Under the pieces are notes generated by a model. That model saw only the letters and a program-made list of their open reading frames with translations, made no database searches and was not told the DNA's origin. A stretch of DNA of 64,000 nucleotides from Sulfurovum sp. (GTDB lineage Bacteria > Campylobacterota > Campylobacteria > Campylobacterales > Sulfurovaceae), in contig JALXCZ010000013.1 of the NCBI GenBank assembly GCA_026990595.1, positions 1-64,000 of the forward strand. The letters run 5' to 3'. Below are positions 1-64,000 of this stretch, piece by piece (positions within the stretch are counted from its first letter, which is position 1; each line of letters starts with the position of its first letter). Made by a program: the position numbers and the translations under genes.

Positions 1-209
1 TTTACACGTTCTTTTGCTTCCTGTATATCACTTGATGCCAGTCCAACAACAGTAAAACCCGGCAGACCTTTGGTAAAAGTAGCTTCTACTTCTATGACTT
101 TTGCATTCACCCCTTCGAGTGTCGCACAGGTCAAACGGTTTACAGTCATCTCTTGTTTTACTTTTTGTTTCACTTTTGGTGGTGTACCACTATCTGTTTT
201 TGCATTCAT
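1..209 (-). CDS. ComM/YifB-family Mg-chelatase-like ATPase, N-terminal fragment
   Basis: Reading leftward, about 69 codons are open and run off the window edge. From the second possible start (position 149) the protein begins MTVNRLTCATLEG and continues with VIEVEATFTKGLPGFTVVGLAS, then a stretch resembling the AxxESRERV segment. This is the characteristic N-terminus of the YifB/ComM family (Lon-type S16 fold before a Mg-chelatase AAA+ module), which acts in natural transformation and recombination in some bacteria. The first ATG (209) adds a polar 20-residue leader with no good Shine-Dalgarno; the ATG at 149 fits family length better. The ATPase domain lies outside the window, so only the family call is possible. 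Confidence 0.75.
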   Translation of the reverse strand, partial: MNAKTDSGTPPKVKQKVKQEMTVNRLTCATLEGVNAKVIEVEATFTKGLPGFTVVGLASSDIQEAKERV

Positions 210-246
210 ACTATAATCATGACACAGTTTTTTTATTTGATTCAAA

Positions 247-267
247 AATATGTCAAATTGTCATATT
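247..267. promoter_or_regulatory. 21-bp palindrome in the comM-gdhA divergent region
   Basis: A near-perfect palindrome with arms AATATG and CATATT plus inner CAA/TTG, centred on base 257, lies between the divergent comM-like gene and gdhA. Two TATAAT hexamers (295-300 and 306-311) follow, so the palindrome sits near the -35 region of a gdhA promoter. It could be an operator for a dimeric regulator; no known regulator is assigned. Confidence 0.4.
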
Positions 268-328
268 TTCCAGAATCCGTACAGAGAAATCTTATATAAT
301 AATTATATAATAGATCATAGGAGAAAAC

Positions 329-1681
329 ATGGATCACATTGAACAAACTATTAAATTGGCAAGATCTACCAACTGTCAAGATGACAAAAATTTTTTTCAG
401 GCACTTCAAGAAGTTTTAATTTCCATTAAACCACTAATTGCACAACATCCTGAGTATCTTGATCACAATATTCTTCAGCGTATTATTTATCCCAACAGAG
501 AGATACGTTTTAAAATAGAATGGCTCAATGACAACAATCAAACCCAGGTCAATAACGGATACCGTATTCAATTTAACAATGCTCTGGGTCCCTACAAAGG
601 AGGTGTACGCTTTCACCCTTCTGTAAATCCCGATATCCTAAAATTCCTCGCCTTTGAACAGATCTTTAAAAATGCTATTACCGGACTGCATATAGGAGGA
701 GCGAAGGGCGGTTCTGACTTTGACCCTAAAGGCAAAAGTGACAAGGAGATCATGAAATTTTGTCAAGCTTTTATGACATCTTTTTATAACTCTGTAGGCT
801 CCGATGTCGATATATTGGGCGGAGATATCGGTGTGGGAGAACGTGAAGTGGGTTATCTTTTTGGACAATATAAAATACTGACAAACACGTATGGCAGCAT
901 TATTACTTCTAAGCCTCTCTCTCTTGGAGGAAGCCAAGGGCGTTCTTCTGCTACAGGTTTTGGGCTTATTTATTTTACACAAAAGCTGCTTGAAGACCAA
1001 AATGAGACACTCAAAGGCAAGATCTGCACAATCAGCGGCAGCGGGAACGTTGCCATACATGCAATAGAAAAACTTTATGAAATGGGTGCTGTTCCGGTCA
1101 CCTGCTCTGACTCCAGAGGAGCTATCCATGACAGTAACGGGATTGATCTTGAACTGCTTAAAAAGATCAAACTTGAAAGACGGGCATCTTTGGAATATTA
1201 TGCTATAGAGAGAAAAAATGCTACCTATATTAAGAGGGAGAACTATGATGAGGGGAGCAACTATGTCTGGGAGGTTCCCTGTTTTGCAGCATTCCCCTGT
1301 GCTACACAAAATGAGTTAGGCAAGAAATGTGCACAAACGCTTATAGATAATGATGTAAAGATCATCGCAGAAGGTGCCAATATGCCTACAATGCCTGATG
1401 CCATTGACCTTTTTGTTAAACATAATATTATCTTTGCGCCGGCTAAAGCGGCCAATGCAGGGGGTGTAGCAGTCAGTGTACTGGAGATGAGCCAAAATAA
1501 TTCACTTAACTACTTCTCTGCAGAGGAAGTAGATAAGAAGCTGCAAAATATCATGTCCAATATCTACATACATATTAAAAAGACATGTGATGAATATGAT
1601 CTGGGCATGGATCTTATCTCAGGAGCCAATATCTTAGGCTTTAAACGCGTTGCAGATGCAATGATCGCTCAGGGAGTTTAA
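329..1681 (+). CDS. gdhA: NADP-type glutamate dehydrogenase
   Basis: A full-length 450-residue hexameric-type glutamate dehydrogenase, catalysing reductive amination of 2-oxoglutarate with ammonia. The substrate domain carries GGAKGGSDFDPKGKS with the catalytic lysine at K126 and the GGDIGVGEREVG segment near residues 164-175. The Rossmann nucleotide site is SGSGNVA at about 236-242. The start is supported by AGGAG nine bases upstream. The 3' end overlaps the stop of def by 4 nt in convergent orientation. Length and motifs match the small NADP-specific bacterial enzyme (about 450 aa), not the large NAD enzyme. A palindrome and TATAAT motifs precede it. Confidence 0.97.
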   Translation: MDHIEQTIKLARSTNCQDDKNFFQALQEVLISIKPLIAQHPEYLDHNILQRIIYPNREIRFKIEWLNDNNQTQVNNGYRIQFNNALGPYKGGVRFHPSVNPDILKFLAFEQIFKNAITGLHIGGAKGGSDFDPKGKSDKEIMKFCQAFMTSFYNSVGSDVDILGGDIGVGEREVGYLFGQYKILTNTYGSIITSKPLSLGGSQGRSSATGFGLIYFTQKLLEDQNETLKGKICTISGSGNVAIHAIEKLYEMGAVPVTCSDSRGAIHDSNGIDLELLKKIKLERRASLEYYAIERKNATYIKRENYDEGSNYVWEVPCFAAFPCATQNELGKKCAQTLIDNDVKIIAEGANMPTMPDAIDLFVKHNIIFAPAKAANAGGVAVSVLEMSQNNSLNYFSAEEVDKKLQNIMSNIYIHIKKTCDEYDLGMDLISGANILGFKRVADAMIAQGV

Positions 1682-2208
1682 ACAACTCCCTCCTTAAGCT
1701 TTCTTTTCCACTCTTTTTCAAATTTTTTCCGTTTGATATAAGAGAGTTTTTCTATAAAAACTTTACCTTCAAGATGATCTATCTCATGCTGCATTGCAAT
1801 AGCTAGGAAATCATCATCTTCTATCGTTTCTTTATTTCCATCTCTGTCATAGTATTCTACTCTCACATGCTTGGCACGCTCTATATCTTCATAAAACCCC
1901 GGTATAGAGAGACAACCTTCCTGAAACTTCTCTTTTCCATCTGCCTCAATGATCACAGGATTAATCATTTCAAGCGTATTCTCCTTGGGTTGACTCTCAT
2001 TGCCCTCTTTCTCTTCAAGCGGAATATTGATGATCAAGGCTCTCAAATCTACTCCTACCTGAATCGCAGCAAGTCCTACACCGTTCTTGGCGATCATTGT
2101 ATCGTACATGTCATCCAGCAGATCATGCAATGCACCGTCAAAAGATACTACCTCTTTTGAAATAAGTTTCAGTCTTCTGTCAGGATAGACAACAATTTCT
2201 CTAAGCAT
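1678..2208 (-). CDS. def: peptide deformylase
   Basis: A 176-residue metalloprotease that removes the N-formyl group from nascent proteins. All three family motifs are present: GVGLAAIQ (43-50), EGCLS (97-101, metal ligand C99) and HEIDH (141-145, ligands H141 and H145, catalytic E142). A short acidic and Gln-rich insertion (about 66-78) separates motifs 1 and 2. It is the third gene of the tig-clpP-def cluster, 15 nt after clpP, grouping three functions that act on new or misfolded polypeptides. Its own AGGAT Shine-Dalgarno is visible. Confidence 0.97.
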   Translation of the reverse strand: MLREIVVYPDRRLKLISKEVVSFDGALHDLLDDMYDTMIAKNGVGLAAIQVGVDLRALIINIPLEEKEGNESQPKENTLEMINPVIIEADGKEKFQEGCLSIPGFYEDIERAKHVRVEYYDRDGNKETIEDDDFLAIAMQHEIDHLEGKVFIEKLSYIKRKKFEKEWKRKLKEGVV

Positions 2209-2223
2209 TCTTTTCTATCCTAT

Positions 2224-2811
2224 TTATGAAAAACTTTTCGTTAATACTTTATCAATAAGACCATATTCAACAGCTTCCTTGGAAGACATAAAGTTATCAC
2301 GCTCTGTATCTTTCTCTATCTGCTTTGGCTTTTTCCCAGTCTTCTCCGCCAAGATCTCATTGAGTGTATCTTTGAGTCTTTGTATCTCCTGAGCCTGTAT
2401 CTGGATGTCAGTTGACTGTCCCTGTGCTCCACCTGAAGGCTGATGGATCATAATACGGGCATGAGGCAGGGCATAGCGCTTTCCTTTTGTACCTGAAGCT
2501 AACAAAAATGCACCCATAGAGGCTGCCTGCCCGATGCAGATTGTTACAATATCAGGCTTAATGTAATTCATTGTATCGAACATAGAAAGTCCAGAAGTGA
2601 TCACTCCACCCGGTGAATTGATATAGAAATAAATATCTTTATCGGGATCCTGTGCCTCAAGGAACAGCATCTGTGCCACAATGGATGAAGCTACCTGGTC
2701 ATTCACCTCTCCACTCAGCATAATGATACGGTCTTTCAAAAGACGTGAATAGATATCGTAAGATCTTTCACCTCTGCCTGTCTGCTCTACAACATATGGA
2801 ATATAACTCAT
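2224..2811 (-). CDS. clpP: ATP-dependent Clp protease proteolytic subunit
   Basis: A 195-residue cytoplasmic serine protease that forms a tetradecameric barrel and works with Clp ATPases. The catalytic triad is at the canonical positions: S98 in [10 protein letters not shown]123 in MIHQPSGG and D172 in TERDNF. It lies downstream of tig (152-nt gap, long enough for an independent promoter) and 15 nt upstream of def. An AAAGG Shine-Dalgarno precedes the ATG. The order tig-clpP-def matches the coupling of folding, degradation and N-terminal processing. Confidence 0.98.
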
Positions 2812-2963
2812 AATCTGCCTTTGTTAGTATATAGAACCCTCTGAATAACCTAAGTATTCACAAAGTGTTCTATAGTTAAATAGATTGTCAAAATCAACCC
2901 AAATATACATTAAAATAGTTAACAAGCGGCAATACCTGCTACCTGTTATTCACGCTTTGCTAT

Positions 2964-4253
2964 CTAACTGTCAAGCCCTAAAAGTTTACCGAAAAGTTTA
3001 TCTTCTATCATTCCCATTTTTACTGCTGGGAGAAGATTGTTCTCTTGATAATACTTGATCACCTGCTGCGGATCTTGTCCACTCATCATTGCTTCATAGT
3101 AGATTGCCTGAGAGACTTCCTGATCATCCACATTGATTGCTTCTTTTTTCGCCAATGCATCTACGATAAAGGTTGCTTTAACTGAATTCTCCGCCTCTTC
3201 TCTTACCTCATCACGAAGTGCTTCTACCTTTTCAGGATTCTCTTGATATACCTTAAGTTCTTCTTCTTTCATCTCTCTTGCTTTGGCATTGATCTTTGCA
3301 TCGATCTCCTGTTCAACAATATTATGTGGCAATGCAAAGTCAAAATGTTTTACCAAAGCTTCAATCAGTTCGGGTTTTAACTTTTCATTATAGACTTTTG
3401 AAGTCTTCTCTGAAACGATCTGCTCTTTGAGCTTCTCTTTAAGTGTATCAAGTGTTGCCTTTTCATCAGAAAGAAGTTTTTGTGCCAATGCATCATCAAG
3501 CTCAGCCTCTTTTTGCTCCTGGATCTCATGAAGTGTTACTTTGAATGTTGCCTCTTTCCCTGCAAGATCCGCTGACTGATACTCTTTGGGGAATGTGACG
3601 ACTACATCTTTTTGCTCATCATATTTCATACCGATGATCTGCTCTTCAAACCCAGGGATGAACTGTCCCGAACCGATCTTAAGGTTGAATTTTTCGGCTT
3701 TCCCACCATCAAATGCTACACCGTCCACAAAACCTTCAAAATCAATCAGTGTCATATCACCATCTTTTACTGCTCTTTTTCTTTTTATCTTCTCAAATGG
3801 TGCATTTTGTGAAGCAATTTCTTTAAGCTTTTCATCCACTTCTTTTGCTGTAGCTGTCGGTTTTTTAAATGTTGGAACTGCCTTCTCATACCCTTCTGCC
3901 TTCACATCCGGTCTTAAAGAGAGTTCAAGTTCTACTTCGATCTTATCCTCTTTTTTATCATACTTCTTAAAGATAGGCTCACCAATGATGTCTGCAGCAT
4001 TGATTCCTGCTTCAGCAATTCCCATATCCATAAGTGCTTTAAGTGCTTCAGACTCTGCATCCTGTCTCAGTTTGTCGCCATGAAGTTTCTTGACAATATG
4101 TGGAGGTACTTTACCCTGCCTGAACCCGTCTACTTTCATCTGTTTCCCGGCTTCACGTGCCAATCTATCAATATTTGCTTCAATTACACTGTTCTCAACA
4201 GCCCCACTTACCAATATATTGGCATCATCAATTTTCTTTACTGTAACTTTCAC
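2964..4253 (-). CDS. tig: trigger factor, ribosome-associated chaperone
   Basis: A 429-residue three-domain chaperone. The N-terminal ribosome-docking motif GFRQGKVP is at 43-50. A central FKBP-type peptidyl-prolyl isomerase domain (about 150-240, with VDFEGFVDG-like and GFEEQIIGM segments) and a Lys/Glu-rich alpha-helical C-terminal domain follow. It binds at the ribosomal exit tunnel. The start codon is GTG, preceded by AAAGGA. It is divergent from mutY across a 90-nt AT-rich gap and heads the tig-clpP-def cluster. Confidence 0.97.
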   Translation of the reverse strand: MKVTVKKIDDANILVSGAVENSVIEANIDRLAREAGKQMKVDGFRQGKVPPHIVKKLHGDKLRQDAESEALKALMDMGIAEAGINAADIIGEPIFKKYDKKEDKIEVELELSLRPDVKAEGYEKAVPTFKKPTATAKEVDEKLKEIASQNAPFEKIKRKRAVKDGDMTLIDFEGFVDGVAFDGGKAEKFNLKIGSGQFIPGFEEQIIGMKYDEQKDVVVTFPKEYQSADLAGKEATFKVTLHEIQEQKEAELDDALAQKLLSDEKATLDTLKEKLKEQIVSEKTSKVYNEKLKPELIEALVKHFDFALPHNIVEQEIDAKINAKAREMKEEELKVYQENPEKVEALRDEVREEAENSVKATFIVDALAKKEAINVDDQEVSQAIYYEAMMSGQDPQQVIKYYQENNLLPAVKMGMIEDKLFGKLLGLDS

Positions 4254-4331
4254 TACAATCCTTTGTATGTTTATAATTCCGTGATTTTATCTAAAATTTA
4301 ATAAGAAACGAATATTAAGTAAAAATATGGA

Positions 4332-4337
4332 TATAAT
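4332..4337 (+). promoter_or_regulatory. TATAAT -10 box placed for a leaderless mutY transcript
   Basis: A perfect TATAAT lies exactly 6 nt before the mutY ATG (4344), with CCGCCT between and no purine-rich Shine-Dalgarno. A sigma-70 polymerase using this box would start at or next to the A of ATG. Two other genes in the window show the same geometry. Confidence 0.55.
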
Positions 4338-4343
4338 CCGCCT

Positions 4344-5297
4344 ATGAAACAAACCCATCAACTTATCCAAAAATGGTATAAAGATCACGGAAGAGTTGAT
4401 CTTCCATGGCGTACGACTAATGATCCCTATCACATTTATCTGAGTGAAGTTATGCTTCAGCAGACACAAGTCAAGACAGTCCTTGAACGTTATTATTTTC
4501 CTTTTTTAAAAAAGTTTCCTACCCTAAAAAAATTAGGGAATGCACCACTGGATGATGTATTAAAAATGTGGGAAGGTCTGGGATACTATAATCGCGCTAA
4601 AAACTTACATAAAACTGCGGGAGCGGTAAATGAATTACCTTCGGATATAGACGCATTGATCAAGCTCCCTGGTATAGGAAAAAATACTGCCCATGCAGTC
4701 GCAACATTTGCATTCAAAAAACCTGTACCCATTATGGAAGCCAATGTGAAGCGTATCCTCTGTCGTCTGAATAAACTTAAAACACCTACAGACAAAACAC
4801 TTTGGGAAATAGCCTATAATTTAGTAGATAAAGAAAATCCTTTTGAGTACAATCAGGCTATGATGGACTTAGGCGCTATCCTTTGTACGCCAAAAGATCC
4901 ACGGTGCAAAGTTTGTCCTCTATGTGATATTTGTCAAGGAAAAGATGAGCCTACGCTCTACCCTAGGAAGAAAAAGCATGTGGTATCTACACGTGAACAG
5001 AATATTATGATTTCAGTTTATAATGACAAACTCTCCCTCACGCAGAGAAGCGGCAAATTTCTCCATGGGCTCTGGGGATTTCCTTCTCTTGATGTACCCC
5101 TGTGTGCTTCAGAGTACATTGGTGATGTATCCCATGCCTATACACATTTTAAACTAAAGTGTAAAGTCTACGTCTATAATGCGCCTAACAAGAAAGAAGA
5201 ACACTATTTTACTATAGCACAGATACAAAAGCTGGCTATCTCAAAAGTGGATGATAAAATAGTTAAATTGTATTTAGATACAATACAGACATATTAA
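4344..5297 (+). CDS. mutY: A/G-specific adenine DNA glycosylase
   Basis: A 317-residue base-excision-repair enzyme that removes adenine mispaired with 8-oxoguanine. Visible are [10 protein letters not shown] with catalytic E35, the helix-hairpin-helix LPGIGKNTA (108-116), the [4Fe-4S] ligands at C181, C188, C191 and C197 in the C-x6-C-x2-C-x5-C pattern, and a short NUDIX-like 8-oxoG recognition domain (about 215-317). The segment equivalent to the E. coli D138 site reads MEANVKRIL, with Glu132 where Asp is expected. The start has no Shine-Dalgarno but a TATAAT box 6 nt upstream. folE follows 14 nt later. Confidence 0.95.
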
Positions 5298-5311
5298 TAT
5301 TGGAATTGATG

Positions 5312-5890
5312 ATGAACAAAAAAGAAGAATTTAAACAAGCTGTCACAAAAATACTGGAACTTCTAGGGGAGGATCCTAAGCGCGAAGGACTCATTAAAAC
5401 ACCAAGCCGTGTAGCCAAAGCACTACAGTTTCTTACAGAGGGGTATGACCAAGACCCTGAAGAGATACTCAATCAGGCACTTTTTACCACCTCTAACGAT
5501 GAGATGGTCTTGGTACGTGACATAGAATTTTACTCAATGTGTGAACACCATATGCTGCCCATCATCGGGCGTGTACATGTGGCGTACATCCCAGATGGTA
5601 AAGTCGTAGGACTTTCTAAAATTCCTCGTATTGTCAATGTCTATGCCAGACGCCTGCAGATACAAGAGCAGATGACCGAACAGATAGCCGATGCTATTTT
5701 AGGAACCATCAGACCTAAAGGGGTTGCCGTAGTAGTACATGCCCGCCATATGTGTATGGAAATGAGAGGAGTACAGAAGATCAACTCTACGACGGTCAGT
5801 TCTGCCCTTCGCGGACTCTTTAAAAGTGATGAGCGTACCAGAAGTGAGTTCTACAACCTCATCAATACCCCTACTCCTTCCAATTTCTAA
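5312..5890 (+). CDS. folE: GTP cyclohydrolase I
   Basis: About 192 residues; converts GTP to dihydroneopterin triphosphate, the first step of folate synthesis. The motifs [11 protein letters not shown] (zinc Cys and His), GLSKIPRIV and [12 protein letters not shown] (second zinc Cys) are all present. Upstream in frame are TTG (5300) and two consecutive ATGs (5309, 5312); the GGAA at 5302 is best spaced for the ATG at 5312. It follows mutY by 14 nt and probably shares its transcript. Length is close to the usual 190-220 aa. Confidence 0.96.
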
Positions 5891-5891
5891 A

Positions 5892-6281
5892 CTATTGTTT
5901 CAGCAACCAGGAGAGGGCTTTTTCTCTCTCTTTAAAGAATTTTGATTTCCCTTTCATCAGGTGACTCATCATTTTTACAGAAAGCTCTTCCCATTTTTTA
6001 TTACCGACAATAGCCATTTTATCAAACGCATTACGATGCTTAAGTCCAAATTTCATATCATCCCAGCCTGCCAAAAGTTCCCAGCCTGTAAAATCTCTCA
6101 TATCTACCAAGAGATCAACTTCCAGTCCTTTTGCTTCTTTCAGAGCTTTATCGATCATCGGAACAAAAGTCTTATAATCCTCATGTGTCAACTTCCCGAG
6201 CATAGAGAGTTCTACAAACACTTTTTTTTTCGTTCTTTTGATAGCAATACTTATTCCATGTTCTTTTATTGTTTTTGCCAT
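5892..6281 (-). CDS. SpoIIAA-like (STAS-related) protein
   Basis: A 129-residue soluble protein of the SpoIIAA-like type (DUF3478-like), with alternating strands and helices: IAIKRTKKKVFVELSMLGKLTHEDY, then LLVDMRDFTGWE and KMAIVGNKKW. These resemble membrane-attached STAS-like domains whose role is not well defined. No signal peptide or transmembrane segment is seen. It is convergent with folE (1-nt gap) and has its own AAAGGA Shine-Dalgarno. Family assignment rests on overall pattern; no function can be given. Confidence 0.75.
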   Translation of the reverse strand: MAKTIKEHGISIAIKRTKKKVFVELSMLGKLTHEDYKTFVPMIDKALKEAKGLEVDLLVDMRDFTGWELLAGWDDMKFGLKHRNAFDKMAIVGNKKWEELSVKMMSHLMKGKSKFFKEREKALSWLLKQ

Positions 6282-6408
6282 AGTGTATCCTTTTATTTAA
6301 ATATATATACTTTACTATTATAGCACAGTCAGAGCTTGGCACAAATCAAGTGAACATAATCTAACTAGGAGTATAATTCTCCTCTTTATAAATCTGTTTT
6401 TATGTTAG

Positions 6409-7698
<1,290 letters not shown>

Positions 7699-7751
7699 TA
7701 AGGGCAACCCCCACATACATATGCTAGAAATATACAACACAAAGGAAAGTT

Positions 7752-8723
7752 ATGGGAATGGATAGTTTAATAGGCGGTACCATCTGGGATGAGTACAGCC
7801 AAAAAGTAACCGATTTGATGAATAACCCGCAAAATATGGGTGAGATTACGGAAGAACAGGCCAAAGAGATGGGCGCCACACTCATTGTCGCTGATTTTGG
7901 TGCGGAGAGTTGTGGAGATGCCGTAAGACTCTACTGGGCAGTTGATCCTAAAACCGATAAAATTTTAGAGTCTAAATTTAAAAGCTTTGGATGCGGTACC
8001 GCTATCGCAAGTTCAGACACTATGGCAGAGCTTTGTAAAGGCAAAACTGTCGATGAAGCAGTAAAGATCACCAACATCGATGTAGAAAAAGCGATGCGTG
8101 ATACACCGGACACCCCTGCTGTGCCGCCACAGAAAATGCACTGTTCAGTGATGGCATATGATGTCATCAAAAAAGCAGCAGCACAATACAAAGGTGTGGA
8201 TATGGAAAGCTTTGAAGAGGAGATCATTGTCTGTGAATGTGCCCGTGTTTCTCTCTCTACACTGAGAGAGGTAATCCGTCTGAATGACCTTACAACGGTT
8301 GAACAGATCACTGACTACACCAAAGCCGGTGCTTTTTGTAAATCATGTATCCGCCCTGGAGGACATGAAGAGAAAGATATCTATCTAGTCGATCTTCTTG
8401 AAGAGTATGAAAAAGAGAAAATAGCAACGGCGGCAGATGCCTCTGCTTCAGGAGAAAATTTGGATTTTGCTCAAATGACCGTTGTTCAGAAACTCAAGAC
8501 TGTAGACAAAGTGATCGATGAAAATATCCGTCAAATGCTTATTATGGACGGTGGAGATATGGAGATTTTAGACATTAAAGAAAATGGACAGCATATCGAT
8601 ATATATATAAGATATTTAGGTGCCTGTAACGGCTGTGCCAGCTCAAGTACTGGTACACTTTTTGCTATCGAAAACATTCTCAAAGAAAAAATTGATGAGA
8701 ACATCAGAGTATTACCTATCTAA
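7752..8723 (+). CDS. nifU: Fe-S cluster scaffold NifU (three-domain form)
   Basis: A 323-residue modular scaffold. An IscU-like domain has cluster cysteines C54, C81 and C131. A central BFD-like [2Fe-2S] domain has C161, C163, C196 and C199. A C-terminal Nfu domain has CNGC (C292, C295). Full modularity as in Azotobacter NifU is kept. It follows nifS by 53 nt with AAAGGA before the ATG; a second ATG two codons in is also possible. A strong terminator follows, closing the nifS-nifU unit. It probably supplies clusters for the psr proteins, MutY and NrdB-dependent metabolism. Confidence 0.96.
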   Translation: MGMDSLIGGTIWDEYSQKVTDLMNNPQNMGEITEEQAKEMGATLIVADFGAESCGDAVRLYWAVDPKTDKILESKFKSFGCGTAIASSDTMAELCKGKTVDEAVKITNIDVEKAMRDTPDTPAVPPQKMHCSVMAYDVIKKAAAQYKGVDMESFEEEIIVCECARVSLSTLREVIRLNDLTTVEQITDYTKAGAFCKSCIRPGGHEEKDIYLVDLLEEYEKEKIATAADASASGENLDFAQMTVVQKLKTVDKVIDENIRQMLIMDGGDMEILDIKENGQHIDIYIRYLGACNGCASSSTGTLFAIENILKEKIDENIRVLPI

Positions 8724-8730
8724 TTTCCAA

Positions 8731-8765
8731 AGGGCGTATAGATGATCACCTATACGCCCTCTTTT
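8731..8765 (+). terminator. rho-independent terminator after nifU
   Basis: A perfect 11-bp stem (AGGGCGTATAG with CTATACGCCCT, 8731-8741 and 8750-8760) with an 8-nt loop is followed by CTTTT. It begins 7 nt after the nifU stop. Confidence 0.85.
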
Positions 8766-8809
8766 ATAAACAATCTTTTACAGGACTATAATATGAAAGG
8801 CTATCACTT

Positions 8810-9895
8810 ATGGTAAATAAAGAACAAATTCAGGAAAAACTTACTCAGGTTATTTACCCCGGATTTAAAAAAAATATTGTTGATTTTGGTTTTATACAGG
8901 AGATCACTGTACAAAACAGCGTGGTTTCCATCCTTTTGGACATCCCTTCTGCTGCGCCGGAAATAGAGACCCAACTTCGTGAAGAAATCAGCAAACGGCT
9001 CTCGTTTTTAGGGGACATTAGGATAGAACTTTCCATTACAAAACCAAAAATGCCAAGAGAAACCAGTTCTAACGGCAAAAATGTACTGCCAAATATTCAA
9101 AATTTTGTCATGGTAAGCTCTGGAAAGGGTGGCGTAGGAAAATCAACAACTACAGTCAACCTTGCTATTGCACTTGCACAGCAGGGCAAACGTGTAGGAC
9201 TTCTGGATGCCGATATTTATGGACCAAATATTCCCAGAATGATGGGGATAGAGGGTGAACAGCCTGTTTTTCTTGGAAAAACAATCAAACCGATTTTGGC
9301 ACACAATGTTAAAGTAATGTCCATTGGTTCCTTAGTAGAAAGAGGTGCCTCACTCATCTGGAAAGGAGCCATGGTCACACAGGCGATAGAGCAAATGCTT
9401 GAAGATATCAAATGGGGTAGTCTGGATGTACTGCTTTTTGATATGCCTCCCGGTACGGGGGATGCCCAGCTTGCATTGGCACAAAGCCTTCCTGTTACGT
9501 CCGGTGTCTGTGTCACTACCCCTCAGAAAGTAGCACTGGACGATACCATTCGCAGTATGGATATGTTTACACAGCTACATATTCCTATTGCCGGTATCGT
9601 AGAGAACATGAGTGGATTCATTTGCCCTGACAGCGGTAAAGAATACGATATTTTCGGCAAAGGAACCACGCAGCCTCTTGCAGATGCCTACCAGACAGAA
9701 GTCTTGGGAGAAGTACCCATAGAACCTGCCATAAGAGAGGGAGGAGACAGCGGTCTGCCTATTATGGTTTTAGCTCCAAAGTGTGAAACATCCAAACGCT
9801 ACCAGGATATGGCCAATAAACTTTGGAAAAAACTGCTTGAAGTCAATGAAGAGGGTGGAGTCAATAACGAAACCATCCAACCTACTATTTTTTAA
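8810..9895 (+). CDS. mrp: Mrp/ApbC-type P-loop ATPase, Fe-S cluster carrier
   Basis: A 361-residue protein with an N-terminal MIP18/DUF59-like domain (1-80) and a MinD-type ATPase. The deviant Walker A is GKGGVGKST (105-113). The DADIYGPN and DMPPGTGDAQL (Walker B region) segments are present. The family uses ATP to load or transfer [4Fe-4S] clusters. The usual CxxC cluster motif reads ICPDSG, so the second cysteine is serine. It has its own TATAAT and AAAGG upstream and is convergent with psrB2. Position beside nifU and the psr genes fits Fe-S delivery. Confidence 0.93.
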   Translation: MVNKEQIQEKLTQVIYPGFKKNIVDFGFIQEITVQNSVVSILLDIPSAAPEIETQLREEISKRLSFLGDIRIELSITKPKMPRETSSNGKNVLPNIQNFVMVSSGKGGVGKSTTTVNLAIALAQQGKRVGLLDADIYGPNIPRMMGIEGEQPVFLGKTIKPILAHNVKVMSIGSLVERGASLIWKGAMVTQAIEQMLEDIKWGSLDVLLFDMPPGTGDAQLALAQSLPVTSGVCVTTPQKVALDDTIRSMDMFTQLHIPIAGIVENMSGFICPDSGKEYDIFGKGTTQPLADAYQTEVLGEVPIEPAIREGGDSGLPIMVLAPKCETSKRYQDMANKLWKKLLEVNEEGGVNNETIQPTIF

Positions 9896-9913
9896 TGCAT
9901 ATTCTGGGGTTAA

Positions 9914-10480
9914 CTATTTCAAATAAAAAAGTTTCGGTTTTGTTCCTGCTTCAGGCTTGAGGGTAAAATGTTCCCTCTCTTTTAGCACTTTGCTAATTTC
10001 ACTGTTTTCATCATCCAGATCACCAAAATAGCGTAATTTGGCAGGACAGGTGATTTGACAGGCAGTAGTAGTTTCCCCTCGTGCCAGTCGGGTGTCAGCA
10101 CAAAAGATACATTTGTCTGTTACATGGTTTTTCTCATCCACATACCGCGCATCGTAAGGACATGCCTCCATGCAGGCTCGGGTAAGGTCACATTTATCCT
10201 GATGTAATCGTACAATCCCGTTTTCATCCACATAGATCGCACCATTTGGACATGCTTTCAAACAAGGAGCATCCTGACATTCTTGACATTGCATCTGCAT
10301 AAAAGAGATTTCACTTCTATCTAAATCCCAAAAATCCCCTTTAACCAAGGCATCTTCCTGAATCCAGAGTCTGTGATTTTTAGCCCCTAGATCTATACCA
10401 TTCTCCTCTTTACAAGCCACTTCACACGCGTGACAGTTAATGCAGAGCTTATAATCAAAAGCCATTCCGTAATTTGCCAT
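9914..10480 (-). CDS. PsrB2: second [4Fe-4S] ferredoxin-type electron-transfer subunit
   Basis: A 188-residue DMSOR-family iron-sulfur subunit (PsrB/PhsB/NrfC type) expected to pass electrons to PsrA2 on the outer face of the membrane. Cysteines are C13/16/19/23, C65/68/73/77, C97/103/107 and C124/127/141/145. In the third cluster the second position is Thr100, where paralogue PsrB1 has C99, giving 15 rather than 16 ligands. The ATG at 10480 overlaps the psrA2 stop as TGATG; the in-frame TTG at 10483 is less likely because AAGGAAAC is spaced for the ATG. No signal peptide, consistent with Tat hitch-hiking. It ends 18 nt from mrp. Confidence 0.93.
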   Translation of the reverse strand: MANYGMAFDYKLCINCHACEVACKEENGIDLGAKNHRLWIQEDALVKGDFWDLDRSEISFMQMQCQECQDAPCLKACPNGAIYVDENGIVRLHQDKCDLTRACMEACPYDARYVDEKNHVTDKCIFCADTRLARGETTTACQITCPAKLRYFGDLDDENSEISKVLKEREHFTLKPEAGTKPKLFYLK

Positions 10481-12786
10481 CAAAGTTTCCTTATCGTCAC
10501 ATTTGTTTCATGCATTGTTGCACAACCGTATATTTTTTCAAATTTATCTTCAAGTATCATATTGTCACTTGCTCCCTTGCCGAAAGCATGGGTCATTTCT
10601 CTGGCGTGTATGCCAAAACCATGAGAGAGCCAAAGAACCTGTGGTGCTATTTTATTGGTAGGATAGGCTTTAATCACAATACTCGAAACACTGCTCATGA
10701 CAGCCACACTGTCGCCGAGTTTAATACCTAGACTATCCGCAACATCATTATTGATCCAAAGATAGTTCTCTTCCTGAAAATCTTTTAGCATCTCATTATT
10801 GGCTGTTGCACTTTGTGTTGTGGTAACATATCGTCCCGTGATCACCCTAAATGCCTCTTTGGGAACTTTGAAATCATAATGATCATTCCAGGCTGGTATA
10901 GGATCAAATCCATGTTTTTCCAACTTTTTTAGATAACAATGAACTTTATAGTTTCTCTCAACAGTATAGTGTCGTTTCTCTTTTGGATAGTATTCATAAT
11001 AGTTATTAAAAATCTCTTTTTGTGTATCAATGTAAGGATGCCAGACACCTCGTTTTTTCAATGAATCATACACTTTTTTCCCAAATTGTGCTGTAATTAA
11101 TTTTTTATTCCGCGTTGTAATATCATACTTATAGAGTTCAGTCATATTATAGCCGCCTTCTGTAAAAGCTTTTTCCTTACCATAATTTTTTATACTCTCC
11201 TGCAGGTCTGCATCATGTTTTGCACTTACTTTGAAAAGTGGTACAGAAAGTTTCTTTCCTAAGCCTTTCAGGATATCCTGCATACTTTTACTTTCGTACA
11301 TCGGTTTTATGGCCTGATTACGTAAAGCCAGTGAAGGTTCAAGACGGTTGAAACTCACCACCATATCTTCTCGTTCCAAAAAGGTACACTCTGGTAAAAT
11401 GACATCTGCCATAACAGCTGTGTCACTTGGCATGGTATCTAGTACAACTACCAGATCCATCATATTGAGCATTTTTTTTGTCTTTTCAATATTCGGCATA
11501 TTTTGCATAAGATTATGTTTGCGAATAAACATAGCTTTCACAGGATAGGGGGAAGTATTGGTAACAATTTTTTCTCTGAAATTTAACCAGCTGCCTCCTT
11601 TTTGGGAACCATATACAATACCATCCAAATCAAATCTGTCTACTGTGTTACTATAGAGTGGTTCATTGATCTCTTCTTCGTGAAGATGAAAGGGTTTACC
11701 AAAGATGATCCCACCCTTACGGTTAATACTGCCTGCCAAAGCATTAATAAGTACCATTGCCCGCCTAAACTGGAAATCATTTTGGCTCCAAACACTTCTT
11801 CTTCCCAAATAGTAAAGTGGATGGGAAGCGGCAAAGAATTCTTTGGTAATACGCTTAATTCTTTCTGCAGGAATATGTGTTTTTGATTCAGCCCATTTTG
11901 CAGTGTATTTTTTAGAAAGAATATGTTTTTTGAGTTTGTCAAAATCTTTGAAATATGTTTTAACATAGGCTTTGTCATACAATTCATCTTTAATAGCGAT
12001 ATATATCATACTCAGACAAAAAGCCAGATCGGTTCCCGGATTGACAGGAAGGTATTCATCTGCTTTTATGGCAGTCATCGTACATCTCGGATCAAGAACA
12101 ACCAGTTTTTGTTTTGCATGAAGCATATCTACACTGTCCGGAGTAATGAGTGATTCGTATCTATTCGCACCGCTGATAATCATATAATCACTACCGGCAA
12201 CATCCATCTCTCCCACATCACCAATAGTAAGTTGCGTTGCTCCTAGCTTGGTATTGAGGCAGATGCTTCCTTCATCCAAAAAGTTGGCACTCCCCAGTTT
12301 CGAGCCGAAAAATTTAATATATTCATCTTTATTAAATCCTTCACCGTTACAGTAAGCTACGGTAGAACGGTTATCTTTTTCTTCATCTATAATCTTGACA
12401 AGTTTATCTTTGATATATTCGTAAGCTTCATCCCATGTGACACGCCTGTACCGTCCATCCCCTCTTTTCCCCATTCTTATAAGCGGATATTTGAGTCTGT
12501 CTTTATCATACACTGCCTGTATAGCGGCGTTCCCTTTGGGGCATAGCATATTACGGCTTTTTGGAAAATAGTGGTTGGGGTTTAGTTTGGTAATAATATT
12601 CTCTTCGACGCGAGCAAATCCGGCACATTTATTTCGGCACATATTGCACAGGTAGGGTACATCTTCTGCATTTTTTTTAGATGTTTTGGTAGTAGCTAAC
12701 GGCATTGCCATAGCAGAGCTTGCATAGACGCATAAAGAGACACTGCCCTGTAAAAATTTTCTTCTGGAAACTTCTATTTTTTTCAT
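10480..12786 (-). CDS. PsrA2: second molybdopterin oxidoreductase catalytic subunit
   Basis: A 768-residue member of the polysulfide/thiosulfate reductase branch of the DMSO reductase family. It has a Tat signal SRRKFLQGS (7-15), a [4Fe-4S] site at C47, C50, C54 and C82, and probable Mo ligand C176 in GSICLNTKLG. The substrate could be polysulfide, thiosulfate, tetrathionate or another sulfur or oxyanion compound; sequence alone does not decide. It is clearly paralogous to PsrA1 along its length but lacks the PsrA1 insertion at about 32-50. It begins 105 nt after psrC with no Shine-Dalgarno and a TATAAT 6 nt before ATG, suggesting a separate leaderless transcript. Confidence 0.93.
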   Translation of the reverse strand: MKKIEVSRRKFLQGSVSLCVYASSAMAMPLATTKTSKKNAEDVPYLCNMCRNKCAGFARVEENIITKLNPNHYFPKSRNMLCPKGNAAIQAVYDKDRLKYPLIRMGKRGDGRYRRVTWDEAYEYIKDKLVKIIDEEKDNRSTVAYCNGEGFNKDEYIKFFGSKLGSANFLDEGSICLNTKLGATQLTIGDVGEMDVAGSDYMIISGANRYESLITPDSVDMLHAKQKLVVLDPRCTMTAIKADEYLPVNPGTDLAFCLSMIYIAIKDELYDKAYVKTYFKDFDKLKKHILSKKYTAKWAESKTHIPAERIKRITKEFFAASHPLYYLGRRSVWSQNDFQFRRAMVLINALAGSINRKGGIIFGKPFHLHEEEINEPLYSNTVDRFDLDGIVYGSQKGGSWLNFREKIVTNTSPYPVKAMFIRKHNLMQNMPNIEKTKKMLNMMDLVVVLDTMPSDTAVMADVILPECTFLEREDMVVSFNRLEPSLALRNQAIKPMYESKSMQDILKGLGKKLSVPLFKVSAKHDADLQESIKNYGKEKAFTEGGYNMTELYKYDITTRNKKLITAQFGKKVYDSLKKRGVWHPYIDTQKEIFNNYYEYYPKEKRHYTVERNYKVHCYLKKLEKHGFDPIPAWNDHYDFKVPKEAFRVITGRYVTTTQSATANNEMLKDFQEENYLWINNDVADSLGIKLGDSVAVMSSVSSIVIKAYPTNKIAPQVLWLSHGFGIHAREMTHAFGKGASDNMILEDKFEKIYGCATMHETNVTIRKL

Positions 12787-12801
12787 GAAAACATTATAGC
12801 A
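12787..12801 (-). promoter_or_regulatory. extended -10 promoter for leaderless psrA2
   Basis: On the minus strand TTGCTATAAT (hexamer at 12798-12793) is followed by GTTTTC and then the psrA2 ATG. The TG of an extended -10 and the T-rich upstream run fit Campylobacterota promoters. The predicted transcript start falls on the start codon. Confidence 0.6.
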
Positions 12802-12844
12802 AAAAGTTTGAAATGCTCATAAAAAAAGAAGTCTAATGTGGAGA

Positions 12845-12876
12845 TTTCCAACAAACATGTTACTGTTTGTTGGAAA
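12845..12876 (-). terminator. 12-bp hairpin between psrC and psrA2
   Basis: A perfect 12-bp inverted repeat (TTTCCAACAAAC and GTTTGTTGGAAA, 8-nt loop) begins 15 nt past the psrC stop. On the minus strand a T7 run follows only about 16 nt later, so it may be a weak terminator or a 3'-end stabiliser for psrABC mRNA. It separates the two psr modules. Confidence 0.6.
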
Positions 12877-12891
12877 ATGGAAAAGTGGTTC

Positions 12892-14085
12892 TTAGTGACC
12901 CTCTTCCTCATCAAGATTAAAGGCTCTTGTTCCTACATAGTAAAGAAGGATACAAAGACCAAGACCACCAAGGGCAATCATAATTTCTGTAGCACTTGGA
13001 AAGTATTCAATCCACTCAGGTGGAAGCTGATACTCTGTTATTTTCATCATTTGAAGTGGTTTGACCTGTGTATCATGTACAAGGTTGTAGCGCATAAAGA
13101 AAATACCGACCATACCAATCAGTGATGCCCAAAACATTAAAACAGGACTCTTGCCAAAATCTTTCAAAATAACAGCCAACGGGATCAGCATTGCACAAAT
13201 CACTTCTGTCCAAAATGCTCCCGTATGAAGCATATGATGTGCAACGTCTGCACGTGTTGGCATACCGCCGTACACATCAGTAAGCAGTTTCCATGTCATA
13301 AAGAAAATCAAAATGGAAATAAGCAATCCCTGAATCTTTGCAAGACCTTCCAAAAGTTTTTTAACCTTTTCATCTGAAAAGTTAAGTTTATATCTGAATC
13401 CCATAACAATGAAAGACAAATAAATTCCTGTAATGAATGCTGTTAGAATAAAGTATGTTGGATAATACACTCCATTAGAGATGGTTCTAGCATTCAAAAA
13501 ACCAAAAACACCACCAAGGTTAGAGTGTGCGGCAAGACCTACAAGAAGGCCTGTCAGACCAAAGATTTTAGCTTTTTTCATATCGTTATTAAGCAGGAAA
13601 TAAAACTCAATGATCATAAATGTCAGGTAAAGACCATACAGTGTACCCATCCACCAGATAGCTGATGTCAAGCCTGGGCTTATTACATTGTAAATCATCA
13701 TTCTAACTGGGTGACCAATTTCAAATGCGATTACAGCAAACCCTGCCAAAATTGTAACAATCGAACCAAAAATTGCTCTTTTAGAAATCATTGTAAAGTC
13801 TTTAAAGCCGAATACATCTCCCAATGAGCCAACAATACAAAATCCCGTTGAGCTTACAACAAAGAAAATATATACAGCAATCAAGAGTCCCCATGGATGT
13901 TGTCTTGTAACACCATAAGCTTCATGCCCATGTACCAAATAATTGGCTACACCGATAACAAACATTGCCAACATTGCCAATGTTGCTACAGCAATTAACA
14001 TATTTAGAGGAGTTTTTTCAAATCCCAAAATTGATTTTAATGAAAAATCTTCTTTTAGTGGAATATTTAATGGACCTATTTTCAT
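12892..14085 (-). CDS. psrC: PsrC/NrfD-type quinone-interacting membrane subunit
   Basis: A 397-residue polytopic inner-membrane protein. After a short polar N-terminus there are about nine or ten hydrophobic helices (first at about 29-52, last at about 365-388). These contain NrfD-like segments such as GIVTILAGFAVIAFEIGHPVRM and an AIWWMGTLYG stretch. The family exchanges electrons with menaquinol and anchors the PsrAB pair outside the membrane. It is 10 nt after psrB1 and is the only anchor gene in the region, so both psrAB modules may share it. Longer than minimal NrfD (about 320 aa), closer to PsrC of the Campylobacterota/Thermus type. Confidence 0.93.
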   Translation of the reverse strand: MKIGPLNIPLKEDFSLKSILGFEKTPLNMLIAVATLAMLAMFVIGVANYLVHGHEAYGVTRQHPWGLLIAVYIFFVVSSTGFCIVGSLGDVFGFKDFTMISKRAIFGSIVTILAGFAVIAFEIGHPVRMMIYNVISPGLTSAIWWMGTLYGLYLTFMIIEFYFLLNNDMKKAKIFGLTGLLVGLAAHSNLGGVFGFLNARTISNGVYYPTYFILTAFITGIYLSFIVMGFRYKLNFSDEKVKKLLEGLAKIQGLLISILIFFMTWKLLTDVYGGMPTRADVAHHMLHTGAFWTEVICAMLIPLAVILKDFGKSPVLMFWASLIGMVGIFFMRYNLVHDTQVKPLQMMKITEYQLPPEWIEYFPSATEIMIALGGLGLCILLYYVGTRAFNLDEEEGH

Positions 14086-14095
14086 TCTCTACTCC

Positions 14096-14659
14096 TTATG
14101 TTAGGTAAAATAATTTTGGATTAGTACCAAGGTGAGCTTTTAAACTAAAGTGTTCTCTTGTTCTAAGCAACTCGCTAATCTCGCTGTTTGGATCATCTAG
14201 ATCACCAAATGTTCTTACTTTTGTCGGACAGGTATTTTGACAGGCTGTCGTTGTTTCACCACGAGCCAATCTTGTATCAGAACAAAAAGTACATTTATCT
14301 ACTGTCATCGTTCTGTCATCCACATATCGTGCATCATAAGGACAGGCATTCATACAGTATGAACACAAAATACATTTCTCACTATCGACTCTTACCACAT
14401 GATTTTCATCATAATAGGTTGCATGTGTTGGACATACTTCCTGACAGGGAGCATCCTCACATTGCTGACACTGACTTGGCAAAAATGCTGCTGAAGCAAT
14501 ATCTAAAAGGGGCCATTCACCTTTTGGATCGTTTCCTCCGACCCAAATACGATGTTTTTCTGCTCCAAGCTCTACACCATTCTCCTCTTTACATGCAACT
14601 TCACATGCTTTACAGTTAATACAGTTTTTATAATCTAACGCCATTCCATATCTAGCCAT
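14096..14659 (-). CDS. psrB: PsrB1: [4Fe-4S] electron-transfer subunit
   Basis: A 187-residue ferredoxin-like subunit with four complete cysteine groups: C13/16/19/23, C64/67/72/76, C96/99/102/106 and C123/126/140/144. Sixteen ligands imply four [4Fe-4S] clusters linking PsrC to PsrA1. No signal peptide, as expected for a subunit exported bound to the Tat-dependent PsrA. It begins 2 nt after psrA1 and is followed by psrC at 10 nt. Close to PsrB2 throughout, including the shared stretch CSDTRLARGETTTAC (CADTRLARGETTTAC in PsrB2). Confidence 0.95.
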   Translation of the reverse strand: MARYGMALDYKNCINCKACEVACKEENGVELGAEKHRIWVGGNDPKGEWPLLDIASAAFLPSQCQQCEDAPCQEVCPTHATYYDENHVVRVDSEKCILCSYCMNACPYDARYVDDRTMTVDKCTFCSDTRLARGETTTACQNTCPTKVRTFGDLDDPNSEISELLRTREHFSLKAHLGTNPKLFYLT

Positions 14660-14661
14660 GA

Positions 14662-17070
14662 TTATACCTTCCTTATTTCTACATTAGTTTCATGCATAAC
14701 AGCAGCACCATATACTGGCTCAATCTTGTCTTCAATCAGCAATGCATCATTTGCACCATTTCCGTAAGCCATTTCCATCTCTTCACTACTTCCACCAAAA
14801 CCATGAAGCATAAAAATTTGGTTTGGAGCAATTTTATTGGTAGGATATGCCATAATTGTTACTTTTCCTATACTACTTTTCACTTCCACTTTATCACCAA
14901 ATTCAATGCTCATCTCTTCACATTTTTGATTATTGATCCAAATATAGTTGGTAGGGATAAGATCTCTAAGCATCATATTATTGGTTGTCCCACTCTGTGT
15001 AAATTGTGCGTGGCGACCAGTTACCAGTCTAAACTTACCTTCTGGCACAGAAAATGCCATATCATCATGCCATGTTGGCATAGGATCAACACCTTTTTTA
15101 GCCAGGTTCTTAAAGTTAACTACTACTTTAAGACTATCGCCTTTCACACTATAGTTTTTCTTACTCTCAGGATAATATTGAAATTCATTCGGATTAAGTT
15201 GTTGATGATATTTATCCATATTTGGATAAAACACACCTTTTTCTTCCAATGTTTCCCAAGCTTCTTTACCAAATGCTTTTACAATTTTTTCTTCATTTTG
15301 CTCATGTACCGGTTTTTCCCAAGGTTCAGCAAGGTCAAATCCATTCTCTTTATAGTATTTTTCAATCTCTTCAGTACTCATACCTTTAGTATCATCCTGA
15401 ACATCTTCATCATATTTTTGAGTAATTTCCCAAAGTGGTTTAGAGAGTTTTTCTGCTAATTCTCTATAGATTTCTTCAGGTACTTTTGTTTCAAATAGAG
15501 GTTTAACAGCTGCTTTTCTCTGGACAATAGCCGGTTCTAAACCACCATAACTTGCTACAGGAGAAGTTCTTTCAAGATAAGAAGCTTCCGGCAAAACTAC
15601 ATCAGCAAACATAGTTGTGTCACTTGGGAGGATGTCAATCATTACATTTAGATCCATTTTTCTAAGAAATGCTTCAGTTTTTTTCGTATTTGGTACACCA
15701 CTCATAGGATTATGTTTTCTCATAAACATTGCTCTTACAGGATATGGTGCTTTTCCTTCAAGTACCATATTTCTAAAGACGATCCATGAACCCGTTTTCG
15801 AAGCAGGAATAGCAATACCTTCTTTGTCAAATCGGGATTGGACCTGAGCATACAACGGTGCATTAATATCTTCTTTAGGTAATGCAAGTTTTTGTCCGTA
15901 AATAATCCCACCTTTTTTATCAAGATTTCCACTTAATCCTTGGAAAATTGCCATAGCACGTCTTAATTGAAAGTCATTTTTAGAAAAAACACTTCTTCTA
16001 CCCTGATAGTAGATAGGAGATCTTGCTGCCATGAATTCTCTAGCTGTTTTAACAATCTCTTTTGCAGAAATATTAGTAAGTTTTGCAGCCCATTCCGGAG
16101 TATAGTTGTGAGATAGTATATGTTGTTTATAATCCTCAAAACCCTCCATATGTTTGGCGGCAAAATCTTTATCATACAACTCTTCTGTTAGCACTACATA
16201 CGTTAATGCAAGAACAAAAGCCAAGTCAGTTCCAGGATTTACTGCGTACCATCTGTCAGCTTTTGCTGCCGTATTGGTAAATCTTGGGTCTAGTACAATA
16301 GTTTTTAATCCTCTACCTTTACTTCTTTTAAATAGATCCATAGTGTCTGGTGTAATAATTGCTTCTGCTCTGTTTGCACCTGCAATAATAAGATAATCTG
16401 CATTATTTAAGTCTGCTTCACCATACGTTCCAATAGTATTGACATATCCACCAAGTACAGTCTCAAGGCAGATACTGATCTCATCCACATAGTTTGGAGA
16501 ACCGATTTTATCACCTACTAAAACTTCAAAACCTTCTTTTGAAAGACCTTCCCCGTTACAGTAACCAATAGTTGCACGGTTGTCTTTCTCTTCATCAAGA
16601 ATCTGCTTAATACCTTTAAATTTATCTGTTCCATTTAAAATAGCATCATACGCCTCTTCCCAGGTAACTCTTTTATATTTTCCGTCACCTCTTTCACCAA
16701 TTCTTACCATTGGATACTTTAGACGGTCTGGATCATACATAGTTTGAATCCCGGCATTTCCTCTTGCACAAAGCATATTCCTTGATTTTGGGAAATATGG
16801 ATTTGGATTTAATTTGGTTACAATACCATCTTCAACTCTAGCAAATCCTGCACACTTGTTTACACATATACCACATAAATAAGGTACATCCTCCGCTTTC
16901 TTAGTACTTGTCTTTGTTGTAATTGTACTTGGTATGCCACTCTGTGATGGTTTATGCTCACTTGCTTCTTCACCAGAGAAAAGATTTGTAGTACTAACTG
17001 CTGATGCTCCAGCAATACTTAATGTTACACTACCCTGAAGAAATTTTCTTCTAGATACTTCAACCTGCAT
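14662..17070 (-). CDS. psrA: PsrA1: polysulfide/thiosulfate reductase-type molybdoprotein
   Basis: An 802-residue catalytic subunit with Tat motif SRRKFLQGS (6-14), a [4Fe-4S] site at C66, C69, C73 and C101, and probable Mo-coordinating C201 in ISICLETVLG. The C-terminal dinucleotide-binding domain (about 685-802) closes the fold. It probably reduces a sulfur compound in the periplasm with electrons from menaquinol via PsrC and PsrB. GGAGGG precedes the start. Upstream (17071-17288) lie an FNR-like box and an 11-bp hairpin. Polysulfide is the best guess from family and lineage; thiosulfate or tetrathionate reductase is possible. Confidence 0.94.
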   Translation of the reverse strand: MQVEVSRRKFLQGSVTLSIAGASAVSTTNLFSGEEASEHKPSQSGIPSTITTKTSTKKAEDVPYLCGICVNKCAGFARVEDGIVTKLNPNPYFPKSRNMLCARGNAGIQTMYDPDRLKYPMVRIGERGDGKYKRVTWEEAYDAILNGTDKFKGIKQILDEEKDNRATIGYCNGEGLSKEGFEVLVGDKIGSPNYVDEISICLETVLGGYVNTIGTYGEADLNNADYLIIAGANRAEAIITPDTMDLFKRSKGRGLKTIVLDPRFTNTAAKADRWYAVNPGTDLAFVLALTYVVLTEELYDKDFAAKHMEGFEDYKQHILSHNYTPEWAAKLTNISAKEIVKTAREFMAARSPIYYQGRRSVFSKNDFQLRRAMAIFQGLSGNLDKKGGIIYGQKLALPKEDINAPLYAQVQSRFDKEGIAIPASKTGSWIVFRNMVLEGKAPYPVRAMFMRKHNPMSGVPNTKKTEAFLRKMDLNVMIDILPSDTTMFADVVLPEASYLERTSPVASYGGLEPAIVQRKAAVKPLFETKVPEEIYRELAEKLSKPLWEITQKYDEDVQDDTKGMSTEEIEKYYKENGFDLAEPWEKPVHEQNEEKIVKAFGKEAWETLEEKGVFYPNMDKYHQQLNPNEFQYYPESKKNYSVKGDSLKVVVNFKNLAKKGVDPMPTWHDDMAFSVPEGKFRLVTGRHAQFTQSGTTNNMMLRDLIPTNYIWINNQKCEEMSIEFGDKVEVKSSIGKVTIMAYPTNKIAPNQIFMLHGFGGSSEEMEMAYGNGANDALLIEDKIEPVYGAAVMHETNVEIRKV

Positions 17071-17103
17071 TAGGTACCCTCCTTCTATAAAAATTATTGC
17101 TTA

Positions 17104-17132
17104 ATAAATAGGAGAAAAAGACTCCTATTTAT
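17104..17132. promoter_or_regulatory. 11-bp inverted repeat in the psrA1 leader
   Basis: ATAAATAGGAG (17104-17114) and CTCCTATTTAT (17122-17132) form a perfect 11-bp stem with a 7-nt loop, starting 34 nt upstream of psrA1. No T-run follows on the minus strand, so it is not an ordinary terminator for recJ. It could be an operator or a leader hairpin. Confidence 0.5.
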
Positions 17133-17173
17133 AAGAATACGTTATATTCTATAGTAGTTAGACTTATATAAAT

Positions 17174-17187
17174 ATGATTTAAATCAA
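17174..17187 (-). promoter_or_regulatory. FNR/CRP-family-like binding site upstream of psrA1
   Basis: On the minus strand the site reads TTGATTTAAATCAT, matching the classical FNR consensus TTGAT-N4-ATCAA at 9 of 10 defined positions. It lies 104-117 nt upstream of the psrA1 start, where an activator of an anaerobic respiratory operon is expected. Confidence 0.55.
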
Positions 17188-17288
17188 GAATTAACGTTTT
17201 TTATATAAAAATTCCAATATTTTTACGTCAAATTTATTATAATATAAATTTAACTAATATTAATTATAAATAGAGATAATAATAAATA

Positions 17289-18869
17289 TTATTGAATGAT
17301 TTTTTCTACTAGCATTTGTAAAGTCACATTCCCTCTAAAATTATTTTCATTCACTGTATAAATCACATCTACCTTTGAACCTACCTCATAGACATCACAT
17401 GTTTTAAACTGTACTCCCGCCATAACAATGCCATCTTGCACAAAAGAAAATCGTAAATGCTCTCCCTTTTTTCCCATGCTACCTGCCTGAAGTATCTCAA
17501 CGTTGCTGCTGATAAATTTAGGTCTAGGATTTCCCTGTCCATAGGGTTCATATTTTTTCACAAGATCTGTAAGTTCAAATGAAATATCTTTAAAATGGAG
17601 TTCTCCTATAATATCCCGGTCTGTTTCCTCTTTTATGTAGTTACCCTGCGTATAATTTTTCTGAAGTTGCTTTTTAAAGCATTCCAGATTCTCTGTTTTT
17701 AAAGACAAACCGATAGCAGCCTGATGTCCTCCAAACTTCTCCAAGCAGCTTCTACAGCTCTGTGTAATCCCAAAGAGATCACAGGAATCAAAGCTTCGTC
17801 CGCTTCCTTTAAGTATCCCTTTCCCATTATCAGAAAGTACTATACAGGCTTTCCCATAATGACGTGCTACTCTTGCAGCAACGATGCCTACCACACCTTC
17901 ATGCCACGCTTCACCCTCTACTACAATGACTTTATCTTCAGGATTTGCCTGTATCAGTGCTTTGGCAGTGATCTCCTGCTCTGTGGCTTTACGTGCATTG
18001 TTAAAGTCTACCAAACGTTCCAGTCTTACTCTGGCATCATAGATATTCGTAGAAGCCAAAAATTCTACCGCATATTTCGCATCATCCATCCTCCCTGCAC
18101 TATTGAGCAAAGGTGCTAGAAAAAAACCTATATCCTCAGCCCCCAGTGTCTCTTTTTGTGCATGTTCCAAAAAGGCTTTGATCGCTGGTCTGGTACTTTT
18201 ATTCAATGCCTCTATTCCAGCATTTACCATAACTCTATTGATGTGCTGCAAGGGCATCATATCAGCGATGATGGCTATAGCTGTAAGTTCCATAAAAGGC
18301 ATCATATTCATTTGAATACCCAATGCATTTTTAATAGATGCAATAAGATACCATGCTATCTGTGCACCGCAAACATCTGCATAGGGAAAGGTACACTCTT
18401 CCTGCTTTTGATCTATAATAGCATAACACTCAGGCACTTCAGGAGGAAGCAGATGATGGTCGGTAATAATCAGTTCTATCCCCTCTTCTTTGCAAAGCTT
18501 TGCTGCATAGACTGCTGAAATACCATTGTCTACCGTAATTGCTAAATCAGTACCTTTAATACGTGGAATAATATTCGCAGAAAGACCATAACCATCTTTA
18601 AATCTATTAGGAATAATCCACTCTATCTCATACGCTATCTCTTCAAAAAAAAGTCTCATAAGTGTGGTAGAAGTCACTCCATCAACATCATAGTCACCAA
18701 TAATCGTTATTTTTTCTTTGTTTTCTATCGCTTGGACAATGCGTTCTGTTGCTCTGTCCATATCTTTAAAAGTAGAAGGATGGGGAAGATCTTTTAAAGA
18801 GAGAAAGCCCTCTTTAAAACGTAAAATTAAAATTTTTTCTAACGCTTCAAGCGTTATGATGGAGGACAT
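17289..18869 (-). CDS. recJ: single-strand-specific 5'-3' exonuclease RecJ
   Basis: A 526-residue DHH/DHHA1 nuclease of recombination and mismatch repair. The DYDVDG motif is at 59-64, VDNGIS at about 113-118, DHH at 137-139 and AGRMDDA in the mid-region; GGHQAAIG marks the DHHA1 domain. An OB-like C-terminal part follows. Shorter than E. coli RecJ (577 aa) but normal for this phylum. Its ATG is directly adjacent to the pyrG stop, so translation is probably coupled in the dnaA-dnaN-pyrG-recJ direction. Confidence 0.96.
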   Translation of the reverse strand: MSSIITLEALEKILILRFKEGFLSLKDLPHPSTFKDMDRATERIVQAIENKEKITIIGDYDVDGVTSTTLMRLFFEEIAYEIEWIIPNRFKDGYGLSANIIPRIKGTDLAITVDNGISAVYAAKLCKEEGIELIITDHHLLPPEVPECYAIIDQKQEECTFPYADVCGAQIAWYLIASIKNALGIQMNMMPFMELTAIAIIADMMPLQHINRVMVNAGIEALNKSTRPAIKAFLEHAQKETLGAEDIGFFLAPLLNSAGRMDDAKYAVEFLASTNIYDARVRLERLVDFNNARKATEQEITAKALIQANPEDKVIVVEGEAWHEGVVGIVAARVARHYGKACIVLSDNGKGILKGSGRSFDSCDLFGITQSCRSCLEKFGGHQAAIGLSLKTENLECFKKQLQKNYTQGNYIKEETDRDIIGELHFKDISFELTDLVKKYEPYGQGNPRPKFISSNVEILQAGSMGKKGEHLRFSFVQDGIVMAGVQFKTCDVYEVGSKVDVIYTVNENNFRGNVTLQMLVEKIIQ

Positions 18870-20501
18870 TTACTTTTTATGTACCATAGATGCTTTGACA
18901 AAAGCTAAAATAGCAGGATTGACATTTTGCAATCTTGAAGTAAATTCAGGATGGAACTGTACACCGAGGAACCAGGGATGCTCTTTTACTTCCACTGCTT
19001 CTATAAGACCATGGGATTCACCGGTAATATCCATACCTTTTGCTTCCAAGACTTCTCTATATTTCGGATTTGCTTCATAACGGTGTCTGTGTCTTTCATA
19101 AATTACCGGTGCATCATAGGCAGCTCTAAGATTTGAACCCTCTTTAGTCTCACACTCATACTCTCCAAGCCTCAGTGTTCCACCCATAGGTGAAGTGGTT
19201 GTACGTATCTGTTTTGCTCCGCCTGCATCAATGAATTCATCAATAAGATAGATTAATGGATCAGGTGTATTTTTATTGAATTCTACAGAATTTGCTTCTT
19301 TAAGCCCCAATACATTTCTGGCATATTCTATCATAGAGAGTTGCATACCCAGACAAATACCGAGGAATGGTATTTTATTCTCTCTTGCATACTGGATCGC
19401 TTCTATTTTACCCTCTACCCCACGTTCACCAAAACCGCCGGCAACCAAAATACCATCACAGTCATTAAGGTATTTTCCTGCCCCGTCATCTTCAACTTTT
19501 TCAGAGTCAACCCATTTAATATTGACTCTGCTATCAAGATGTGCACCTGCATGGATCAGTGCTTCAGTCAGTGATTTGTAAGACTCTTTAAGATCAAGAT
19601 ATTTACCTACAAAGGCTATTTTTACTTCATCATTTGGCATAATGATCTTATGTACAAGATCGGTCCATTCATCCATTTTAGGTTGACAATTTTCAAGATC
19701 CAGCTGTTTACAGATCGGTGTAAGAATATCCTGCCTTAAAAAATTCAGCGGTACCTGATAGATTGTAGAAGCATCTTCAGCAACGATCACTGACTCTTCA
19801 TCTACATCACAACTGTAAGCGATCTTTCTCTTGATCTCATTGGAAACGGGTACTTCTGCTCTAAGTACCAGCATATGGGGAGCAATACCAATACGTCTAA
19901 GTTCCTGTACAGAGTGTTGTGTCGGTTTAGTTTTAAGTTCTCCGGCAGCTTTAATATAAGGAAGCAGTGTTACATGGACATTCATTACACGAGAACGACC
20001 CAATTCATGCTTTATCTGTCTAATCGTTTCAAGGAAAGGAAGCCCTTCAATATCTCCTGTAGTTCCACCTAATTCTACAATGAGAATATCTTTTCCCTCA
20101 CCTGCGCGAAAAATTCGTTCTTTGATCTCATTGACAATATGCGGTACAACTTGAATCGTTTTACCAAGATACTTTCCTTTACGCTCATTTTCAATGACTG
20201 TTTTATAGACAAGTCCTGTTGTAAAGTTATTGTTTTGTGTTAAAGAGGTATCTAAAAATCTTTCATAATGTCCCAGATCCAGATCGGTTTCAGCCCCATC
20301 TTTGGTAACAAATACCTCTCCGTGTTCCAAAGGAGACATTGTTCCAGGATCTACGTTTATATACGGATCAAGTTTTAGAACACCAACTCTTTGACCCGTA
20401 TGCTTTAACAATGTACCTATACTTGCAGCAGTAATCCCTTTTCCTAAGGAACTAAGAACACCGCCTGTAACAAAAATATATTTTGTCTGTTTTTCACTCA
20501 T
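18870..20501 (-). CDS. pyrG: CTP synthase
   Basis: About 543 residues. The N-terminal amidoligase domain starts [15 protein letters not shown] (P-loop), and the C-terminal class I glutaminase domain has GICLGMQ with the nucleophile Cys and the HPEF histidine/glutamate. It makes CTP from UTP, ATP and glutamine. An in-frame ATG at 20525 would overlap dnaN; the ATG at 20501 is preferred because AAAGGA is well spaced and it matches the family N-terminus. It lies 16 nt after dnaN and abuts recJ. Confidence 0.97.
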
Positions 20502-20517
20502 AAACACTTTTTCCTTT

Positions 20518-21585
20518 TTATGCAACTATTGGCATAATGATTGTAATAAAATTATCGTCTTTTACAATAAACGGTAAACTTGGTTCATTAAATTCTATAG
20601 TAAATTCATTTTTATCAATTTGTGAAATAAAATCTAAAATATATTTACTGTTAAAACGTAATTCAAATTTTTCATTCAGACCTGTATTGATTTCCAATTC
20701 TGTTTTTGCTTCAACATTATCTGCACTTAAAGAGTTAAAAATAATAACATCAGACAATAGTGTCATTTTGATCTCTTGGGAAATAGTTGTGATCATTTTA
20801 ATAGCATCAATCATCTCTTTTTTAGGTAAAACGATTTGATGTTTTGTTGAATTTGGTACGATTCTCTGATAATCAGGAAATTTTCCATTGATCAGTCTGG
20901 TATAGAAAAAATAGTTTTCATTGGAGATAATTAAATTGGTTTCATCAAAGAAAATATCTATCTGATCCAAGAAGAGTTTTTGTATTTCCAAAATAGCTTT
21001 TTTAGGTACGATCAAAGAGAGTGCTTCGGCATTGTTTCCAGGTATAGATGCTATTGCCAATCTTCTGGTATCTGTACCGACAAGATCTGTTGAATCATTT
21101 TTGATATTGATAAGTGCACCATTAAGTTCAAATTTTGGATTATTTGTATCAATGGCAGGTGATATTTTTTTAAGATTTTGAATAAGACTTAAAGAATTCA
21201 ATGTGATCTGCGGTTTATTTTCTACAGTTGGGAAATTAGGATAAGAATTAGGGTCAAAGGTAGGTAATTTGAATTTAGAATGTTTTTGTTTCACAATTAG
21301 TGTATTATCTAAAAGTTCTAAAATAATTTCATCATCTTTTAAAATACGAATAATATCAAGCAGTTTTTTACCGTTTGCAGTAAAAGAACCTTCTGACTCA
21401 ATCATAATATGATCTGTAACAATTTTAAGACCGATCTCTCCATCTGTCGCTTTTACAATACATTTACCATTCTGTGAGTTAAACAGTATATGTGATGTAA
21501 TTTGACTTGCATCTTTTTTTTCTAAAAAAGGTTGTAAATTGATGAGTATTGATTCAATGATCTGTTTTGGTGCTCTTATCTTCAT
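20518..21585 (-). CDS. dnaN: DNA polymerase III beta sliding clamp
   Basis: A 355-residue clamp with the three-domain DnaN pattern: ADGEIGLKI in domain 1, [10 protein letters not shown] in domain 2 and a C-terminal [17 protein letters not shown] ending close to the canonical MPMR-type tail. It is downstream of dnaA with a 173-nt gap that contains DnaA-box-like sequences. GGGGAG precedes the ATG. The dnaA-dnaN order is typical of origins. Confidence 0.97.
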
Positions 21586-21639
21586 AGACTCCCCTTATTT
21601 TTAATAATATTAGTAGATAGTAGTAGTTTGACATGAAAG

Positions 21640-21720
21640 TGTGAAAAACTACTCTATTGCTTATTTTACCGTTGTTTGACGGAATGTATAACTCTCTTTG
21701 TATATTCACATTTTTTCACT
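21640..21720. other. DnaA-box cluster between dnaA and dnaN (candidate oriC2)
   Basis: The dnaA-dnaN gap holds TGTGAAAAA (21640-21648), TATTCACA (21703-21710) and TTTTTCACT (21712-21720), all close to the Campylobacterota DnaA core TTCACA/TGTGAA. They sit in AT-rich DNA with a long T-run at 21731-21742. Together with the upstream cluster this fits a bipartite origin flanking dnaA as described in H. pylori. Confidence 0.6.
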
Positions 21721-21758
21721 TTTAAAATTATATCTTTTTTTTATTCAAGTTTTATAAG

Positions 21759-23093
21759 TTAATTCTCAAGATTTTGGGTATCGGTATGAATTTTATTTGA
21801 GAGCTCTTCCAACAGTACTTTAAAATTTTCATCGTTGTCAATGATCTCATTGATCTTTTTCATGGCATGAGAAATAGCTGTATGGTCTTTCATACCGAAA
21901 TAAAGAGCAATTTGAGGCATGGAATTAGGGGTGAGATTTCGTGCCAGATAGATAGCTGTTCTTCTAGCATTGACAACATTTTTAGTACGTTTTTTAGATT
22001 TAATATCAGAAGGTTTGATATTGAGTTCACGAGAGACGATCTTGACAATATCATCTATGGTGATATTCTCCTTTTTTTCTTTAAGTTGATCTTTAATAGC
22101 ATTTTGTGCAAAATCCAGAGTAATCTCCTGTCCAAGCATGGAACTTAAAGCATTTAGTTTAATAATCGTACCTTCGATCTCACGAATATTATCACCCATA
22201 TGAGTAGCAATGAAATTAATGACTTCAGAGGTGAGTTTAATACCGTCAAGTTCACATTTCTTTTGAATAATTGCGATTTTTGTTTCAAGTCCCGGTGGTT
22301 GAATGTCTGCCATGAGTCCCCATTCAAATCGTGTGCGAAGCCTGTCTACAAGTCCTGCTATCTTATTGGGTGCACGATCAGCAGTAATGACAATTTGTTT
22401 ATTGGTATTGTAAAGTTCATTAAATGTATGAAAAAATTCTTCTTGCGTCTGTTCTTTACGGCTTAAAAATTGTATATCATCTATAAGCAATAAGTCACAT
22501 TCTCTGAATTTATCTCTAAATCTATCCATGGTTTGTGCACGTAAATGAGAGGTAAAAGAGTTCATAAACTGTTCAAGTGTGGTATAAATAACAGTTTTTC
22601 CCAGATCTATATGATAATTACCTATGGCTTGAAGAAGATGCGTTTTTCCTAACCCTACACCGCCATAAATAAAAAGAGGATTGTATTGAAGACCTGGTTT
22701 TTCTGCAACAGATTTTGCTGTAGTATAGGCAAATTGATTGGAATCTCCGACAATAAAACTGTCAAAGGTTAAAGAAGGGTTTAAATAGGTACTTTTAGAA
22801 CTGCTTTTTTCACTGTTTTGTTTTGTGACTGTAATAGGTGTCTGTTTGGTCTGTTTTCCTACAGTGATCTCTATTTCAGGTTTTACTTCATTCTGTAGTT
22901 CAAAAAGATGTATGAGCTTATCGGTATATTTTGTTTTTACCCATTTGGCTATGATCATATTTGGTGCATTGTAATAGACAATATTGCTACGAGATCGTTT
23001 GGTGTCATAAACCAGTTTTTTGATGTAGCGCTCATACTCTGTCTCACTGATCTCTTTTTTGAGTTCAAAAAGTATTTTTTGTCCAATATTCAT
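21759..23093 (-). CDS. dnaA: chromosomal replication initiator DnaA
   Basis: A 444-residue AAA+ initiator. Domain I is at 1-75, followed by a short Gln/Thr/Ser linker (about 82-105). The ATPase carries GGVGLGKTHLL (Walker A) and LLIDDIQFL (Walker B). The C-terminal helix-turn-helix domain has the signature LARNLTPNSMPQIALYFGMKDHTAISHA. AAGGAT precedes the start. DnaA-box clusters flank the gene on both sides, making this the probable replication origin. Confidence 0.98.
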   Translation of the reverse strand: MNIGQKILFELKKEISETEYERYIKKLVYDTKRSRSNIVYYNAPNMIIAKWVKTKYTDKLIHLFELQNEVKPEIEITVGKQTKQTPITVTKQNSEKSSSKSTYLNPSLTFDSFIVGDSNQFAYTTAKSVAEKPGLQYNPLFIYGGVGLGKTHLLQAIGNYHIDLGKTVIYTTLEQFMNSFTSHLRAQTMDRFRDKFRECDLLLIDDIQFLSRKEQTQEEFFHTFNELYNTNKQIVITADRAPNKIAGLVDRLRTRFEWGLMADIQPPGLETKIAIIQKKCELDGIKLTSEVINFIATHMGDNIREIEGTIIKLNALSSMLGQEITLDFAQNAIKDQLKEKKENITIDDIVKIVSRELNIKPSDIKSKKRTKNVVNARRTAIYLARNLTPNSMPQIALYFGMKDHTAISHAMKKINEIIDNDENFKVLLEELSNKIHTDTQNLEN

Positions 23094-23121
23094 CCTGTTT
23101 TATCCTTGATATTTTTAAATG

Positions 23122-23262
23122 TGTGAATAGATTTTCACATTTTAAAGTGTTAAAAATCCTATATGTGAATAACTTCTACTATTTTAGCTTATGTTAGCTA
23201 AAATAAGGCTATTAAACACAGTTGAATAATTTTATTCACTATGTGAACAAAGGTGTGAATGA
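23122..23262. other. DnaA-box cluster upstream of dnaA (candidate oriC1)
   Basis: Six DnaA-box-like sites in 141 bp: TGTGAATAG (23122-23130), TTTTCACA (23132-23139), TGTGAATAA (23164-23172), TTATTCACT (23232-23240), TGTGAACAA (23242-23250) and TGTGAATGA (23254-23262), the last overlapping the ruvC ATG. An AT-rich stretch with a 9-bp inverted repeat (23181-23204) lies between the two groups. The arrangement beside dnaA strongly suggests an origin subregion. Confidence 0.7.
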
Positions 23263-23735
23263 ATATTTTAGGAATAGACCCTGGAAGCCGTAATTTAGGC
23301 TATTGTATACTATATTGGGATGGTAAAAAGTTTTCACTTATTGAAGCAGGTTTGCTTAAGATCAAGACCAAAGAGCTTCAAGAGCAGATAGTAGAGCTTG
23401 TAGAAGGAATAGATATTATTCTCAAAGCCCATAAAGTAGATGAGGTGGCTATAGAAGATATCTTTTTTGCCTACAATCCGAAGTCTGTTCTGAAACTTGC
23501 TCAGTTTAGAGGGGCCCTCTCTCTAAAAATACTGCAGGAAGTAGGATATTTTTATGAATATACTCCTTTACAGGTTAAAAAAGCAGTCACAGGAAACGGA
23601 AAAGCAGCCAAAGAACAGGTGGCATTTATGGTAAAAAGATTGTTAGGTATTAAAAAGGAGATCAAACCATTGGACATTACGGATGCTATGGCAATCGCAT
23701 TAACGCATCTTCAGCGTGTGAAAATGCGTAAATAG
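23259..23735 (+). CDS. ruvC: Holliday-junction resolvase RuvC
   Basis: A 158-residue RNase H-fold nuclease that cleaves four-way junctions. The acidic residues match the E. coli set: D7 (GIDPGS), E66 (AIEDIFF), D139 and D142 ([11 protein letters not shown]). Its ATG lies inside the last DnaA box of the upstream cluster and is preceded by AAAGG. It is divergent from dnaA and convergent with the L,D-transpeptidase gene. No ruvA or ruvB is in the window. Confidence 0.96.
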
Positions 23736-23740
23736 AAAAG

Positions 23741-25477
23741 TTATTTTTTCTTAGAGCTGCCCTTAACAGGCGGTAACTGTTTCTCTCTCTGTTTTTTCAT
23801 GGTGATCATACGTTTTTTAGGAATGCTAAAAGTAGCTTTTTTATGACCCTCAACTGATTCTTCAATGATTTTGTCATAAAGGTAGATATCGTATTTGAAA
23901 TAGGCTAATCCATCTTCTTCATAAACAGTAAAGTAGAGAATATGTACCGGGACAGGTTTGCGTAGTTTGATTGTTGTAGGTTTGTTTGTAGCAATGATCT
24001 CTTCTATATCACTGCGAGAATAATTTCCTTTGGCATGTTCAAGAAGAATATCCATCAATTCAAAAGGTTTTGATACTCTCATACATCCTGAACTGTAAAC
24101 CTTATAACGTCGTGTTAATAAGGTTTTGTTGTCAGTATCGTGAAGATAGACAGCATATTTGTTGGGGAACATGAATTTAATGCGCCCAAGGGCATTATTG
24201 TCTCCTGGAAATTGGACAAAACGGTAGGGAACGTGTTGTTTGCTGTGTTCATAAGGATCAAGCATATCTTGCGTGATCTGTATCTCTTTGTTTCCTTTGA
24301 AAACATGAATGTTGTTCTCTGCAAGATACATAGGATTTTCTCGAAGGACATGGATCAAATCTCTTTTTATAAGATTGTCAGGGATGGTCCAGGTCGGGTT
24401 GATGACCATATATTCGATCTGGTCATGAAAAATAGGAGTTGGTCTGTCTATACGCCCTACAACAATCCCCATTTTTTCAATCATCTCACCATCTTTATAA
24501 TAACGTAGGTTAAAATCAGGAACATTGACTTCCACATATTCACTTTCAAAATGTTTAGGATAGAGCTTGGTTTTATCCAGATTGGTAATGATTGCCTGTA
24601 TATTTTTCTTTGCAGGCTGGTTCAAGTACCAGGTCATGGTTTTATCTACCATACCGTCTACTTTAAGAAGATATCGTTTTTGATAGGTGATAACTGACTG
24701 TTGCAGAACAGTATCGAACTTTTTATCCAATGGTGCTGTTTTGGGATAATCACCGGAAATTTGAAGACGTTTTTTAATTTGAAGGATACGATCAGATCTG
24801 TCTCCGAGTTTCAAAGGTTTATTACTATAGGGTATTTTAGGAAATTTTTCCATAACACGATAATTCTTTAAAAGTCTTACCAGCTTTCTATAGCGTTTTT
24901 CCATAGGGAGCAGAGAAGCAAGATAATCATGGATATTTCCTTCCATAATGGCTATGATGAGTTGATCCTGATCAGGAAAAGCTTTGGCGGGAGGCATTTC
25001 CCATTTTACTTTAATATCATCACTCTTTTTGAGGGCTTTAAATTTTTTTTGTACCAGATCCCAGTCTACATCCCCCTGTACAATGAAACGCACCAGACGT
25101 ACCATTGAATTTGTCAGCATGAGATCAAGCCTTGCATAGACAACAGCTTTTTTATTTTGGCTTATCTCTCCGTTATCAAGAAGAAAAAAGAGACGTTTGA
25201 TCGATTTCTGATCAAAGGGCTTATTTTTATAGTTGAAAAGAGGATCTTTGAGTGCCTGAATAAGTTGACTCATTTTAGCTTCATTTTGCAGTCCTACCCA
25301 TAAGGGTTTGTAATCTACCCTGCGATAGATATTCTGTACTATAGCTTGATTTTGACCTTTCAGATGTGTTTGAAGTGCATTTTGTATATTTGTGCTAATA
25401 TTTTCTATGCTGAGGGTTTGTGCACAGGTATAGCTGTACATTATAATAAAAAGTAAAAGTAGTTTTAATTGTTTCAA
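23741..25477 (-). CDS. L,D-transpeptidase, YcbB-like, exported
   Basis: A 578-residue envelope protein. A hydrophobic N-terminal segment (4-18) ends near a signal-peptidase-like site at TCAQT. Then come an alpha-helical scaffold domain, a peptidoglycan-binding domain (about 220-290, LKLGDRSDRILQIKKRL) and a YkuD domain with YLHDTD and the active-site motif YSSGCMRV (C465). The tail is Lys-rich. The family forms 3-3 cross-links or attaches proteins to peptidoglycan. The start codon is TTG, preceded by AAGGA and 12 nt past the thyX stop, so it may be co-transcribed with thyX. Confidence 0.92.
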   Translation of the reverse strand: MKQLKLLLLFIIMYSYTCAQTLSIENISTNIQNALQTHLKGQNQAIVQNIYRRVDYKPLWVGLQNEAKMSQLIQALKDPLFNYKNKPFDQKSIKRLFFLLDNGEISQNKKAVVYARLDLMLTNSMVRLVRFIVQGDVDWDLVQKKFKALKKSDDIKVKWEMPPAKAFPDQDQLIIAIMEGNIHDYLASLLPMEKRYRKLVRLLKNYRVMEKFPKIPYSNKPLKLGDRSDRILQIKKRLQISGDYPKTAPLDKKFDTVLQQSVITYQKRYLLKVDGMVDKTMTWYLNQPAKKNIQAIITNLDKTKLYPKHFESEYVEVNVPDFNLRYYKDGEMIEKMGIVVGRIDRPTPIFHDQIEYMVINPTWTIPDNLIKRDLIHVLRENPMYLAENNIHVFKGNKEIQITQDMLDPYEHSKQHVPYRFVQFPGDNNALGRIKFMFPNKYAVYLHDTDNKTLLTRRYKVYSSGCMRVSKPFELMDILLEHAKGNYSRSDIEEIIATNKPTTIKLRKPVPVHILYFTVYEEDGLAYFKYDIYLYDKIIEESVEGHKKATFSIPKKRMITMKKQREKQLPPVKGSSKKK

Positions 25478-25489
25478 AAAAGATTTTCC

Positions 25490-26329
25490 TTAGATATTTT
25501 TATATTTTTTGTCAATGAGTTTGAGGTATTTTTTAGGTGTGACCTCTTTCATTGCCTGAGCTAGCCATTGTATCTGGAACCATGCAGCACCGCTGTCTCT
25601 GAGATCAAAATAGTTTTTAAGGCTTCTGATGTTGAAAGTCACAACCATATCAACTTTCCAGTTATCTGAGACAATATGTTTGAAGCCGTCTCCTACGTTT
25701 CTTTTCTTCTTGCCCATTTCAAATGCTCTGTAGAGTGTTTCACTGTCCCCTTTACATTCCTCAATAAAAGGAAGGGAAGATTTGGCAATGGCATTGGTTA
25801 TGAAATCAGGATCCCGTTTATACTGGAACATAAGTTTGTTATACATTGCCTTGATCTCAATTTCCAAATACTCTCTGTCACTAATGACAAAAAGATGAAG
25901 TGCAAGTATCTTATCTAAAAAGAATATAAAGCCTTCTTCATTCTCAAGTGAAGCAACAAAAGCATTGATAACAGAAGACATGGTATAGCGTGTACTTCTT
26001 ACTGAAATGGCTTGAAGTCTGTGACGTGCATGTTCCTGAAGTACCCCTCTTGATGTTCCCTGAATAAGAAAACTCAGTGTAGCATGTTCTATAATGGAGT
26101 GATGGTGATGCACCCATGCAAGGTTTGCAAGCAGATCAGAGTCATCAATGTTGTTAATAGCATCTCTGTTCAAGTGCTGCATGGCTTCTTTAATACAGGC
26201 ATTTTCAGAATTTTCAAAACTGTCATAACAGGTTCTTGCTGCGATTTCCGCTACACCAAGCCCACTTTCCTGAAGTAGTGTGACTTTTGGTTTTTCATAT
26301 TCGATCTGGTACATTTTTACTTTTTCCAT
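25490..26329 (-). CDS. thyX: FAD-dependent thymidylate synthase
   Basis: A 279-residue flavoenzyme that methylates dUMP using methylene-tetrahydrofolate and NADPH. The ThyX signature RHRX7S is RHRLQAISVRS (R102 to S112), followed by TRYT. Preceding histidines in WVHHHHSIIEH suit the FAD site. A TTG four codons upstream is open, but the ATG at 26329 has GGAAAAC nine bases before it. It is divergent from dgt with a 67-nt shared promoter region. Longer than minimal ThyX (about 220 aa), as in other Campylobacterota. Confidence 0.95.
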   Translation of the reverse strand: MEKVKMYQIEYEKPKVTLLQESGLGVAEIAARTCYDSFENSENACIKEAMQHLNRDAINNIDDSDLLANLAWVHHHHSIIEHATLSFLIQGTSRGVLQEHARHRLQAISVRSTRYTMSSVINAFVASLENEEGFIFFLDKILALHLFVISDREYLEIEIKAMYNKLMFQYKRDPDFITNAIAKSSLPFIEECKGDSETLYRAFEMGKKKRNVGDGFKHIVSDNWKVDMVVTFNIRSLKNYFDLRDSGAAWFQIQWLAQAMKEVTPKKYLKLIDKKYKNI

Positions 26330-26396
26330 GATGTTTTCCAACTACTCTGTTTTTATTTTGCTACAATTATAGCAAATTTTATGAGGACATGAGGTA

Positions 26397-27500
26397 ATGC
26401 AAGCTAACGAAAGATTTTTTCACTTTGAAGAGGATTTTAGAGATCCATATGCAAGAGACAGAGACAGAGTACTTCACTGCAGTTCATTTAGACGTTTAGA
26501 GTACAAAACACAGGTGTTTCTTAACCATGAAGGAGATTATTTTCGTACCAGACTGACCCATTCACTGGAAGTCAGTCAGATCGCAAGAACACTTTGCAGG
26601 ATGCTTAAACTTAACGAGACTCTTGCAGAAGTGATTGCACTTTCACATGATCTTGGGCATACTCCTTTTGGACATGTGGGTGGTGATGAACTCGACAAAC
26701 TGCTTAAAGCAGATGGGCACCCTTTGGGATTTGAACATAATTTTCAGTCATTCAGGGTTTTAACAAAATTGGAAAAACGTTATAAAGAATTTGATGGACT
26801 CAACCTTACCTTTGCAACACTCGAAGGTGTACTGAAGCACTCTTACCCCTATAAAAAACCATTTTTGGAAGGTTTGGATGAACGATTTGCTTTGGACAGA
26901 CATCCAAGTCTGGAAGCCATGGTAGTCGATCATGCCGATGAGATAGCCTATACCTCTCATGATATTGATGACGGTATCAAATATGGGATTATTACTTTTG
27001 ATGACCTGATGGAAGATGAACTTTGTCTAAAAGTTGATGAGATCGTGCAAAAAGAGGGTGTAAGCAGAGGAGAAACGCTTTACCGACATCGTTTTGTTGC
27101 AGGACTCATTAAACTGCTTGTCGAAGATTTTATTGATAATGCCAAAACAGGTGTGGAACAATACAGAAAAGAGTTACCGATCATTGCAACACTGGATGCC
27201 TCCTCTCCTCTTCCTGTAGGTTTTTCAAAGGAGATATCTACACAACTTAAACAGCTTAAAAAACTGCTGTTCATAAAACTTTACAGACATGAAAAAATAG
27301 CTCGAAAAATGCATGCCGGAAAACAGTGTATTCAAGGGCTTTATAGAGCATTTGTAGAAGATCCTGATCTTCTTCCTGCCTATCAAAAAGCACTTTTTGA
27401 ACAAAGGAATAAGGAACGTGTTGCCGCAGATTATATTGCAGATATGACAGACCGATATGCTATGAAAACCTACCATGAACTTTATGGCTTGTCATTGTAG
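26397..27500 (+). CDS. dgt: deoxyguanosinetriphosphate triphosphohydrolase-like protein
   Basis: A 367-residue HD-superfamily enzyme that cleaves dNTPs to nucleosides and triphosphate. Metal ligands are H55 (RLTHSLEVSQ), H84-D85 (ALSHDLGHTPFGH) and a later D in HADEIAYTSHDIDDG. The N-terminal DRDRVLHCSSFRRLEYKTQV stretch is family-typical. GAGG lies just before the ATG. Divergent from thyX: one gene makes dTMP while the other removes dNTPs, so shared control of the dNTP pool is plausible. Confidence 0.93.
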   Translation: MQANERFFHFEEDFRDPYARDRDRVLHCSSFRRLEYKTQVFLNHEGDYFRTRLTHSLEVSQIARTLCRMLKLNETLAEVIALSHDLGHTPFGHVGGDELDKLLKADGHPLGFEHNFQSFRVLTKLEKRYKEFDGLNLTFATLEGVLKHSYPYKKPFLEGLDERFALDRHPSLEAMVVDHADEIAYTSHDIDDGIKYGIITFDDLMEDELCLKVDEIVQKEGVSRGETLYRHRFVAGLIKLLVEDFIDNAKTGVEQYRKELPIIATLDASSPLPVGFSKEISTQLKQLKKLLFIKLYRHEKIARKMHAGKQCIQGLYRAFVEDPDLLPAYQKALFEQRNKERVAADYIADMTDRYAMKTYHELYGLSL

Positions 27501-27593
27501 ATCCTTGTACGACTCAGCATTTAGTGCTTCTCCTCTGACAACATCAAATAAATACCCAAAATAAATGCAAATTTTTGTTCTATGTAGATTCAT

Positions 27594-27619
27594 GGTGTTG
27601 TGAGGGCACAACACCCTAC
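27594..27619 (-). repeat. REP-like palindrome, family 1, copy A
   Basis: Read on the minus strand this 26-mer is a GTAG head, stem GGTGTTGT, 6-nt loop and stem ACAACACC. It lies between dgt and typA. A degenerate partner can be traced at about 27520-27545 (ending TGACAACATC), 48 nt away, the same separation as in the intact pairs at 29.5 and 53.0 kb. Confidence 0.7.
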
Positions 27620-27651
27620 AAAAATATAATAAAAATCTATACTATAGTAAC

Positions 27652-27673
27652 TTTTCGCTATAATTCGCGAAAA
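27652..27673 (+). promoter_or_regulatory. typA promoter with TATAAT inside an inverted repeat
   Basis: TTTTCGC (27652-27658) and GCGAAAA (27667-27673) form a 7-bp inverted repeat that encloses TATAAT (27659-27664). The hexamer is a good -10 for typA, 46 nt before its ATG. A repressor bound to the repeat would cover the -10. Confidence 0.5.
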
Positions 27674-27709
27674 TTTATAAGGTATCCCCTTATCTTTCTA
27701 GGAAATATT

Positions 27710-29527
27710 ATGCAAAAAATTAAAAACATTGCCGTTATCGCGCACGTTGACCACGGTAAAACTACACTTGTAGATGAACTTTTACAGCAATCAGGAACTT
27801 TTGAAGCACACCAAGAGGTAGAAGAGAGAGCGATGGACTCTGATGCTATCGAAAAAGAAAGAGGGATTACCATTCTTTCTAAGAACACAGCAATTACCTA
27901 TGGTGATCACAAGATCAACATCATCGACACTCCGGGTCACGCCGACTTTGGTGGTGAAGTTGAGCGTGTTCTTAAAATGGTAGATGGTGTACTTCTTCTT
28001 GTCGATGCACAAGAAGGTGTGATGCCTCAGACTAAATTTGTTTTGAAAAAAGCGATTAGTTTTGGACTTATTCCTGTTGTTGTTATCAATAAAATTGACA
28101 AAGACGGGGCAGAGCCGGATAGAGTAATGGATGAGGTATTTGACCTTCTTGTGGCACTTGATGCAAATGAAGAGCAGCTTGAATTCCCAGTACTTTATGC
28201 GGCAGCACGTGATGGGTATGCAAAGTGGGAAATGGAAGATGAAAATAAAGATATGACGCCACTGTTTGAGGCCATCTTAACAAAAGTACCTTACCCAGTG
28301 GGTTCTCCGGATGCAGATACACAAGCACAGGTATTTACACTTGACTCTGACAACTTTGTAGGACGTATCGGTATTACACGTATCTTTAACGGTAAAGTAA
28401 AAAAAGGAGATGAATATCTTCTTGTAAAAGCTGATGGAAGTAAATCAAAATCAAGAGTCTCTAAACTTATCGGGTTTAAAGGTCTTGAGCGTATTGATAT
28501 TGATGAAGCAGAAGCGGGTGATATTGTAGCTATCGCTGGATTTAGTGATATTGATGTGGGTGATTCTATTTGTGACCCTGTTAACCCTGTAGCGCTTGAC
28601 CCAATGCATGTGGAAGAGCCTACGCTTTCTGTTATTATGTCAGTAAATGATGGACCACTTGCAGGACAAGAAGGTAAACACGTGACTTCAAATAAAATTA
28701 AAGAGCGTCTTGAAAAAGAGATGGAGACAAACATCGCTATGCGTATGGAACCAATGGGAGATGCATCTTTCAAAGTTTCAGGTCGTGGTGAACTCCAAAT
28801 TGGTATTTTGGCAGAAAACATGAGACGTGAAGGGTTTGAGTTTATGCTTGCACGACCGGAAGTTGTGGTAAAAGAAGAAAATGGTGTCAAAATGGAGCCG
28901 TTTGAGCACTTAGTGGTTGATGTACCTGAAGAGTTTCAAGGTGTTGCCATCGAAAAACTGGGAAAAAGAAAAGCAAATATGACTTCTCTCAACCCTATGC
29001 CGGACGGTACCGTAAGACTTGAGTTTGAGATTCCTGCACGTGGGCTTATTGGTTTCCGTTCAGAGTTCTTAACTGACACTAAAGGTGAAGGTATTATGAA
29101 CCACTCGTTCTTGGAGTATAGACCTTACTCAGGAAGCGTTGAGAGCAGAACACCAGGTGCACTGGTATCTATGGACAATGGTGAAGCAGTAGCATTTTCT
29201 ATCTTCAACCTTCAGGCACGCGGTACCATGTTCATCAAACCACAGGACAAAGTCTACTCAGGTATGGTCATCGGTGAGTCTGCAAGACCTGGTGACCTGG
29301 ATGTCAACCCACTTAAGGGTAAACAGCTTACCAACATGAGAACCTCAGGTGCAGATGATGCCATTAAACTCGTAACACCAAGAGAGATTACACTTGAGTC
29401 TGCGATGGAATGGATAGAAGATGATGAACTCGTTGAGATCACCCCAGAGTCTATCAGAATTCGTAAGAAGTCTTTGGATCCAGTGGTGAGAAAAAGATTA
29501 GCAAGAGACAAGAAAAATTCTAAGTAA
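27710..29527 (+). CDS. typA: translational GTPase TypA/BipA
   Basis: A 605-residue ribosome-binding GTPase. From the ATG at 27710 (AGGAAAT Shine-Dalgarno) it begins [21 protein letters not shown] (G1), then ERGITI (G2), [10 protein letters not shown] (G3) and NKID (G4). EF-G-like domains II and III and the BipA C-terminal domain with [13 protein letters not shown] follow. An in-frame extension to 27575 crosses the promoter and a REP element and is rejected. The gene is followed by an inverted REP pair. Role: ribosome assembly and stress adaptation. Confidence 0.97.
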
Positions 29528-29530
29528 TTC

Positions 29531-29556
29531 GTAGGGTGTTGTACCCTTACAACACC
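29531..29556 (+). repeat. REP-like palindrome, family 1, copy B (left half of pair)
   Basis: GTAG head, stem GGTGTTGT, loop ACCCTT and stem ACAACACC. It starts 4 nt after the typA stop. With copy C, 46 nt away in opposite orientation, it forms a 98-bp unit with GTAG heads at the outer ends, like a BIME. Confidence 0.75.
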
Positions 29557-29602
29557 ACATATTCAAATAACAATTTTAAATTTTTATTGTATTCCAATCA
29601 GC

Positions 29603-29628
29603 GGTGTTGTGAGGGCACAACACCCTAC
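29603..29628 (-). repeat. REP-like palindrome, family 1, copy C (right half of pair)
   Basis: Inverted partner of copy B; minus strand reads GTAG, GGTGTTGT, loop GCCCTC, ACAACACC. The 26-mer is identical to copy A. Confidence 0.75.
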
Positions 29629-29724
29629 AATTCCCCTTCAACCAAATCTATAGCAAACTAAAAGACTATTTAAATTCGTAATATTAGCTATATCTGCTAT
29701 AATTAAAAAAATTTAATAGGAATT

Positions 29725-29937
29725 ATGATAATGTTAACGGTTAAAATTATAGTTATAGCGATTGTATTATACATAGGAGCTCTTCTTTTATATGGAGTAA
29801 ATGGTTCTGATGGAGGAACAGGATTAATAGAAAATTTAATCAACGGGGTGTCTATAATTATTGTAATAGGGGTTCTGTTTGGTTTATCTCTAAAAATTTT
29901 TAACAAAAAAGATGATAAAGATTCTCATGAAGAATAA
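29725..29937 (+). CDS. small two-helix membrane protein, unknown function
   Basis: A 70-residue protein with two hydrophobic helices (about 4-25 and 42-60) joined by a Gly/Asn/Asp-rich loop GVNGSDGGTG, ending in a charged KKDDKDSHEE tail. TATAAT and AGGAATT precede the ATG, so expression is likely; a second ATG two codons on is possible. It lies between typA with its REP pair and the convergent flavoprotein gene. I do not recognise a family. Confidence 0.6.
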   Translation: MIMLTVKIIVIAIVLYIGALLLYGVNGSDGGTGLIENLINGVSIIIVIGVLFGLSLKIFNKKDDKDSHEE

Positions 29938-29955
29938 ATTTTTATTTCTTTAAAT

Positions 29956-31167
29956 TTATTTCCCCACTCTCAACCCCGTCACCCAAGCCCAGTGAAAATT
30001 AAACCCTCCCCTATCTCCATCGACATCGAGTACTTCACCTGCGAAAAAGAGATTGGGTACGAGTTTTGACTCCATAGTTTGTGGGTTTACTTCGCTGGTG
30101 TCTATGCCTCCTGTGGCTACTTCTGCACCTTTGAAGCCCTTGGTATCATTGACAGAGAGTTTGAGGTTCTTGATAGTGTGTACGAGTTTGTTTATCTCTT
30201 TTCTGCCCAGTTCTTTTTCTAGCTTCACCCTACTCTTTGACTGCTCTAAAATAATGGCTATGAGTTTTTTGTTGAGTATGCCTTGCAGCCATAGCCCTAT
30301 GGGTTTTTCGCTCTCTTTTTGTATTCTAGCGAGTAACAAGTTGGTAAGTTTCTCTTTACTGTACTCTGGCATGAGGTCAAGGCTGAGTTCACAGTAGTCG
30401 AAGTTGGCTAGTCTGGTGCTTACTTCACGGCTAAGGTCAAGTATGGCGAGTCCACTGATGCCGTAGTTGGTAAAAAGCAGATCACCTTTTTTCTCTGTAA
30501 TGTATTCGCCATTGGCATAGAGTTTTACAAGCCCGGCTACCTTTACCCCTGCACACCCTTTGACCCAACTCTCTTGGGAGCAGAGCTGTACAAGACTTGG
30601 ATGGCGAGGCACAAGCGTATGCCCCAACTTCGTAGCAAAGGCATACCCCGAGTTAGACCCACCTAACTGTGGGGCAGCAGGAGAGCCAGAGGTAAGGACA
30701 AGCTGTGTACAGGTTTTTGTACCCAGTGTGGTTTCCAGTGTAAAGGTATCTCCCTGTTTACTTACACTTGTGACTGCACACTCACAGACTATCTCCACCC
30801 CAATCTTTCTTGCTTCATATTCAAGAAGTTCTACCACCGAGAAAGCCTGTAGAGACATAGGAAACATCTTCCCCTCTTTGCCCTCCACCAGTTCCAGCCC
30901 CAGTGATGTGAAAAACTTTTCTACCACAGCAAAGTCATAACTCTCTAACACTTTTGCTATAAAGTCAGGGTTTTGTGAATGAAAACGGTTTAGGTTAATG
31001 TATCTGTTGTCAATGTTACACTTTCCATTACCCGAGACAAGAATTTTTTTACCTATTTTGTTATTCTGCTCAAGTAAAGTAATCTTCTGCCCTGCCCTAG
31101 CACAGCCAATAGCCGCTGCCAAACCTGCAGCACCTGCACCTACAATTATTATATTTTCATTATTCAT
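29956..31167 (-). CDS. BaiN/YhiN (HI0933)-family flavoprotein
   Basis: About 403 residues. The N-terminal FAD site is IIIVGAGAAGLAAAIG, followed by the family-defining GKKILVSGNGKCN. The C-terminal stretch GGIDTSEVNPQTMESK and LFFAGEVLDVDGDRGGFNFHWAW is typical of the HI0933 oxidoreductase group, whose physiological role is mostly unknown. An ATG at 31182 is in frame, but the ATG at 31167 matches the family N-terminus and has TATAAT exactly 6 nt upstream with no Shine-Dalgarno, suggesting a leaderless mRNA. Confidence 0.92.
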   Translation of the reverse strand: MNNENIIIVGAGAAGLAAAIGCARAGQKITLLEQNNKIGKKILVSGNGKCNIDNRYINLNRFHSQNPDFIAKVLESYDFAVVEKFFTSLGLELVEGKEGKMFPMSLQAFSVVELLEYEARKIGVEIVCECAVTSVSKQGDTFTLETTLGTKTCTQLVLTSGSPAAPQLGGSNSGYAFATKLGHTLVPRHPSLVQLCSQESWVKGCAGVKVAGLVKLYANGEYITEKKGDLLFTNYGISGLAILDLSREVSTRLANFDYCELSLDLMPEYSKEKLTNLLLARIQKESEKPIGLWLQGILNKKLIAIILEQSKSRVKLEKELGRKEINKLVHTIKNLKLSVNDTKGFKGAEVATGGIDTSEVNPQTMESKLVPNLFFAGEVLDVDGDRGGFNFHWAWVTGLRVGK

Positions 31168-31173
31168 AAAGAA

Positions 31174-31179
31174 ATTATA
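31174..31179 (-). promoter_or_regulatory. TATAAT -10 box for a leaderless BaiN-like transcript
   Basis: On the minus strand TATAAT is followed by TTCTTT and then ATG (31167). The geometry is identical to mutY and psrA2, with no Shine-Dalgarno. Confidence 0.5.
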
Positions 31180-31227
31180 CATTAAATTTACAGAAGACTA
31201 GTCATTAAATCACACGGAGTGTGCTCT

Positions 31228-31325
31228 GTCATACCGAACACCCTTGAAAGCAGAGCGATTTGAGAGGTATGACGCTTTTTTTGCTTTGTTTTTTAAAAAA
31301 AAATGAAGAGAGAAACAACGCCACG
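31228..31325. repeat. dispersed hairpin element, family 4, copy 1
   Basis: Stem GTCATACC (31228-31235) pairs with GGTATGAC (31266-31273), then a T-run, GCTTTGTTTTTT, a long A-run and ATGAAGAG. A CACAC/GTGTG mini-hairpin precedes it. It is related over about 95 bp to 52673-52770, where the stem has compensating changes. It lies between two divergent genes, so it is not a gene terminator. Confidence 0.7.
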
Positions 31326-31402
31326 GTTTTATTTTTAGGTAATTTAAAAAAACAAGGAGAAAATTTAGATAGGATAACACAAAAGTAAAAAAAGGATATC
31401 TA

Positions 31403-31717
31403 ATGTCAGCCCTCGTAGAATTCTCCATGTTCCCTACCGAACAGACCCAAAGCAAAAGCGCCTTCGTAGCAAGAGTCCTGGATATCGTAGATAAAAGTGG
31501 ACTGGAGTATCAACTCACTCCTATGGGAACCATCATAGAAGGTGAAACAGTTGAAGAGGTATTGGCAGTTATTAATCAAGCCTATGAAGCGTTACAGAAA
31601 GACTGTGGACGTGTCTATAGCTCTATCAAGATAGATTGGCGTGAAGGTTCAGCTAGAAGGCTTAACAAAAAGGTAGGCTCCGTAGAGGCAAAATTAGGAC
31701 GTAAACTTAGAAGTTAG
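31403..31717 (+). CDS. MTH1187-family thiamine-binding protein
   Basis: A 104-residue ferredoxin-like fold protein of the MTH1187/YqgV (DUF77) family: ALVEFSMFPT at the N-terminus, LTPMGTIIEGE (family motif) at about 39-49, and YSSIKIDWREG near residues 72-82. Members bind thiamine or similar ligands; the cellular role is unclear. AAAGGATATC precedes the ATG. Probably first gene before the DUF2892 gene and purM. Confidence 0.88.
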   Translation: MSALVEFSMFPTEQTQSKSAFVARVLDIVDKSGLEYQLTPMGTIIEGETVEEVLAVINQAYEALQKDCGRVYSSIKIDWREGSARRLNKKVGSVEAKLGRKLRS

Positions 31718-31757
31718 TTTTAGATATAATAACACCAAATTTTCATAAGGACTTTCA

Positions 31758-31964
31758 ATGTTGTGTGCTGAAAGAATGCAAAGAATCGTACAGGCAATTA
31801 TTTTGGGACTTATCTTGGGATTGGCAGGCTCTAAAATGTTTGCAGCAGCATTTGTAGTTACTGTAGCAATGATGGTAATGCTGTTCATTGCGGGATTGAC
31901 AGGTTTCTGTCCGGGGTTAATGATACTTAAAAATATATTTCCACCGTGTAAGTGTGAAGATTAA
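31758..31964 (+). CDS. DUF2892-family small membrane protein
   Basis: A 68-residue inner-membrane protein with two helices (about 8-27 and 30-50) and the family-typical GLTGFCPG, ending in CKCED. DUF2892 domains occur alone or joined to rhodanese domains (YgaP). AAGGAC precedes the ATG, a TATAAT lies at 31725-31730, and purM follows 12 nt later. The Cys-rich end could bind metal or sulfur; this is inference. Confidence 0.85.
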   Translation: MLCAERMQRIVQAIILGLILGLAGSKMFAAAFVVTVAMMVMLFIAGLTGFCPGLMILKNIFPPCKCED

Positions 31965-31976
31965 AAGGATAACTAA

Positions 31977-32972
31977 ATGTCAACTATTTCATATAAAGAT
32001 GCCGGTGTAGATATCGATGCAGGTAATGCATTTGTAGAAGCAATCAAAGCAGATGTTAAATCAACATTCGACAGCAATGTCATTGGTGGAATCGGCTCGT
32101 TTGCGGGTGCGTATGCCCTGCCGACAGGCTACAAAGAACCAGTGATCCTCTCTGCCACTGATGGTGTCGGTACAAAGCTCAGACTGGCTATTGAAAGCGG
32201 TAGACTAGATACAGTAGGGATTGACCTTGTAGCCATGTGTGTCAACGACCTTATTTGTAATAACGGTACACCGATGTTCTTCCTTGACTACTATGCGACA
32301 GGTAAGCTGCTTCCTGAAAATGCAAAAGATGTTGTCGCAGGTATTGCAGAGGGTTGCAGACGTTCAGAGTGTGCACTCGTTGGTGGAGAAACTGCTGAGA
32401 TGCCGGGGATGTACTCAGATGATGACTTTGACCTTGCAGGGTTTGCAGTAGGGATCGCTGAACGCTCAGAAATGGATACTGTAGCTAATGTGAAAGAAGG
32501 ACAGGTGCTTATTGCTATGCCAAGTTCAGGTGTACATTCAAACGGCTATTCTCTGGTAAGAAAACTCTTTTTTGACAAGTTGGGAATGAGCCTTGAGACA
32601 GAATTTGAAGGCAAGCCGCTAATCGATACACTGCTGGAGCCGACACGTATCTATGTAAAAGAGTATAAAGCCAATAAGCAGTACGTCAAAGCTTTGGCCC
32701 ATATCACAGGCGGTGGGATCGTAGAAAACCTCCCACGTGTGCTTCCTGAGGGTATGAGAGCCATTGTAAACAAAGATTCTATCAGAGTATTGCCTGTTTT
32801 TGAATTCATGGGTCAGTATGTGGACGAAGAAGAGATGTACAGAGCCTTTAATATGGGTGTAGGTATGGTATGGGTTGTTGAGCCTGAAGATGTAGATGCT
32901 GTACTTGAAAATACAGACGGGTATGTCATAGGTGCCTTAGCCAAAGGCGAACGTGGTGTAGAAATGGTGTAG
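31977..32972 (+). CDS. purM: phosphoribosylformylglycinamidine cyclo-ligase
   Basis: A 331-residue AIR synthetase of purine synthesis. Motifs include ISYKDAGVDIDAGN (N-terminus), SATDGVGTKL, GGETAEMPGMY, PSSGVHSNGYSLVR and HITGGGIVENLPR. AAAGGAT precedes the ATG. It ends at a clear terminator. Length is slightly below the usual 345 aa but all motifs are present. Confidence 0.97.
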   Translation: MSTISYKDAGVDIDAGNAFVEAIKADVKSTFDSNVIGGIGSFAGAYALPTGYKEPVILSATDGVGTKLRLAIESGRLDTVGIDLVAMCVNDLICNNGTPMFFLDYYATGKLLPENAKDVVAGIAEGCRRSECALVGGETAEMPGMYSDDDFDLAGFAVGIAERSEMDTVANVKEGQVLIAMPSSGVHSNGYSLVRKLFFDKLGMSLETEFEGKPLIDTLLEPTRIYVKEYKANKQYVKALAHITGGGIVENLPRVLPEGMRAIVNKDSIRVLPVFEFMGQYVDEEEMYRAFNMGVGMVWVVEPEDVDAVLENTDGYVIGALAKGERGVEMV

Positions 32973-32996
32973 AGTGCGTTTGCCAACGCACTTTTT
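32973..32996 (+). terminator. rho-independent terminator after purM
   Basis: An 8-bp stem AGTGCGTT (32973-32980) and AACGCACT (32985-32992) with a TGCC loop is followed by four T residues. It starts directly after the purM stop. No T-run serves the opposite strand. Confidence 0.85.
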
Positions 32997-32999
32997 AAA

Positions 33000-34454
33000 T
33001 CATTTATCTTCTTTTTTAATTCTCTCTTCCTCCAATGCACCGTTCTTTAACTTTCGTGTGTACTCTTTGAGATCATTTTTTACATCGCCTTGGAGTATGT
33101 AAAGTCCTATAAGGTTTGGCAGTGCCATAGAGAGAAAGAGCAGATCGGTCAGATCTACCAGGGGACCAAGTTTTTCTACCAGTGAAGCCAAGATGATCAC
33201 CATAAGAAAAATGAGTTTAAAAATAATGCCTGATTTTGCACCAAAGAGGTAGACCCATGCTCTCTCTCCATAGTATGACCAGGAGATCATGGTCGAGAAG
33301 GCAAAGAGACTTACTGAAACAGTCAGGATGATGGGGAACCAGCTGATCACTGTACCGTAAGCAGCGGAAGTAAGTGCTGCACCCTGCTTAGCTTCAATAA
33401 TAGCATCCAATGTCTCTGTTCCTCCACTGTAAACACCGGTAATAACGACGACAAGAGCAGTCATAGTACAAATGATCACCGTATCAATAAATGGCTCATA
33501 CAAGGCTACCATTCCTTGGCGTACGGGGTATTTGACTTTTGCAGGTGCATGGGCGATAGGGGCTGAACCAATACCTGCTTCAGAAGAGAAAGAGGCACGT
33601 TTGAACCCCTGTACCATAACCCCTACCATCCCCCCGGCTACAGCAACAGGTGCAAAGGCACTTTTAATGATGAGAGCAAATGCTTCAGGGATGACTGCAT
33701 AATTGATAATAAGAATATAAAGTGATGCACTTACATATATAATAACCATAAGTGGTACGATTTTTTCAGTAACATGGGCAATGGATCGCACACCACCAAT
33801 AATAACCATACCGGTAAGAAGTGCCAGCCCTACACCGAATATCCAGGGTTGTGCGGCAAGTAAAGGGATTTGTCCTTTTACTGCTCCAAGGGCTTGAGAG
33901 ACTTGAAATGCGTTGCCTCCCCCTAAAGAACCGCCAAGCATAAAAATAGCAAAAATAAGTGCAAGAAATTTTCCCAGAGTAGGCAGACCTTTCTCTCTTA
34001 GTCCTTCAGAAAGATATCGCATCCCTCCACCCATCACTGTACCGTCAGGCAGAAATTTTCTATATTGTAAAGAGAGCGTCACTTCTGTAAACTTTAAAGT
34101 CATATTAAGCAATCCGGCTATGATCATCCAAAATGTAGCGCCTGCTCCACCGATCATAATGGCTACAGCAACACCAGCAATGTTCCCCAATCCTACTGTT
34201 GCAGAAAGTGCTGTGGTAAGAGATTGAAAAGGGGTAATAAGACCTACATCTTCCCTTGTTTGCCATTTTCCAAGCATGACTTCAAAGGCATGTTTAAAAA
34301 ATCGTAAGTTTGGAAAACCCATAATCACAGTAAAATAGATAGCTGCAAAGAAGAGCCAAGCTACAAGAAAAGGGATAGATATACCATCTACTTGATGGAA
34401 TAGAATATCAAAAAAAAGAATATTCCCTAAGAACTCATTGATCGATCCTAACAT
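33000..34454 (-). CDS. alanine/glycine:cation (sodium) symporter, AGCS family
   Basis: About 484 residues with roughly ten to eleven transmembrane helices. Family segments include VGLGNIAGVAVAIMIGGAGATFWM, SLGGGNAFQV, FSSEAGIGSAPIAHA and SWSYYGERAWVYLFG. It imports small amino acids with sodium. The preferred ATG (34454) has AAAGGA at good distance; an upstream extension to 34493 has no support. Convergent with purM. Confidence 0.95.
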   Translation of the reverse strand: MLGSINEFLGNILFFDILFHQVDGISIPFLVAWLFFAAIYFTVIMGFPNLRFFKHAFEVMLGKWQTREDVGLITPFQSLTTALSATVGLGNIAGVAVAIMIGGAGATFWMIIAGLLNMTLKFTEVTLSLQYRKFLPDGTVMGGGMRYLSEGLREKGLPTLGKFLALIFAIFMLGGSLGGGNAFQVSQALGAVKGQIPLLAAQPWIFGVGLALLTGMVIIGGVRSIAHVTEKIVPLMVIIYVSASLYILIINYAVIPEAFALIIKSAFAPVAVAGGMVGVMVQGFKRASFSSEAGIGSAPIAHAPAKVKYPVRQGMVALYEPFIDTVIICTMTALVVVITGVYSGGTETLDAIIEAKQGAALTSAAYGTVISWFPIILTVSVSLFAFSTMISWSYYGERAWVYLFGAKSGIIFKLIFLMVIILASLVEKLGPLVDLTDLLFLSMALPNLIGLYILQGDVKNDLKEYTRKLKNGALEEERIKKEDK

Positions 34455-34549
34455 CTGGCTTCCTTTAAAATTAAGAGATAAAATATTATACACAGTGAGC
34501 CCTAAAATAGGGGATAATTAATGTTTTTTTATTTTTTTTCTAAAATCTA

Positions 34550-34578
34550 TTGACAAATGGAAACCTTTTGACTATAAT
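34550..34578 (+). promoter_or_regulatory. consensus sigma-70 promoter of the tRNA cluster
   Basis: TTGACA (34550-34555), a 17-nt spacer and TATAAT (34573-34578). Both hexamers are perfect and spacing is ideal. The first tRNA begins 22 nt after the -10. No other strong promoter is seen between the five tRNAs. Confidence 0.85.
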
Positions 34579-34599
34579 TGCAGTCCTTTTTCAAGGTAA

Positions 34600-34676
34600 C
34601 GGAGTGTAGCGCAGTCTGGTAGCGCACCTGGTTTGGGACCAGGGGGTCGAAGGTTCGAGTCCTTTCACTCCGACCA
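34600..34676 (+). tRNA. tRNA-Pro (UGG)
   Basis: 77 nt with a 7-bp acceptor stem CGGAGTG/CACTCCG, D-arm, anticodon TGG at 34634-34636 in loop TTTGGGA, T-arm GGTTCGAGTCC and encoded CCA (34674-34676). First of five tRNAs in a row. Confidence 0.97.
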
Positions 34677-34720
34677 TTTAGATTTTTAACATTTAATAAT
34701 AAGTAAACATATTTAATTAT

Positions 34721-34797
34721 GGTGGACGTAGTTCAGCTGGTAGAGCACCTGTTTGTGGCACAGGTTGTCGCGGGTTCGAGCCCCGTCGTCCACCCCA
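34721..34797 (+). tRNA. tRNA-His (GUG)
   Basis: Anticodon GTG at 34755-34757. The encoded G-1 (34721) pairs with C73 (34794), the identity feature of tRNA-His; acceptor GTGGACG/CGTCCAC; CCA encoded. Confidence 0.97.
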
Positions 34798-34835
34798 TTG
34801 GTAATTAATACAGGGTAACCACCTGAAATGATGAA

Positions 34836-34912
34836 GCGCTTGTGGCTCAATTGGATAGAGCATCAGACTTCGGATCTGAGGGTTAGAGGTTCGAGTCCTC
34901 TCAGGCGTACCA
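34836..34912 (+). tRNA. tRNA-Arg (UCG)
   Basis: Anticodon TCG at 34870-34872 in loop CTTCGGA, stems TCAGA/TCTGA, acceptor GCGCTTG/CAGGCGT (first pair G-U), CCA encoded. Confidence 0.95.
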
Positions 34913-34946
34913 TTTAATGTACCTGATATGTTATTTATTATATTGT

Positions 34947-35023
34947 GCACTCATAGCTCAGCTGGATAGAGCATCGCCCTTCTAAGGCGAGGGTCTTAGG
35001 TTCGAATCCTAATGGGTGTACCA
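34947..35023 (+). tRNA. tRNA-Arg (UCU)
   Basis: Anticodon TCT at 34981-34983 in loop CTTCTAA, stem TCGCC/GGCGA, acceptor GCACTCA/TGGGTGT with wobble pairs, CCA encoded. Only 3 nt before tRNA-Leu. Confidence 0.95.
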
Positions 35024-35026
35024 CAT

Positions 35027-35111
35027 GCGGATGTGGTGAAATTGGTATACACGCCAGACTTAGGATCTGGTGCTTTACGGCGTGGAGGTTCGAGTCCTCT
35101 CATCCGCACCA
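35027..35111 (+). tRNA. tRNA-Leu (UAG)
   Basis: 85 nt with a long variable arm (TGCTTTACGGCGT region), anticodon TAG at 35061-35063 in loop CTTAGGA, acceptor GCGGATG/CATCCGC, CCA encoded. Last tRNA of the cluster. Confidence 0.97.
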
Positions 35112-35204
35112 CTACTTTAAATATAACTTCAAAACTTTAAATCAACATATTATTTTAAAACTTATAGTATAATCTATGCATAAAATTATAGATTGGATTT
35201 TACT

Positions 35205-35618
35205 ATGGACAAGAGTTTATTTATTTTTATTCTGATAGGTTTAGGATTTCTCTATTTTGTTACGAATTTTGTAGGCGATATTCAAAAAGAAGATGAAACG
35301 TATCAAAACAATGAGTATCAGCAAGAACATAAATATGATCAGTATCAGAGTGTGGACAGTATTGGTCAGAAGATATTAAATCTTACCGGAGCAGATACTA
35401 AAACACAGATCGCTGCCTGGAATGCAAGTGAACTTAAACAAGAATTTCTTGAGCTTTTTCCTGATTTTTCTGATATGAAACGCTTTGTAAAAGAGAGAGT
35501 ACGTGGAGATACACTTAAAACAAAACTACTCAGCCAAATTAACACTGTAGAGAGTAAGTTCTTTTCAGGCACTATGAATGCCGAACAGGCCAAGCAGGCG
35601 CTTGACCGTTTCCAATAA
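35205..35618 (+). CDS. membrane-anchored hypothetical protein
   Basis: About 137 residues: an N-terminal hydrophobic helix (4-24), a polar Gln/Tyr/Asp-rich linker (EDETYQNNEYQQEHKYDQYQ), and a helical C-terminal part that looks like a small soluble domain. The upstream TTG (35193) gives a slightly longer frame, but the ATG at 35205 is preferred. TATAAT lies about 30 nt upstream. Convergent with the OmpA lipoprotein gene. I do not recognise a family; probable topology is an inner-membrane anchor with a periplasmic domain. Confidence 0.75.
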   Translation: MDKSLFIFILIGLGFLYFVTNFVGDIQKEDETYQNNEYQQEHKYDQYQSVDSIGQKILNLTGADTKTQIAAWNASELKQEFLELFPDFSDMKRFVKERVRGDTLKTKLLSQINTVESKFFSGTMNAEQAKQALDRFQ

Positions 35619-35627
35619 TCCTTAACT

Positions 35628-36338
35628 TTAACGACAAGGGTCGGACATCATATTCCTGTCGGCATAGAGATAAACCTCTACACGTCTGTTCAATGCTCTG
35701 TTCGTTGCATTGTTATTTGGTGCTATTGCTTTAGAGTATGAACATCCTTTGGTCAGTGGTCTACCGTTCACAGCAAGAATATTTGCTACAGTATTGGCTC
35801 TTCTTTGAGAAAGACTTTGGTTGTAGGTATAACTTCCCCGATTATCAGTAAATCCGGCAACACCGACTATTGTTTGCGGATAACGTTCTAAGAGACGAGC
35901 CACCTTATTGACTTTGTATCTGGCGTTAGGCTGAAGTCTGGATGAATCTGTTGCAAACATCATACGATCTCTGAACATGATCTTTACATAGTTTGGGTGT
36001 TTTGAAACAATAATATTTCTATTTGGGTCAAGCGCTGCAAGAGGATCATTGTCTACACCTGTTCCCAGGGCACGGGCTACCTCATTGGCTTGCTGATCCA
36101 GACTATATCCAATACCTCCACCTACGGCAGCACCTAGTAGACCACCAATAAGAGCTCTTTGTCCTCTATGGTGACCTTTTGTATTGTAACCTATGAGCGC
36201 ACCTGCCAAGGCACCTGTTGCAGCACCTGTTTTTGTACGATCATAGCTGTTGTCCTGTACCAGACCGGGTTGATTGTAGCATCCCCCCAGCATAAAAGCA
36301 GCTATGGTAGATGCGAGTATGGGTTTTAATAATTTCAT
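35628..36338 (-). CDS. OmpA-family lipoprotein with glycine zipper
   Basis: A 236-residue outer-membrane lipoprotein. The signal peptide ends in lipobox LGGC (C20). A Gly/Ala-rich glycine-zipper region (about 38-86, AAVGGGIGYSLDQQAN) precedes an OmpA-like peptidoglycan-binding domain (about 115-228: MFATDSSRLQP, GFTDNRGSYTYNQSLSQRRANTV, NRRVEVYLY). Resembles YiaD-type proteins. The next gene upstream is another glycine-zipper lipoprotein with a 28-nt gap. AAAGGAG precedes the ATG. Confidence 0.92.
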   Translation of the reverse strand: MKLLKPILASTIAAFMLGGCYNQPGLVQDNSYDRTKTGAATGALAGALIGYNTKGHHRGQRALIGGLLGAAVGGGIGYSLDQQANEVARALGTGVDNDPLAALDPNRNIIVSKHPNYVKIMFRDRMMFATDSSRLQPNARYKVNKVARLLERYPQTIVGVAGFTDNRGSYTYNQSLSQRRANTVANILAVNGRPLTKGCSYSKAIAPNNNATNRALNRRVEVYLYADRNMMSDPCR

Positions 36339-36366
36339 TTAATCTCCTTTTAAATTAATGTGAAGG

Positions 36367-36633
36367 CTATTGCCATCCACCTGTTTGTTGTGTTGGTTCA
36401 TTGCTTGATGCTTGACCTATAGCACCACCGGCTAATGCACCTAAAACAGCACCTGCTGCGATATTGCTACCGCTCCCGTCTCCAATATTACCACCGATCA
36501 CAGCACCTGATACTGCACCTACAGCAGCTCCAGTCTGTACATCTGGGTTGGAAAGCATTTCTTCATTCGCACAGCCGTTTAAAAGCATACCCGATATAAA
36601 TGTTATAGAAAGAAATATAAATATTTTATTCAT
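36367..36633 (-). CDS. small glycine-zipper lipoprotein
   Basis: An 88-residue protein with a signal peptide ending in lipobox LLNGC (C21) and a Gly/Ala zipper (GAAVGAVSGAVIGGNIGDG...GAVLGALAGGAIG), then a polar tail. It is probably anchored in the outer membrane and resembles the zipper part of the next gene, suggesting they act together. AAAGGAT precedes the ATG. Confidence 0.85.
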   Translation of the reverse strand: MNKIFIFLSITFISGMLLNGCANEEMLSNPDVQTGAAVGAVSGAVIGGNIGDGSGSNIAAGAVLGALAGGAIGQASSNEPTQQTGGWQ

Positions 36634-36701
36634 CTGTTTATCCTTTTTTTTTATTATAGCATAAAAAATGTGGGGGAAATGTGGATCAAGTATGGGATAT
36701 T

Positions 36702-37883
36702 TTAAGAGTTTATAATTTTTTCATGCCACTGCCAGAGTGTTTTTTCAAAACCTATTTGCTGTGTTTGATAAAAATGTAAGGGGCTAGAGAGATAAGACTG
36801 TTCTACCCATCCTCCGAAATCATGAGGATATTGATAGGTCTTGGCATGGGTTTTAATATGAGAGGGAATAGGGTGTATCTCTCCTTCTTGAATGGCTTTG
36901 AGTGCACTGTTTATAGCTATATAGCTACTGTTTGATTTAGGAGAGGAAGCAAGATAGATCACCAGTTGTGAGAGTGAGATCCTTGCTTCAGGGTAGCCGA
37001 TATGTTTGACGATATTCAGTGTAGAGCTTGCCAGATTCAGGGCAGGGGGATTGGCATTGCCTATGTCTTCACTTGCTAGAATAGCCAACCTTCTTGCAAT
37101 GAATTCTGCCGGTTCGCCTCCATCAATAAGCCTTGCCAGATAATAGATGGCGGCATCTATATCGGAGCCTCTGATACTTTTGATCATAGCAGAGGTAAGC
37201 GCATAGTGACTTTCACTCTCGGAACTCCCAGCCTGCATGGCATGGGGACGTATTTGTTTAAGTGTTTTAAGTGTAATAGGAGACTCTATGGCTGCTGCAC
37301 TCTCCATAAGGTTCAGCATGGCCCTTGCGTCACCTCCGCTGGAAAAAAGAAGATACTCTTTTGCATCCTCTTCAACTAAGAAATTTTCAAGTGTAATAAT
37401 ATGATCCAGATATTTTGACATCTCTGTCCGATTGATTGCGTTGAGTTCAAAAAGATGGGAGCGTGAACGCATGGCGGCAGTTAAAGAGTAGTAAGGGTTT
37501 TCTGTAGATGCCCCGATGATCAGTGCCGCACTGTTTTCCATAAAAGGAAGAAGTACCTCTTGCTGATTCTTACTGAGCCTATGCACTTCATCGATGAAAA
37601 TAAGAGGTTTCTGCAGAGCATTGGTGTACTCCTTAAATATTTTACGCAGATCCTCTATTTTGAGGGTAGTTGCATTCATTTCATAAAAAGGTCTCTCCAG
37701 CACAGAAGCGATTACTCTTGCAAGGGTGGTTTTTCCGCAGCCTGGAGGACCATAGAGAAAAATATGGGGAAGAGTTTCTGAAAGTATGAGTTTTTTAAGT
37801 ACACCATTTTCCCCCAAAATATGGTCTTGTCCGATGATCTCATTTAACGCTTTTGGACGATATTTAAGTGCAAGATTTGTCAT
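36702..37883 (-). CDS. rarA: replication-associated recombination protein A
   Basis: A 393-residue AAA+ ATPase (MgsA/RarA) acting at stalled replication forks. Walker A GPPGCGKTT is at 45-53, Walker B IFIDEVHRL, sensor GASTENPYY, and C-terminal MgsA domain segments GSDIDAAIYYLARLIDGGEPAEFIARRL and DFGGWVEQSYL. It begins 1 nt after the upstream pseudouridine synthase gene, so translation may be coupled. Confidence 0.95.
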   Translation of the reverse strand: MTNLALKYRPKALNEIIGQDHILGENGVLKKLILSETLPHIFLYGPPGCGKTTLARVIASVLERPFYEMNATTLKIEDLRKIFKEYTNALQKPLIFIDEVHRLSKNQQEVLLPFMENSAALIIGASTENPYYSLTAAMRSRSHLFELNAINRTEMSKYLDHIITLENFLVEEDAKEYLLFSSGGDARAMLNLMESAAAIESPITLKTLKQIRPHAMQAGSSESESHYALTSAMIKSIRGSDIDAAIYYLARLIDGGEPAEFIARRLAILASEDIGNANPPALNLASSTLNIVKHIGYPEARISLSQLVIYLASSPKSNSSYIAINSALKAIQEGEIHPIPSHIKTHAKTYQYPHDFGGWVEQSYLSSPLHFYQTQQIGFEKTLWQWHEKIINS

Positions 37884-37884
37884 T

Positions 37885-38748
37885 TTAATTTTTTTTATAT
37901 GATCTTTTGGATTGAAATTCTTTTTTGTCTTTGTTCTGGGCTTCTTGCTTTTGTGCGTTTGCCCTGTTTTTACTCTGGGCTATAGCATTTGCTTTTTTAC
38001 GTTTCATGAACTGATGTATATCATCATATTCTTTGTGTGAAAAGAAGCGTGTTTTGTTGGTAGGAAGATTATTGAGTTCAATACCGCCGAATGCAACACG
38101 CTTGAGGTCAAGCACTTTGGCATCAAAATGCGCAAAAAAGCGTCGCAGTTCCCGGTTTTTTCCTTCGGTAATTGTCACACGGAGCTTGGTAAAACTTTTT
38201 CCTTCGGCTCTTATCTCATAATGTGAGAAAGGAGCAAATTCCATACTGTATATCTTACTTTTCTCATGGGCTCCTGCTCGGGCATCATCAAGTACCAGCC
38301 CCTCTTGCATGGCATTGATCATCTCCTGGGTGACAGGTTTGTCTATCTTAAGATTATAGGTACGGTCCAAACCACTCTCCATCAGCGCTGTAGCTACTTC
38401 TATATTGTCCGTTAAGAGCAAAAGTCCTTCTGAGGCATAGTCCAATCTACCAACAGGTACAAAGTGCCTGAATTTCCCTGGAAGCTTATGATAGATCGTT
38501 GCACGTCCCCGATCATCTTTTTTGGTAACCAAGACACCTTTTGGCTTGTTGTAAACAATAACCGTAAGTTCATTACTTTTCTCTTTAATACGTTGACCTT
38601 TGACAAAGACAGTATCCTCTTCCTGCACTTCATAGGCAAAATCCTGAAGTATTTTTTTATTCAGTGTGACCTCGCCTGCTTCTATGAGTCTGTCAGCTTC
38701 GCGCCTTGAGTATTTACTGTTATGTGAAATATATTTATTGAGTCTCAT
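37885..38748 (-). CDS. rluB: RsuA/RluB-family pseudouridine synthase
   Basis: A 287-residue enzyme. S4 RNA-binding domain (1-60, RLNKYISHNSKYSRREADRLI), the catalytic motif GRLDYASEGLLLLT with D103, and LKRVAFGGIEL near the end of the core. A Lys/Asn/Gln-rich tail (about 250-287) may bind RNA. The sister families RluB, RluE, RluF and RsuA cannot be separated with certainty; RluB-like (23S rRNA) is most usual in this phylum. It lies between kdsD and rarA in a compact minus-strand run. Confidence 0.85.
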   Translation of the reverse strand: MRLNKYISHNSKYSRREADRLIEAGEVTLNKKILQDFAYEVQEEDTVFVKGQRIKEKSNELTVIVYNKPKGVLVTKKDDRGRATIYHKLPGKFRHFVPVGRLDYASEGLLLLTDNIEVATALMESGLDRTYNLKIDKPVTQEMINAMQEGLVLDDARAGAHEKSKIYSMEFAPFSHYEIRAEGKSFTKLRVTITEGKNRELRRFFAHFDAKVLDLKRVAFGGIELNNLPTNKTRFFSHKEYDDIHQFMKRKKANAIAQSKNRANAQKQEAQNKDKKEFQSKRSYKKN

Positions 38749-38763
38749 ACTTTTTGCCTTATT

Positions 38764-39732
38764 TTATTTGCTTTTGATACCGGCATTGATAAGGTCATGG
38801 ATATGCAATACTCCAATGATCCTGTTTTCTTCCGTAGTGATAGGAAGAAGTTGAATGCGGTCATTCTCTATGATCTCTAGTGCATCACTTGCAAGAAGTT
38901 CAGTATCATGGTAACTTTTGGGATTTTTGCTGGCATAGGCTATAGCCAAATGATTCATGCTGAAGTCCTTCTGCATAAGAGCGCGTCTGAGGTCACCGTC
39001 TGTCAGCAGGGCACAGAGTCTTTCTTCTTTATCTGTAAGCAGTACTGTCCCCAGTTTTCCTTCACTCATGGTCACAACAGCATCTTTGAGTGTAATATGG
39101 TCATTGGCTACAGGAAGATCTTTTGTACGCATAAGGTCTTTTACTTTGATGAAAAGCTTTTTCCCTAAAGAACCACCTGGATGGAAAGAGGCAAAATCTT
39201 CTTTCTTAAATCCTCTTTTTTTCATAAGGGTCACCGCCAGGGCATCCCCCAAAGCCATGGTAAGTGTGGTGGATGTGGTTGGTGCAACACCAAGAGGACA
39301 GGCCTCTCTTTCTACAGAGATATCCAGAAATACATCTGCATATCTGCCCAAAGAGGAATCTTCATTACCGGTTAAACCGATAAGAGGAATATCAAAACGT
39401 TTAATATGAGGAAGTATTTTTGTAAGCTCTTCACTCTCACCGCTGCTACTGATAGCCAAAAGTGTATCCTCTTTGCTTATCATCCCGAGATCACCGTGTA
39501 AAGCCTCTGTAGGATGAAGGAAGAAGCTTGATGTACCGGTGCTTGCAAATGTAGCAGCCATTTTTGCACCTACAAGTCCTGATTTTCCTACACCGGTAAT
39601 GATCAGTTTTCCTTTGGTGTTCACTATCAGTTCAATAGCATCCAAAAAATTCTTATCAAGACGCTCAGCTGCCTTTGTAAGAGCTTCAGATTCAATATGA
39701 AATGTTTCTTGTGCAATGTGTATGAGATCCAT
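38764..39732 (-). CDS. kdsD: arabinose-5-phosphate isomerase
   Basis: A 322-residue KpsF/KdsD enzyme converting ribulose-5-phosphate to arabinose-5-phosphate for Kdo and LPS synthesis. The SIS domain (about 35-175) contains GVGKSGLVGAKMAATFASTGT, HPTEALHGDLG and SSSGESEEL. Two CBS domains follow (about 205-322). It is downstream of rnj and the OmpA-like gene, partly conserving the ksgA-rnj-kpsF order known from H. pylori. Confidence 0.95.
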   Translation of the reverse strand: MDLIHIAQETFHIESEALTKAAERLDKNFLDAIELIVNTKGKLIITGVGKSGLVGAKMAATFASTGTSSFFLHPTEALHGDLGMISKEDTLLAISSSGESEELTKILPHIKRFDIPLIGLTGNEDSSLGRYADVFLDISVEREACPLGVAPTTSTTLTMALGDALAVTLMKKRGFKKEDFASFHPGGSLGKKLFIKVKDLMRTKDLPVANDHITLKDAVVTMSEGKLGTVLLTDKEERLCALLTDGDLRRALMQKDFSMNHLAIAYASKNPKSYHDTELLASDALEIIENDRIQLLPITTEENRIIGVLHIHDLINAGIKSK

Positions 39733-39818
39733 GATATGCTACTTTATGATTTTATGTGAGAGATTATAGCATAGTGCAGGTAATTATTAAGATGGAGTGC
39801 TGGTACACTCCAAAAGAT

Positions 39819-40310
39819 TTAGGATTGTTTGCTGGTAGAGACTTCTCCTGCATCGACACGCTTGGAGAATTCTGTCTCTTTACCTGCAGCCAATGCTTTT
39901 GCCTGTTCTACCCACTTTTCCCGTTTTGCACGGCCGGGAAAGCCTAAATTATTGTCTGCCCATATGATATTCTCTTCACTCCATGCCGCGATCTGGTCAA
40001 AGTGATAAATACCTATAGTATTAAGAGACTCTTCTATTTTGACACCGATCCCTTTAATGCGTGTTAAATTATCTTTTTGTCCGCCTCTGGGAGCGGAAAG
40101 TAAAAGAGGCTCAGGTTCTGTATTGTCCGTTGCAGCAACGATGGTCTGTGCTTCTGAAGTATGAGGAGTGTGTTCATCATGTGATGAGCTGTGTGTAGAT
40201 CTGCAGCTGTCGTCAGGACAAGTACTTTTCCCTAAAAGATATCCGATAATAAACCCGATAAGGGCGGCCAATAGTAAACATAATACGATTTGTGAAGCGA
40301 TTTCTAACAT
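39819..40310 (-). CDS. membrane-anchored protein with helix-hairpin-helix-like domain
   Basis: About 163 residues: one N-terminal transmembrane helix (about 6-27), a Ser/His/Thr-rich linker, and a C-terminal domain starting LTRIKGIGVKIEESLNTIGIYHFDQIAAW that resembles the helix-hairpin-helix domains of L21/NuoE-linked proteins. The ATG at 40310 is better spaced from AGGAG than the one at 40316 and starts right after the stop of the upstream OmpA-like gene, so the two form a pair. Function unknown; the domain is usually a protein- or nucleic-acid-binding unit. Confidence 0.75.
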   Translation of the reverse strand: MLEIASQIVLCLLLAALIGFIIGYLLGKSTCPDDSCRSTHSSSHDEHTPHTSEAQTIVAATDNTEPEPLLLSAPRGGQKDNLTRIKGIGVKIEESLNTIGIYHFDQIAAWSEENIIWADNNLGFPGRAKREKWVEQAKALAAGKETEFSKRVDAGEVSTSKQS

Positions 40311-40312
40311 GA

Positions 40313-41752
40313 TCATTCTCCTATAATATTGATTTCAACGCGACGGTTTTTTTGTTTATTCTCGTCTGTAGTATTTGGAACAAGCGGTTTGCTTTCTCCA
40401 TATCCTTTTGCGGTAAGACGTTTGCTCTCAACACCTTGAGAGATAAGTTCTTCCTTTACGGTTTCTACTCTTGCCTGTGAAAGTTTCTGATTAAATTCTG
40501 CACTGCCGTCAGAATCAGTATGTCCGGCTATTTCAACTTTGACTTTGGGATATTTTTTTAAAATAGCAGCCAGTTTGTCTACCGTAGCCTGTCCACGGCT
40601 TGTCAATGTACTTTTTGCAGTATTGAACTCTATATTTTCTACTTGAAGTAGTTTAATAATATTTGCTTTAGCCTCTTTTTCCTGTACCGCCTTCTGCATA
40701 GTATCTTCTCGGGCAAGTCTTGCCTGTTCCTCCCGTGCTGACCTTTCTTTTTCTGCTTCAGCTCTTCGCTTTTCTTCTTCAAGTCTGGCTTTCTGTGCAG
40801 CTTCTTGTTCCAGTCTCTCTTTTTCTTCTTGAAGTTTTCGGTTCTCTTGCGCAAGTTTTGCCTCTTCTTCAGCTCTTTTTGTATCGGCTATTCTTTGAAG
40901 ATATGCTTTATCTAGTACAGTAAGGTTCCTTGTGGGTATTACTGCATTGCCAAGGAGTTTTTCCATCTCTGATATGGCAGCTTCATTTTTGACTTTCCCT
41001 TTTACGGTAAGTATTTTGTTTTGATAGCCTATTACTCCTTCGGTATAGTTCTTTGTGAATGCCGGAATGATCTTCTCCACTAAGGCAATAGCACCAAAAT
41101 CAACAAGCTTTGTGTTCTCTGCGAGCATGGAAGCTGTTACAGGCATATGCGCTGCTCTAAATGCATGCTGAATCTGTTCTTCCTGTGTTTGGTCTGTAAA
41201 ATGTCCAGAGAGAATATTTCTTTGTAATGTATGCTCTATAAGAAAATCTATAGGTTTTTTAGGTAAAACGACTTTTGTATTGTTTCTTGATGCAAGAGGT
41301 GAAGCAGCAAGAAGTTTTTGCATTTGGTGTTTTGCTTCATAGCTGTTCACTTCTCCCTCTACGACCAGTACTTCATTGACGTATTGTATTTTCCCTTTTT
41401 TGTATGTCTTGATAAAATGGGGGATGATCTCTTTGGTAAGAGCGATACTGCCTTTATCCAAAAGTGTTTCATTGGTTGAAGTATTGTTAGGTGCCAATTT
41501 GCTACCTAATGTTGAAAAAACAGCAGTAAGTTCATTTTGTTGAACCGTATCTGTAAAATTTCCGCTTAGGGTGTAACCGTTGGTATTTTGTTGAATAAGG
41601 TATTCAATAGTATGTTGCTGTAAAGGGATGGTAATTACTGTAGCAGCTTTTTTCTCGGGATGTGTCGGGATGGTGATTTTATCCATTTTTTGCCAGGTAC
41701 AGAAAAAGATCAGTAAAAGCAAAAGTAGGAGCAAAGGCCAGATTTTTTTCAT
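40313..41752 (-). CDS. OmpA-family protein with duplicated BON-like domain
   Basis: A 479-residue envelope protein. One N-terminal transmembrane or uncleaved signal segment (5-18). Two similar domains at about 45-155 and 165-275, each with a DTVQQNEL/DQTQEEQI helix, an ALTKEIIPHFIK/ALVEKIIPAFTK helix and a VLVVEGEVNSYEA/ILTVKGKVKNEAA strand, as in BON domains of OmpATb-like proteins. A charged coiled coil (about 285-355) leads to an OmpA peptidoglycan-binding domain (about 365-479, GHTDSDGSAEFNQKLSQARV). It probably spans the periplasm from inner membrane to cell wall. Preceded by AAGGAG. Confidence 0.85.
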   Translation of the reverse strand: MKKIWPLLLLLLLLIFFCTWQKMDKITIPTHPEKKAATVITIPLQQHTIEYLIQQNTNGYTLSGNFTDTVQQNELTAVFSTLGSKLAPNNTSTNETLLDKGSIALTKEIIPHFIKTYKKGKIQYVNEVLVVEGEVNSYEAKHQMQKLLAASPLASRNNTKVVLPKKPIDFLIEHTLQRNILSGHFTDQTQEEQIQHAFRAAHMPVTASMLAENTKLVDFGAIALVEKIIPAFTKNYTEGVIGYQNKILTVKGKVKNEAAISEMEKLLGNAVIPTRNLTVLDKAYLQRIADTKRAEEEAKLAQENRKLQEEKERLEQEAAQKARLEEEKRRAEAEKERSAREEQARLAREDTMQKAVQEKEAKANIIKLLQVENIEFNTAKSTLTSRGQATVDKLAAILKKYPKVKVEIAGHTDSDGSAEFNQKLSQARVETVKEELISQGVESKRLTAKGYGESKPLVPNTTDENKQKNRRVEINIIGE

Positions 41753-41884
41753 GCTTACTCTCCTTGTGGTGTATCTTTTAATAGTATTACAGAAAATTAT
41801 AGTATCTTTTTATTAAAAGTTAAGAATAGTGAGTGTATGAGCACTAACAAACCGCTATGGCTATATAGGGTTTGTTATTTGAAA

Positions 41885-44014
41885 TTAAACGATAAAGATC
41901 GTTGGGATGATAAGCGGATATCTTTTTTTCGTTCGTACTACATGTTTTCTAATGGTACTTCTGATCTCATTTTCAACATTTCTATGGTCCTTTAGTGCTT
42001 CAGGCTTCATGTTAAGCAGCATCGTTTCCAAAAGGACTTCGATCTCTTTGGCGAATTTCTTATCTTCTTTGTCCGGAACAAGACCATGGGTACTGATGAT
42101 CGGTTTCCCTACCACTTTTTGGTTACTTTGTGCGATCTGTGCTACTACTGTGACAATACCGTCTTCGGCTAGTTTTTGTCTGTCAAGTACAACATCATTC
42201 TCTATGGTCATATTGTTTTGGTTATCAATGTAGGTTTTACCTGTTTTGACTGTTTTGACCTTCTTAAGATATTTTGGTGTGATCTCAACCTGATCCCCAT
42301 CACTCATAAGTAGAATATTTCTTTCATCTACTCCACAGCTTACCGCTGTTTTCGCATGTTGGGCGATGTGATTGTATTCCCCGTGCACAGGCAGGAAGAA
42401 CTTAGGTTGAATTAGTCTTAAGATGAGTTTTTGCTCTTCCTGTCCGGCATGCCCAGAGACGTGAATATCGGCAAACTCTTTATAGCGTACTGTTACACCG
42501 GCTTTAATAAGTAAATTCATCAGTTTTGAAACAGAAGCCTCATTCCCAGGAATAGCAGAGGCTGAAATGATTACAGTATCCGAAGGCTTGAGTTTGATGT
42601 GTCTATGCTCATCGGTTGCCATTCGGTTCAGTGCAGCCATGGTCTCACCCTGAGAACCGGTGGTAACAATGAGAATTTCATGATCAGCGTATTTTGGTAC
42701 TTCATGGACTTCAATAAAATGTTTATCGTCAATATCTACAAATCCCAAAGCTCTGTTGGTCTCTACGTTTCTCTCCATGGAGCGTCCGATCACACAGATC
42801 TTTCTACCATGCTTTACAGCTCTTTGCATTGCCTGGAAGATACGGTGAACATTGGAAGAGAAGGTAGACATGATCACTCTTCCTTTGGCAAGGTCAAAAA
42901 GAGTATCAAAAGTTTTTCCTACCACGGTTTCACTCTTCGTAAAGCCTGGGTTATGCGAATTTGTAGAGTCTGAGAAGAGACAAAGTACGCCCTTGGCTCC
43001 ATAATAGGCATAACGCTGAAGATCCATCGTGTATCCGTCGACAGGTGTATGGTCTATTTTAAAGTCTGCAGTGTGCACAAGTGTTCCTGCCGGTGTCTCG
43101 ATGGCAAGAGAACAGGCATCAATGATGGAGTGGGTATTATGCATCCACTCTATTTTCATATCACCAATCTGGTACTGCTTTCTTTTGGTAACAAAATTAA
43201 AATATTTTGTATCTGCTTTGAGCCCATGTTCATTGAATTTGTTTTCTATCATGGCAAGGGCAAGAGGTGTTCCATATATAGGGAATTTTAATTCTTTGAA
43301 AAGGTATGGTACGGCACCGATGTGGTCTTCGTGACCATGGGTAATAACAATACCTTTGATCTTATTTTTAATTGCATGAAGGTAAGAGAAGTCCGGTACC
43401 AGAATATCAACACCGTGCATCGTCTCATCAGGGAAACTCATCCCCACATCAATGACAATGGCACTCTCTTCTGTCTCAAGTACAGCCATATTCCCCCCGA
43501 TCTCACCAAGACCGCCAAGCGGTGTAAACCGTACTTTACCTTTGGTTGCCATATCAATCTGTTTCCAGGGAGCCATTCTTGCTTCCTGTACACGTTTGTT
43601 TTCTTCCATTGAAGCACGCATTGCCTCATTGACCGTTGTGACATTTTTTCTTTTATTTCTATTCTTGTTTTTATTTGGGTTATTGCCGGGTTTGTTGTTT
43701 GGCTTATTGTTTTGGTTCGGTTTTCTGTTTTGATTGGTGTTGTTTCTGTTTTGGTTCGATTTTCGGTTCCCATTTGGTGCTTCTCTATCCTGCACATTAC
43801 CGTTTACTTCCCTGTTGGGATTTGGCTTTTTATTAGGGTTTGATTTTTTATGGGAGGCATGACGGCTACTGTTCTGTCCTTGCTCGTTTACACTCTTTTG
43901 CCCTTGAGTATTTTGTCTATGCGGGTTGGGTCTTCTTTCTCTTTGTTTGTTATCGTTTGGCATTCTTTTCTCTTGATTTTGAGAGTTTTCTTTGTTTTGA
44001 TTGTTGTTTTCCAT
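41885..44014 (-). CDS. rnj: ribonuclease J
   Basis: A 709-residue metallo-beta-lactamase/beta-CASP RNase. Residues 1-158 are a disordered Asn/Gln/Lys/Arg-rich extension; the catalytic core begins VRFTPLGGLGEIGGNM and carries H226, H228, D230 and H231 in THGHEDHIG. The GYTMDLQRYAYYGAKGVL and HVSGHAGQEE segments are typical. It processes and degrades mRNA. H. pylori RNase J also has a long N-terminal extension and sits beside ksgA. AAAGGAT precedes the ATG, which lies within the 3' end of ksgA (65-nt overlap). Confidence 0.95.
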   Translation of the reverse strand: MENNNQNKENSQNQEKRMPNDNKQRERRPNPHRQNTQGQKSVNEQGQNSSRHASHKKSNPNKKPNPNREVNGNVQDREAPNGNRKSNQNRNNTNQNRKPNQNNKPNNKPGNNPNKNKNRNKRKNVTTVNEAMRASMEENKRVQEARMAPWKQIDMATKGKVRFTPLGGLGEIGGNMAVLETEESAIVIDVGMSFPDETMHGVDILVPDFSYLHAIKNKIKGIVITHGHEDHIGAVPYLFKELKFPIYGTPLALAMIENKFNEHGLKADTKYFNFVTKRKQYQIGDMKIEWMHNTHSIIDACSLAIETPAGTLVHTADFKIDHTPVDGYTMDLQRYAYYGAKGVLCLFSDSTNSHNPGFTKSETVVGKTFDTLFDLAKGRVIMSTFSSNVHRIFQAMQRAVKHGRKICVIGRSMERNVETNRALGFVDIDDKHFIEVHEVPKYADHEILIVTTGSQGETMAALNRMATDEHRHIKLKPSDTVIISASAIPGNEASVSKLMNLLIKAGVTVRYKEFADIHVSGHAGQEEQKLILRLIQPKFFLPVHGEYNHIAQHAKTAVSCGVDERNILLMSDGDQVEITPKYLKKVKTVKTGKTYIDNQNNMTIENDVVLDRQKLAEDGIVTVVAQIAQSNQKVVGKPIISTHGLVPDKEDKKFAKEIEVLLETMLLNMKPEALKDHRNVENEIRSTIRKHVVRTKKRYPLIIPTIFIV

Positions 44015-44807
44015 CTAAATTATCCTTTAATTCATTATATAAGTGATGATAAACAAGAGTCTCGGCTTCATGAGGTCGCAAATTAGGATCGAGATCCAGT
44101 TTTGTGAAGGTTTGATTCACAATATCTTTTGAAAAAGCAGACAGGAGGTTTTTAGAGAGTTTTTTACGTGGTTGCGAAAAAGCAACCTTTAAAAATGTTT
44201 CAAACTTCTCATCGTCTCTTGACTGTTCTTTCTCTATTAAAAGCACGGCAGAAGTTACGTTTGGAGGAGGCACGAATGCTTCACGCTCAACTTCAAAGCA
44301 GAGTGTGGCTTTTCCAACGCTTTGTGCCAAAACAGACAGAGCAGAAAATGCTTTCTGTTTTGCAACTGCCGAGAATTTTACGGCAACTTCTTTCTGAACC
44401 ATAACCAGTATAGACTGGCAGAGTTCATCCTTAAATGCTTTTAAGATGATATTGGTTGCGATATAATAGGGCAGGTTGGCAACCAGATGATAAGGCTCAT
44501 CTAGCAGGCTTCCTGACTCCCAACGCTCAAGCACATCTCCGCAACGCAGCTCAAAACAACCCTTGTGGATGGGTGCCTCAAACTCTGTCGCAAGATGCTC
44601 GCATAATCTTTTATCAACCTCAAATGCTGTGACATTTCTTGTTTTTACAAGTTCTTTGGTTAAATCACCTAAGCCAGGTCCAATTTCTGCAACTTTTAAG
44701 TTGTCATTGGGCATCGCTTGGACGATCTTTTGAAGATAATGATCACTTTTTAGAAAATTCTGCCCAAATTTTTTAGAAGCAAATTCGGCTAAATTCTCAA
44801 TAATCAT
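43950..44807 (-). CDS. ksgA: 16S rRNA dimethyladenosine transferase
   Basis: About 285 residues; dimethylates two adjacent adenines near the 3' end of 16S rRNA. The N-terminus SKKFGQNFL, the SAM motif EIGPGLGDLT and the NLPYYIAT catalytic motif are present. The ATG at 44807 matches the family; an extension to 44843 is unsupported. The Lys/Ser/Arg-rich C-terminal tail (SKQRKLSKSREKNAKR) lies in the overlap with rnj, read in another frame. rRNA modification and RNA decay are thus physically joined. Confidence 0.95.
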   Translation of the reverse strand: MIIENLAEFASKKFGQNFLKSDHYLQKIVQAMPNDNLKVAEIGPGLGDLTKELVKTRNVTAFEVDKRLCEHLATEFEAPIHKGCFELRCGDVLERWESGSLLDEPYHLVANLPYYIATNIILKAFKDELCQSILVMVQKEVAVKFSAVAKQKAFSALSVLAQSVGKATLCFEVEREAFVPPPNVTSAVLLIEKEQSRDDEKFETFLKVAFSQPRKKLSKNLLSAFSKDIVNQTFTKLDLDPNLRPHEAETLVYHHLYNELKDNLDGKQQSKQRKLSKSREKNAKR

Positions 44808-44929
44808 ACTATAATATACCTTTATATTCAATACTAACCCCATGCTTGGGATAATTTTTGTATAATTCTACCATAAATATATCCCAATTATGATGATAGT
44901 TAGAATTTAAAATGAAAAGAGATACTTAA

Positions 44930-45694
44930 ATGGATTATTTTGCTAAACGTATTATTCCGTGTTTGGATGTCAACGATGGGCGCGTAGTAAAAGGTGTCAA
45001 TTTTGTTGGTCTTCGTGATGCGGGTGACCCCGTAGAAGTGGCAAGGCGTTACAATGAAGAGGGTGCAGACGAGATTACCTTTCTTGACATAGGTGCCAGT
45101 CATGAGGGTCGTGATACGATCGTTGATGTGGTCAAAAAAGTAGCACAGGAAGTATTCATTCCTCTGACAGTCGGAGGAGGTATACGTGAACTTCCGGATA
45201 TCTATAATCTTTTGAATGTTGGATGTGACAAAGTCAGTATCAATTCGGCAGCCATTAAGAGACCTGCTTTTATAGAAGAGAGTGCAAAGCGTTTTGGTTC
45301 ACAGTGTATTGTTGTAGCGATCGATGCGAAAAAAGTGGACAATGGCAAATGGCACATCTTTACACATGGTGGACGTAATGATACTGGTATTGATGCTTTA
45401 GAATGGGCAAAAGAGTCCTACGACAGAGGTGCAGGAGAGTTACTCGTCACATCTATGGATGCAGATGGAACCAAAGCGGGATTTGACAATGAACTTAATA
45501 AAAAAATTGGTGAACTTGTCAATATTCCTGTTATCGCTTCAGGAGGAGCAGGAACAATGAAGCATATGGAAGAGGCATTTACTTTAGGCCATGCGGATGC
45601 AGCATTGGCAGCTTCCATCTTTCATTTTAGAGAGATAGATATAATGGAGCTTAAAGCCTATCTGCGTGATAAAAATATCCCTGTGAGAATGTAG
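44930..45694 (+). CDS. hisF: imidazole glycerol phosphate synthase cyclase subunit
   Basis: A 254-residue TIM barrel of histidine synthesis. The N-terminal [19 protein letters not shown] holds the catalytic Asp, with the second Asp in VVAIDAK. Phosphate loops GGGIR and ASGGAG are present. It is divergent from ksgA and followed immediately by a nucleosidase-like gene with no gap. No other his genes are in the window, so the pathway is scattered. Confidence 0.97.
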
Positions 45695-46222
45695 ATGTTT
45701 GTCTGTGCAGGGGAAAATGAACAGTTTGATTTTGCGATACCCATAGGTATAGGGCTTATTGATACAGCGATCAATCTTACCAAAATGATCCTCTCATCAA
45801 AACCAGAAGAGTTGATCTTTGTAGGGACTGCAGGAAGTTATGGAGACAAGAAAGTGTTTGATATTGTTACTTCCTGTGAAGCGGTTAATATTGAAAACAG
45901 CTATTTAAATGCAGGAGCATATACGCCTATTGTTTCACGTGAAACAAGTTTTTTCAAAAAGGGTTTTTGTGCCAGCAAGACAGTTGTAAATTCTTCAAAC
46001 TATATTACAACGGATATCAAACTGGGTAAACAATATATTGAAAGAGGCATTCTTGTTGAGAATATGGAGTTCTATGCGGTGCTTAAGGTGGCGAAAAAAT
46101 TTCATATTCCTGCAAAAGCTATATTGGTTGTAACAAACTATTGTGATGAAAATGCACATAAAGATTTTTTAAAAAATCAAAAAGATGCAATGCAGAGATT
46201 GACAAGATATATTAAAATATAA
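45695..46222 (+). CDS. PNP/UDP-family nucleosidase or phosphorylase, short form
   Basis: A 175-residue protein with the PNP_UDP_1 fold: FAIPIGIGLIDTAINLTKMI, VGTAGSYGD (phosphate or base region) and ENMEFYAVLKVAKK, corresponding to the substrate-binding EMEGAA site. It lacks part of the usual N-terminal strand-loop (typical members about 230 aa). It could be an MTA/SAH- or futalosine-type nucleosidase or a purine phosphorylase; not decidable here. Its ATG touches the hisF stop (TAGATG). A REP-like inverted pair follows. Confidence 0.75.
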   Translation: MFVCAGENEQFDFAIPIGIGLIDTAINLTKMILSSKPEELIFVGTAGSYGDKKVFDIVTSCEAVNIENSYLNAGAYTPIVSRETSFFKKGFCASKTVVNSSNYITTDIKLGKQYIERGILVENMEFYAVLKVAKKFHIPAKAILVVTNYCDENAHKDFLKNQKDAMQRLTRYIKI

Positions 46223-46236
46223 TCTTGTTTGATATT

Positions 46237-46301
46237 GGGTAACCACAAGGGATTGCCCCTACAAAATATGATACTGTAGGGGTATCCCCTTGTGGGTACC
46301 C
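46237..46301. repeat. REP-like inverted pair, family 2
   Basis: Two 26-mers in inverse orientation (46237-46262 and 46276-46301) with a 13-nt spacer. The right unit reads GTAG, GGGTATCCCC, TTGT, GGGTACCC; the left is its reverse complement with a few changes. GTAG heads face each other here. As RNA the pair could fold into one long hairpin between the nucleosidase gene and rlmN. Confidence 0.75.
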
Positions 46302-46323
46302 TTTTATTAATGAAAGAGAATAA

Positions 46324-47394
46324 ATGAAACAAATTATACAAGATCTAAGTAAAGAAGAATTAGCAGATGTGATAAAACCAAGTTTTAGAGCAAAACAAAT
46401 CTACAATTGGATATACCATAAATATGCGATGTCATTTGAAGAAATGAAAAACCTTCCTAAACAGATGAGAGAAGAGCTTGAGTGTACGTATACACTTGCA
46501 CCGCTCAAGACTTTAACGGTACAAGACAGTATAGACGGTAGCCGCAAATATCTTTTTGAACTCCATGATGGACATACAGTAGAAGCTGTACTGCTTTTGA
46601 TGAGGGAGAAAGAGTATCATGAAGATGGCTCTGTAAAGCATCAGGAACGCTATACAGTGTGTATCTCTTCTCAGGTAGGGTGTAAGGTAGGATGTGCCTT
46701 TTGTTTGACGGCAAAGGGTGGTTTTATGCGAAATTTGACTGCCGGTGAAATCGTTGAGCAGTTACGTATGATCAAGAAAGACAATGATATTGATGCCAAC
46801 CGTCGTGTCAACATCGTGTATATGGGGATGGGTGAACCGCTTGACAACCTTGAAGAGGTAGTAAAGTCCGTGAAAATATTTGCAGACTCTGAAGGCATGG
46901 CTATCGCAACACACCGTCAGACCATCTCCACTTCAGGACTCAGCTCCAAGATAGAGAAACTCGGAAAGATGGAGCTTGGAATTAACCTTGCTATCTCACT
47001 GCATGCCGTAGATGATGAACTCAGACAGCGGCTTATGCCTATCAATAAAGCGTATAATATTGAGTCTATTATCACTGCAGTAAAAAACTTTCCTGTCAAT
47101 GACAGAAAGAGGGTCATGTTTGAGTATCTTGTCATCAAAGATGTCAATGATGATATGGCTGCTGCAAAAAAACTTTTAAGTCTTTTGGACGGTATTAAAG
47201 CAAAAGTAAATTTGATCTATTTTAACCCTTACGGTGGAACAGAATTTAAACGTCCAAGTGAAAAAGATATGAAAGCATTTCAGGAATATCTTACCAAAAG
47301 AGGATTACACTGCACAATCCGCGAATCCAAAGGTCTGGATATCTCTGCTGCCTGTGGGCAATTGCGGGAACAAGAACTTGAAGGGGGCATATAA
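46324..47394 (+). CDS. rlmN: 23S rRNA (adenine-2503-C2) methyltransferase
   Basis: A 356-residue radical-SAM enzyme. The SAM-cluster cysteines are C120, C124 and C127 (GCKVGCAFCLT). The C-terminal catalytic Cys is C344 (AACGQLREQ). GMGEPLDN and SLHAVDDELRQRLMPINK are family segments. It methylates A2503 of 23S rRNA and possibly A37 of tRNAs. A 32-aa ORF overlaps its stop by one base. Confidence 0.97.
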   Translation: MKQIIQDLSKEELADVIKPSFRAKQIYNWIYHKYAMSFEEMKNLPKQMREELECTYTLAPLKTLTVQDSIDGSRKYLFELHDGHTVEAVLLLMREKEYHEDGSVKHQERYTVCISSQVGCKVGCAFCLTAKGGFMRNLTAGEIVEQLRMIKKDNDIDANRRVNIVYMGMGEPLDNLEEVVKSVKIFADSEGMAIATHRQTISTSGLSSKIEKLGKMELGINLAISLHAVDDELRQRLMPINKAYNIESIITAVKNFPVNDRKRVMFEYLVIKDVNDDMAAAKKLLSLLDGIKAKVNLIYFNPYGGTEFKRPSEKDMKAFQEYLTKRGLHCTIRESKGLDISAACGQLREQELEGGI

Positions 47395-47492
47395 TGCCTG
47401 ATGTACAAATAGCGTTATTGATTTTTATTATGTTGGTTGTTGGTGTTGGCGGGGGATGGTTTATTTATGAAGCAAACAGGGATGATGAGTAG
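47394..47492 (+). CDS. 32-residue single-helix membrane peptide
   Basis: A short ORF whose ATG overlaps the rlmN stop (TAATG), preceded by AAGGGGG. It encodes MPDVQIALLIFIMLVV, then GVGGGWFIYEANRDDE: one transmembrane helix (about 5-26) with an acidic C-terminus. Tight coupling and good Shine-Dalgarno support translation. Length and layout are reminiscent of small oxidase-assembly or subunit peptides, but I do not recognise it. It ends 4 nt before the convergent pseudouridine synthase gene. Confidence 0.6.
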   Translation: MPDVQIALLIFIMLVVGVGGGWFIYEANRDDE

Positions 47493-47496
47493 GTTT

Positions 47497-48483
47497 TCAG
47501 TTATTCCTGCTATTAAATACTCTCTCTTTTTTCGGGCAGATCAATGCTTTCATCTTTCTAAAATCCACTTTACTCTCGATATAATACTTGGCACCATAAG
47601 GGAAAGAAAGTGTCTGTGCATGTAGCATCAGCCGTGGTGCCCCATGCTGTATAAGTCGTTCCTCTTCACTTTGCAGCATATCCAGATAGGCATCACTGGC
47701 CTCAAAGCTTGCCCCATAGATAGGGTCACCCAGAATAGGGTGTTTCACGTGAAACAAATGTACTCTTATTTGGTGAAGTCGTCCTGTGTGGGGATAGCAG
47801 GCTACAAGTGTCGTGTCTAATGCTGCATCATACTCTAATGGTACAAAGTCTGTATGTGCCGTCTTTCCATCTTCGGCTATGAATACTTTATGCTTGGTTT
47901 TTTCATATCCCTCTCTGTTTACTTTGATACATTCTGTAGAAGTAAAAGACTCAGTCAATTTGCCATCAACCCATGCCAAATAGGACTTTTGAATGGTACG
48001 TTTTTCAAAAGCACTTTTGAGAAAATGCTCTGCCTCTTTGTGTTTGGAAGCCAGTAGAAGTCCAGAGGTTTCCATATCTATTCTATGTGTTGCATTGGCG
48101 TTGTCCCCTGCGATGTTTCTGACCTCATCCAACATAGAGTAGGGAGTAGCCATAGTGTTGGGGTGAACGAGTACCCCAGAGGGTTTTTCAAAAATCATAA
48201 AGTCCTTGTTTTGAAAAGCAGGACGAAGACCTGTACCTTTTGGACGAAAGAAAACCATCTCTACGTCACCCTGTATTTTGGCACCCGTATAGGTCATGGA
48301 TACTCCATCAATGATGAGACGTCCTTTTGCGATGTGCCTTTGCGCCTGTCCCTGAGTGTAGTTCAGTGTATGCATCACATACAAAAATGCAATGGTTTCT
48401 TCTTTGATATGAAATTTTTCTTTTACGAATGGCATACGATGGCTTACCTCTTTATAACAGCTTTTAGGATAGAATTTTAGCAT
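47497..48483 (-). CDS. RluA/RluD-family pseudouridine synthase
   Basis: A 328-residue enzyme with an S4-like N-terminal region (GRLIIDGV) and catalytic motif HRIDMETSGLLLASK (Asp). The later PHTGRLHQIRVHL and HPILGDPIYG are typical of the RluA family. Which rRNA or tRNA position it modifies cannot be said. The first ATG (48483) lacks a Shine-Dalgarno; an inner ATG (MPFVKEKF) is possible. It is divergent from purB across 51 nt. Confidence 0.9.
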   Translation of the reverse strand: MLKFYPKSCYKEVSHRMPFVKEKFHIKEETIAFLYVMHTLNYTQGQAQRHIAKGRLIIDGVSMTYTGAKIQGDVEMVFFRPKGTGLRPAFQNKDFMIFEKPSGVLVHPNTMATPYSMLDEVRNIAGDNANATHRIDMETSGLLLASKHKEAEHFLKSAFEKRTIQKSYLAWVDGKLTESFTSTECIKVNREGYEKTKHKVFIAEDGKTAHTDFVPLEYDAALDTTLVACYPHTGRLHQIRVHLFHVKHPILGDPIYGASFEASDAYLDMLQSEEERLIQHGAPRLMLHAQTLSFPYGAKYYIESKVDFRKMKALICPKKERVFNSRNN

Positions 48484-48534
48484 AAATTTAATAGGGGTCT
48501 GGTATTCAAATGCCTGACTCCCAAGGATGAAAAA

Positions 48535-49863
48535 ATGGTTGAAAGATATTCAAGACCAGAGATGGCAGAAAAGTGGACACAACAAGCAAGATATGCAGCA
48601 TGGCTTGAAGTAGAAAAGGCAGCAGTTAAAGCATGGAATAAAATAGGGCTTATCCCTGACGATGATTGTAAAAAGATTATTAAAAATGCTACTTTTTCAG
48701 TAGAGAGAATAGAAGAGATAGAAGCAGTGACAAGACACGACCTCATTGCGTTCAATACAAGTGTCAGTGAAAGCCTTGGTGATGAGTCAAGATGGTTTCA
48801 CTACGGTATGACTTCTTCAGATGCAGTTGATACAGGTGTTGCATTACAAATGAAAGCTTCCTTGGAAATTATTATTGAAGATGTAAAGATGCTTATGGAG
48901 TCTATCAAAAAACGTGCTTTTGAACACAAAATGACGCTTATGGTAGGAAGAAGCCACGGGATACACGGTGAGCCTATTACTTTTGGTTTGACTTTGGCGG
49001 TATGGTATGATGAAGTAGGCAGACATCTCAAGAACCTTGAGGATACGATGGATGTTATTGCAGTAGGGCAGATTTCCGGAGCCATGGGGAACTTTGCACA
49101 TGCACCATTGGAGCTTGAAGAGTATGCAATGGCAGAGTTAGGATTAAAACCTGAGCCGTGTTCCAACCAGGTGGTACAAAGAGACAGATATGCAAGATTG
49201 GCAACTGCATTGGCACTGTTGGCATCGTCTGTTGAAAAGTTTGCTGTACAGGTAAGACACTTACAAAGAACAGAAGTCTATGAAGCTGAGGAGTATTTTG
49301 CCAAAGGGCAGAAAGGCTCCTCGGCGATGCCGCATAAAAGAAACCCTATCTTGACAGAGAACATTACAGGTTTGGCACGTATGATAAGAGCGTATGCTGC
49401 ACCTGCTATGGAAAATGTAGCACTCTGGCATGAGAGAGATATTTCCCATTCGTCTACAGAGAGATTTTGGTTGCCGGATTCGTTTATCACCACAGATTTT
49501 ATGTTGCACCGCATGAACAATGTGATCGCAAACTTAACGGTAATGCCTGAGAATATGATGAAGAATTTGAACCTTACGGGTGGTTTGGTATTTTCTCAGC
49601 GGGTATTGCTTGAGTTGCCAAAAGCAGGAGTAAGTCGTGAAGATGCCTACAGAATAGTACAGCGTAATGCGATGAAAGTATGGGAGGAGATACAGCACGG
49701 TAAACCTACCACCAATGAAAAGGGAGAATCTCTTTATCTTCAGTATCTGCTTGCAGATGAAGAACTGAGAGCATCACTTTCCGAGGTACAGATCAGAGAG
49801 TGTTTTAACTTTGATTATTATACAAAAAATGTTGATGCTATCTTTAATAGAGTATTTAAATAA
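48535..49863 (+). CDS. purB: adenylosuccinate lyase
   Basis: A 442-residue fumarase/aspartase-superfamily enzyme of purine synthesis, used twice in the pathway. The signature SSAMPHKRNPI is at about 262-272; GRSHGIHGEPITFG and TSSDAVDTG are also family segments. AAGGAT precedes the ATG. A REP-like element lies in the 239-nt gap to nrdA. Confidence 0.97.
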   Translation: MVERYSRPEMAEKWTQQARYAAWLEVEKAAVKAWNKIGLIPDDDCKKIIKNATFSVERIEEIEAVTRHDLIAFNTSVSESLGDESRWFHYGMTSSDAVDTGVALQMKASLEIIIEDVKMLMESIKKRAFEHKMTLMVGRSHGIHGEPITFGLTLAVWYDEVGRHLKNLEDTMDVIAVGQISGAMGNFAHAPLELEEYAMAELGLKPEPCSNQVVQRDRYARLATALALLASSVEKFAVQVRHLQRTEVYEAEEYFAKGQKGSSAMPHKRNPILTENITGLARMIRAYAAPAMENVALWHERDISHSSTERFWLPDSFITTDFMLHRMNNVIANLTVMPENMMKNLNLTGGLVFSQRVLLELPKAGVSREDAYRIVQRNAMKVWEEIQHGKPTTNEKGESLYLQYLLADEELRASLSEVQIRECFNFDYYTKNVDAIFNRVFK

Positions 49864-49875
49864 ACAGTAATAAAT

Positions 49876-49908
49876 GTAGATTGTCGGAGAGAGAATACTC
49901 CGACCTAC
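49876..49908 (-). repeat. REP-like palindrome, family 3
   Basis: On the minus strand: GTAG head, stem GTCGGAG, 8-nt loop, stem CTCCGAC. It lies 12 nt after the purB stop. It has the same architecture (GTAG plus hairpin) as families 1 and 2 but a different stem. Confidence 0.65.
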
Positions 49909-50060
49909 AAAAGATTAATTTTTTCATCAAAAATTCTCTACTACCCACCTCATCGGCACTTCCTAAATTATAATATTTTCTTATAAAATGATTGCCTAAA
50001 AATGATACATGAATTCAAAAATATCCAAGCATAATTTGAGTAAAATCATTTAATATTTTC

Positions 50061-50083
50061 ACCTCAAAAATAGAGGTTTTTTT
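50061..50083 (+). promoter_or_regulatory. short hairpin plus T-run in the nrdA leader
   Basis: ACCTC (50061-50065) and GAGGT (50073-50077) form a 5-bp stem, followed by T6, 20 nt before the nrdA ATG. It looks like a weak intrinsic terminator in front of the gene and could be an attenuator or the end of a small RNA. Confidence 0.4.
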
Positions 50084-50102
50084 AATAATTCAGGGAGAAA
50101 GA

Positions 50103-52472
50103 ATGGTTAGAGTAGTAAAACGGAACGGGAGAGTAGAGACTTTGGATGTTTCTAAGATCCAGAAATACACATCAGCTTCAGTAGAGGGGCTAGAGGGTGT
50201 AAGTCAGAGCGAACTGGAAGTGGATGCCAAACTTCAGTTTCGTGATATGATCACTTCTGAGGAGATTCAGACAACCCTTATCAAGACAGCGGTTGACAAG
50301 ATAGACATTGACAGACCCAACTGGACCTTTGTCGCAGCAAGACTTTTCCTCTACGATATTTATCACAAGGCTACAGGTTTTACGGGCTATAACCATCTCC
50401 GTGAGCATTTTGAACGTGGGGAGAAGGAAGGACGTATTGTCCTTGGGCTTAAAGAGAAGTATGACCTTGATGATCTTAATGACTACATCAAGCCTGAGCG
50501 TGACCTGCAGTTCACTTACCTTGGGTTACGAACACTCTATGACAGATATCTGCTCAAAGACAAAAACGGTGTGCCTATAGAACTTCCGCAACAACTTTTT
50601 ATGGGTGTAGCGATGTTCCTGGCACAAAATGAATTTGACTGCCAGACATGGGCAAAGAAATTCTATGATATCCTGAGTAAATTTGAAGTGATGGCAGCCA
50701 CGCCGACACTCTCCAATGCAAGAACACCAAGACACCAACTCAGCTCCTGTTACATCGGTTCAACACCGGACAACATCGAAGGTATTTTTGACTGCTATAA
50801 AGAGATGGCACTGTTAAGTAAATTTGGCGGGGGTATCGGTTGGGACTGGTCGCTGGTTCGCGGTATGGGCTCATACATTGACGGACACAAGCATGCAGCA
50901 GGGGGGATCGTACCTTTCCTTAAGATCGCAAATGATGTGGCGATCGCTGTGGATCAGCTTGGTACCCGTAAGGGAGCCATCGCAGTTTATATTGAGCCAT
51001 GGCATGTGGATATACGTGATTTCCTTGATCTTAAAAAGAACTCTGGAGAAGAGCGTCGTAGAGCACATGACCTCTTCCCTGCACTGTGGCTCAATGACCT
51101 CTTTATGCAAAGAGTGGAGGAGGACGGTACATGGACACTCTTTGATCCGTTCGAAGTGACTGAATTGACAGAGCTTTATGGTGAAGATTTTGAGAAGCGT
51201 TACATTGAACTGGAACATTCAGATGACAACATTACCAGAGAAGTGATCTCGGCAAAGGGGCTTTGGAAAGAGATACTCAGATCTTACTTTGAAACAGGAA
51301 ACCCCTTCCTTACTTTCAAAGATGCAGCCAACAGAGCAAACCCCAACAAACATGTAGGAGTCATCAGATCTTCCAACCTCTGTACGGAGATCTTCCAGAA
51401 TACAGGACCAAACACATACAAAACACGTTTTACTTTTGATGATGGTACAGTAGAGTCATATGATGAGCATGAGATGTTGACAGTTGACAACGGTACAACC
51501 AAGCCGGCCAAGAAAGTCACTGCACTGGATTCTATTAACGGTAAACAGATATGGATCGTAGACAAAGAGAAGCAAGACGGTGACACAGCTGTGTGTAACC
51601 TCGCTTCTGTCAACCTTTCCAAAGTACATACCCAAGAGGACTTGGCACGTGTGATACCCACCGCTGTACGTATGCTTGACAATGTAATAGATCTGAACTT
51701 CTATCCGTTGGCAAAAGTAAAGAAGACCAATGAGAAATCAAGATCCATAGGACTGGGTGTCATGGGTGAGGCACAGATGCTTGCAGAGAACAAGATAGAG
51801 TGGGGAAGCCATGAGCATTTTACCAAAGTAGATGAGGTGATGGAATCACTCTCCTACTACACTATCCGTTCTTCAAGTGACCTTGCCCTGGAGAAAGGAA
51901 AGTACCCTACCTATGAAGGTTCAGACTGGGACAAAGGCATCTTCCCTATTGACAAAGCCAATGAGAATGCATGTAAACTGGTTGACAGAGGTGGACTCTT
52001 TGGGTATGCACATGACTGGGCAGGGCTCAAAGAGAAGGTAAAAGAAGACGGTATGAGAAACGGTTACCTCATGGCGATCGCACCTACAAGTTCCATCTCC
52101 ATCCTGACAGGTACGACACAGGCCATTGAACCGGTGTACAAAAGGAAGTGGTTTGAAGAGAACCTCTCAGGACTCATCCCTGTTGTAGCCCCTAAACTAT
52201 CACCTGAAACATGGGAGTACTATACTCCTGCATACGACCTTGACCAGAATGTCCTCATCAAAGCAGGAGCCATCCGCCAGAAGTGGATAGACCAGGGGCA
52301 GTCGCTCAACATCTTCATCACCCTTGACAAGGCTTCAGGTAAATACCTCAATGAGATCTATATGAATGCTTGGAAGTTTGGATTGAAGTCTACTTATTAC
52401 TTAAGAAGTCAGTCACCTGAGAGTAGTAATGATGTTGAGGATCGTTCACAAGAGTGTGTGGGTTGTCAATAG
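50103..52472 (+). CDS. nrdA: ribonucleotide reductase class Ia, alpha subunit
   Basis: A 789-residue catalytic subunit. The N-terminal ATP-cone (1-90) is the allosteric activity site. Active-site cysteines are C216 (SSCYIGS) and the Cys of TAVCNLAS; NLCTEIF carries the radical Cys. The C-terminal redox pair is C785/C788 (ECVGCQ). It reduces ribonucleoside diphosphates with NrdB, encoded 5 kb away. GGGAG precedes the ATG. A hairpin with T-run lies in the leader, and repeats follow the gene. Confidence 0.97.
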   Translation: MVRVVKRNGRVETLDVSKIQKYTSASVEGLEGVSQSELEVDAKLQFRDMITSEEIQTTLIKTAVDKIDIDRPNWTFVAARLFLYDIYHKATGFTGYNHLREHFERGEKEGRIVLGLKEKYDLDDLNDYIKPERDLQFTYLGLRTLYDRYLLKDKNGVPIELPQQLFMGVAMFLAQNEFDCQTWAKKFYDILSKFEVMAATPTLSNARTPRHQLSSCYIGSTPDNIEGIFDCYKEMALLSKFGGGIGWDWSLVRGMGSYIDGHKHAAGGIVPFLKIANDVAIAVDQLGTRKGAIAVYIEPWHVDIRDFLDLKKNSGEERRRAHDLFPALWLNDLFMQRVEEDGTWTLFDPFEVTELTELYGEDFEKRYIELEHSDDNITREVISAKGLWKEILRSYFETGNPFLTFKDAANRANPNKHVGVIRSSNLCTEIFQNTGPNTYKTRFTFDDGTVESYDEHEMLTVDNGTTKPAKKVTALDSINGKQIWIVDKEKQDGDTAVCNLASVNLSKVHTQEDLARVIPTAVRMLDNVIDLNFYPLAKVKKTNEKSRSIGLGVMGEAQMLAENKIEWGSHEHFTKVDEVMESLSYYTIRSSSDLALEKGKYPTYEGSDWDKGIFPIDKANENACKLVDRGGLFGYAHDWAGLKEKVKEDGMRNGYLMAIAPTSSISILTGTTQAIEPVYKRKWFEENLSGLIPVVAPKLSPETWEYYTPAYDLDQNVLIKAGAIRQKWIDQGQSLNIFITLDKASGKYLNEIYMNAWKFGLKSTYYLRSQSPESSNDVEDRSQECVGCQ

Positions 52473-52493
52473 TACCTCGATTTCTTTCATTCC

Positions 52494-52527
52494 TTTTTTT
52501 CTTTGTTGATGCAACAAAAGAAAAAAA
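52494..52527 (+). terminator. poly-T/poly-A hairpin after nrdA
   Basis: TTTTTTTC plus TTTGTTG pairs with CAACAAA plus GAAAAAAA across an ATG loop with one bulged A. It lies 22 nt after the nrdA stop. The stem is A/T-rich, so it is a weaker terminator than the usual GC stem, or part of a repeat. Confidence 0.5.
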
Positions 52528-52672
52528 CGAACCAAAAAAAGAAAATGCATACGCTATTGCTGGTGAATAATTTTTTTATCAATTTATTTTAAAAAGCTAA
52601 GAAGCTCTAAGTAAAGTTTTTTAATACGTTTATCTTAAAATTGGCGATAGCCTAGCCATATTAAAAAGAACT

Positions 52673-52770
52673 GTCACTCCGAACGACCGAATAAGCGATT
52701 AGCGATTCGAGAGGAGTGACGATTTTTTTGCTTCGTTTTTTTCTAAAAAAAATGACGAGAACTTCAACGC
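52673..52770. repeat. dispersed hairpin element, family 4, copy 2
   Basis: GTCACTCC (52673-52680) pairs with GGAGTGAC (52713-52720), followed by a T-run, GCTTCGTTTTTTT and an A-run with ATGACGAG, closely paralleling 31228-31325. The stem bases ACT/AGT replace ATA/TAT of copy 1 while pairing is kept. Confidence 0.7.
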
Positions 52771-52831
52771 CTCAATTTGAATAATGAGGAAATTCAAAAA
52801 ACATATATTAAAATAATCCCAAATTCATATA

Positions 52832-52860
52832 TGCATTCCCACGCAGAGCATGGGAACGAG
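52832..52860. repeat. palindromic element with TTCCCA/TGGGAA arms
   Basis: TTCCCA (52836-52841) and TGGGAA (52851-52856) flank a 9-nt loop CGCAGAGCA, with TGCA before and CGAG after. It resembles a palindrome that I recall from the intergenic regions of many bacteria; that is memory, not a search. Confidence 0.55.
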
Positions 52861-52988
52861 CCTTTATTTGTAAAAACACTATTTAGACTACCTAACACGT
52901 AAAATAAGACATTTTAAACTCTTTTTCAACCCATGATATGGAAAAAATAATAAAAATGCTTATTTTGGCTTCTGTTTTTGGGTGTTTT

Positions 52989-53014
52989 GTAGGGTGTTGT
53001 CCCATGACAACACC
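52989..53014 (+). repeat. REP-like palindrome, family 1, copy D (left half of pair)
   Basis: GTAG, GGTGTTGT, loop CCCATG, ACAACACC. It pairs with copy E in opposite orientation, 47 nt away, giving a 99-bp unit with outward GTAG heads, almost the same size as the 98-bp pair after typA. Confidence 0.75.
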
Positions 53015-53061
53015 TTGAAATTTATTGTGAAATTCACGTTTTGATAAAAATACATATTTTT

Positions 53062-53087
53062 GGTGTTGTGGGGGCACAACACCCTAC
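53062..53087 (-). repeat. REP-like palindrome, family 1, copy E (right half of pair)
   Basis: Minus strand reads GTAG, GGTGTTGT, loop GCCCCC, ACAACACC. It ends 6 nt before the end of gltA. Confidence 0.75.
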
Positions 53088-53093
53088 GGAAAT

Positions 53094-54377
53094 TTATTCA
53101 CCCGTATACAATTGTCTTGGTCTGGCAATTTTTGAGGTTTCGTCTTTTTTAAATTCTATCCATTGGGTTATCCACCCTACCGTTCGCCCGATAACAAAAA
53201 TTGGAGTGAACATCGATTTTGGTATTTGAAGTGCGGTGAGGATGATGCCGGTATAAAAATCAATGTTGGGGTAGAGATTTCTTGAAATGAAATACTCATC
53301 ACTTAAAGCGATCTCTTCTATTTTCCTTGCAATTGTCATAAGTTCAGTATCTAGATTCAGTTCTTCTCGTAACTCATCTTGCAGTTTTTTGAGTATTTTG
53401 GCTCTGGGGTCAAAATTTTTGTAGACGCGGTGACCAAAGCCCATGAGTCTGAAGTCATCATTGGGGTCTTTGGCTTTTTCTATGAACGCTTCCACATTGT
53501 CTACTGAGCCTATGTGTTCCAGCTGGGCAATGACAGACTCGTTGGCTCCGCCATGTGCCCGTCCCCAAAGTGCTGCAATCCCTGAGGCAATGGCAACATA
53601 AGGGTGTGCACCGGTAGAGGCAACACCACGTACCACCGTGGTGGAGGCATTTTGTTCATGGTCGGCATGGAGGGTAAAAATGGTATCGAGTGCTCTTACT
53701 TCAACTTCTTTTATAGCGGCATGACCGTTTGGCAGGAGGTGCATCTTTCCTCCTGGATAGGCACGCATCATAGTGAGGAAATTTTTGGTAAAACTCAGAT
53801 CAAGATCGGGCTCTATAAACGGGATCCCCAAAAAGTGTCTGTAGGCAAAAGCAGCGATGGTCGGGATCTTGGAAATGATGCGATGTGCCATCTCCAGATA
53901 TTCATTTTCATCCTCCATATCTAAATGTTCATTGTAAAATGAGGCAAGAGATGTCACGGCTGCAGAAAGTGTTGCCATGGGGTGGGCATTGTCAGGAAAG
54001 GCATCAAAGAGTTTGCGTAATCCTCTGTGTAGGTAGGCACGATGGCGTATTTCCAGATCGAAATCAGTCAGTTCCTCTTTGGAGGGCAGCCTGCTGTTAA
54101 GCAGAAGAAAGCAGGTTTCCAGATAACTATGCTTATTTGCTAATTCCTCTATGGGTATGCCACGGTAGCGCAGTTCGCCTTTTGTACCATCTATGAAGGT
54201 AATGGTAGAGTCACACGCAGCAGTAGCTGTGAATCCGGGATCATAGGTAAACATACCCGTATCTGCAAAAAAAGTACGGATATCAAGTACCGAGGGACCT
54301 CTTGAAGCATTTATAATGTTGTATTCGTATGTTTCACCTGTGCGGTTGTCGGTTAATGTAACAGTATTCTTTTTCAT
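53094..54377 (-). CDS. gltA: citrate synthase
   Basis: About 427 residues; condenses oxaloacetate and acetyl-CoA. Family segments are present: ELANKHSYLETCFLLL, LLPNGHAAIKEVEVRALDTIFTLHADHEQNAST with the catalytic His region, GFGHRVYKNFDPRAK and NLYPNIDFYTG with the catalytic Asp near FDPR. The ATG at 54377 is preferred over the in-frame GTG at 54380; AGGAG lies upstream. The first 44 nt overlap the end of mqo, so translation is probably coupled: mqo makes oxaloacetate, gltA consumes it. Confidence 0.96.
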   Translation of the reverse strand: MKKNTVTLTDNRTGETYEYNIINASRGPSVLDIRTFFADTGMFTYDPGFTATAACDSTITFIDGTKGELRYRGIPIEELANKHSYLETCFLLLNSRLPSKEELTDFDLEIRHRAYLHRGLRKLFDAFPDNAHPMATLSAAVTSLASFYNEHLDMEDENEYLEMAHRIISKIPTIAAFAYRHFLGIPFIEPDLDLSFTKNFLTMMRAYPGGKMHLLPNGHAAIKEVEVRALDTIFTLHADHEQNASTTVVRGVASTGAHPYVAIASGIAALWGRAHGGANESVIAQLEHIGSVDNVEAFIEKAKDPNDDFRLMGFGHRVYKNFDPRAKILKKLQDELREELNLDTELMTIARKIEEIALSDEYFISRNLYPNIDFYTGIILTALQIPKSMFTPIFVIGRTVGWITQWIEFKKDETSKIARPRQLYTGE

Positions 54378-55698
54378 CACATAGCTCCTTTTTTATTTTT
54401 CTTTTCAGAAGGTCTACTTCGAGGAAGTCACAAAGAATTTTCGCATCTTCAAAAGCATTTCCCAAACAGCTGGATGCCCCGGGAGAAGGGGTCATATTAA
54501 ATATAATACCTTTGCCTGTATCAATTTTGGCTTCACCCAGAAGCAATTTTTTAGCTTTTTTATCTATGATCTGCGGACGCATCCCACCATACCCCTCTGC
54601 ATATTCTATATCATCACTATTGAGAGAAGGAATGAGCTTTCGCACCTCTTTAATGAAGAACTCATTGCCGATACCGGGAAGTTCATGGGCAAAGTTACGC
54701 ATGATGTAGGCACGGATGTCTTCGTCTTTCATCAGGTCATAATAGACACCCAGTACGGAGCCATCAAGGCTGAGGAGATCAAAAAGATTGAGTATCTCCA
54801 TATGGTGGTAACGCTCCAGTGTCATCATGGCAAATGCAGTAGGACCAAAACGTGTTCTCCAATCTGCTGTCAGGTCAGGGTCTCCATGCACAGCAGCAAA
54901 AGGAAGCTTTGGGTTCTGCATAGTATAGACCTTTGCATTTAGCAGTTGGGTTTTTGCAAAATAGAAACTTCCCCCTATGGGAAGCATGGCATACTCCTCT
55001 CCGTATCCCATCTCATGAGCAAGGAGTAAAGAGTGTACTCCTGCATCCACGACCACGACGTCACTTAGGTATTCACCTTTATCTGTATGGATGAGGAATT
55101 TGTCCCATTTTTTGGTGATCTGTGTGACTTCTGTACTAAAGTTAAGGTTCACTGTGCAGTGTTCTTTTTGGGAGAGATCTATAAAAGTCTGGCTTAGTTT
55201 TCCAAAATCAACCGTAGATATCTTGTCTTTGGCTCCCATTGCCAAAATAGGCTCTTTTCGACCTTTTGTCAAAATGGGTTCTATGCTCTCAAGCACTTCT
55301 TCTTCCCAGAGTTCAAGGTAGGGGAAGAGTGTTTTGAAGGTCTCATAGCGTGCTTTGAGTTTGGCTATCTCTTCTTCTCCTACTGCCAAGACCATTTTTG
55401 GTTTTCTAAAACCAATGGTTCCCTCATAATTGAAGTGGGTAATGAAATTGGCAACCATGGAGGAGGAAGCAGAGACTTTCTTTGCTTTCTCAAAATCATA
55501 ATTGGTCTCAATATCTCCTATGTGAAGGGTTTGGGAGTTCGCTTTTGCTGAAGAGTTCAGTGTGGCAGGTTTGTTATATTTCTCAAAAAGTGTGACAGAG
55601 TCGATCTGGGTATAACGTGAGAGCATGAAAAGCAGTGCTGCTCCGGAGATACCTCCTCCAATGATCGTAACTTGTGTATAGTAAGAACCTTCTGTCAT
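54334..55698 (-). CDS. mqo: malate:quinone oxidoreductase
   Basis: About 454 residues, FAD-dependent and membrane-associated, oxidising malate to oxaloacetate with quinone as acceptor. The N-terminus has VTIIGGGISGAALLFML (FAD site). Mid-segments TLHIGDIETNY and VVDAGVHSLLLAHEMGYG and the C-terminal NMTPSPGASSCLGNAFEDA fit the Mqo family. The ATG at 55698 has AGAGGAT upstream; an open extension to 55896 runs over ppnP and is rejected. It sits before gltA, two consecutive citric-acid-cycle steps. Confidence 0.93.
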   Translation of the reverse strand: MTEGSYYTQVTIIGGGISGAALLFMLSRYTQIDSVTLFEKYNKPATLNSSAKANSQTLHIGDIETNYDFEKAKKVSASSSMVANFITHFNYEGTIGFRKPKMVLAVGEEEIAKLKARYETFKTLFPYLELWEEEVLESIEPILTKGRKEPILAMGAKDKISTVDFGKLSQTFIDLSQKEHCTVNLNFSTEVTQITKKWDKFLIHTDKGEYLSDVVVVDAGVHSLLLAHEMGYGEEYAMLPIGGSFYFAKTQLLNAKVYTMQNPKLPFAAVHGDPDLTADWRTRFGPTAFAMMTLERYHHMEILNLFDLLSLDGSVLGVYYDLMKDEDIRAYIMRNFAHELPGIGNEFFIKEVRKLIPSLNSDDIEYAEGYGGMRPQIIDKKAKKLLLGEAKIDTGKGIIFNMTPSPGASSCLGNAFEDAKILCDFLEVDLLKRKIKKELCDEKEYCYINRQPHR

Positions 55699-55790
55699 GA
55701 GCCTATCCTCTGTTGAACTTATTAAGTATAGTGACTGTGCGTAGAATTTGTGTGTAATTTTGATATAATCCTTTAAAAAAGGACTAGGCA

Positions 55791-56102
55791 GTGGAACAAT
55801 TTGAAAATGTGAACATAGAACTTGAAGGTAACAGTTATTTTGACGGTGCAGTGACGAGCCGTACAGTGAACTTTGCTGACGGATCCAAAAAGACATTAGG
55901 GTTCATGCTTCCGGGTGAGTATACGTTCGGTACTGCTGCAGCGGAACTGATGGAGATCACTTCGGGTGAGCTGGAGGTAAAACTTCCCGGAGCACAGGCA
56001 TGGATAACTGTCAAAGGCGGTGAGTCATTTAATGTACCTGCAAACAGTAAATTTCAAGTGAATGTGAAAAGCGTTACGGATTATTGCTGTTCTTATTTAT
56101 AG
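55791..56102 (+). CDS. ppnP: pyrimidine/purine nucleoside phosphorylase
   Basis: A 103-residue cupin-like protein (YaiE/DUF1255, now PpnP). The full pattern is present: SYFDGAVTSRTVNFADGSKKTLGFMLPGEYTFGT, AAELMEITSGELEVKLPG and ESFNVPANSKFQVNV. It phosphorylytically cleaves several nucleosides. The start is GTG, supported by AAAGGAC. It is divergent from mqo. Confidence 0.93.
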   Translation: MEQFENVNIELEGNSYFDGAVTSRTVNFADGSKKTLGFMLPGEYTFGTAAAELMEITSGELEVKLPGAQAWITVKGGESFNVPANSKFQVNVKSVTDYCCSYL

Positions 56103-56140
56103 GTATAGCAATAGTATTACATCCTAAAATTGAGGACAAG

Positions 56141-56476
56141 ATGAAATTAAAATCCACACTTATAATAATGTTGTTATTGATAATAACAAATCAGAGTGCT
56201 ATGGCGGATAGCTGGACAGGAGCAGACAAAGGAAAACATATTACGGTGACCGCAGCAATCTCAACTGCTGTGACAGGCTATGCAAGAAACCAGGGATGTT
56301 CAAAAGTGGAATCATTTTTTTGGGGCTTTGGAGCAGCTTTGGTAGTAGGTGCCATTAAAGAAGAGGCAGATAAACACAATGACAGCAGTGACAGCAGCAG
56401 TAAGGATTTTGCTGCAGATGCACTTGGTGGTGCGGCAGGTGCTTTGATCTCCGCACAGTTTGCGTGGAAGTTTTGA
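56141..56476 (+). CDS. exported small protein, DUF2279-like
   Basis: A 111-residue protein with a signal peptide (about 1-21, cleavage near SAMAD) followed by WTGADKGKHITVTAAISTAVTGYA, resembling YfiM/DUF2279-type periplasmic proteins that start with a W...DK.KH motif. A hydrophobic Gly/Ala stretch and an Asp/Ser-rich loop (HNDSSDSSSKDFAAD) follow. GAGGAC precedes the ATG at 56141; the longer frame from 56084 overlaps ppnP and is rejected. Function unknown. Confidence 0.75.
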   Translation: MKLKSTLIIMLLLIITNQSAMADSWTGADKGKHITVTAAISTAVTGYARNQGCSKVESFFWGFGAALVVGAIKEEADKHNDSSDSSSKDFAADALGGAAGALISAQFAWKF

Positions 56477-56603
56477 TCTATTTTCAGAGTTCACAATCAA
56501 TACACAAATAAAAGCTATACTTCTCTTATGAAGGTCGTAGAGTGTCATCCCTTCTCCCCTTTTTTGGCACTCTGTCCATATAGATAGGATGGATTGATCT
56601 TCT

Positions 56604-56688
56604 AGGTAACTTTTCATTATTATTTTGTACCTTATTTCCCTCCTCGGTACAACCTCCTTTAAATTATATATCAGTCGAAAAGTTACCT
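56604..56688. repeat. nested inverted repeats
   Basis: Outer 12-bp arms AGGTAACTTTTC (56604-56615) and GAAAAGTTACCT (56677-56688). Inside them are 7-bp arms TTGTACC (56625-56631) and GGTACAA (56646-56652) around a pyrimidine-rich loop. On the minus strand the loop is GAGGAGGGA and AAAGGAGG lies between the two stems. Confidence 0.75.
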
Positions 56689-56699
56689 TTATTTTGCCT

Positions 56700-56932
56700 A
56701 CATGGCTGCATTCACTACGTTCATTTCGACCATTTCGGTTCCGTAGCTAAAAACAACAAGCAGTTGTTGTATTGTTTCGCCTTCATGGGTCACCTTGTTC
56801 CACCATTTCGGTTTCTCTCCTGTAAACGTGAAGCAGTTCACATAAAGGTATCGTTTTCCTCCATGGCTACGCTTTCGCTCCGACCACTCCGGTTCCGTAG
56901 CTAAAAACAACAAGCAGTTGTTGTTTTTTTTA
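56700..56932. repeat. three tandem hairpin repeats of about 75-80 bp
   Basis: Units start near 56701, 56784 and 56862 at CATGG. Units 1 and 3 share CGACCA.TTCGGTTCCGTAGC and end ACAACAA-GCAG-TTGTTGT, a 7-bp stem with loop GCAG. Unit 2 is diverged, ending GTGAA-GCAG-TTCAC: another stem sequence, same loop. In units 1 and 3 CTACG/CGTAG also pairs. Confidence 0.75.
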
Positions 56933-56935
56933 ACG

Positions 56936-57454
56936 CTACTCACCCCATCCATGCATTTTTTTTGAGATCAGTACATCATAATGCTCAAACAGATCATCTA
57001 TAGTGCTGCTTGCCACATAGTAGTGCTCTTCAAACAGTGTCATCCAGGTATAACGCTGTGATTTATCTCCTTTTGGAATGAAGATCAGTATAAGTCCTGC
57101 ATTTTTAATGATGCCGTGGGCTTTTTTTAAAAAATCACTTCTACTCTCTTTTTTTATGCTTGAAGTGATAAAAAGATATTCATAAAGTTTGCCTTGTATC
57201 ATATATCTTGGTCTCTCAAGGGAAAATTTTACAGGCTTTATATAAGTATGGTCTTGGTATTTGTTTTCTAATATTTCAAAAAAAGAGGGTTCTGTACAGT
57301 TTAGTTGGTATTCATACTCATTTTGAGAGCAGAAATCTCCTAAGATTTCTACCATTTTTTCACCACTTTCACAAAAATGGGCAATACGTAGAGCAGGAGC
57401 AGGTGCTATGATCTGCAGCAGTGTTTCCAGTTTGTCTTGTTCTATGCTTTTCAT
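56936..57454 (-). CDS. hypothetical protein, possible methyltransferase-like fold
   Basis: A 172-residue soluble protein: APALRIAHFCESGEKMVEILGDF near the N-terminus, YEYLFITSSI in the middle and AHGIIKNAGLILIFIPKGDKS later, the last like the post-motif strand of Rossmann methyltransferases. No complete SAM motif (GxGxG) is visible, so the function is unclear. No Shine-Dalgarno is obvious before the ATG. It ends at the tandem hairpin repeats. Confidence 0.65.
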   Translation of the reverse strand: MKSIEQDKLETLLQIIAPAPALRIAHFCESGEKMVEILGDFCSQNEYEYQLNCTEPSFFEILENKYQDHTYIKPVKFSLERPRYMIQGKLYEYLFITSSIKKESRSDFLKKAHGIIKNAGLILIFIPKGDKSQRYTWMTLFEEHYYVASSTIDDLFEHYDVLISKKMHGWGE

Positions 57455-57535
57455 AGTTAAGTGTAGCTAAAAAACAGACTAAATGTGTATAATGTTTTTT
57501 AAATTAAAGAAGAATACAGCATAGAGGTTTACAGA

Positions 57536-58555
57536 ATGGAACGAAAAAAGATATATAACCCTGAATCTCAGGAAAAAACCAGTGACAGAAAGATATTCGG
57601 AGGGAATCCGACAGGGATATTTGAACTTAATGACATCAAATATCAGTGGGCATATAACCTTTGGGAAATGATGCTTAACAATACATGGTTTCCCAAAGAG
57701 GTAGACATGACAAGAGATGTGAATGACTACAAACATCTCACCGATGCAGAGAAACAGGCATACGATAAGGTATTGGCACAACTGATCTTTATGGATTCAC
57801 TTCAGACCAACAATATTATTGACAATCTTAATCCTTTTATTACTTCTCCCGAGGTGAATCTGATCTTGGTAAGACAGGCATTTGAAGAGGCACTGCATTC
57901 ACAAAGTTATGCAGTTATGGTTGACAGTATCTCTACGAATTCCCAAGAGATCTATGAGTTGTGGAGAAGAGACATGAAGCTCAAATCCAAAAATGATGCT
58001 ATTGCCAAAGTGTATGAAGAGCTCTCATCAAATCCGACGGATGAAAATATTGTTAAAGCGATGTTCGCCAATCAGATATTGGAAGGTATCTACTTCTACA
58101 GCGGGTTTACCTACCTCTATACCCTTGCCCGTTCGGATAAGATGCTTGGAACGGCGCAAATGATCCGATTTATCCAAAGAGATGAGGTGACACACCTTCT
58201 GCTTTTTCAAAACATGATCAATGCAACCAAAAGAGAAAGACCTGAACTCTTTACAAAAGAACTGCTTGATGAAGTGTATCAGATGTTTAGAGATGCAGTA
58301 AAACTTGAGTGTGAATGGGGAACCTATATTACACAGGGACAGATACTGGGACTGACAGATGAGATCATAGAGCAGTATATTCAGTATTTGGCAGATGAGA
58401 GACTGCATGCCGTAGGTTTGGAGAAGATGTACAATGTAGAACACCCGATCAAATGGGTAGATAACTTCTCTAAATTCAATGACCAGAAGACAAACTTTTT
58501 TGAAGGGAATGTAACGAACTATTCAAAAGGAAGTCTTGACCTGGACGACTTTTAG
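57536..58555 (+). CDS. nrdB: ribonucleotide reductase class Ia, beta subunit
   Basis: A 339-residue ferritin-like radical protein. Diiron ligands and radical site: D87 (MDSLQTN), E118 and H121 with tyrosyl-radical Y125 ([10 protein letters not shown]), then the Glu of [12 protein letters not shown] and Glu/His of RDEVTHLL. It generates the radical used by NrdA. Unlike many genomes it is not adjacent to nrdA but 5 kb downstream. GAGG precedes the ATG. The following hydrolase gene starts 8 nt later. Confidence 0.97.
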
Positions 58556-58563
58556 GAGTGAAT

Positions 58564-59295
58564 ATGATTGGTAAACCTAAAAAAATGGAAGCGGTGGTGC
58601 TGCAGCTTCCAAGCAAAAAACGTTATCAGGAAAATCTTGACAGGCTTCTCGAAGAAATCAAAGTACATCAGGATAAACAGATTATTGTGACACCTGAGGT
58701 ATATCTTACAGCGTATGATTATGAGCACTTGGTCACAGCAGCCAAATTCTCTGCCAAAGCATTGAAACTACTCAAACAGGAAGTAGATGAGCAGATCGTA
58801 GTTACGACATTGATCCTTGAAGACGGAGATGAATTCGTCAATCAGGCAGTGGTCATCCATAATCATAAAGTGGTACATAGGCAAGATAAAGTCAAGCTTT
58901 TTAAACTTGGAGATGAAGATATCTATCTCACCGCTGGCAAAAAGAAGAAGATCAAACCTTTTGAGATAGAGGGAGTAACATATGCATTGCTTATCTGTTT
59001 TGAATTGCGTTTTAAAGATCTTTGGAAGCAGATAGAGGGAGCAGATATTGTGCTTGTTCCTGCACGCTGGGGATTACCTCGTAAAAAACATTTGGAGATA
59101 CTCTCATCGGCATTGGCAGTAATGAACCAATGTTATGTACTTCTCTCCGACGCTTCAGACAGTGATATGGCAAGCTCCTCTGCGATCATCTCTCCCAATG
59201 GTGATCGTATTATGGATGATACAAAAGAAGTTATAGAAGGTGAAGTAGATTTCAGAGAGCTCAAAAAGATTAGACGCTATATCGTCATGGATTAA
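58564..59295 (+). CDS. carbon-nitrogen hydrolase (nitrilase superfamily)
   Basis: A 243-residue enzyme with the Glu-Lys-Cys triad E45 (VTPEVYLTAYD), K109 (HRQDKVKLF) and C145 (LLICFELRF). The C-terminal SDASDSDMASSSAIISPNG completes the fold. The substrate is unknown; small amidases of this group often repair or recycle metabolites. AGGAG is spaced for the ATG at 58564, not the in-frame GTG at 58558. Probably co-transcribed with nrdB and pcm. Confidence 0.88.
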   Translation: MIGKPKKMEAVVLQLPSKKRYQENLDRLLEEIKVHQDKQIIVTPEVYLTAYDYEHLVTAAKFSAKALKLLKQEVDEQIVVTTLILEDGDEFVNQAVVIHNHKVVHRQDKVKLFKLGDEDIYLTAGKKKKIKPFEIEGVTYALLICFELRFKDLWKQIEGADIVLVPARWGLPRKKHLEILSSALAVMNQCYVLLSDASDSDMASSSAIISPNGDRIMDDTKEVIEGEVDFRELKKIRRYIVMD

Positions 59296-59348
59296 TAACA
59301 CTTTGGATAAAATTCCTTTATCAATGGGGACATAAGGGATCACGGTAG

Positions 59349-59984
59349 ATGATAAAAGCACGAAACAGACAAAATCTTGTCAATGAAATAGAACAACATT
59401 TTAAACTTGATGCACATGTCAAAGAGGCTTTTTTGAAAGTAGACAGGGAAGCGTTCGTTCCCAATGAATTTAAACATCTCTCCTATAAACTTGATGCCCT
59501 TCCTCTGGCGGCAAGCCAATGGATATCCTCTCCTCTGACCGTAGCAAAAATGACACAGCATCTTGAGCTTAAAGGGATAGATTCTGTACTTGAGGTAGGA
59601 TGCGGAAGCGGCTATCAGGCAGCCATTCTCTCTGCTATCTGTCGTCGTGTCTTCACCATAGAGCGGATCGATGAACTCCTTAAAAAAGCCAAGGCTACTT
59701 TCTATGAACTTGAAATACACAATATATTCACCCGTTTTGACGATGGACAGAGAGGCTGGAAGCAGTATGCTCCATTTGAGCGTATTTTATTTTCTGCTAC
59801 GGCAAAGGAAGTACCTGAAATACTTTTTGAGCAGCTTGCTGAAGGGGGAATACTTATCGCTCCTATTGAGCAGAGTAAGGATTATCATATCCTTACCCGT
59901 TTTTATAAAAAGAACGGGCGGATCACTTCTGAAACGATTGAGCAGTGTCTGTTCGTTCCTGTTTTGGATGGTACACAAAAATAA
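59349..59984 (+). CDS. pcm: protein-L-isoaspartate O-methyltransferase
   Basis: A 211-residue SAM methyltransferase that repairs isoaspartyl residues. VDREAFVP at the N-terminus, ASQWISSPLTVAKMTQHL (active site), VLEVGCGSGYQAAIL (SAM motif I) and ILFSATAKEVPEIL are all family marks. AAGGGA precedes the ATG. It follows the nitrilase-family gene by 53 nt. Confidence 0.93.
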   Translation: MIKARNRQNLVNEIEQHFKLDAHVKEAFLKVDREAFVPNEFKHLSYKLDALPLAASQWISSPLTVAKMTQHLELKGIDSVLEVGCGSGYQAAILSAICRRVFTIERIDELLKKAKATFYELEIHNIFTRFDDGQRGWKQYAPFERILFSATAKEVPEILFEQLAEGGILIAPIEQSKDYHILTRFYKKNGRITSETIEQCLFVPVLDGTQK

Positions 59985-60050
59985 ACGCTATGGCTTCTTT
60001 ATCTTTTGGAGATTAAAATCTGTCAACCTTTCATTAAAATTATGCTATGA

Positions 60051-60066
60051 TTTACAAAATTGTAAA
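60051..60066. promoter_or_regulatory. 16-bp palindrome before the DUF3972-like gene
   Basis: TTTACAA, AA, TTGTAAA, directly after a TATGAT -10-like hexamer and 13 nt before the gene's ATG. It fits an operator over the transcription start. The encoded protein has a helix-turn-helix, so autoregulation is possible. Confidence 0.5.
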
Positions 60067-60078
60067 CAGGGGTAAGGA

Positions 60079-60717
60079 ATGGAAAAGTTGATGAAGCCTG
60101 CGGAGTATGCCAAAGAGCTTGGTATCTCCAGACAGGCGGTTTATGCGAAGATCAAAAGAGGGATACTTACCGCCAAGAATGTAGAGGGGAAACTTTACAT
60201 TGTGGTTGACACTAAAGCCAAAACACAAAAGGGTTTTGAAGCAGAGACAAAAGCAGCACCAAAGAATCCCACGGTAACAACAACTTCTGCACCTCAAGCC
60301 AAAGACTACAAAGCACTGCTTGCAGCTAAAGATGAGACGATCTCTGTGCTAAAGGGGACAGTCAAAGACCTTAAAAAATCCAATAAACAGATATCTACCA
60401 CACTCAAAGGAGAGATAGATCTGCTCAAAGAGGCATTTTATGAGATGCGTACACTTTACATCCACCAGTTGGAAGATAAAAAACCTCAAGATGCCATTGA
60501 CATTGTGACAGAAGAAGAAACGGTTGAGCCGGAGCCGGAGCATTGGATAAGTACAAAGAAGTTCTTTAAACAACAAAAGATCACCAAAGAGAAACAGCAA
60601 GCTAAGATAACCAAGCGTTTGAAAAAAGCCTACAGATCTGGGGATGGGCGTTTAATGAAACTAGAGGGGAAACTCAAGCTTAATGCCAACAAAAATTATA
60701 AAGATATTTTAAATTAA
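60079..60717 (+). CDS. helix-turn-helix/coiled-coil protein, DUF3972-like
   Basis: A 212-residue protein. An N-terminal helix-turn-helix (KPAEYAKELGISRQAVYAKIKRG, about 6-28) and GKLYIVVD wing, then an Ala/Thr/Pro-rich linker, a long coiled coil (about 75-135) and a Lys/Gln-rich C-terminus. It resembles DUF3972 proteins of Campylobacterota. Probably a DNA-binding oligomer. AAGGA precedes the ATG directly; the antiporter gene begins 1 nt after its stop. Confidence 0.8.
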   Translation: MEKLMKPAEYAKELGISRQAVYAKIKRGILTAKNVEGKLYIVVDTKAKTQKGFEAETKAAPKNPTVTTTSAPQAKDYKALLAAKDETISVLKGTVKDLKKSNKQISTTLKGEIDLLKEAFYEMRTLYIHQLEDKKPQDAIDIVTEEETVEPEPEHWISTKKFFKQQKITKEKQQAKITKRLKKAYRSGDGRLMKLEGKLKLNANKNYKDILN

Positions 60718-60718
60718 G

Positions 60719-61807
60719 ATGCAGATGTTAAAAGATTTCTCAAAAGAGTACAGTCTCTTCTTGGCCATACTTACCTACTTCGGCATTAGCCATTTTGAAC
60801 ATATTTTGGTGCATACTACTGCAGGAAATTTGCTTGGGTTGGGTATTTTGTTTGTTGTGATCATCTACTCGTCTATGTCTGTGGCACATCATGCTGAGAT
60901 GTTGGCTGAGAAGTTTGGTGAACCATATGGTACGCTTATTTTGACGATTTCTGCTGTAATTGTTGAGATACTCATCATTGTCATTATGATGATACATGCC
61001 GAGAGTCCTACACTTGCCCGTGATACCATCTACTCGGCAATCATGCTTGATATTAATGGGCTCCTTGGGATAGCGGCGATCATCGGAGGTATCAAATACG
61101 GTGAACAGCCTTACAATGTTGACTCCTCCAACTCCTACCTATCTATGCTTCTTGTTGCTATAGGCATAGCAATGGTACTTCCACACTTCATTGATGTGGC
61201 ACATCATGATATGTTCAACATGTTCAATGTGGTGATGTTCATCCTGCTCTATATTGTGTTTACCCGAATTCAGCTCAAATCACATAAATACTTTTTTGAG
61301 TATGAAGAGAAAAACCAGGTATGCAAAGAGGGTGAAATATGTGAGCCGCATCATGAGATCAATGCCTGGTATCATACCTTTAATTTGGTGGTTTCTATTG
61401 TACTTATCGGGGTACTTGCAGAGATACTTTCTGTCTTTATGGGTAATACTCTGGAAACCTTTGAACTGCCGCTTGCTATCGGTGCGGTAGGTGTTGCCGT
61501 TATTTCTGCTGCACCTGAACTCATTACTGCAGTACGCGCGGCGGTAGACAATCGTATGCAAACAGTGATCAACATTGCTCTTGGTGCATCTCTGGCAACC
61601 ATCTTGCTGACCATTCCTGCAGTGATACTGGTATCACGTTCTATGGGTATGGAGCTTAATCTTTCCCTTACTCCTCTTCAGGGTGTAATGCTGGGGCTTA
61701 CACTGTTATTAAGCATTGTCAATTTTAGTGATGGTGAAACCAATGTGCTGGAAGGGTTTTTGCACTTTATCCTGTTTGTAGTGTTTGCATTTTTGTTGTT
61801 TGTCTAA
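60719..61807 (+). CDS. Ca2+/H+ (cation/proton) antiporter, CaCA family
   Basis: A 362-residue membrane protein with about eleven helices. The two alpha-repeat motifs are GEPYGTLILTISAVIVEILIIV (about 64-85) and GAVGVAVISAAPELITAVRAA (about 253-273), typical of ChaA/CAX exchangers. A cytoplasmic loop with YEEKNQVCKEGEICEPHHEINAW separates the halves. It exports calcium or another cation. It ends in a 4-nt convergent stop overlap with the DUF58 gene. Confidence 0.92.
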   Translation: MQMLKDFSKEYSLFLAILTYFGISHFEHILVHTTAGNLLGLGILFVVIIYSSMSVAHHAEMLAEKFGEPYGTLILTISAVIVEILIIVIMMIHAESPTLARDTIYSAIMLDINGLLGIAAIIGGIKYGEQPYNVDSSNSYLSMLLVAIGIAMVLPHFIDVAHHDMFNMFNVVMFILLYIVFTRIQLKSHKYFFEYEEKNQVCKEGEICEPHHEINAWYHTFNLVVSIVLIGVLAEILSVFMGNTLETFELPLAIGAVGVAVISAAPELITAVRAAVDNRMQTVINIALGASLATILLTIPAVILVSRSMGMELNLSLTPLQGVMLGLTLLLSIVNFSDGETNVLEGFLHFILFVVFAFLLFV

Positions 61808-62631
61808 ACAAACAGTGAAATTAGCTTACCTACAGCCTCTTCATCTGTAAAAATTTTCACGTAACGTATATCATGCTGTGAAAAATGCTCTACCAATTTC
61901 TCATCATTTTTTTTAAGTTCGGCAAGATATTTCTGTACACTCCTCTTTCCGAAATAGGTATCAAGTTTAGCTCCGGTTTGAGGATCGTTGAGGACTACTT
62001 CTCCCAGTTTTCTAGGTAACTCTTCCTCTTTGTCCCGTATGATCACAGCGATCAGCTCATGTTTTTGTGCAAGGAGTGAAAGGTCAACGGCTTCAAGGAA
62101 GTCCCCTATCACAAAGACCAGAGAAGGTTTGTAGAGGCGTTTGAAGAGGTCTTTCATGGAATCCTTGAGCTCTACTTTTGTACCAAGCAGAGAGCTTTCA
62201 AAAAGTTTTTGAGAGAACTGATCTATATGGTAGAGATGTTTCGTAGGAGGGGTAAGTTCTGTTTTGTTCTGAGTATAACAGATACCGGTAAAAAGGTCAT
62301 CGTTGAGCTGAGCGGCATACCCAAGAAGTGTAGCAACTTCAGTAAGCTTTTTCTGTTTATTGTTTCCTGTACCGAAATAGAGGCTTCCATCCATGAATGC
62401 AACTACAGCAACTGAAAGTTCACGGTTGGCATGCAACTCCTTAATATAGGGCTTTCCAAGCTTTGCTGTGATGGTCCAGTTGATCTTGCGAATATCATCC
62501 CCTACCTGATATTCTCTGAGCTCCGCAAAATCATACCCTTCACCATGAAGTTTGGAGAGATTCTGTCCTGAAAGCAGTGTATAGACCTGATGTCTGGCTT
62601 TAAGTTGGAGAGCTTTTAGAGCAGTTGTCAT
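61804..62631 (-). CDS. DUF58 domain protein
   Basis: A 275-residue cytoplasmic protein with the DUF58 signature SGEGYDFAELREYQVGDDIRKINW-like region (about 25-51, here HGEGYDFAELREYQ and GDDIRKINW), then a von Willebrand A-like fold with VAVVAFMDGSLYFG. It normally works beside MoxR ATPases in envelope or oxygen-tolerance operons, as here: moxR lies 46 nt upstream. GGAG precedes the ATG. Confidence 0.9.
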   Translation of the reverse strand: MTTALKALQLKARHQVYTLLSGQNLSKLHGEGYDFAELREYQVGDDIRKINWTITAKLGKPYIKELHANRELSVAVVAFMDGSLYFGTGNNKQKKLTEVATLLGYAAQLNDDLFTGICYTQNKTELTPPTKHLYHIDQFSQKLFESSLLGTKVELKDSMKDLFKRLYKPSLVFVIGDFLEAVDLSLLAQKHELIAVIIRDKEEELPRKLGEVVLNDPQTGAKLDTYFGKRSVQKYLAELKKNDEKLVEHFSQHDIRYVKIFTDEEAVGKLISLFV

Positions 62632-62677
62632 TTAAAGTCTCCACTTCCATGAGCGATAGATATGTGTATATGTAACA

Positions 62678-63625
62678 TTATGGAATAGGCAATGTCTCAA
62701 TAATTTGGCTAATAATCTCATCTGTACTCACGCCTTTTGCTCTGGCTTCATAGGAGAGTACGATCCTGTGCCTGAGTACATCATGTATCACATATCCTAT
62801 ATCAGCAGGGGTGACAAAATCATTCCCCCGTAAAAAGGCTTTGGCTTTGGCGGCTTTATAGAGGTCTATAGAAGCTCTTGGACTGGCTCCGTACATCAGT
62901 TTGTCAGCAATATTACCCAGTTCAAATTTTTCAGGATCTCTTGTGGCAGAGATGAGTCGCACGATATAGTGTTCCAGCTCTTTGTCAATATGAATTTTCT
63001 CTATCTCTGCCTGTAATGCATGAAGGGATTCAAGGCTAAGTACCTTTTGTACACTGCCAAAGCTTTTACTTGCTCCTTTACGCATGATCTCCAGCTCTTC
63101 TTCTTCGGAGTTGTGTACCACTACAATCTTCATCATAAACCTGTCCAATTGCGCTTCAGGAAGGGCATAGACCCCTTCCTGCTCTATGGGGTTCTGTGTT
63201 GCCATGACCAAAAAAGGAGCCTTTAGTTTGAAACTCTCATCCGCAATGGTCACTTGCCGCTCCTGCATTACTTCCAGCAGAGCAGACTGCACTTTGGCAG
63301 GGGCTCGGTTGATCTCATCAGCAAGCAGAAGGTTGGTAAAGAGAGGACCTTTTTTGATGCTGAAACTGTGGTCTTGCGGATTATATATCTGTGCTCCGAT
63401 GATATCTGAGGGAAGAAGATCCGGGGTGAACTGGATACGCTTGAAGTCTAATCCAAGTGCTTTGGCGAAAGCATTGATGGTGGTGGTCTTTGCCAAACCG
63501 GGAACTCCCTCTACCAGAATATGTCCTTCGCAAAGCAGCCCTATAAGCAGGCCTTCTATAAGTGCCTCCTGTCCTATAACTGCTTTGTGTAATTCCTGTT
63601 TTAAGATTTCTATTTTTTTATTCAT
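62678..63625 (-). CDS. MoxR-type AAA+ ATPase
   Basis: A 315-residue AAA+ protein. Walker A GVPGLAKTT (about 40-48), Walker B LLADEINRAPAKVQSALLEVMQE, sensor ATQNPIEQEGVYALPEAQLDRFM, and the C-terminal lid YGASPRASIDLYKAAKAKAF. The family acts as a chaperone for metal-enzyme or envelope-protein maturation. The gene lies between a BatD-like C-terminal frame and DUF58, the usual Bat-type order. GGAG precedes the ATG. Confidence 0.94.
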   Translation of the reverse strand: MNKKIEILKQELHKAVIGQEALIEGLLIGLLCEGHILVEGVPGLAKTTTINAFAKALGLDFKRIQFTPDLLPSDIIGAQIYNPQDHSFSIKKGPLFTNLLLADEINRAPAKVQSALLEVMQERQVTIADESFKLKAPFLVMATQNPIEQEGVYALPEAQLDRFMMKIVVVHNSEEEELEIMRKGASKSFGSVQKVLSLESLHALQAEIEKIHIDKELEHYIVRLISATRDPEKFELGNIADKLMYGASPRASIDLYKAAKAKAFLRGNDFVTPADIGYVIHDVLRHRIVLSYEARAKGVSTDEIISQIIETLPIP

Positions 63626-63626
63626 A

Positions 63627-64000
63627 TTATATTTTCTCCAAAATATCCTGCTTTATTTTCTTCAGGTTCATTGTACCATCTCCATATAAATGCTTCTCCA
63701 GATTTTCTATGCTTGAAGCAAACTTTTTGCTGTCTGTTGCCATAAGCAGTTGCAACAGGGTTTTTGCATCTTTTGTATTCTGTATTTTTTCTTCTAAGGG
63801 ATGTTTGGTTTTTTTAGCAGACCGTTTTGGGAGCTTAAAAAGCCGTGCGGTGAAGTATCCTGCTGCAAATGCCATGAGGTAGCCAAAGAGATTTTTTAGC
63901 CATACTAGGTTAGTTTGAAGCAGTGGTGGTATATTACGTTTGTCAACCAGACTTTTTTTGTCAACAGGCTGAATGTCAAAATGCTGTTTGGGCAGGGTGA
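63627..64000 (-). CDS. C-terminal part of a BatD-like membrane protein (runs off the edge)
   Basis: An open minus-strand frame covers the whole last 374 nt. The visible 123 residues begin TLPKQHFDIQPVDKKSLVDK, then a transmembrane helix (LVWLKNLFGYLMAFAAGYFTA) and a Lys-rich cytoplasmic tail (LFKLPKRSAKKTKHP). The ATG at 63875 falls inside that helix, so it is not the true start; the 5' end lies beyond the window. Context (moxR, DUF58) and an extracytoplasmic domain before a single helix fit BatD, but the remaining part was not seen. Confidence 0.65.
   Translation of the reverse strand, partial: TLPKQHFDIQPVDKKSLVDKRNIPPLLQTNLVWLKNLFGYLMAFAAGYFTARLFKLPKRSAKKTKHPLEEKIQNTKDAKTLLQLLMATDSKKFASSIENLEKHLYGDGTMNLKKIKQDILEKI

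Follow-up and report, generated by a model that had tools for sequence, protein, structure and literature searches.

Structured hairpin repeats at gene ends in Campylobacterales: consensus, distribution and possible origin

Background

Among described repeats, the closest to the element considered here are the GTAG and CGTC REPs, both of which are listed for Sulfurovum NBC37-1 in the survey by Di Nocera et al. (2013, PMC3733652). REPs are characterized there as single hairpins of 20-40 bp with an unpaired GTAG or CGTC tag, arranged mostly in head-to-head or tail-to-tail pairs, the GTAG type being tied to RAYT transposases. GTAG REPs are reported there to often supply the stop codons of ORFs, and the capping of reading frames by repeats is therefore known in kind.

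The tandem array studied here lies in the window, meaning the whole 64,000-nt stretch of Sulfurovum DNA that was analysed, and belongs to a repeat family that is real, strongly structured and distributed order-wide in Campylobacterales. The family is probably undescribed, as no description of this repeat was found in the literature searched, and no Rfam family matches the element at the gathering score. Unlike REPs, the element is about 85 nt long, has two hairpins and a TGAG start, and forms direct tandem arrays without a RAYT link; this separation from the Sulfurovum GTAG and CGTC REPs is based on their descriptions rather than on a consensus, and some overlap with them is possible.

Organization of the array

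The array occupies positions 56695-56942 of the window on the minus strand and consists of three direct units, whose starts lie 73 and 81 bp apart (Table 1). Within the unit, the outer stem, A, begins at TGAG and encloses the inner stem, B, whose loop is CTGC; a second hairpin is designated C. An earlier note on this DNA had placed the repeats at 56700-56932; they are indeed present there, but they belong to the minus strand and extend ten bases further. The three units with an invariant GCAG loop on the plus strand that it described were recovered as direct copies, together with the ACAACAA/TTGTTGT stems at 56753-56770 and 56907-56924 and the GTGAA/TTCAC stem of unit 2. The second stem that it proposed, CTACG/CGTAG, was not supported and represents a competing pairing, with 75% of its cells paired across the family compared with 72% in shuffled alignments.

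Table 1. Coordinates of the repeat units, their parts and the adjoining gene in the window
Feature	Position	Strand	Remarks
Unit 3, gene-proximal, intact	56856..56942	-	93.0 bits
Unit 3 outer stem A, 5' arm GTAGC	56935..56939	-	overlaps the gene's stop TAG 56936-56938
Unit 3 outer stem A, 3' arm GCTAC	56897..56901	-	pairs with 56935-56939
Unit 3 inner stem-loop B, loop CTGC (GCAG on +, 56914-56917)	56903..56928	-	
Unit 3 hairpin C, irregular helix with GNA/GNA internal loops	56858..56892	-	
Unit 2, degenerate	56778..56860	-	58.5 bits; GTGAA/TTCAC hairpin 56828-56841; outer stem 5' arm lost
Unit 1, degenerate	56695..56786	-	72.7 bits; longer C loop; hairpin 56753-56770; outer stem 5' arm lost
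172-aa gene, no Pfam match	56936..57454	-	last codon and stop within unit 3

Only unit 3 is intact, and its minimum-energy fold contains helices A, B and C as in the family consensus. This unit folds better than its shuffles (z of -2.10), whereas units 1 and 2 do not (-0.03 and -0.50, respectively). Exact matches to the 18-mer ACAACAAGCAGTTGTTGT number two in the window, both of them inside the array; when up to three mismatches are allowed, there are three matches in the window against 0.03 expected. Just past the array, a perfect 12-bp inverted repeat, AGGTAACTTTTC/GAAAAGTTACCT, is found at 56604-56615 and 56677-56688 with its arms 61 bp apart, and similar sequence also lies beyond the array in two orthologous loci (L002 and L005).

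A protein-coding reading of the array was rejected on the absence of a Pfam match and on the frame not being maintained; a single frame across the array is impossible because the spacings are 73 and 81. The view that the minus-strand frame is fortuitous holds for the 84-aa ORF at 56698-56952, which has no Pfam match and whose frame is not kept, but a real minus-strand gene of 172 aa ends within the array, its terminal GGT-GAG-TAG lying inside unit 3.

Consensus structure and covariation

The consensus of 43 copies, TGAGAAGCGTTAAGnAAACGACAACTGCTTGTCGTTTnTAGCTTCGGAACCGGAATGGTCGGAGCGAAGnGnAGCCATGnAGGCA, contains three helices: A (GAAGC/GCTTC), B (10 bp with the loop CTGC) nested within A, and C (ATGG..CCAT, with GNA/GNA internal loops). 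In the alignment of these copies, which was produced with MAFFT irrespective of structure and was itself in view when the structure was chosen, 92% of the pair cells are paired, compared with 72% after shuffling and at most 45% with slid partners. Changes on both sides were observed in 19 of the 23 pairs, and the covariation score reached 0.528, against 0.178 for shuffled alignments and at most 0.115 when partners were slid by 1-3 columns. Similar values were obtained from a second set, which comprised 26 distinct copies, the majority belonging to other families in the order, and was aligned by fitting to the model (93% paired, 19 of 23 pairs changed on both sides, score of 0.497 versus 0.126), and stem B is 99.6% paired in distant copies. 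As the shuffle tests are inflated by related sequences, the slid controls and the distant subfamilies carry the most weight. Compensatory changes are present inside each subfamily, and covariation extends to the outer stem A, whose two arms flank another hairpin at a distance of 34 bases, and to the irregular stem C. These results bear out the earlier claim that pairing is preserved while the sequence changes, and the reading of the array as selected for structure (RNA or single-stranded DNA) and not for protein is supported in that the structure is conserved and strongly covarying, with the qualification that correction of palindromes during replication may contribute besides selection.

The assignment to the minus strand follows from other copies, which start with TGAG where a gene ends, and from folding: of 117 copies, 99 with RNA parameters and 108 with DNA parameters form a better fold in the sense strand than in the complement. 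Stem cells contain 1.8% G-U and 1.2% A-C pairs, compared with 10.5% G-U pairs in the tRNA stems of the same loci, a figure drawn from only 14 tRNAs. The scarcity of G-U pairs leans towards a DNA hairpin rather than a functional RNA, and it also agrees with palindromes being corrected through template switching. A strand asymmetry judged from G-U versus A-C pairs was also considered and rejected, as the difference (40 versus 26, p=0.11) is not significant.

Taxonomic distribution

The element was searched with R1, a covariance model of 85 positions and two hairpins, which identified seven copies at four loci in the window's own genome. Within the genus, 62 of 78 genomes carry the element, with 0 to 39 copies per genome; within the family it was found in 116 of 175 genomes, representing 10 of 11 genera. 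The order-wide counts, 141 of 399 genomes and 44 of 87 genera, take in weaker relatives sharing the A/B core and possibly some chance hits, part of the weak hits having been inspected. Named records with the element include Sulfurovum, Nitratifractor and other Campylobacterales MAGs. In a phylum-wide draw, for which the number of genomes from outside the order was not given, all of the matches listed fell in Campylobacterales. By its own terms, the reading in the earlier note would have been refuted by a complete lack of similar repeats elsewhere; they are in fact found across the family and the order.

In other families, weaker hits retain the A/B core (CGTTAAG, AA-CTGC-TT, TAG); many of them start with GGAG, and other hairpins take the place of hairpin C. 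The sharing of this core by sequences with a different start and a different hairpin C therefore indicates a superfamily of which R1 is one branch. Copies from the same genome resemble each other no more closely than those from different genomes (identity of 74.6% and 73.4%, respectively), and the serS copies agree at 0.86-0.94 between species of the genus; thus, in the genomes sampled, the family looks old and not bursting. Near-identical tandem units were observed at loci L028 and L139. Carriage by phages or plasmids was considered and rejected: no phage match was found, IMG/VR pattern hits were at chance score, and a single Sulfurovum mangrovi plasmid record was noted.

Position relative to genes and stop codons

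The 111 distinct array starts fall into three groups: an ORF of 100 aa or more runs into 45 of them, a TIR element of about 163 nt contains 33, and the other 33 lie elsewhere. The ORFs were called mechanically, and a few of the 45 ORF-entered arrays are orthologs of one another. The entering ORF is in frame 0 in 30 cases, where the element's own TGA serves as the stop codon, in frame +1 in 13, where the stop is the TAG in stem A or the TAA in CGTTAA, and in frame +2 in two; the common form of the element has stops in all three frames (TGA, TAA and TAG). In 41 of the 45 arrays the protein is extended by at most three residues. Bare copies have a precise 5' boundary between R and TGAG: the preceding base is A or G in 97%, and ATG directly precedes TGAG in 23 of 78 bare copies. 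The element accounts for the unusual C-termini and stops seen in many genes of these genomes, and gene calling can be misled by it.

The 172-aa gene of the window has the element at its end in six genomes and clean, element-free ends in many others, where orthologs terminate in, for example, GGT-GGG-TGA (protein ending in KKMHGWGG). Ends of serS, groEL and an SQR-like gene, names that were assigned by recognising C-termini, carry the element in several families. In serS, TATATG is followed by TAA where the element is absent and by TGAGAAGCG where it is present. When junctions at the 172-aa gene and serS were compared for target-site duplications, the 5' side was clear and the 3' flanks were strongly diverged. 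In element-free genomes, the stop codon of serS (loci L187-L216) is often followed by other hairpin repeats, such as GGTGTGCAATTGCACACC and CGTAGGGGCACCCCTCGTGGGTGCCC. Partial second serS 3' ends of 81 codons occur at G075:C6:317876-318118 and G076:C1:374417-374659, about 1.7-2.1 kb from the full gene, with no element adjoining. Integration of an island at serS was considered and rejected: in genome G024 the partial serS copy that adjoins an element is located at a contig end, and the copies in G075 and G076 have no element after them.

Several copies lie away from such gene ends. One is located in frame inside an rhs-like ORF (L098), where the CGTTAA stop is changed to CGTATA; the rhs-like genes carrying the in-frame element at this locus span 5077-6234 and 6821-7621. 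The TIR element of about 163 nt, with inverted ends GGTTTCACTCGAT...ATCGAGTGAAACC and one 85-nt copy in its middle, was observed at loci L012, L082, L091, L123 and others, in many Sulfurovum and Nitratifractor MAGs. In genome G222 (L301-L303), A/B-core relatives are situated between tRNAs and 23S in the rRNA operons as three identical copies, and in G177 (L309-L310) they are found upstream of a 16S match.

Possible origin and role

On balance, we favour with modest confidence the interpretation that these sequences are non-coding, non-autonomous dispersed hairpin repeats of the REP/MITE kind in Campylobacterales, moved in trans and tolerated at gene ends. Such repeats would spread as a sense-strand DNA hairpin recognised by its structure, and would be inserted by a putative recombinase or transposase acting in trans beside the short 5' motif R-TGAG, often ATG-TGAG. 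Insertions at gene ends would survive by terminating translation within a few codons, arrays like that of the window may grow by tandem duplication, and in transcripts the element would form a structured 3' UTR, with or without a use to the host. The patchy dispersal, the empty orthologous sites, the precise 5' boundary and the copies in an ORF, in TIR elements and in rRNA operons speak for this interpretation, and a DNA hairpin is favoured because Watson-Crick pairs are kept with few G-U pairs and because copies sit where no shared RNA role is obvious. No mobiliser was found, Y1 transposases being encoded in 44 of 62 element-bearing genomes versus 14 of 16 element-free ones, and neither a new jump nor a clean two-sided junction was seen; the similarity among copies likewise gives no sign of a recent burst. 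The gene-end bias could also come from a host function.

That host function may be an RNA element of mRNA 3' ends, in which a fold next to the stop codon shields the transcript's 3' end or delays ribosomes at termination and copies are kept for that purpose. Use in the mRNA is suggested by the sense orientation relative to the left neighbour (56 of 68 bare arrays) and by the stop codon within the element with its short extensions; the recurrence at serS, groEL and SQR-like ends, the compensatory changes in each subfamily, and the precedent of REPs near stop codons (PMC12306157) also accord with it. Nevertheless, G-U pairs are very few for an RNA, most relatives lack the element at the same genes, and copies situated inside an ORF, within TIR elements or at a distance from gene ends do not fit, so that this explanation is possible but unlikely.

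It is rather improbable that the covariation is largely mutational, with template switching during replication copying one arm onto the other so that palindromes stay perfect. Near-perfect Watson-Crick stems, the similar rarity of G-U and A-C pairs, and the almost complete pairing of stem B in distant copies are as expected from such a process, whereas the covariation of stem A across its widely separated arms and of the irregular stem C is not, and the strand-specific GNA/GNA loops of C have been retained although correction would not create them. Membership in the GTAG REPs, with mobilisation by RAYT (Y1) transposases, might be suggested by the frequency of Y1 genes in the genus (58 of 78 genomes) and by the stop codons that GTAG REPs provide and their reported presence in Sulfurovum NBC37-1 (PMC3733652); it is very improbable given the two hairpins, the direct tandem arrays, the lack of a conserved GTAG tag, and the absence of copies flanking Y1 genes or of co-occurrence with them. 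The idea of an intrinsic terminator recurring behind genes draws on that position and on the T-rich end of stem B in some copies, the window's included, and deserves hardly any credence: a terminator scan was blank across the array, the sequence after stem B is TAGNNNC instead of a T tract, convergent neighbours show no enrichment (26 of 56 versus a background of 113 of 270), and a second hairpin is conserved.

We tentatively raise the prospect, itself doubtful, that the family represents an old, order-wide and hitherto unrecognised class of hairpin DNA element directed at the final codons of genes, whose stop codon and 3' end it replaces, being either mobile by means of a putative structure-reading enzyme or domesticated as a gene-end cap. 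Since a model is at hand and the copies number in the hundreds, with exact 5' junctions and naturally empty sites, mobility, gene-end targeting and effects on mRNA are directly testable.

Comparison with known systems

The element resembles the GTAG and CGTC REPs, as described in PMC3733652, in being a dispersed short palindrome mostly behind ORFs, with subfamilies that differ by complementary stem changes; like the GTAG type, it may give the stop codon. The GTAG of unit 3, however, is paired and varies among copies (GAAG, GCAG, GAAC and others), the modelled element exceeds the 20-40 bp single hairpin, and 20 Y1 loci showed no real hit beside them. The CGTC tag, the stem of 8-9 bp beginning with AT and the CCA tail, by which the same survey describes CGTC REPs, are lacking in the consensus. 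In E. coli, REPs located no more than 15 nt from a stop codon (summarised in PMC12306157) likewise place a hairpin directly behind the mRNA stop, whereas in the present element the stop codon is part of the repeat.

The survey (PMC3733652) also covers Rickettsia palindromic elements (RPEs) and bacterial MITEs. As in RPEs, a palindromic repeat can sit in frame within an ORF (one case, L098), but the Campylobacterales element is mostly found at gene ends and its common form has stops in all frames. Like MITEs, which are non-coding, 70-300 bp long, transcribed next to genes and structured, the element is a short structured repeat; unlike them, bare copies have no terminal inverted repeats, their ends TGAGAAGCG and GNAGGCA not being inverted repeats, and a separate TIR element carries a copy as cargo in some genomes. 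The attC pattern (GTTRRRY with RYYYAAC) is not reproduced either, as the consensus contains GTTAAGN with no RYYYAAC partner. Cassettes of attC type were considered and rejected, since element pairs 1.1-1.6 kb apart reflect the rhs-like duplication (L098) or other duplicated sequence with no cassette between them. The GC-rich stem followed by a T tract of an intrinsic terminator is likewise absent. Thus, while it lacks the tested features of GTAG REPs (tag, length and RAYT link), CGTC REPs, TIR-bearing MITEs, attC sites and terminators, the element works like repeats of the REP and MITE types.
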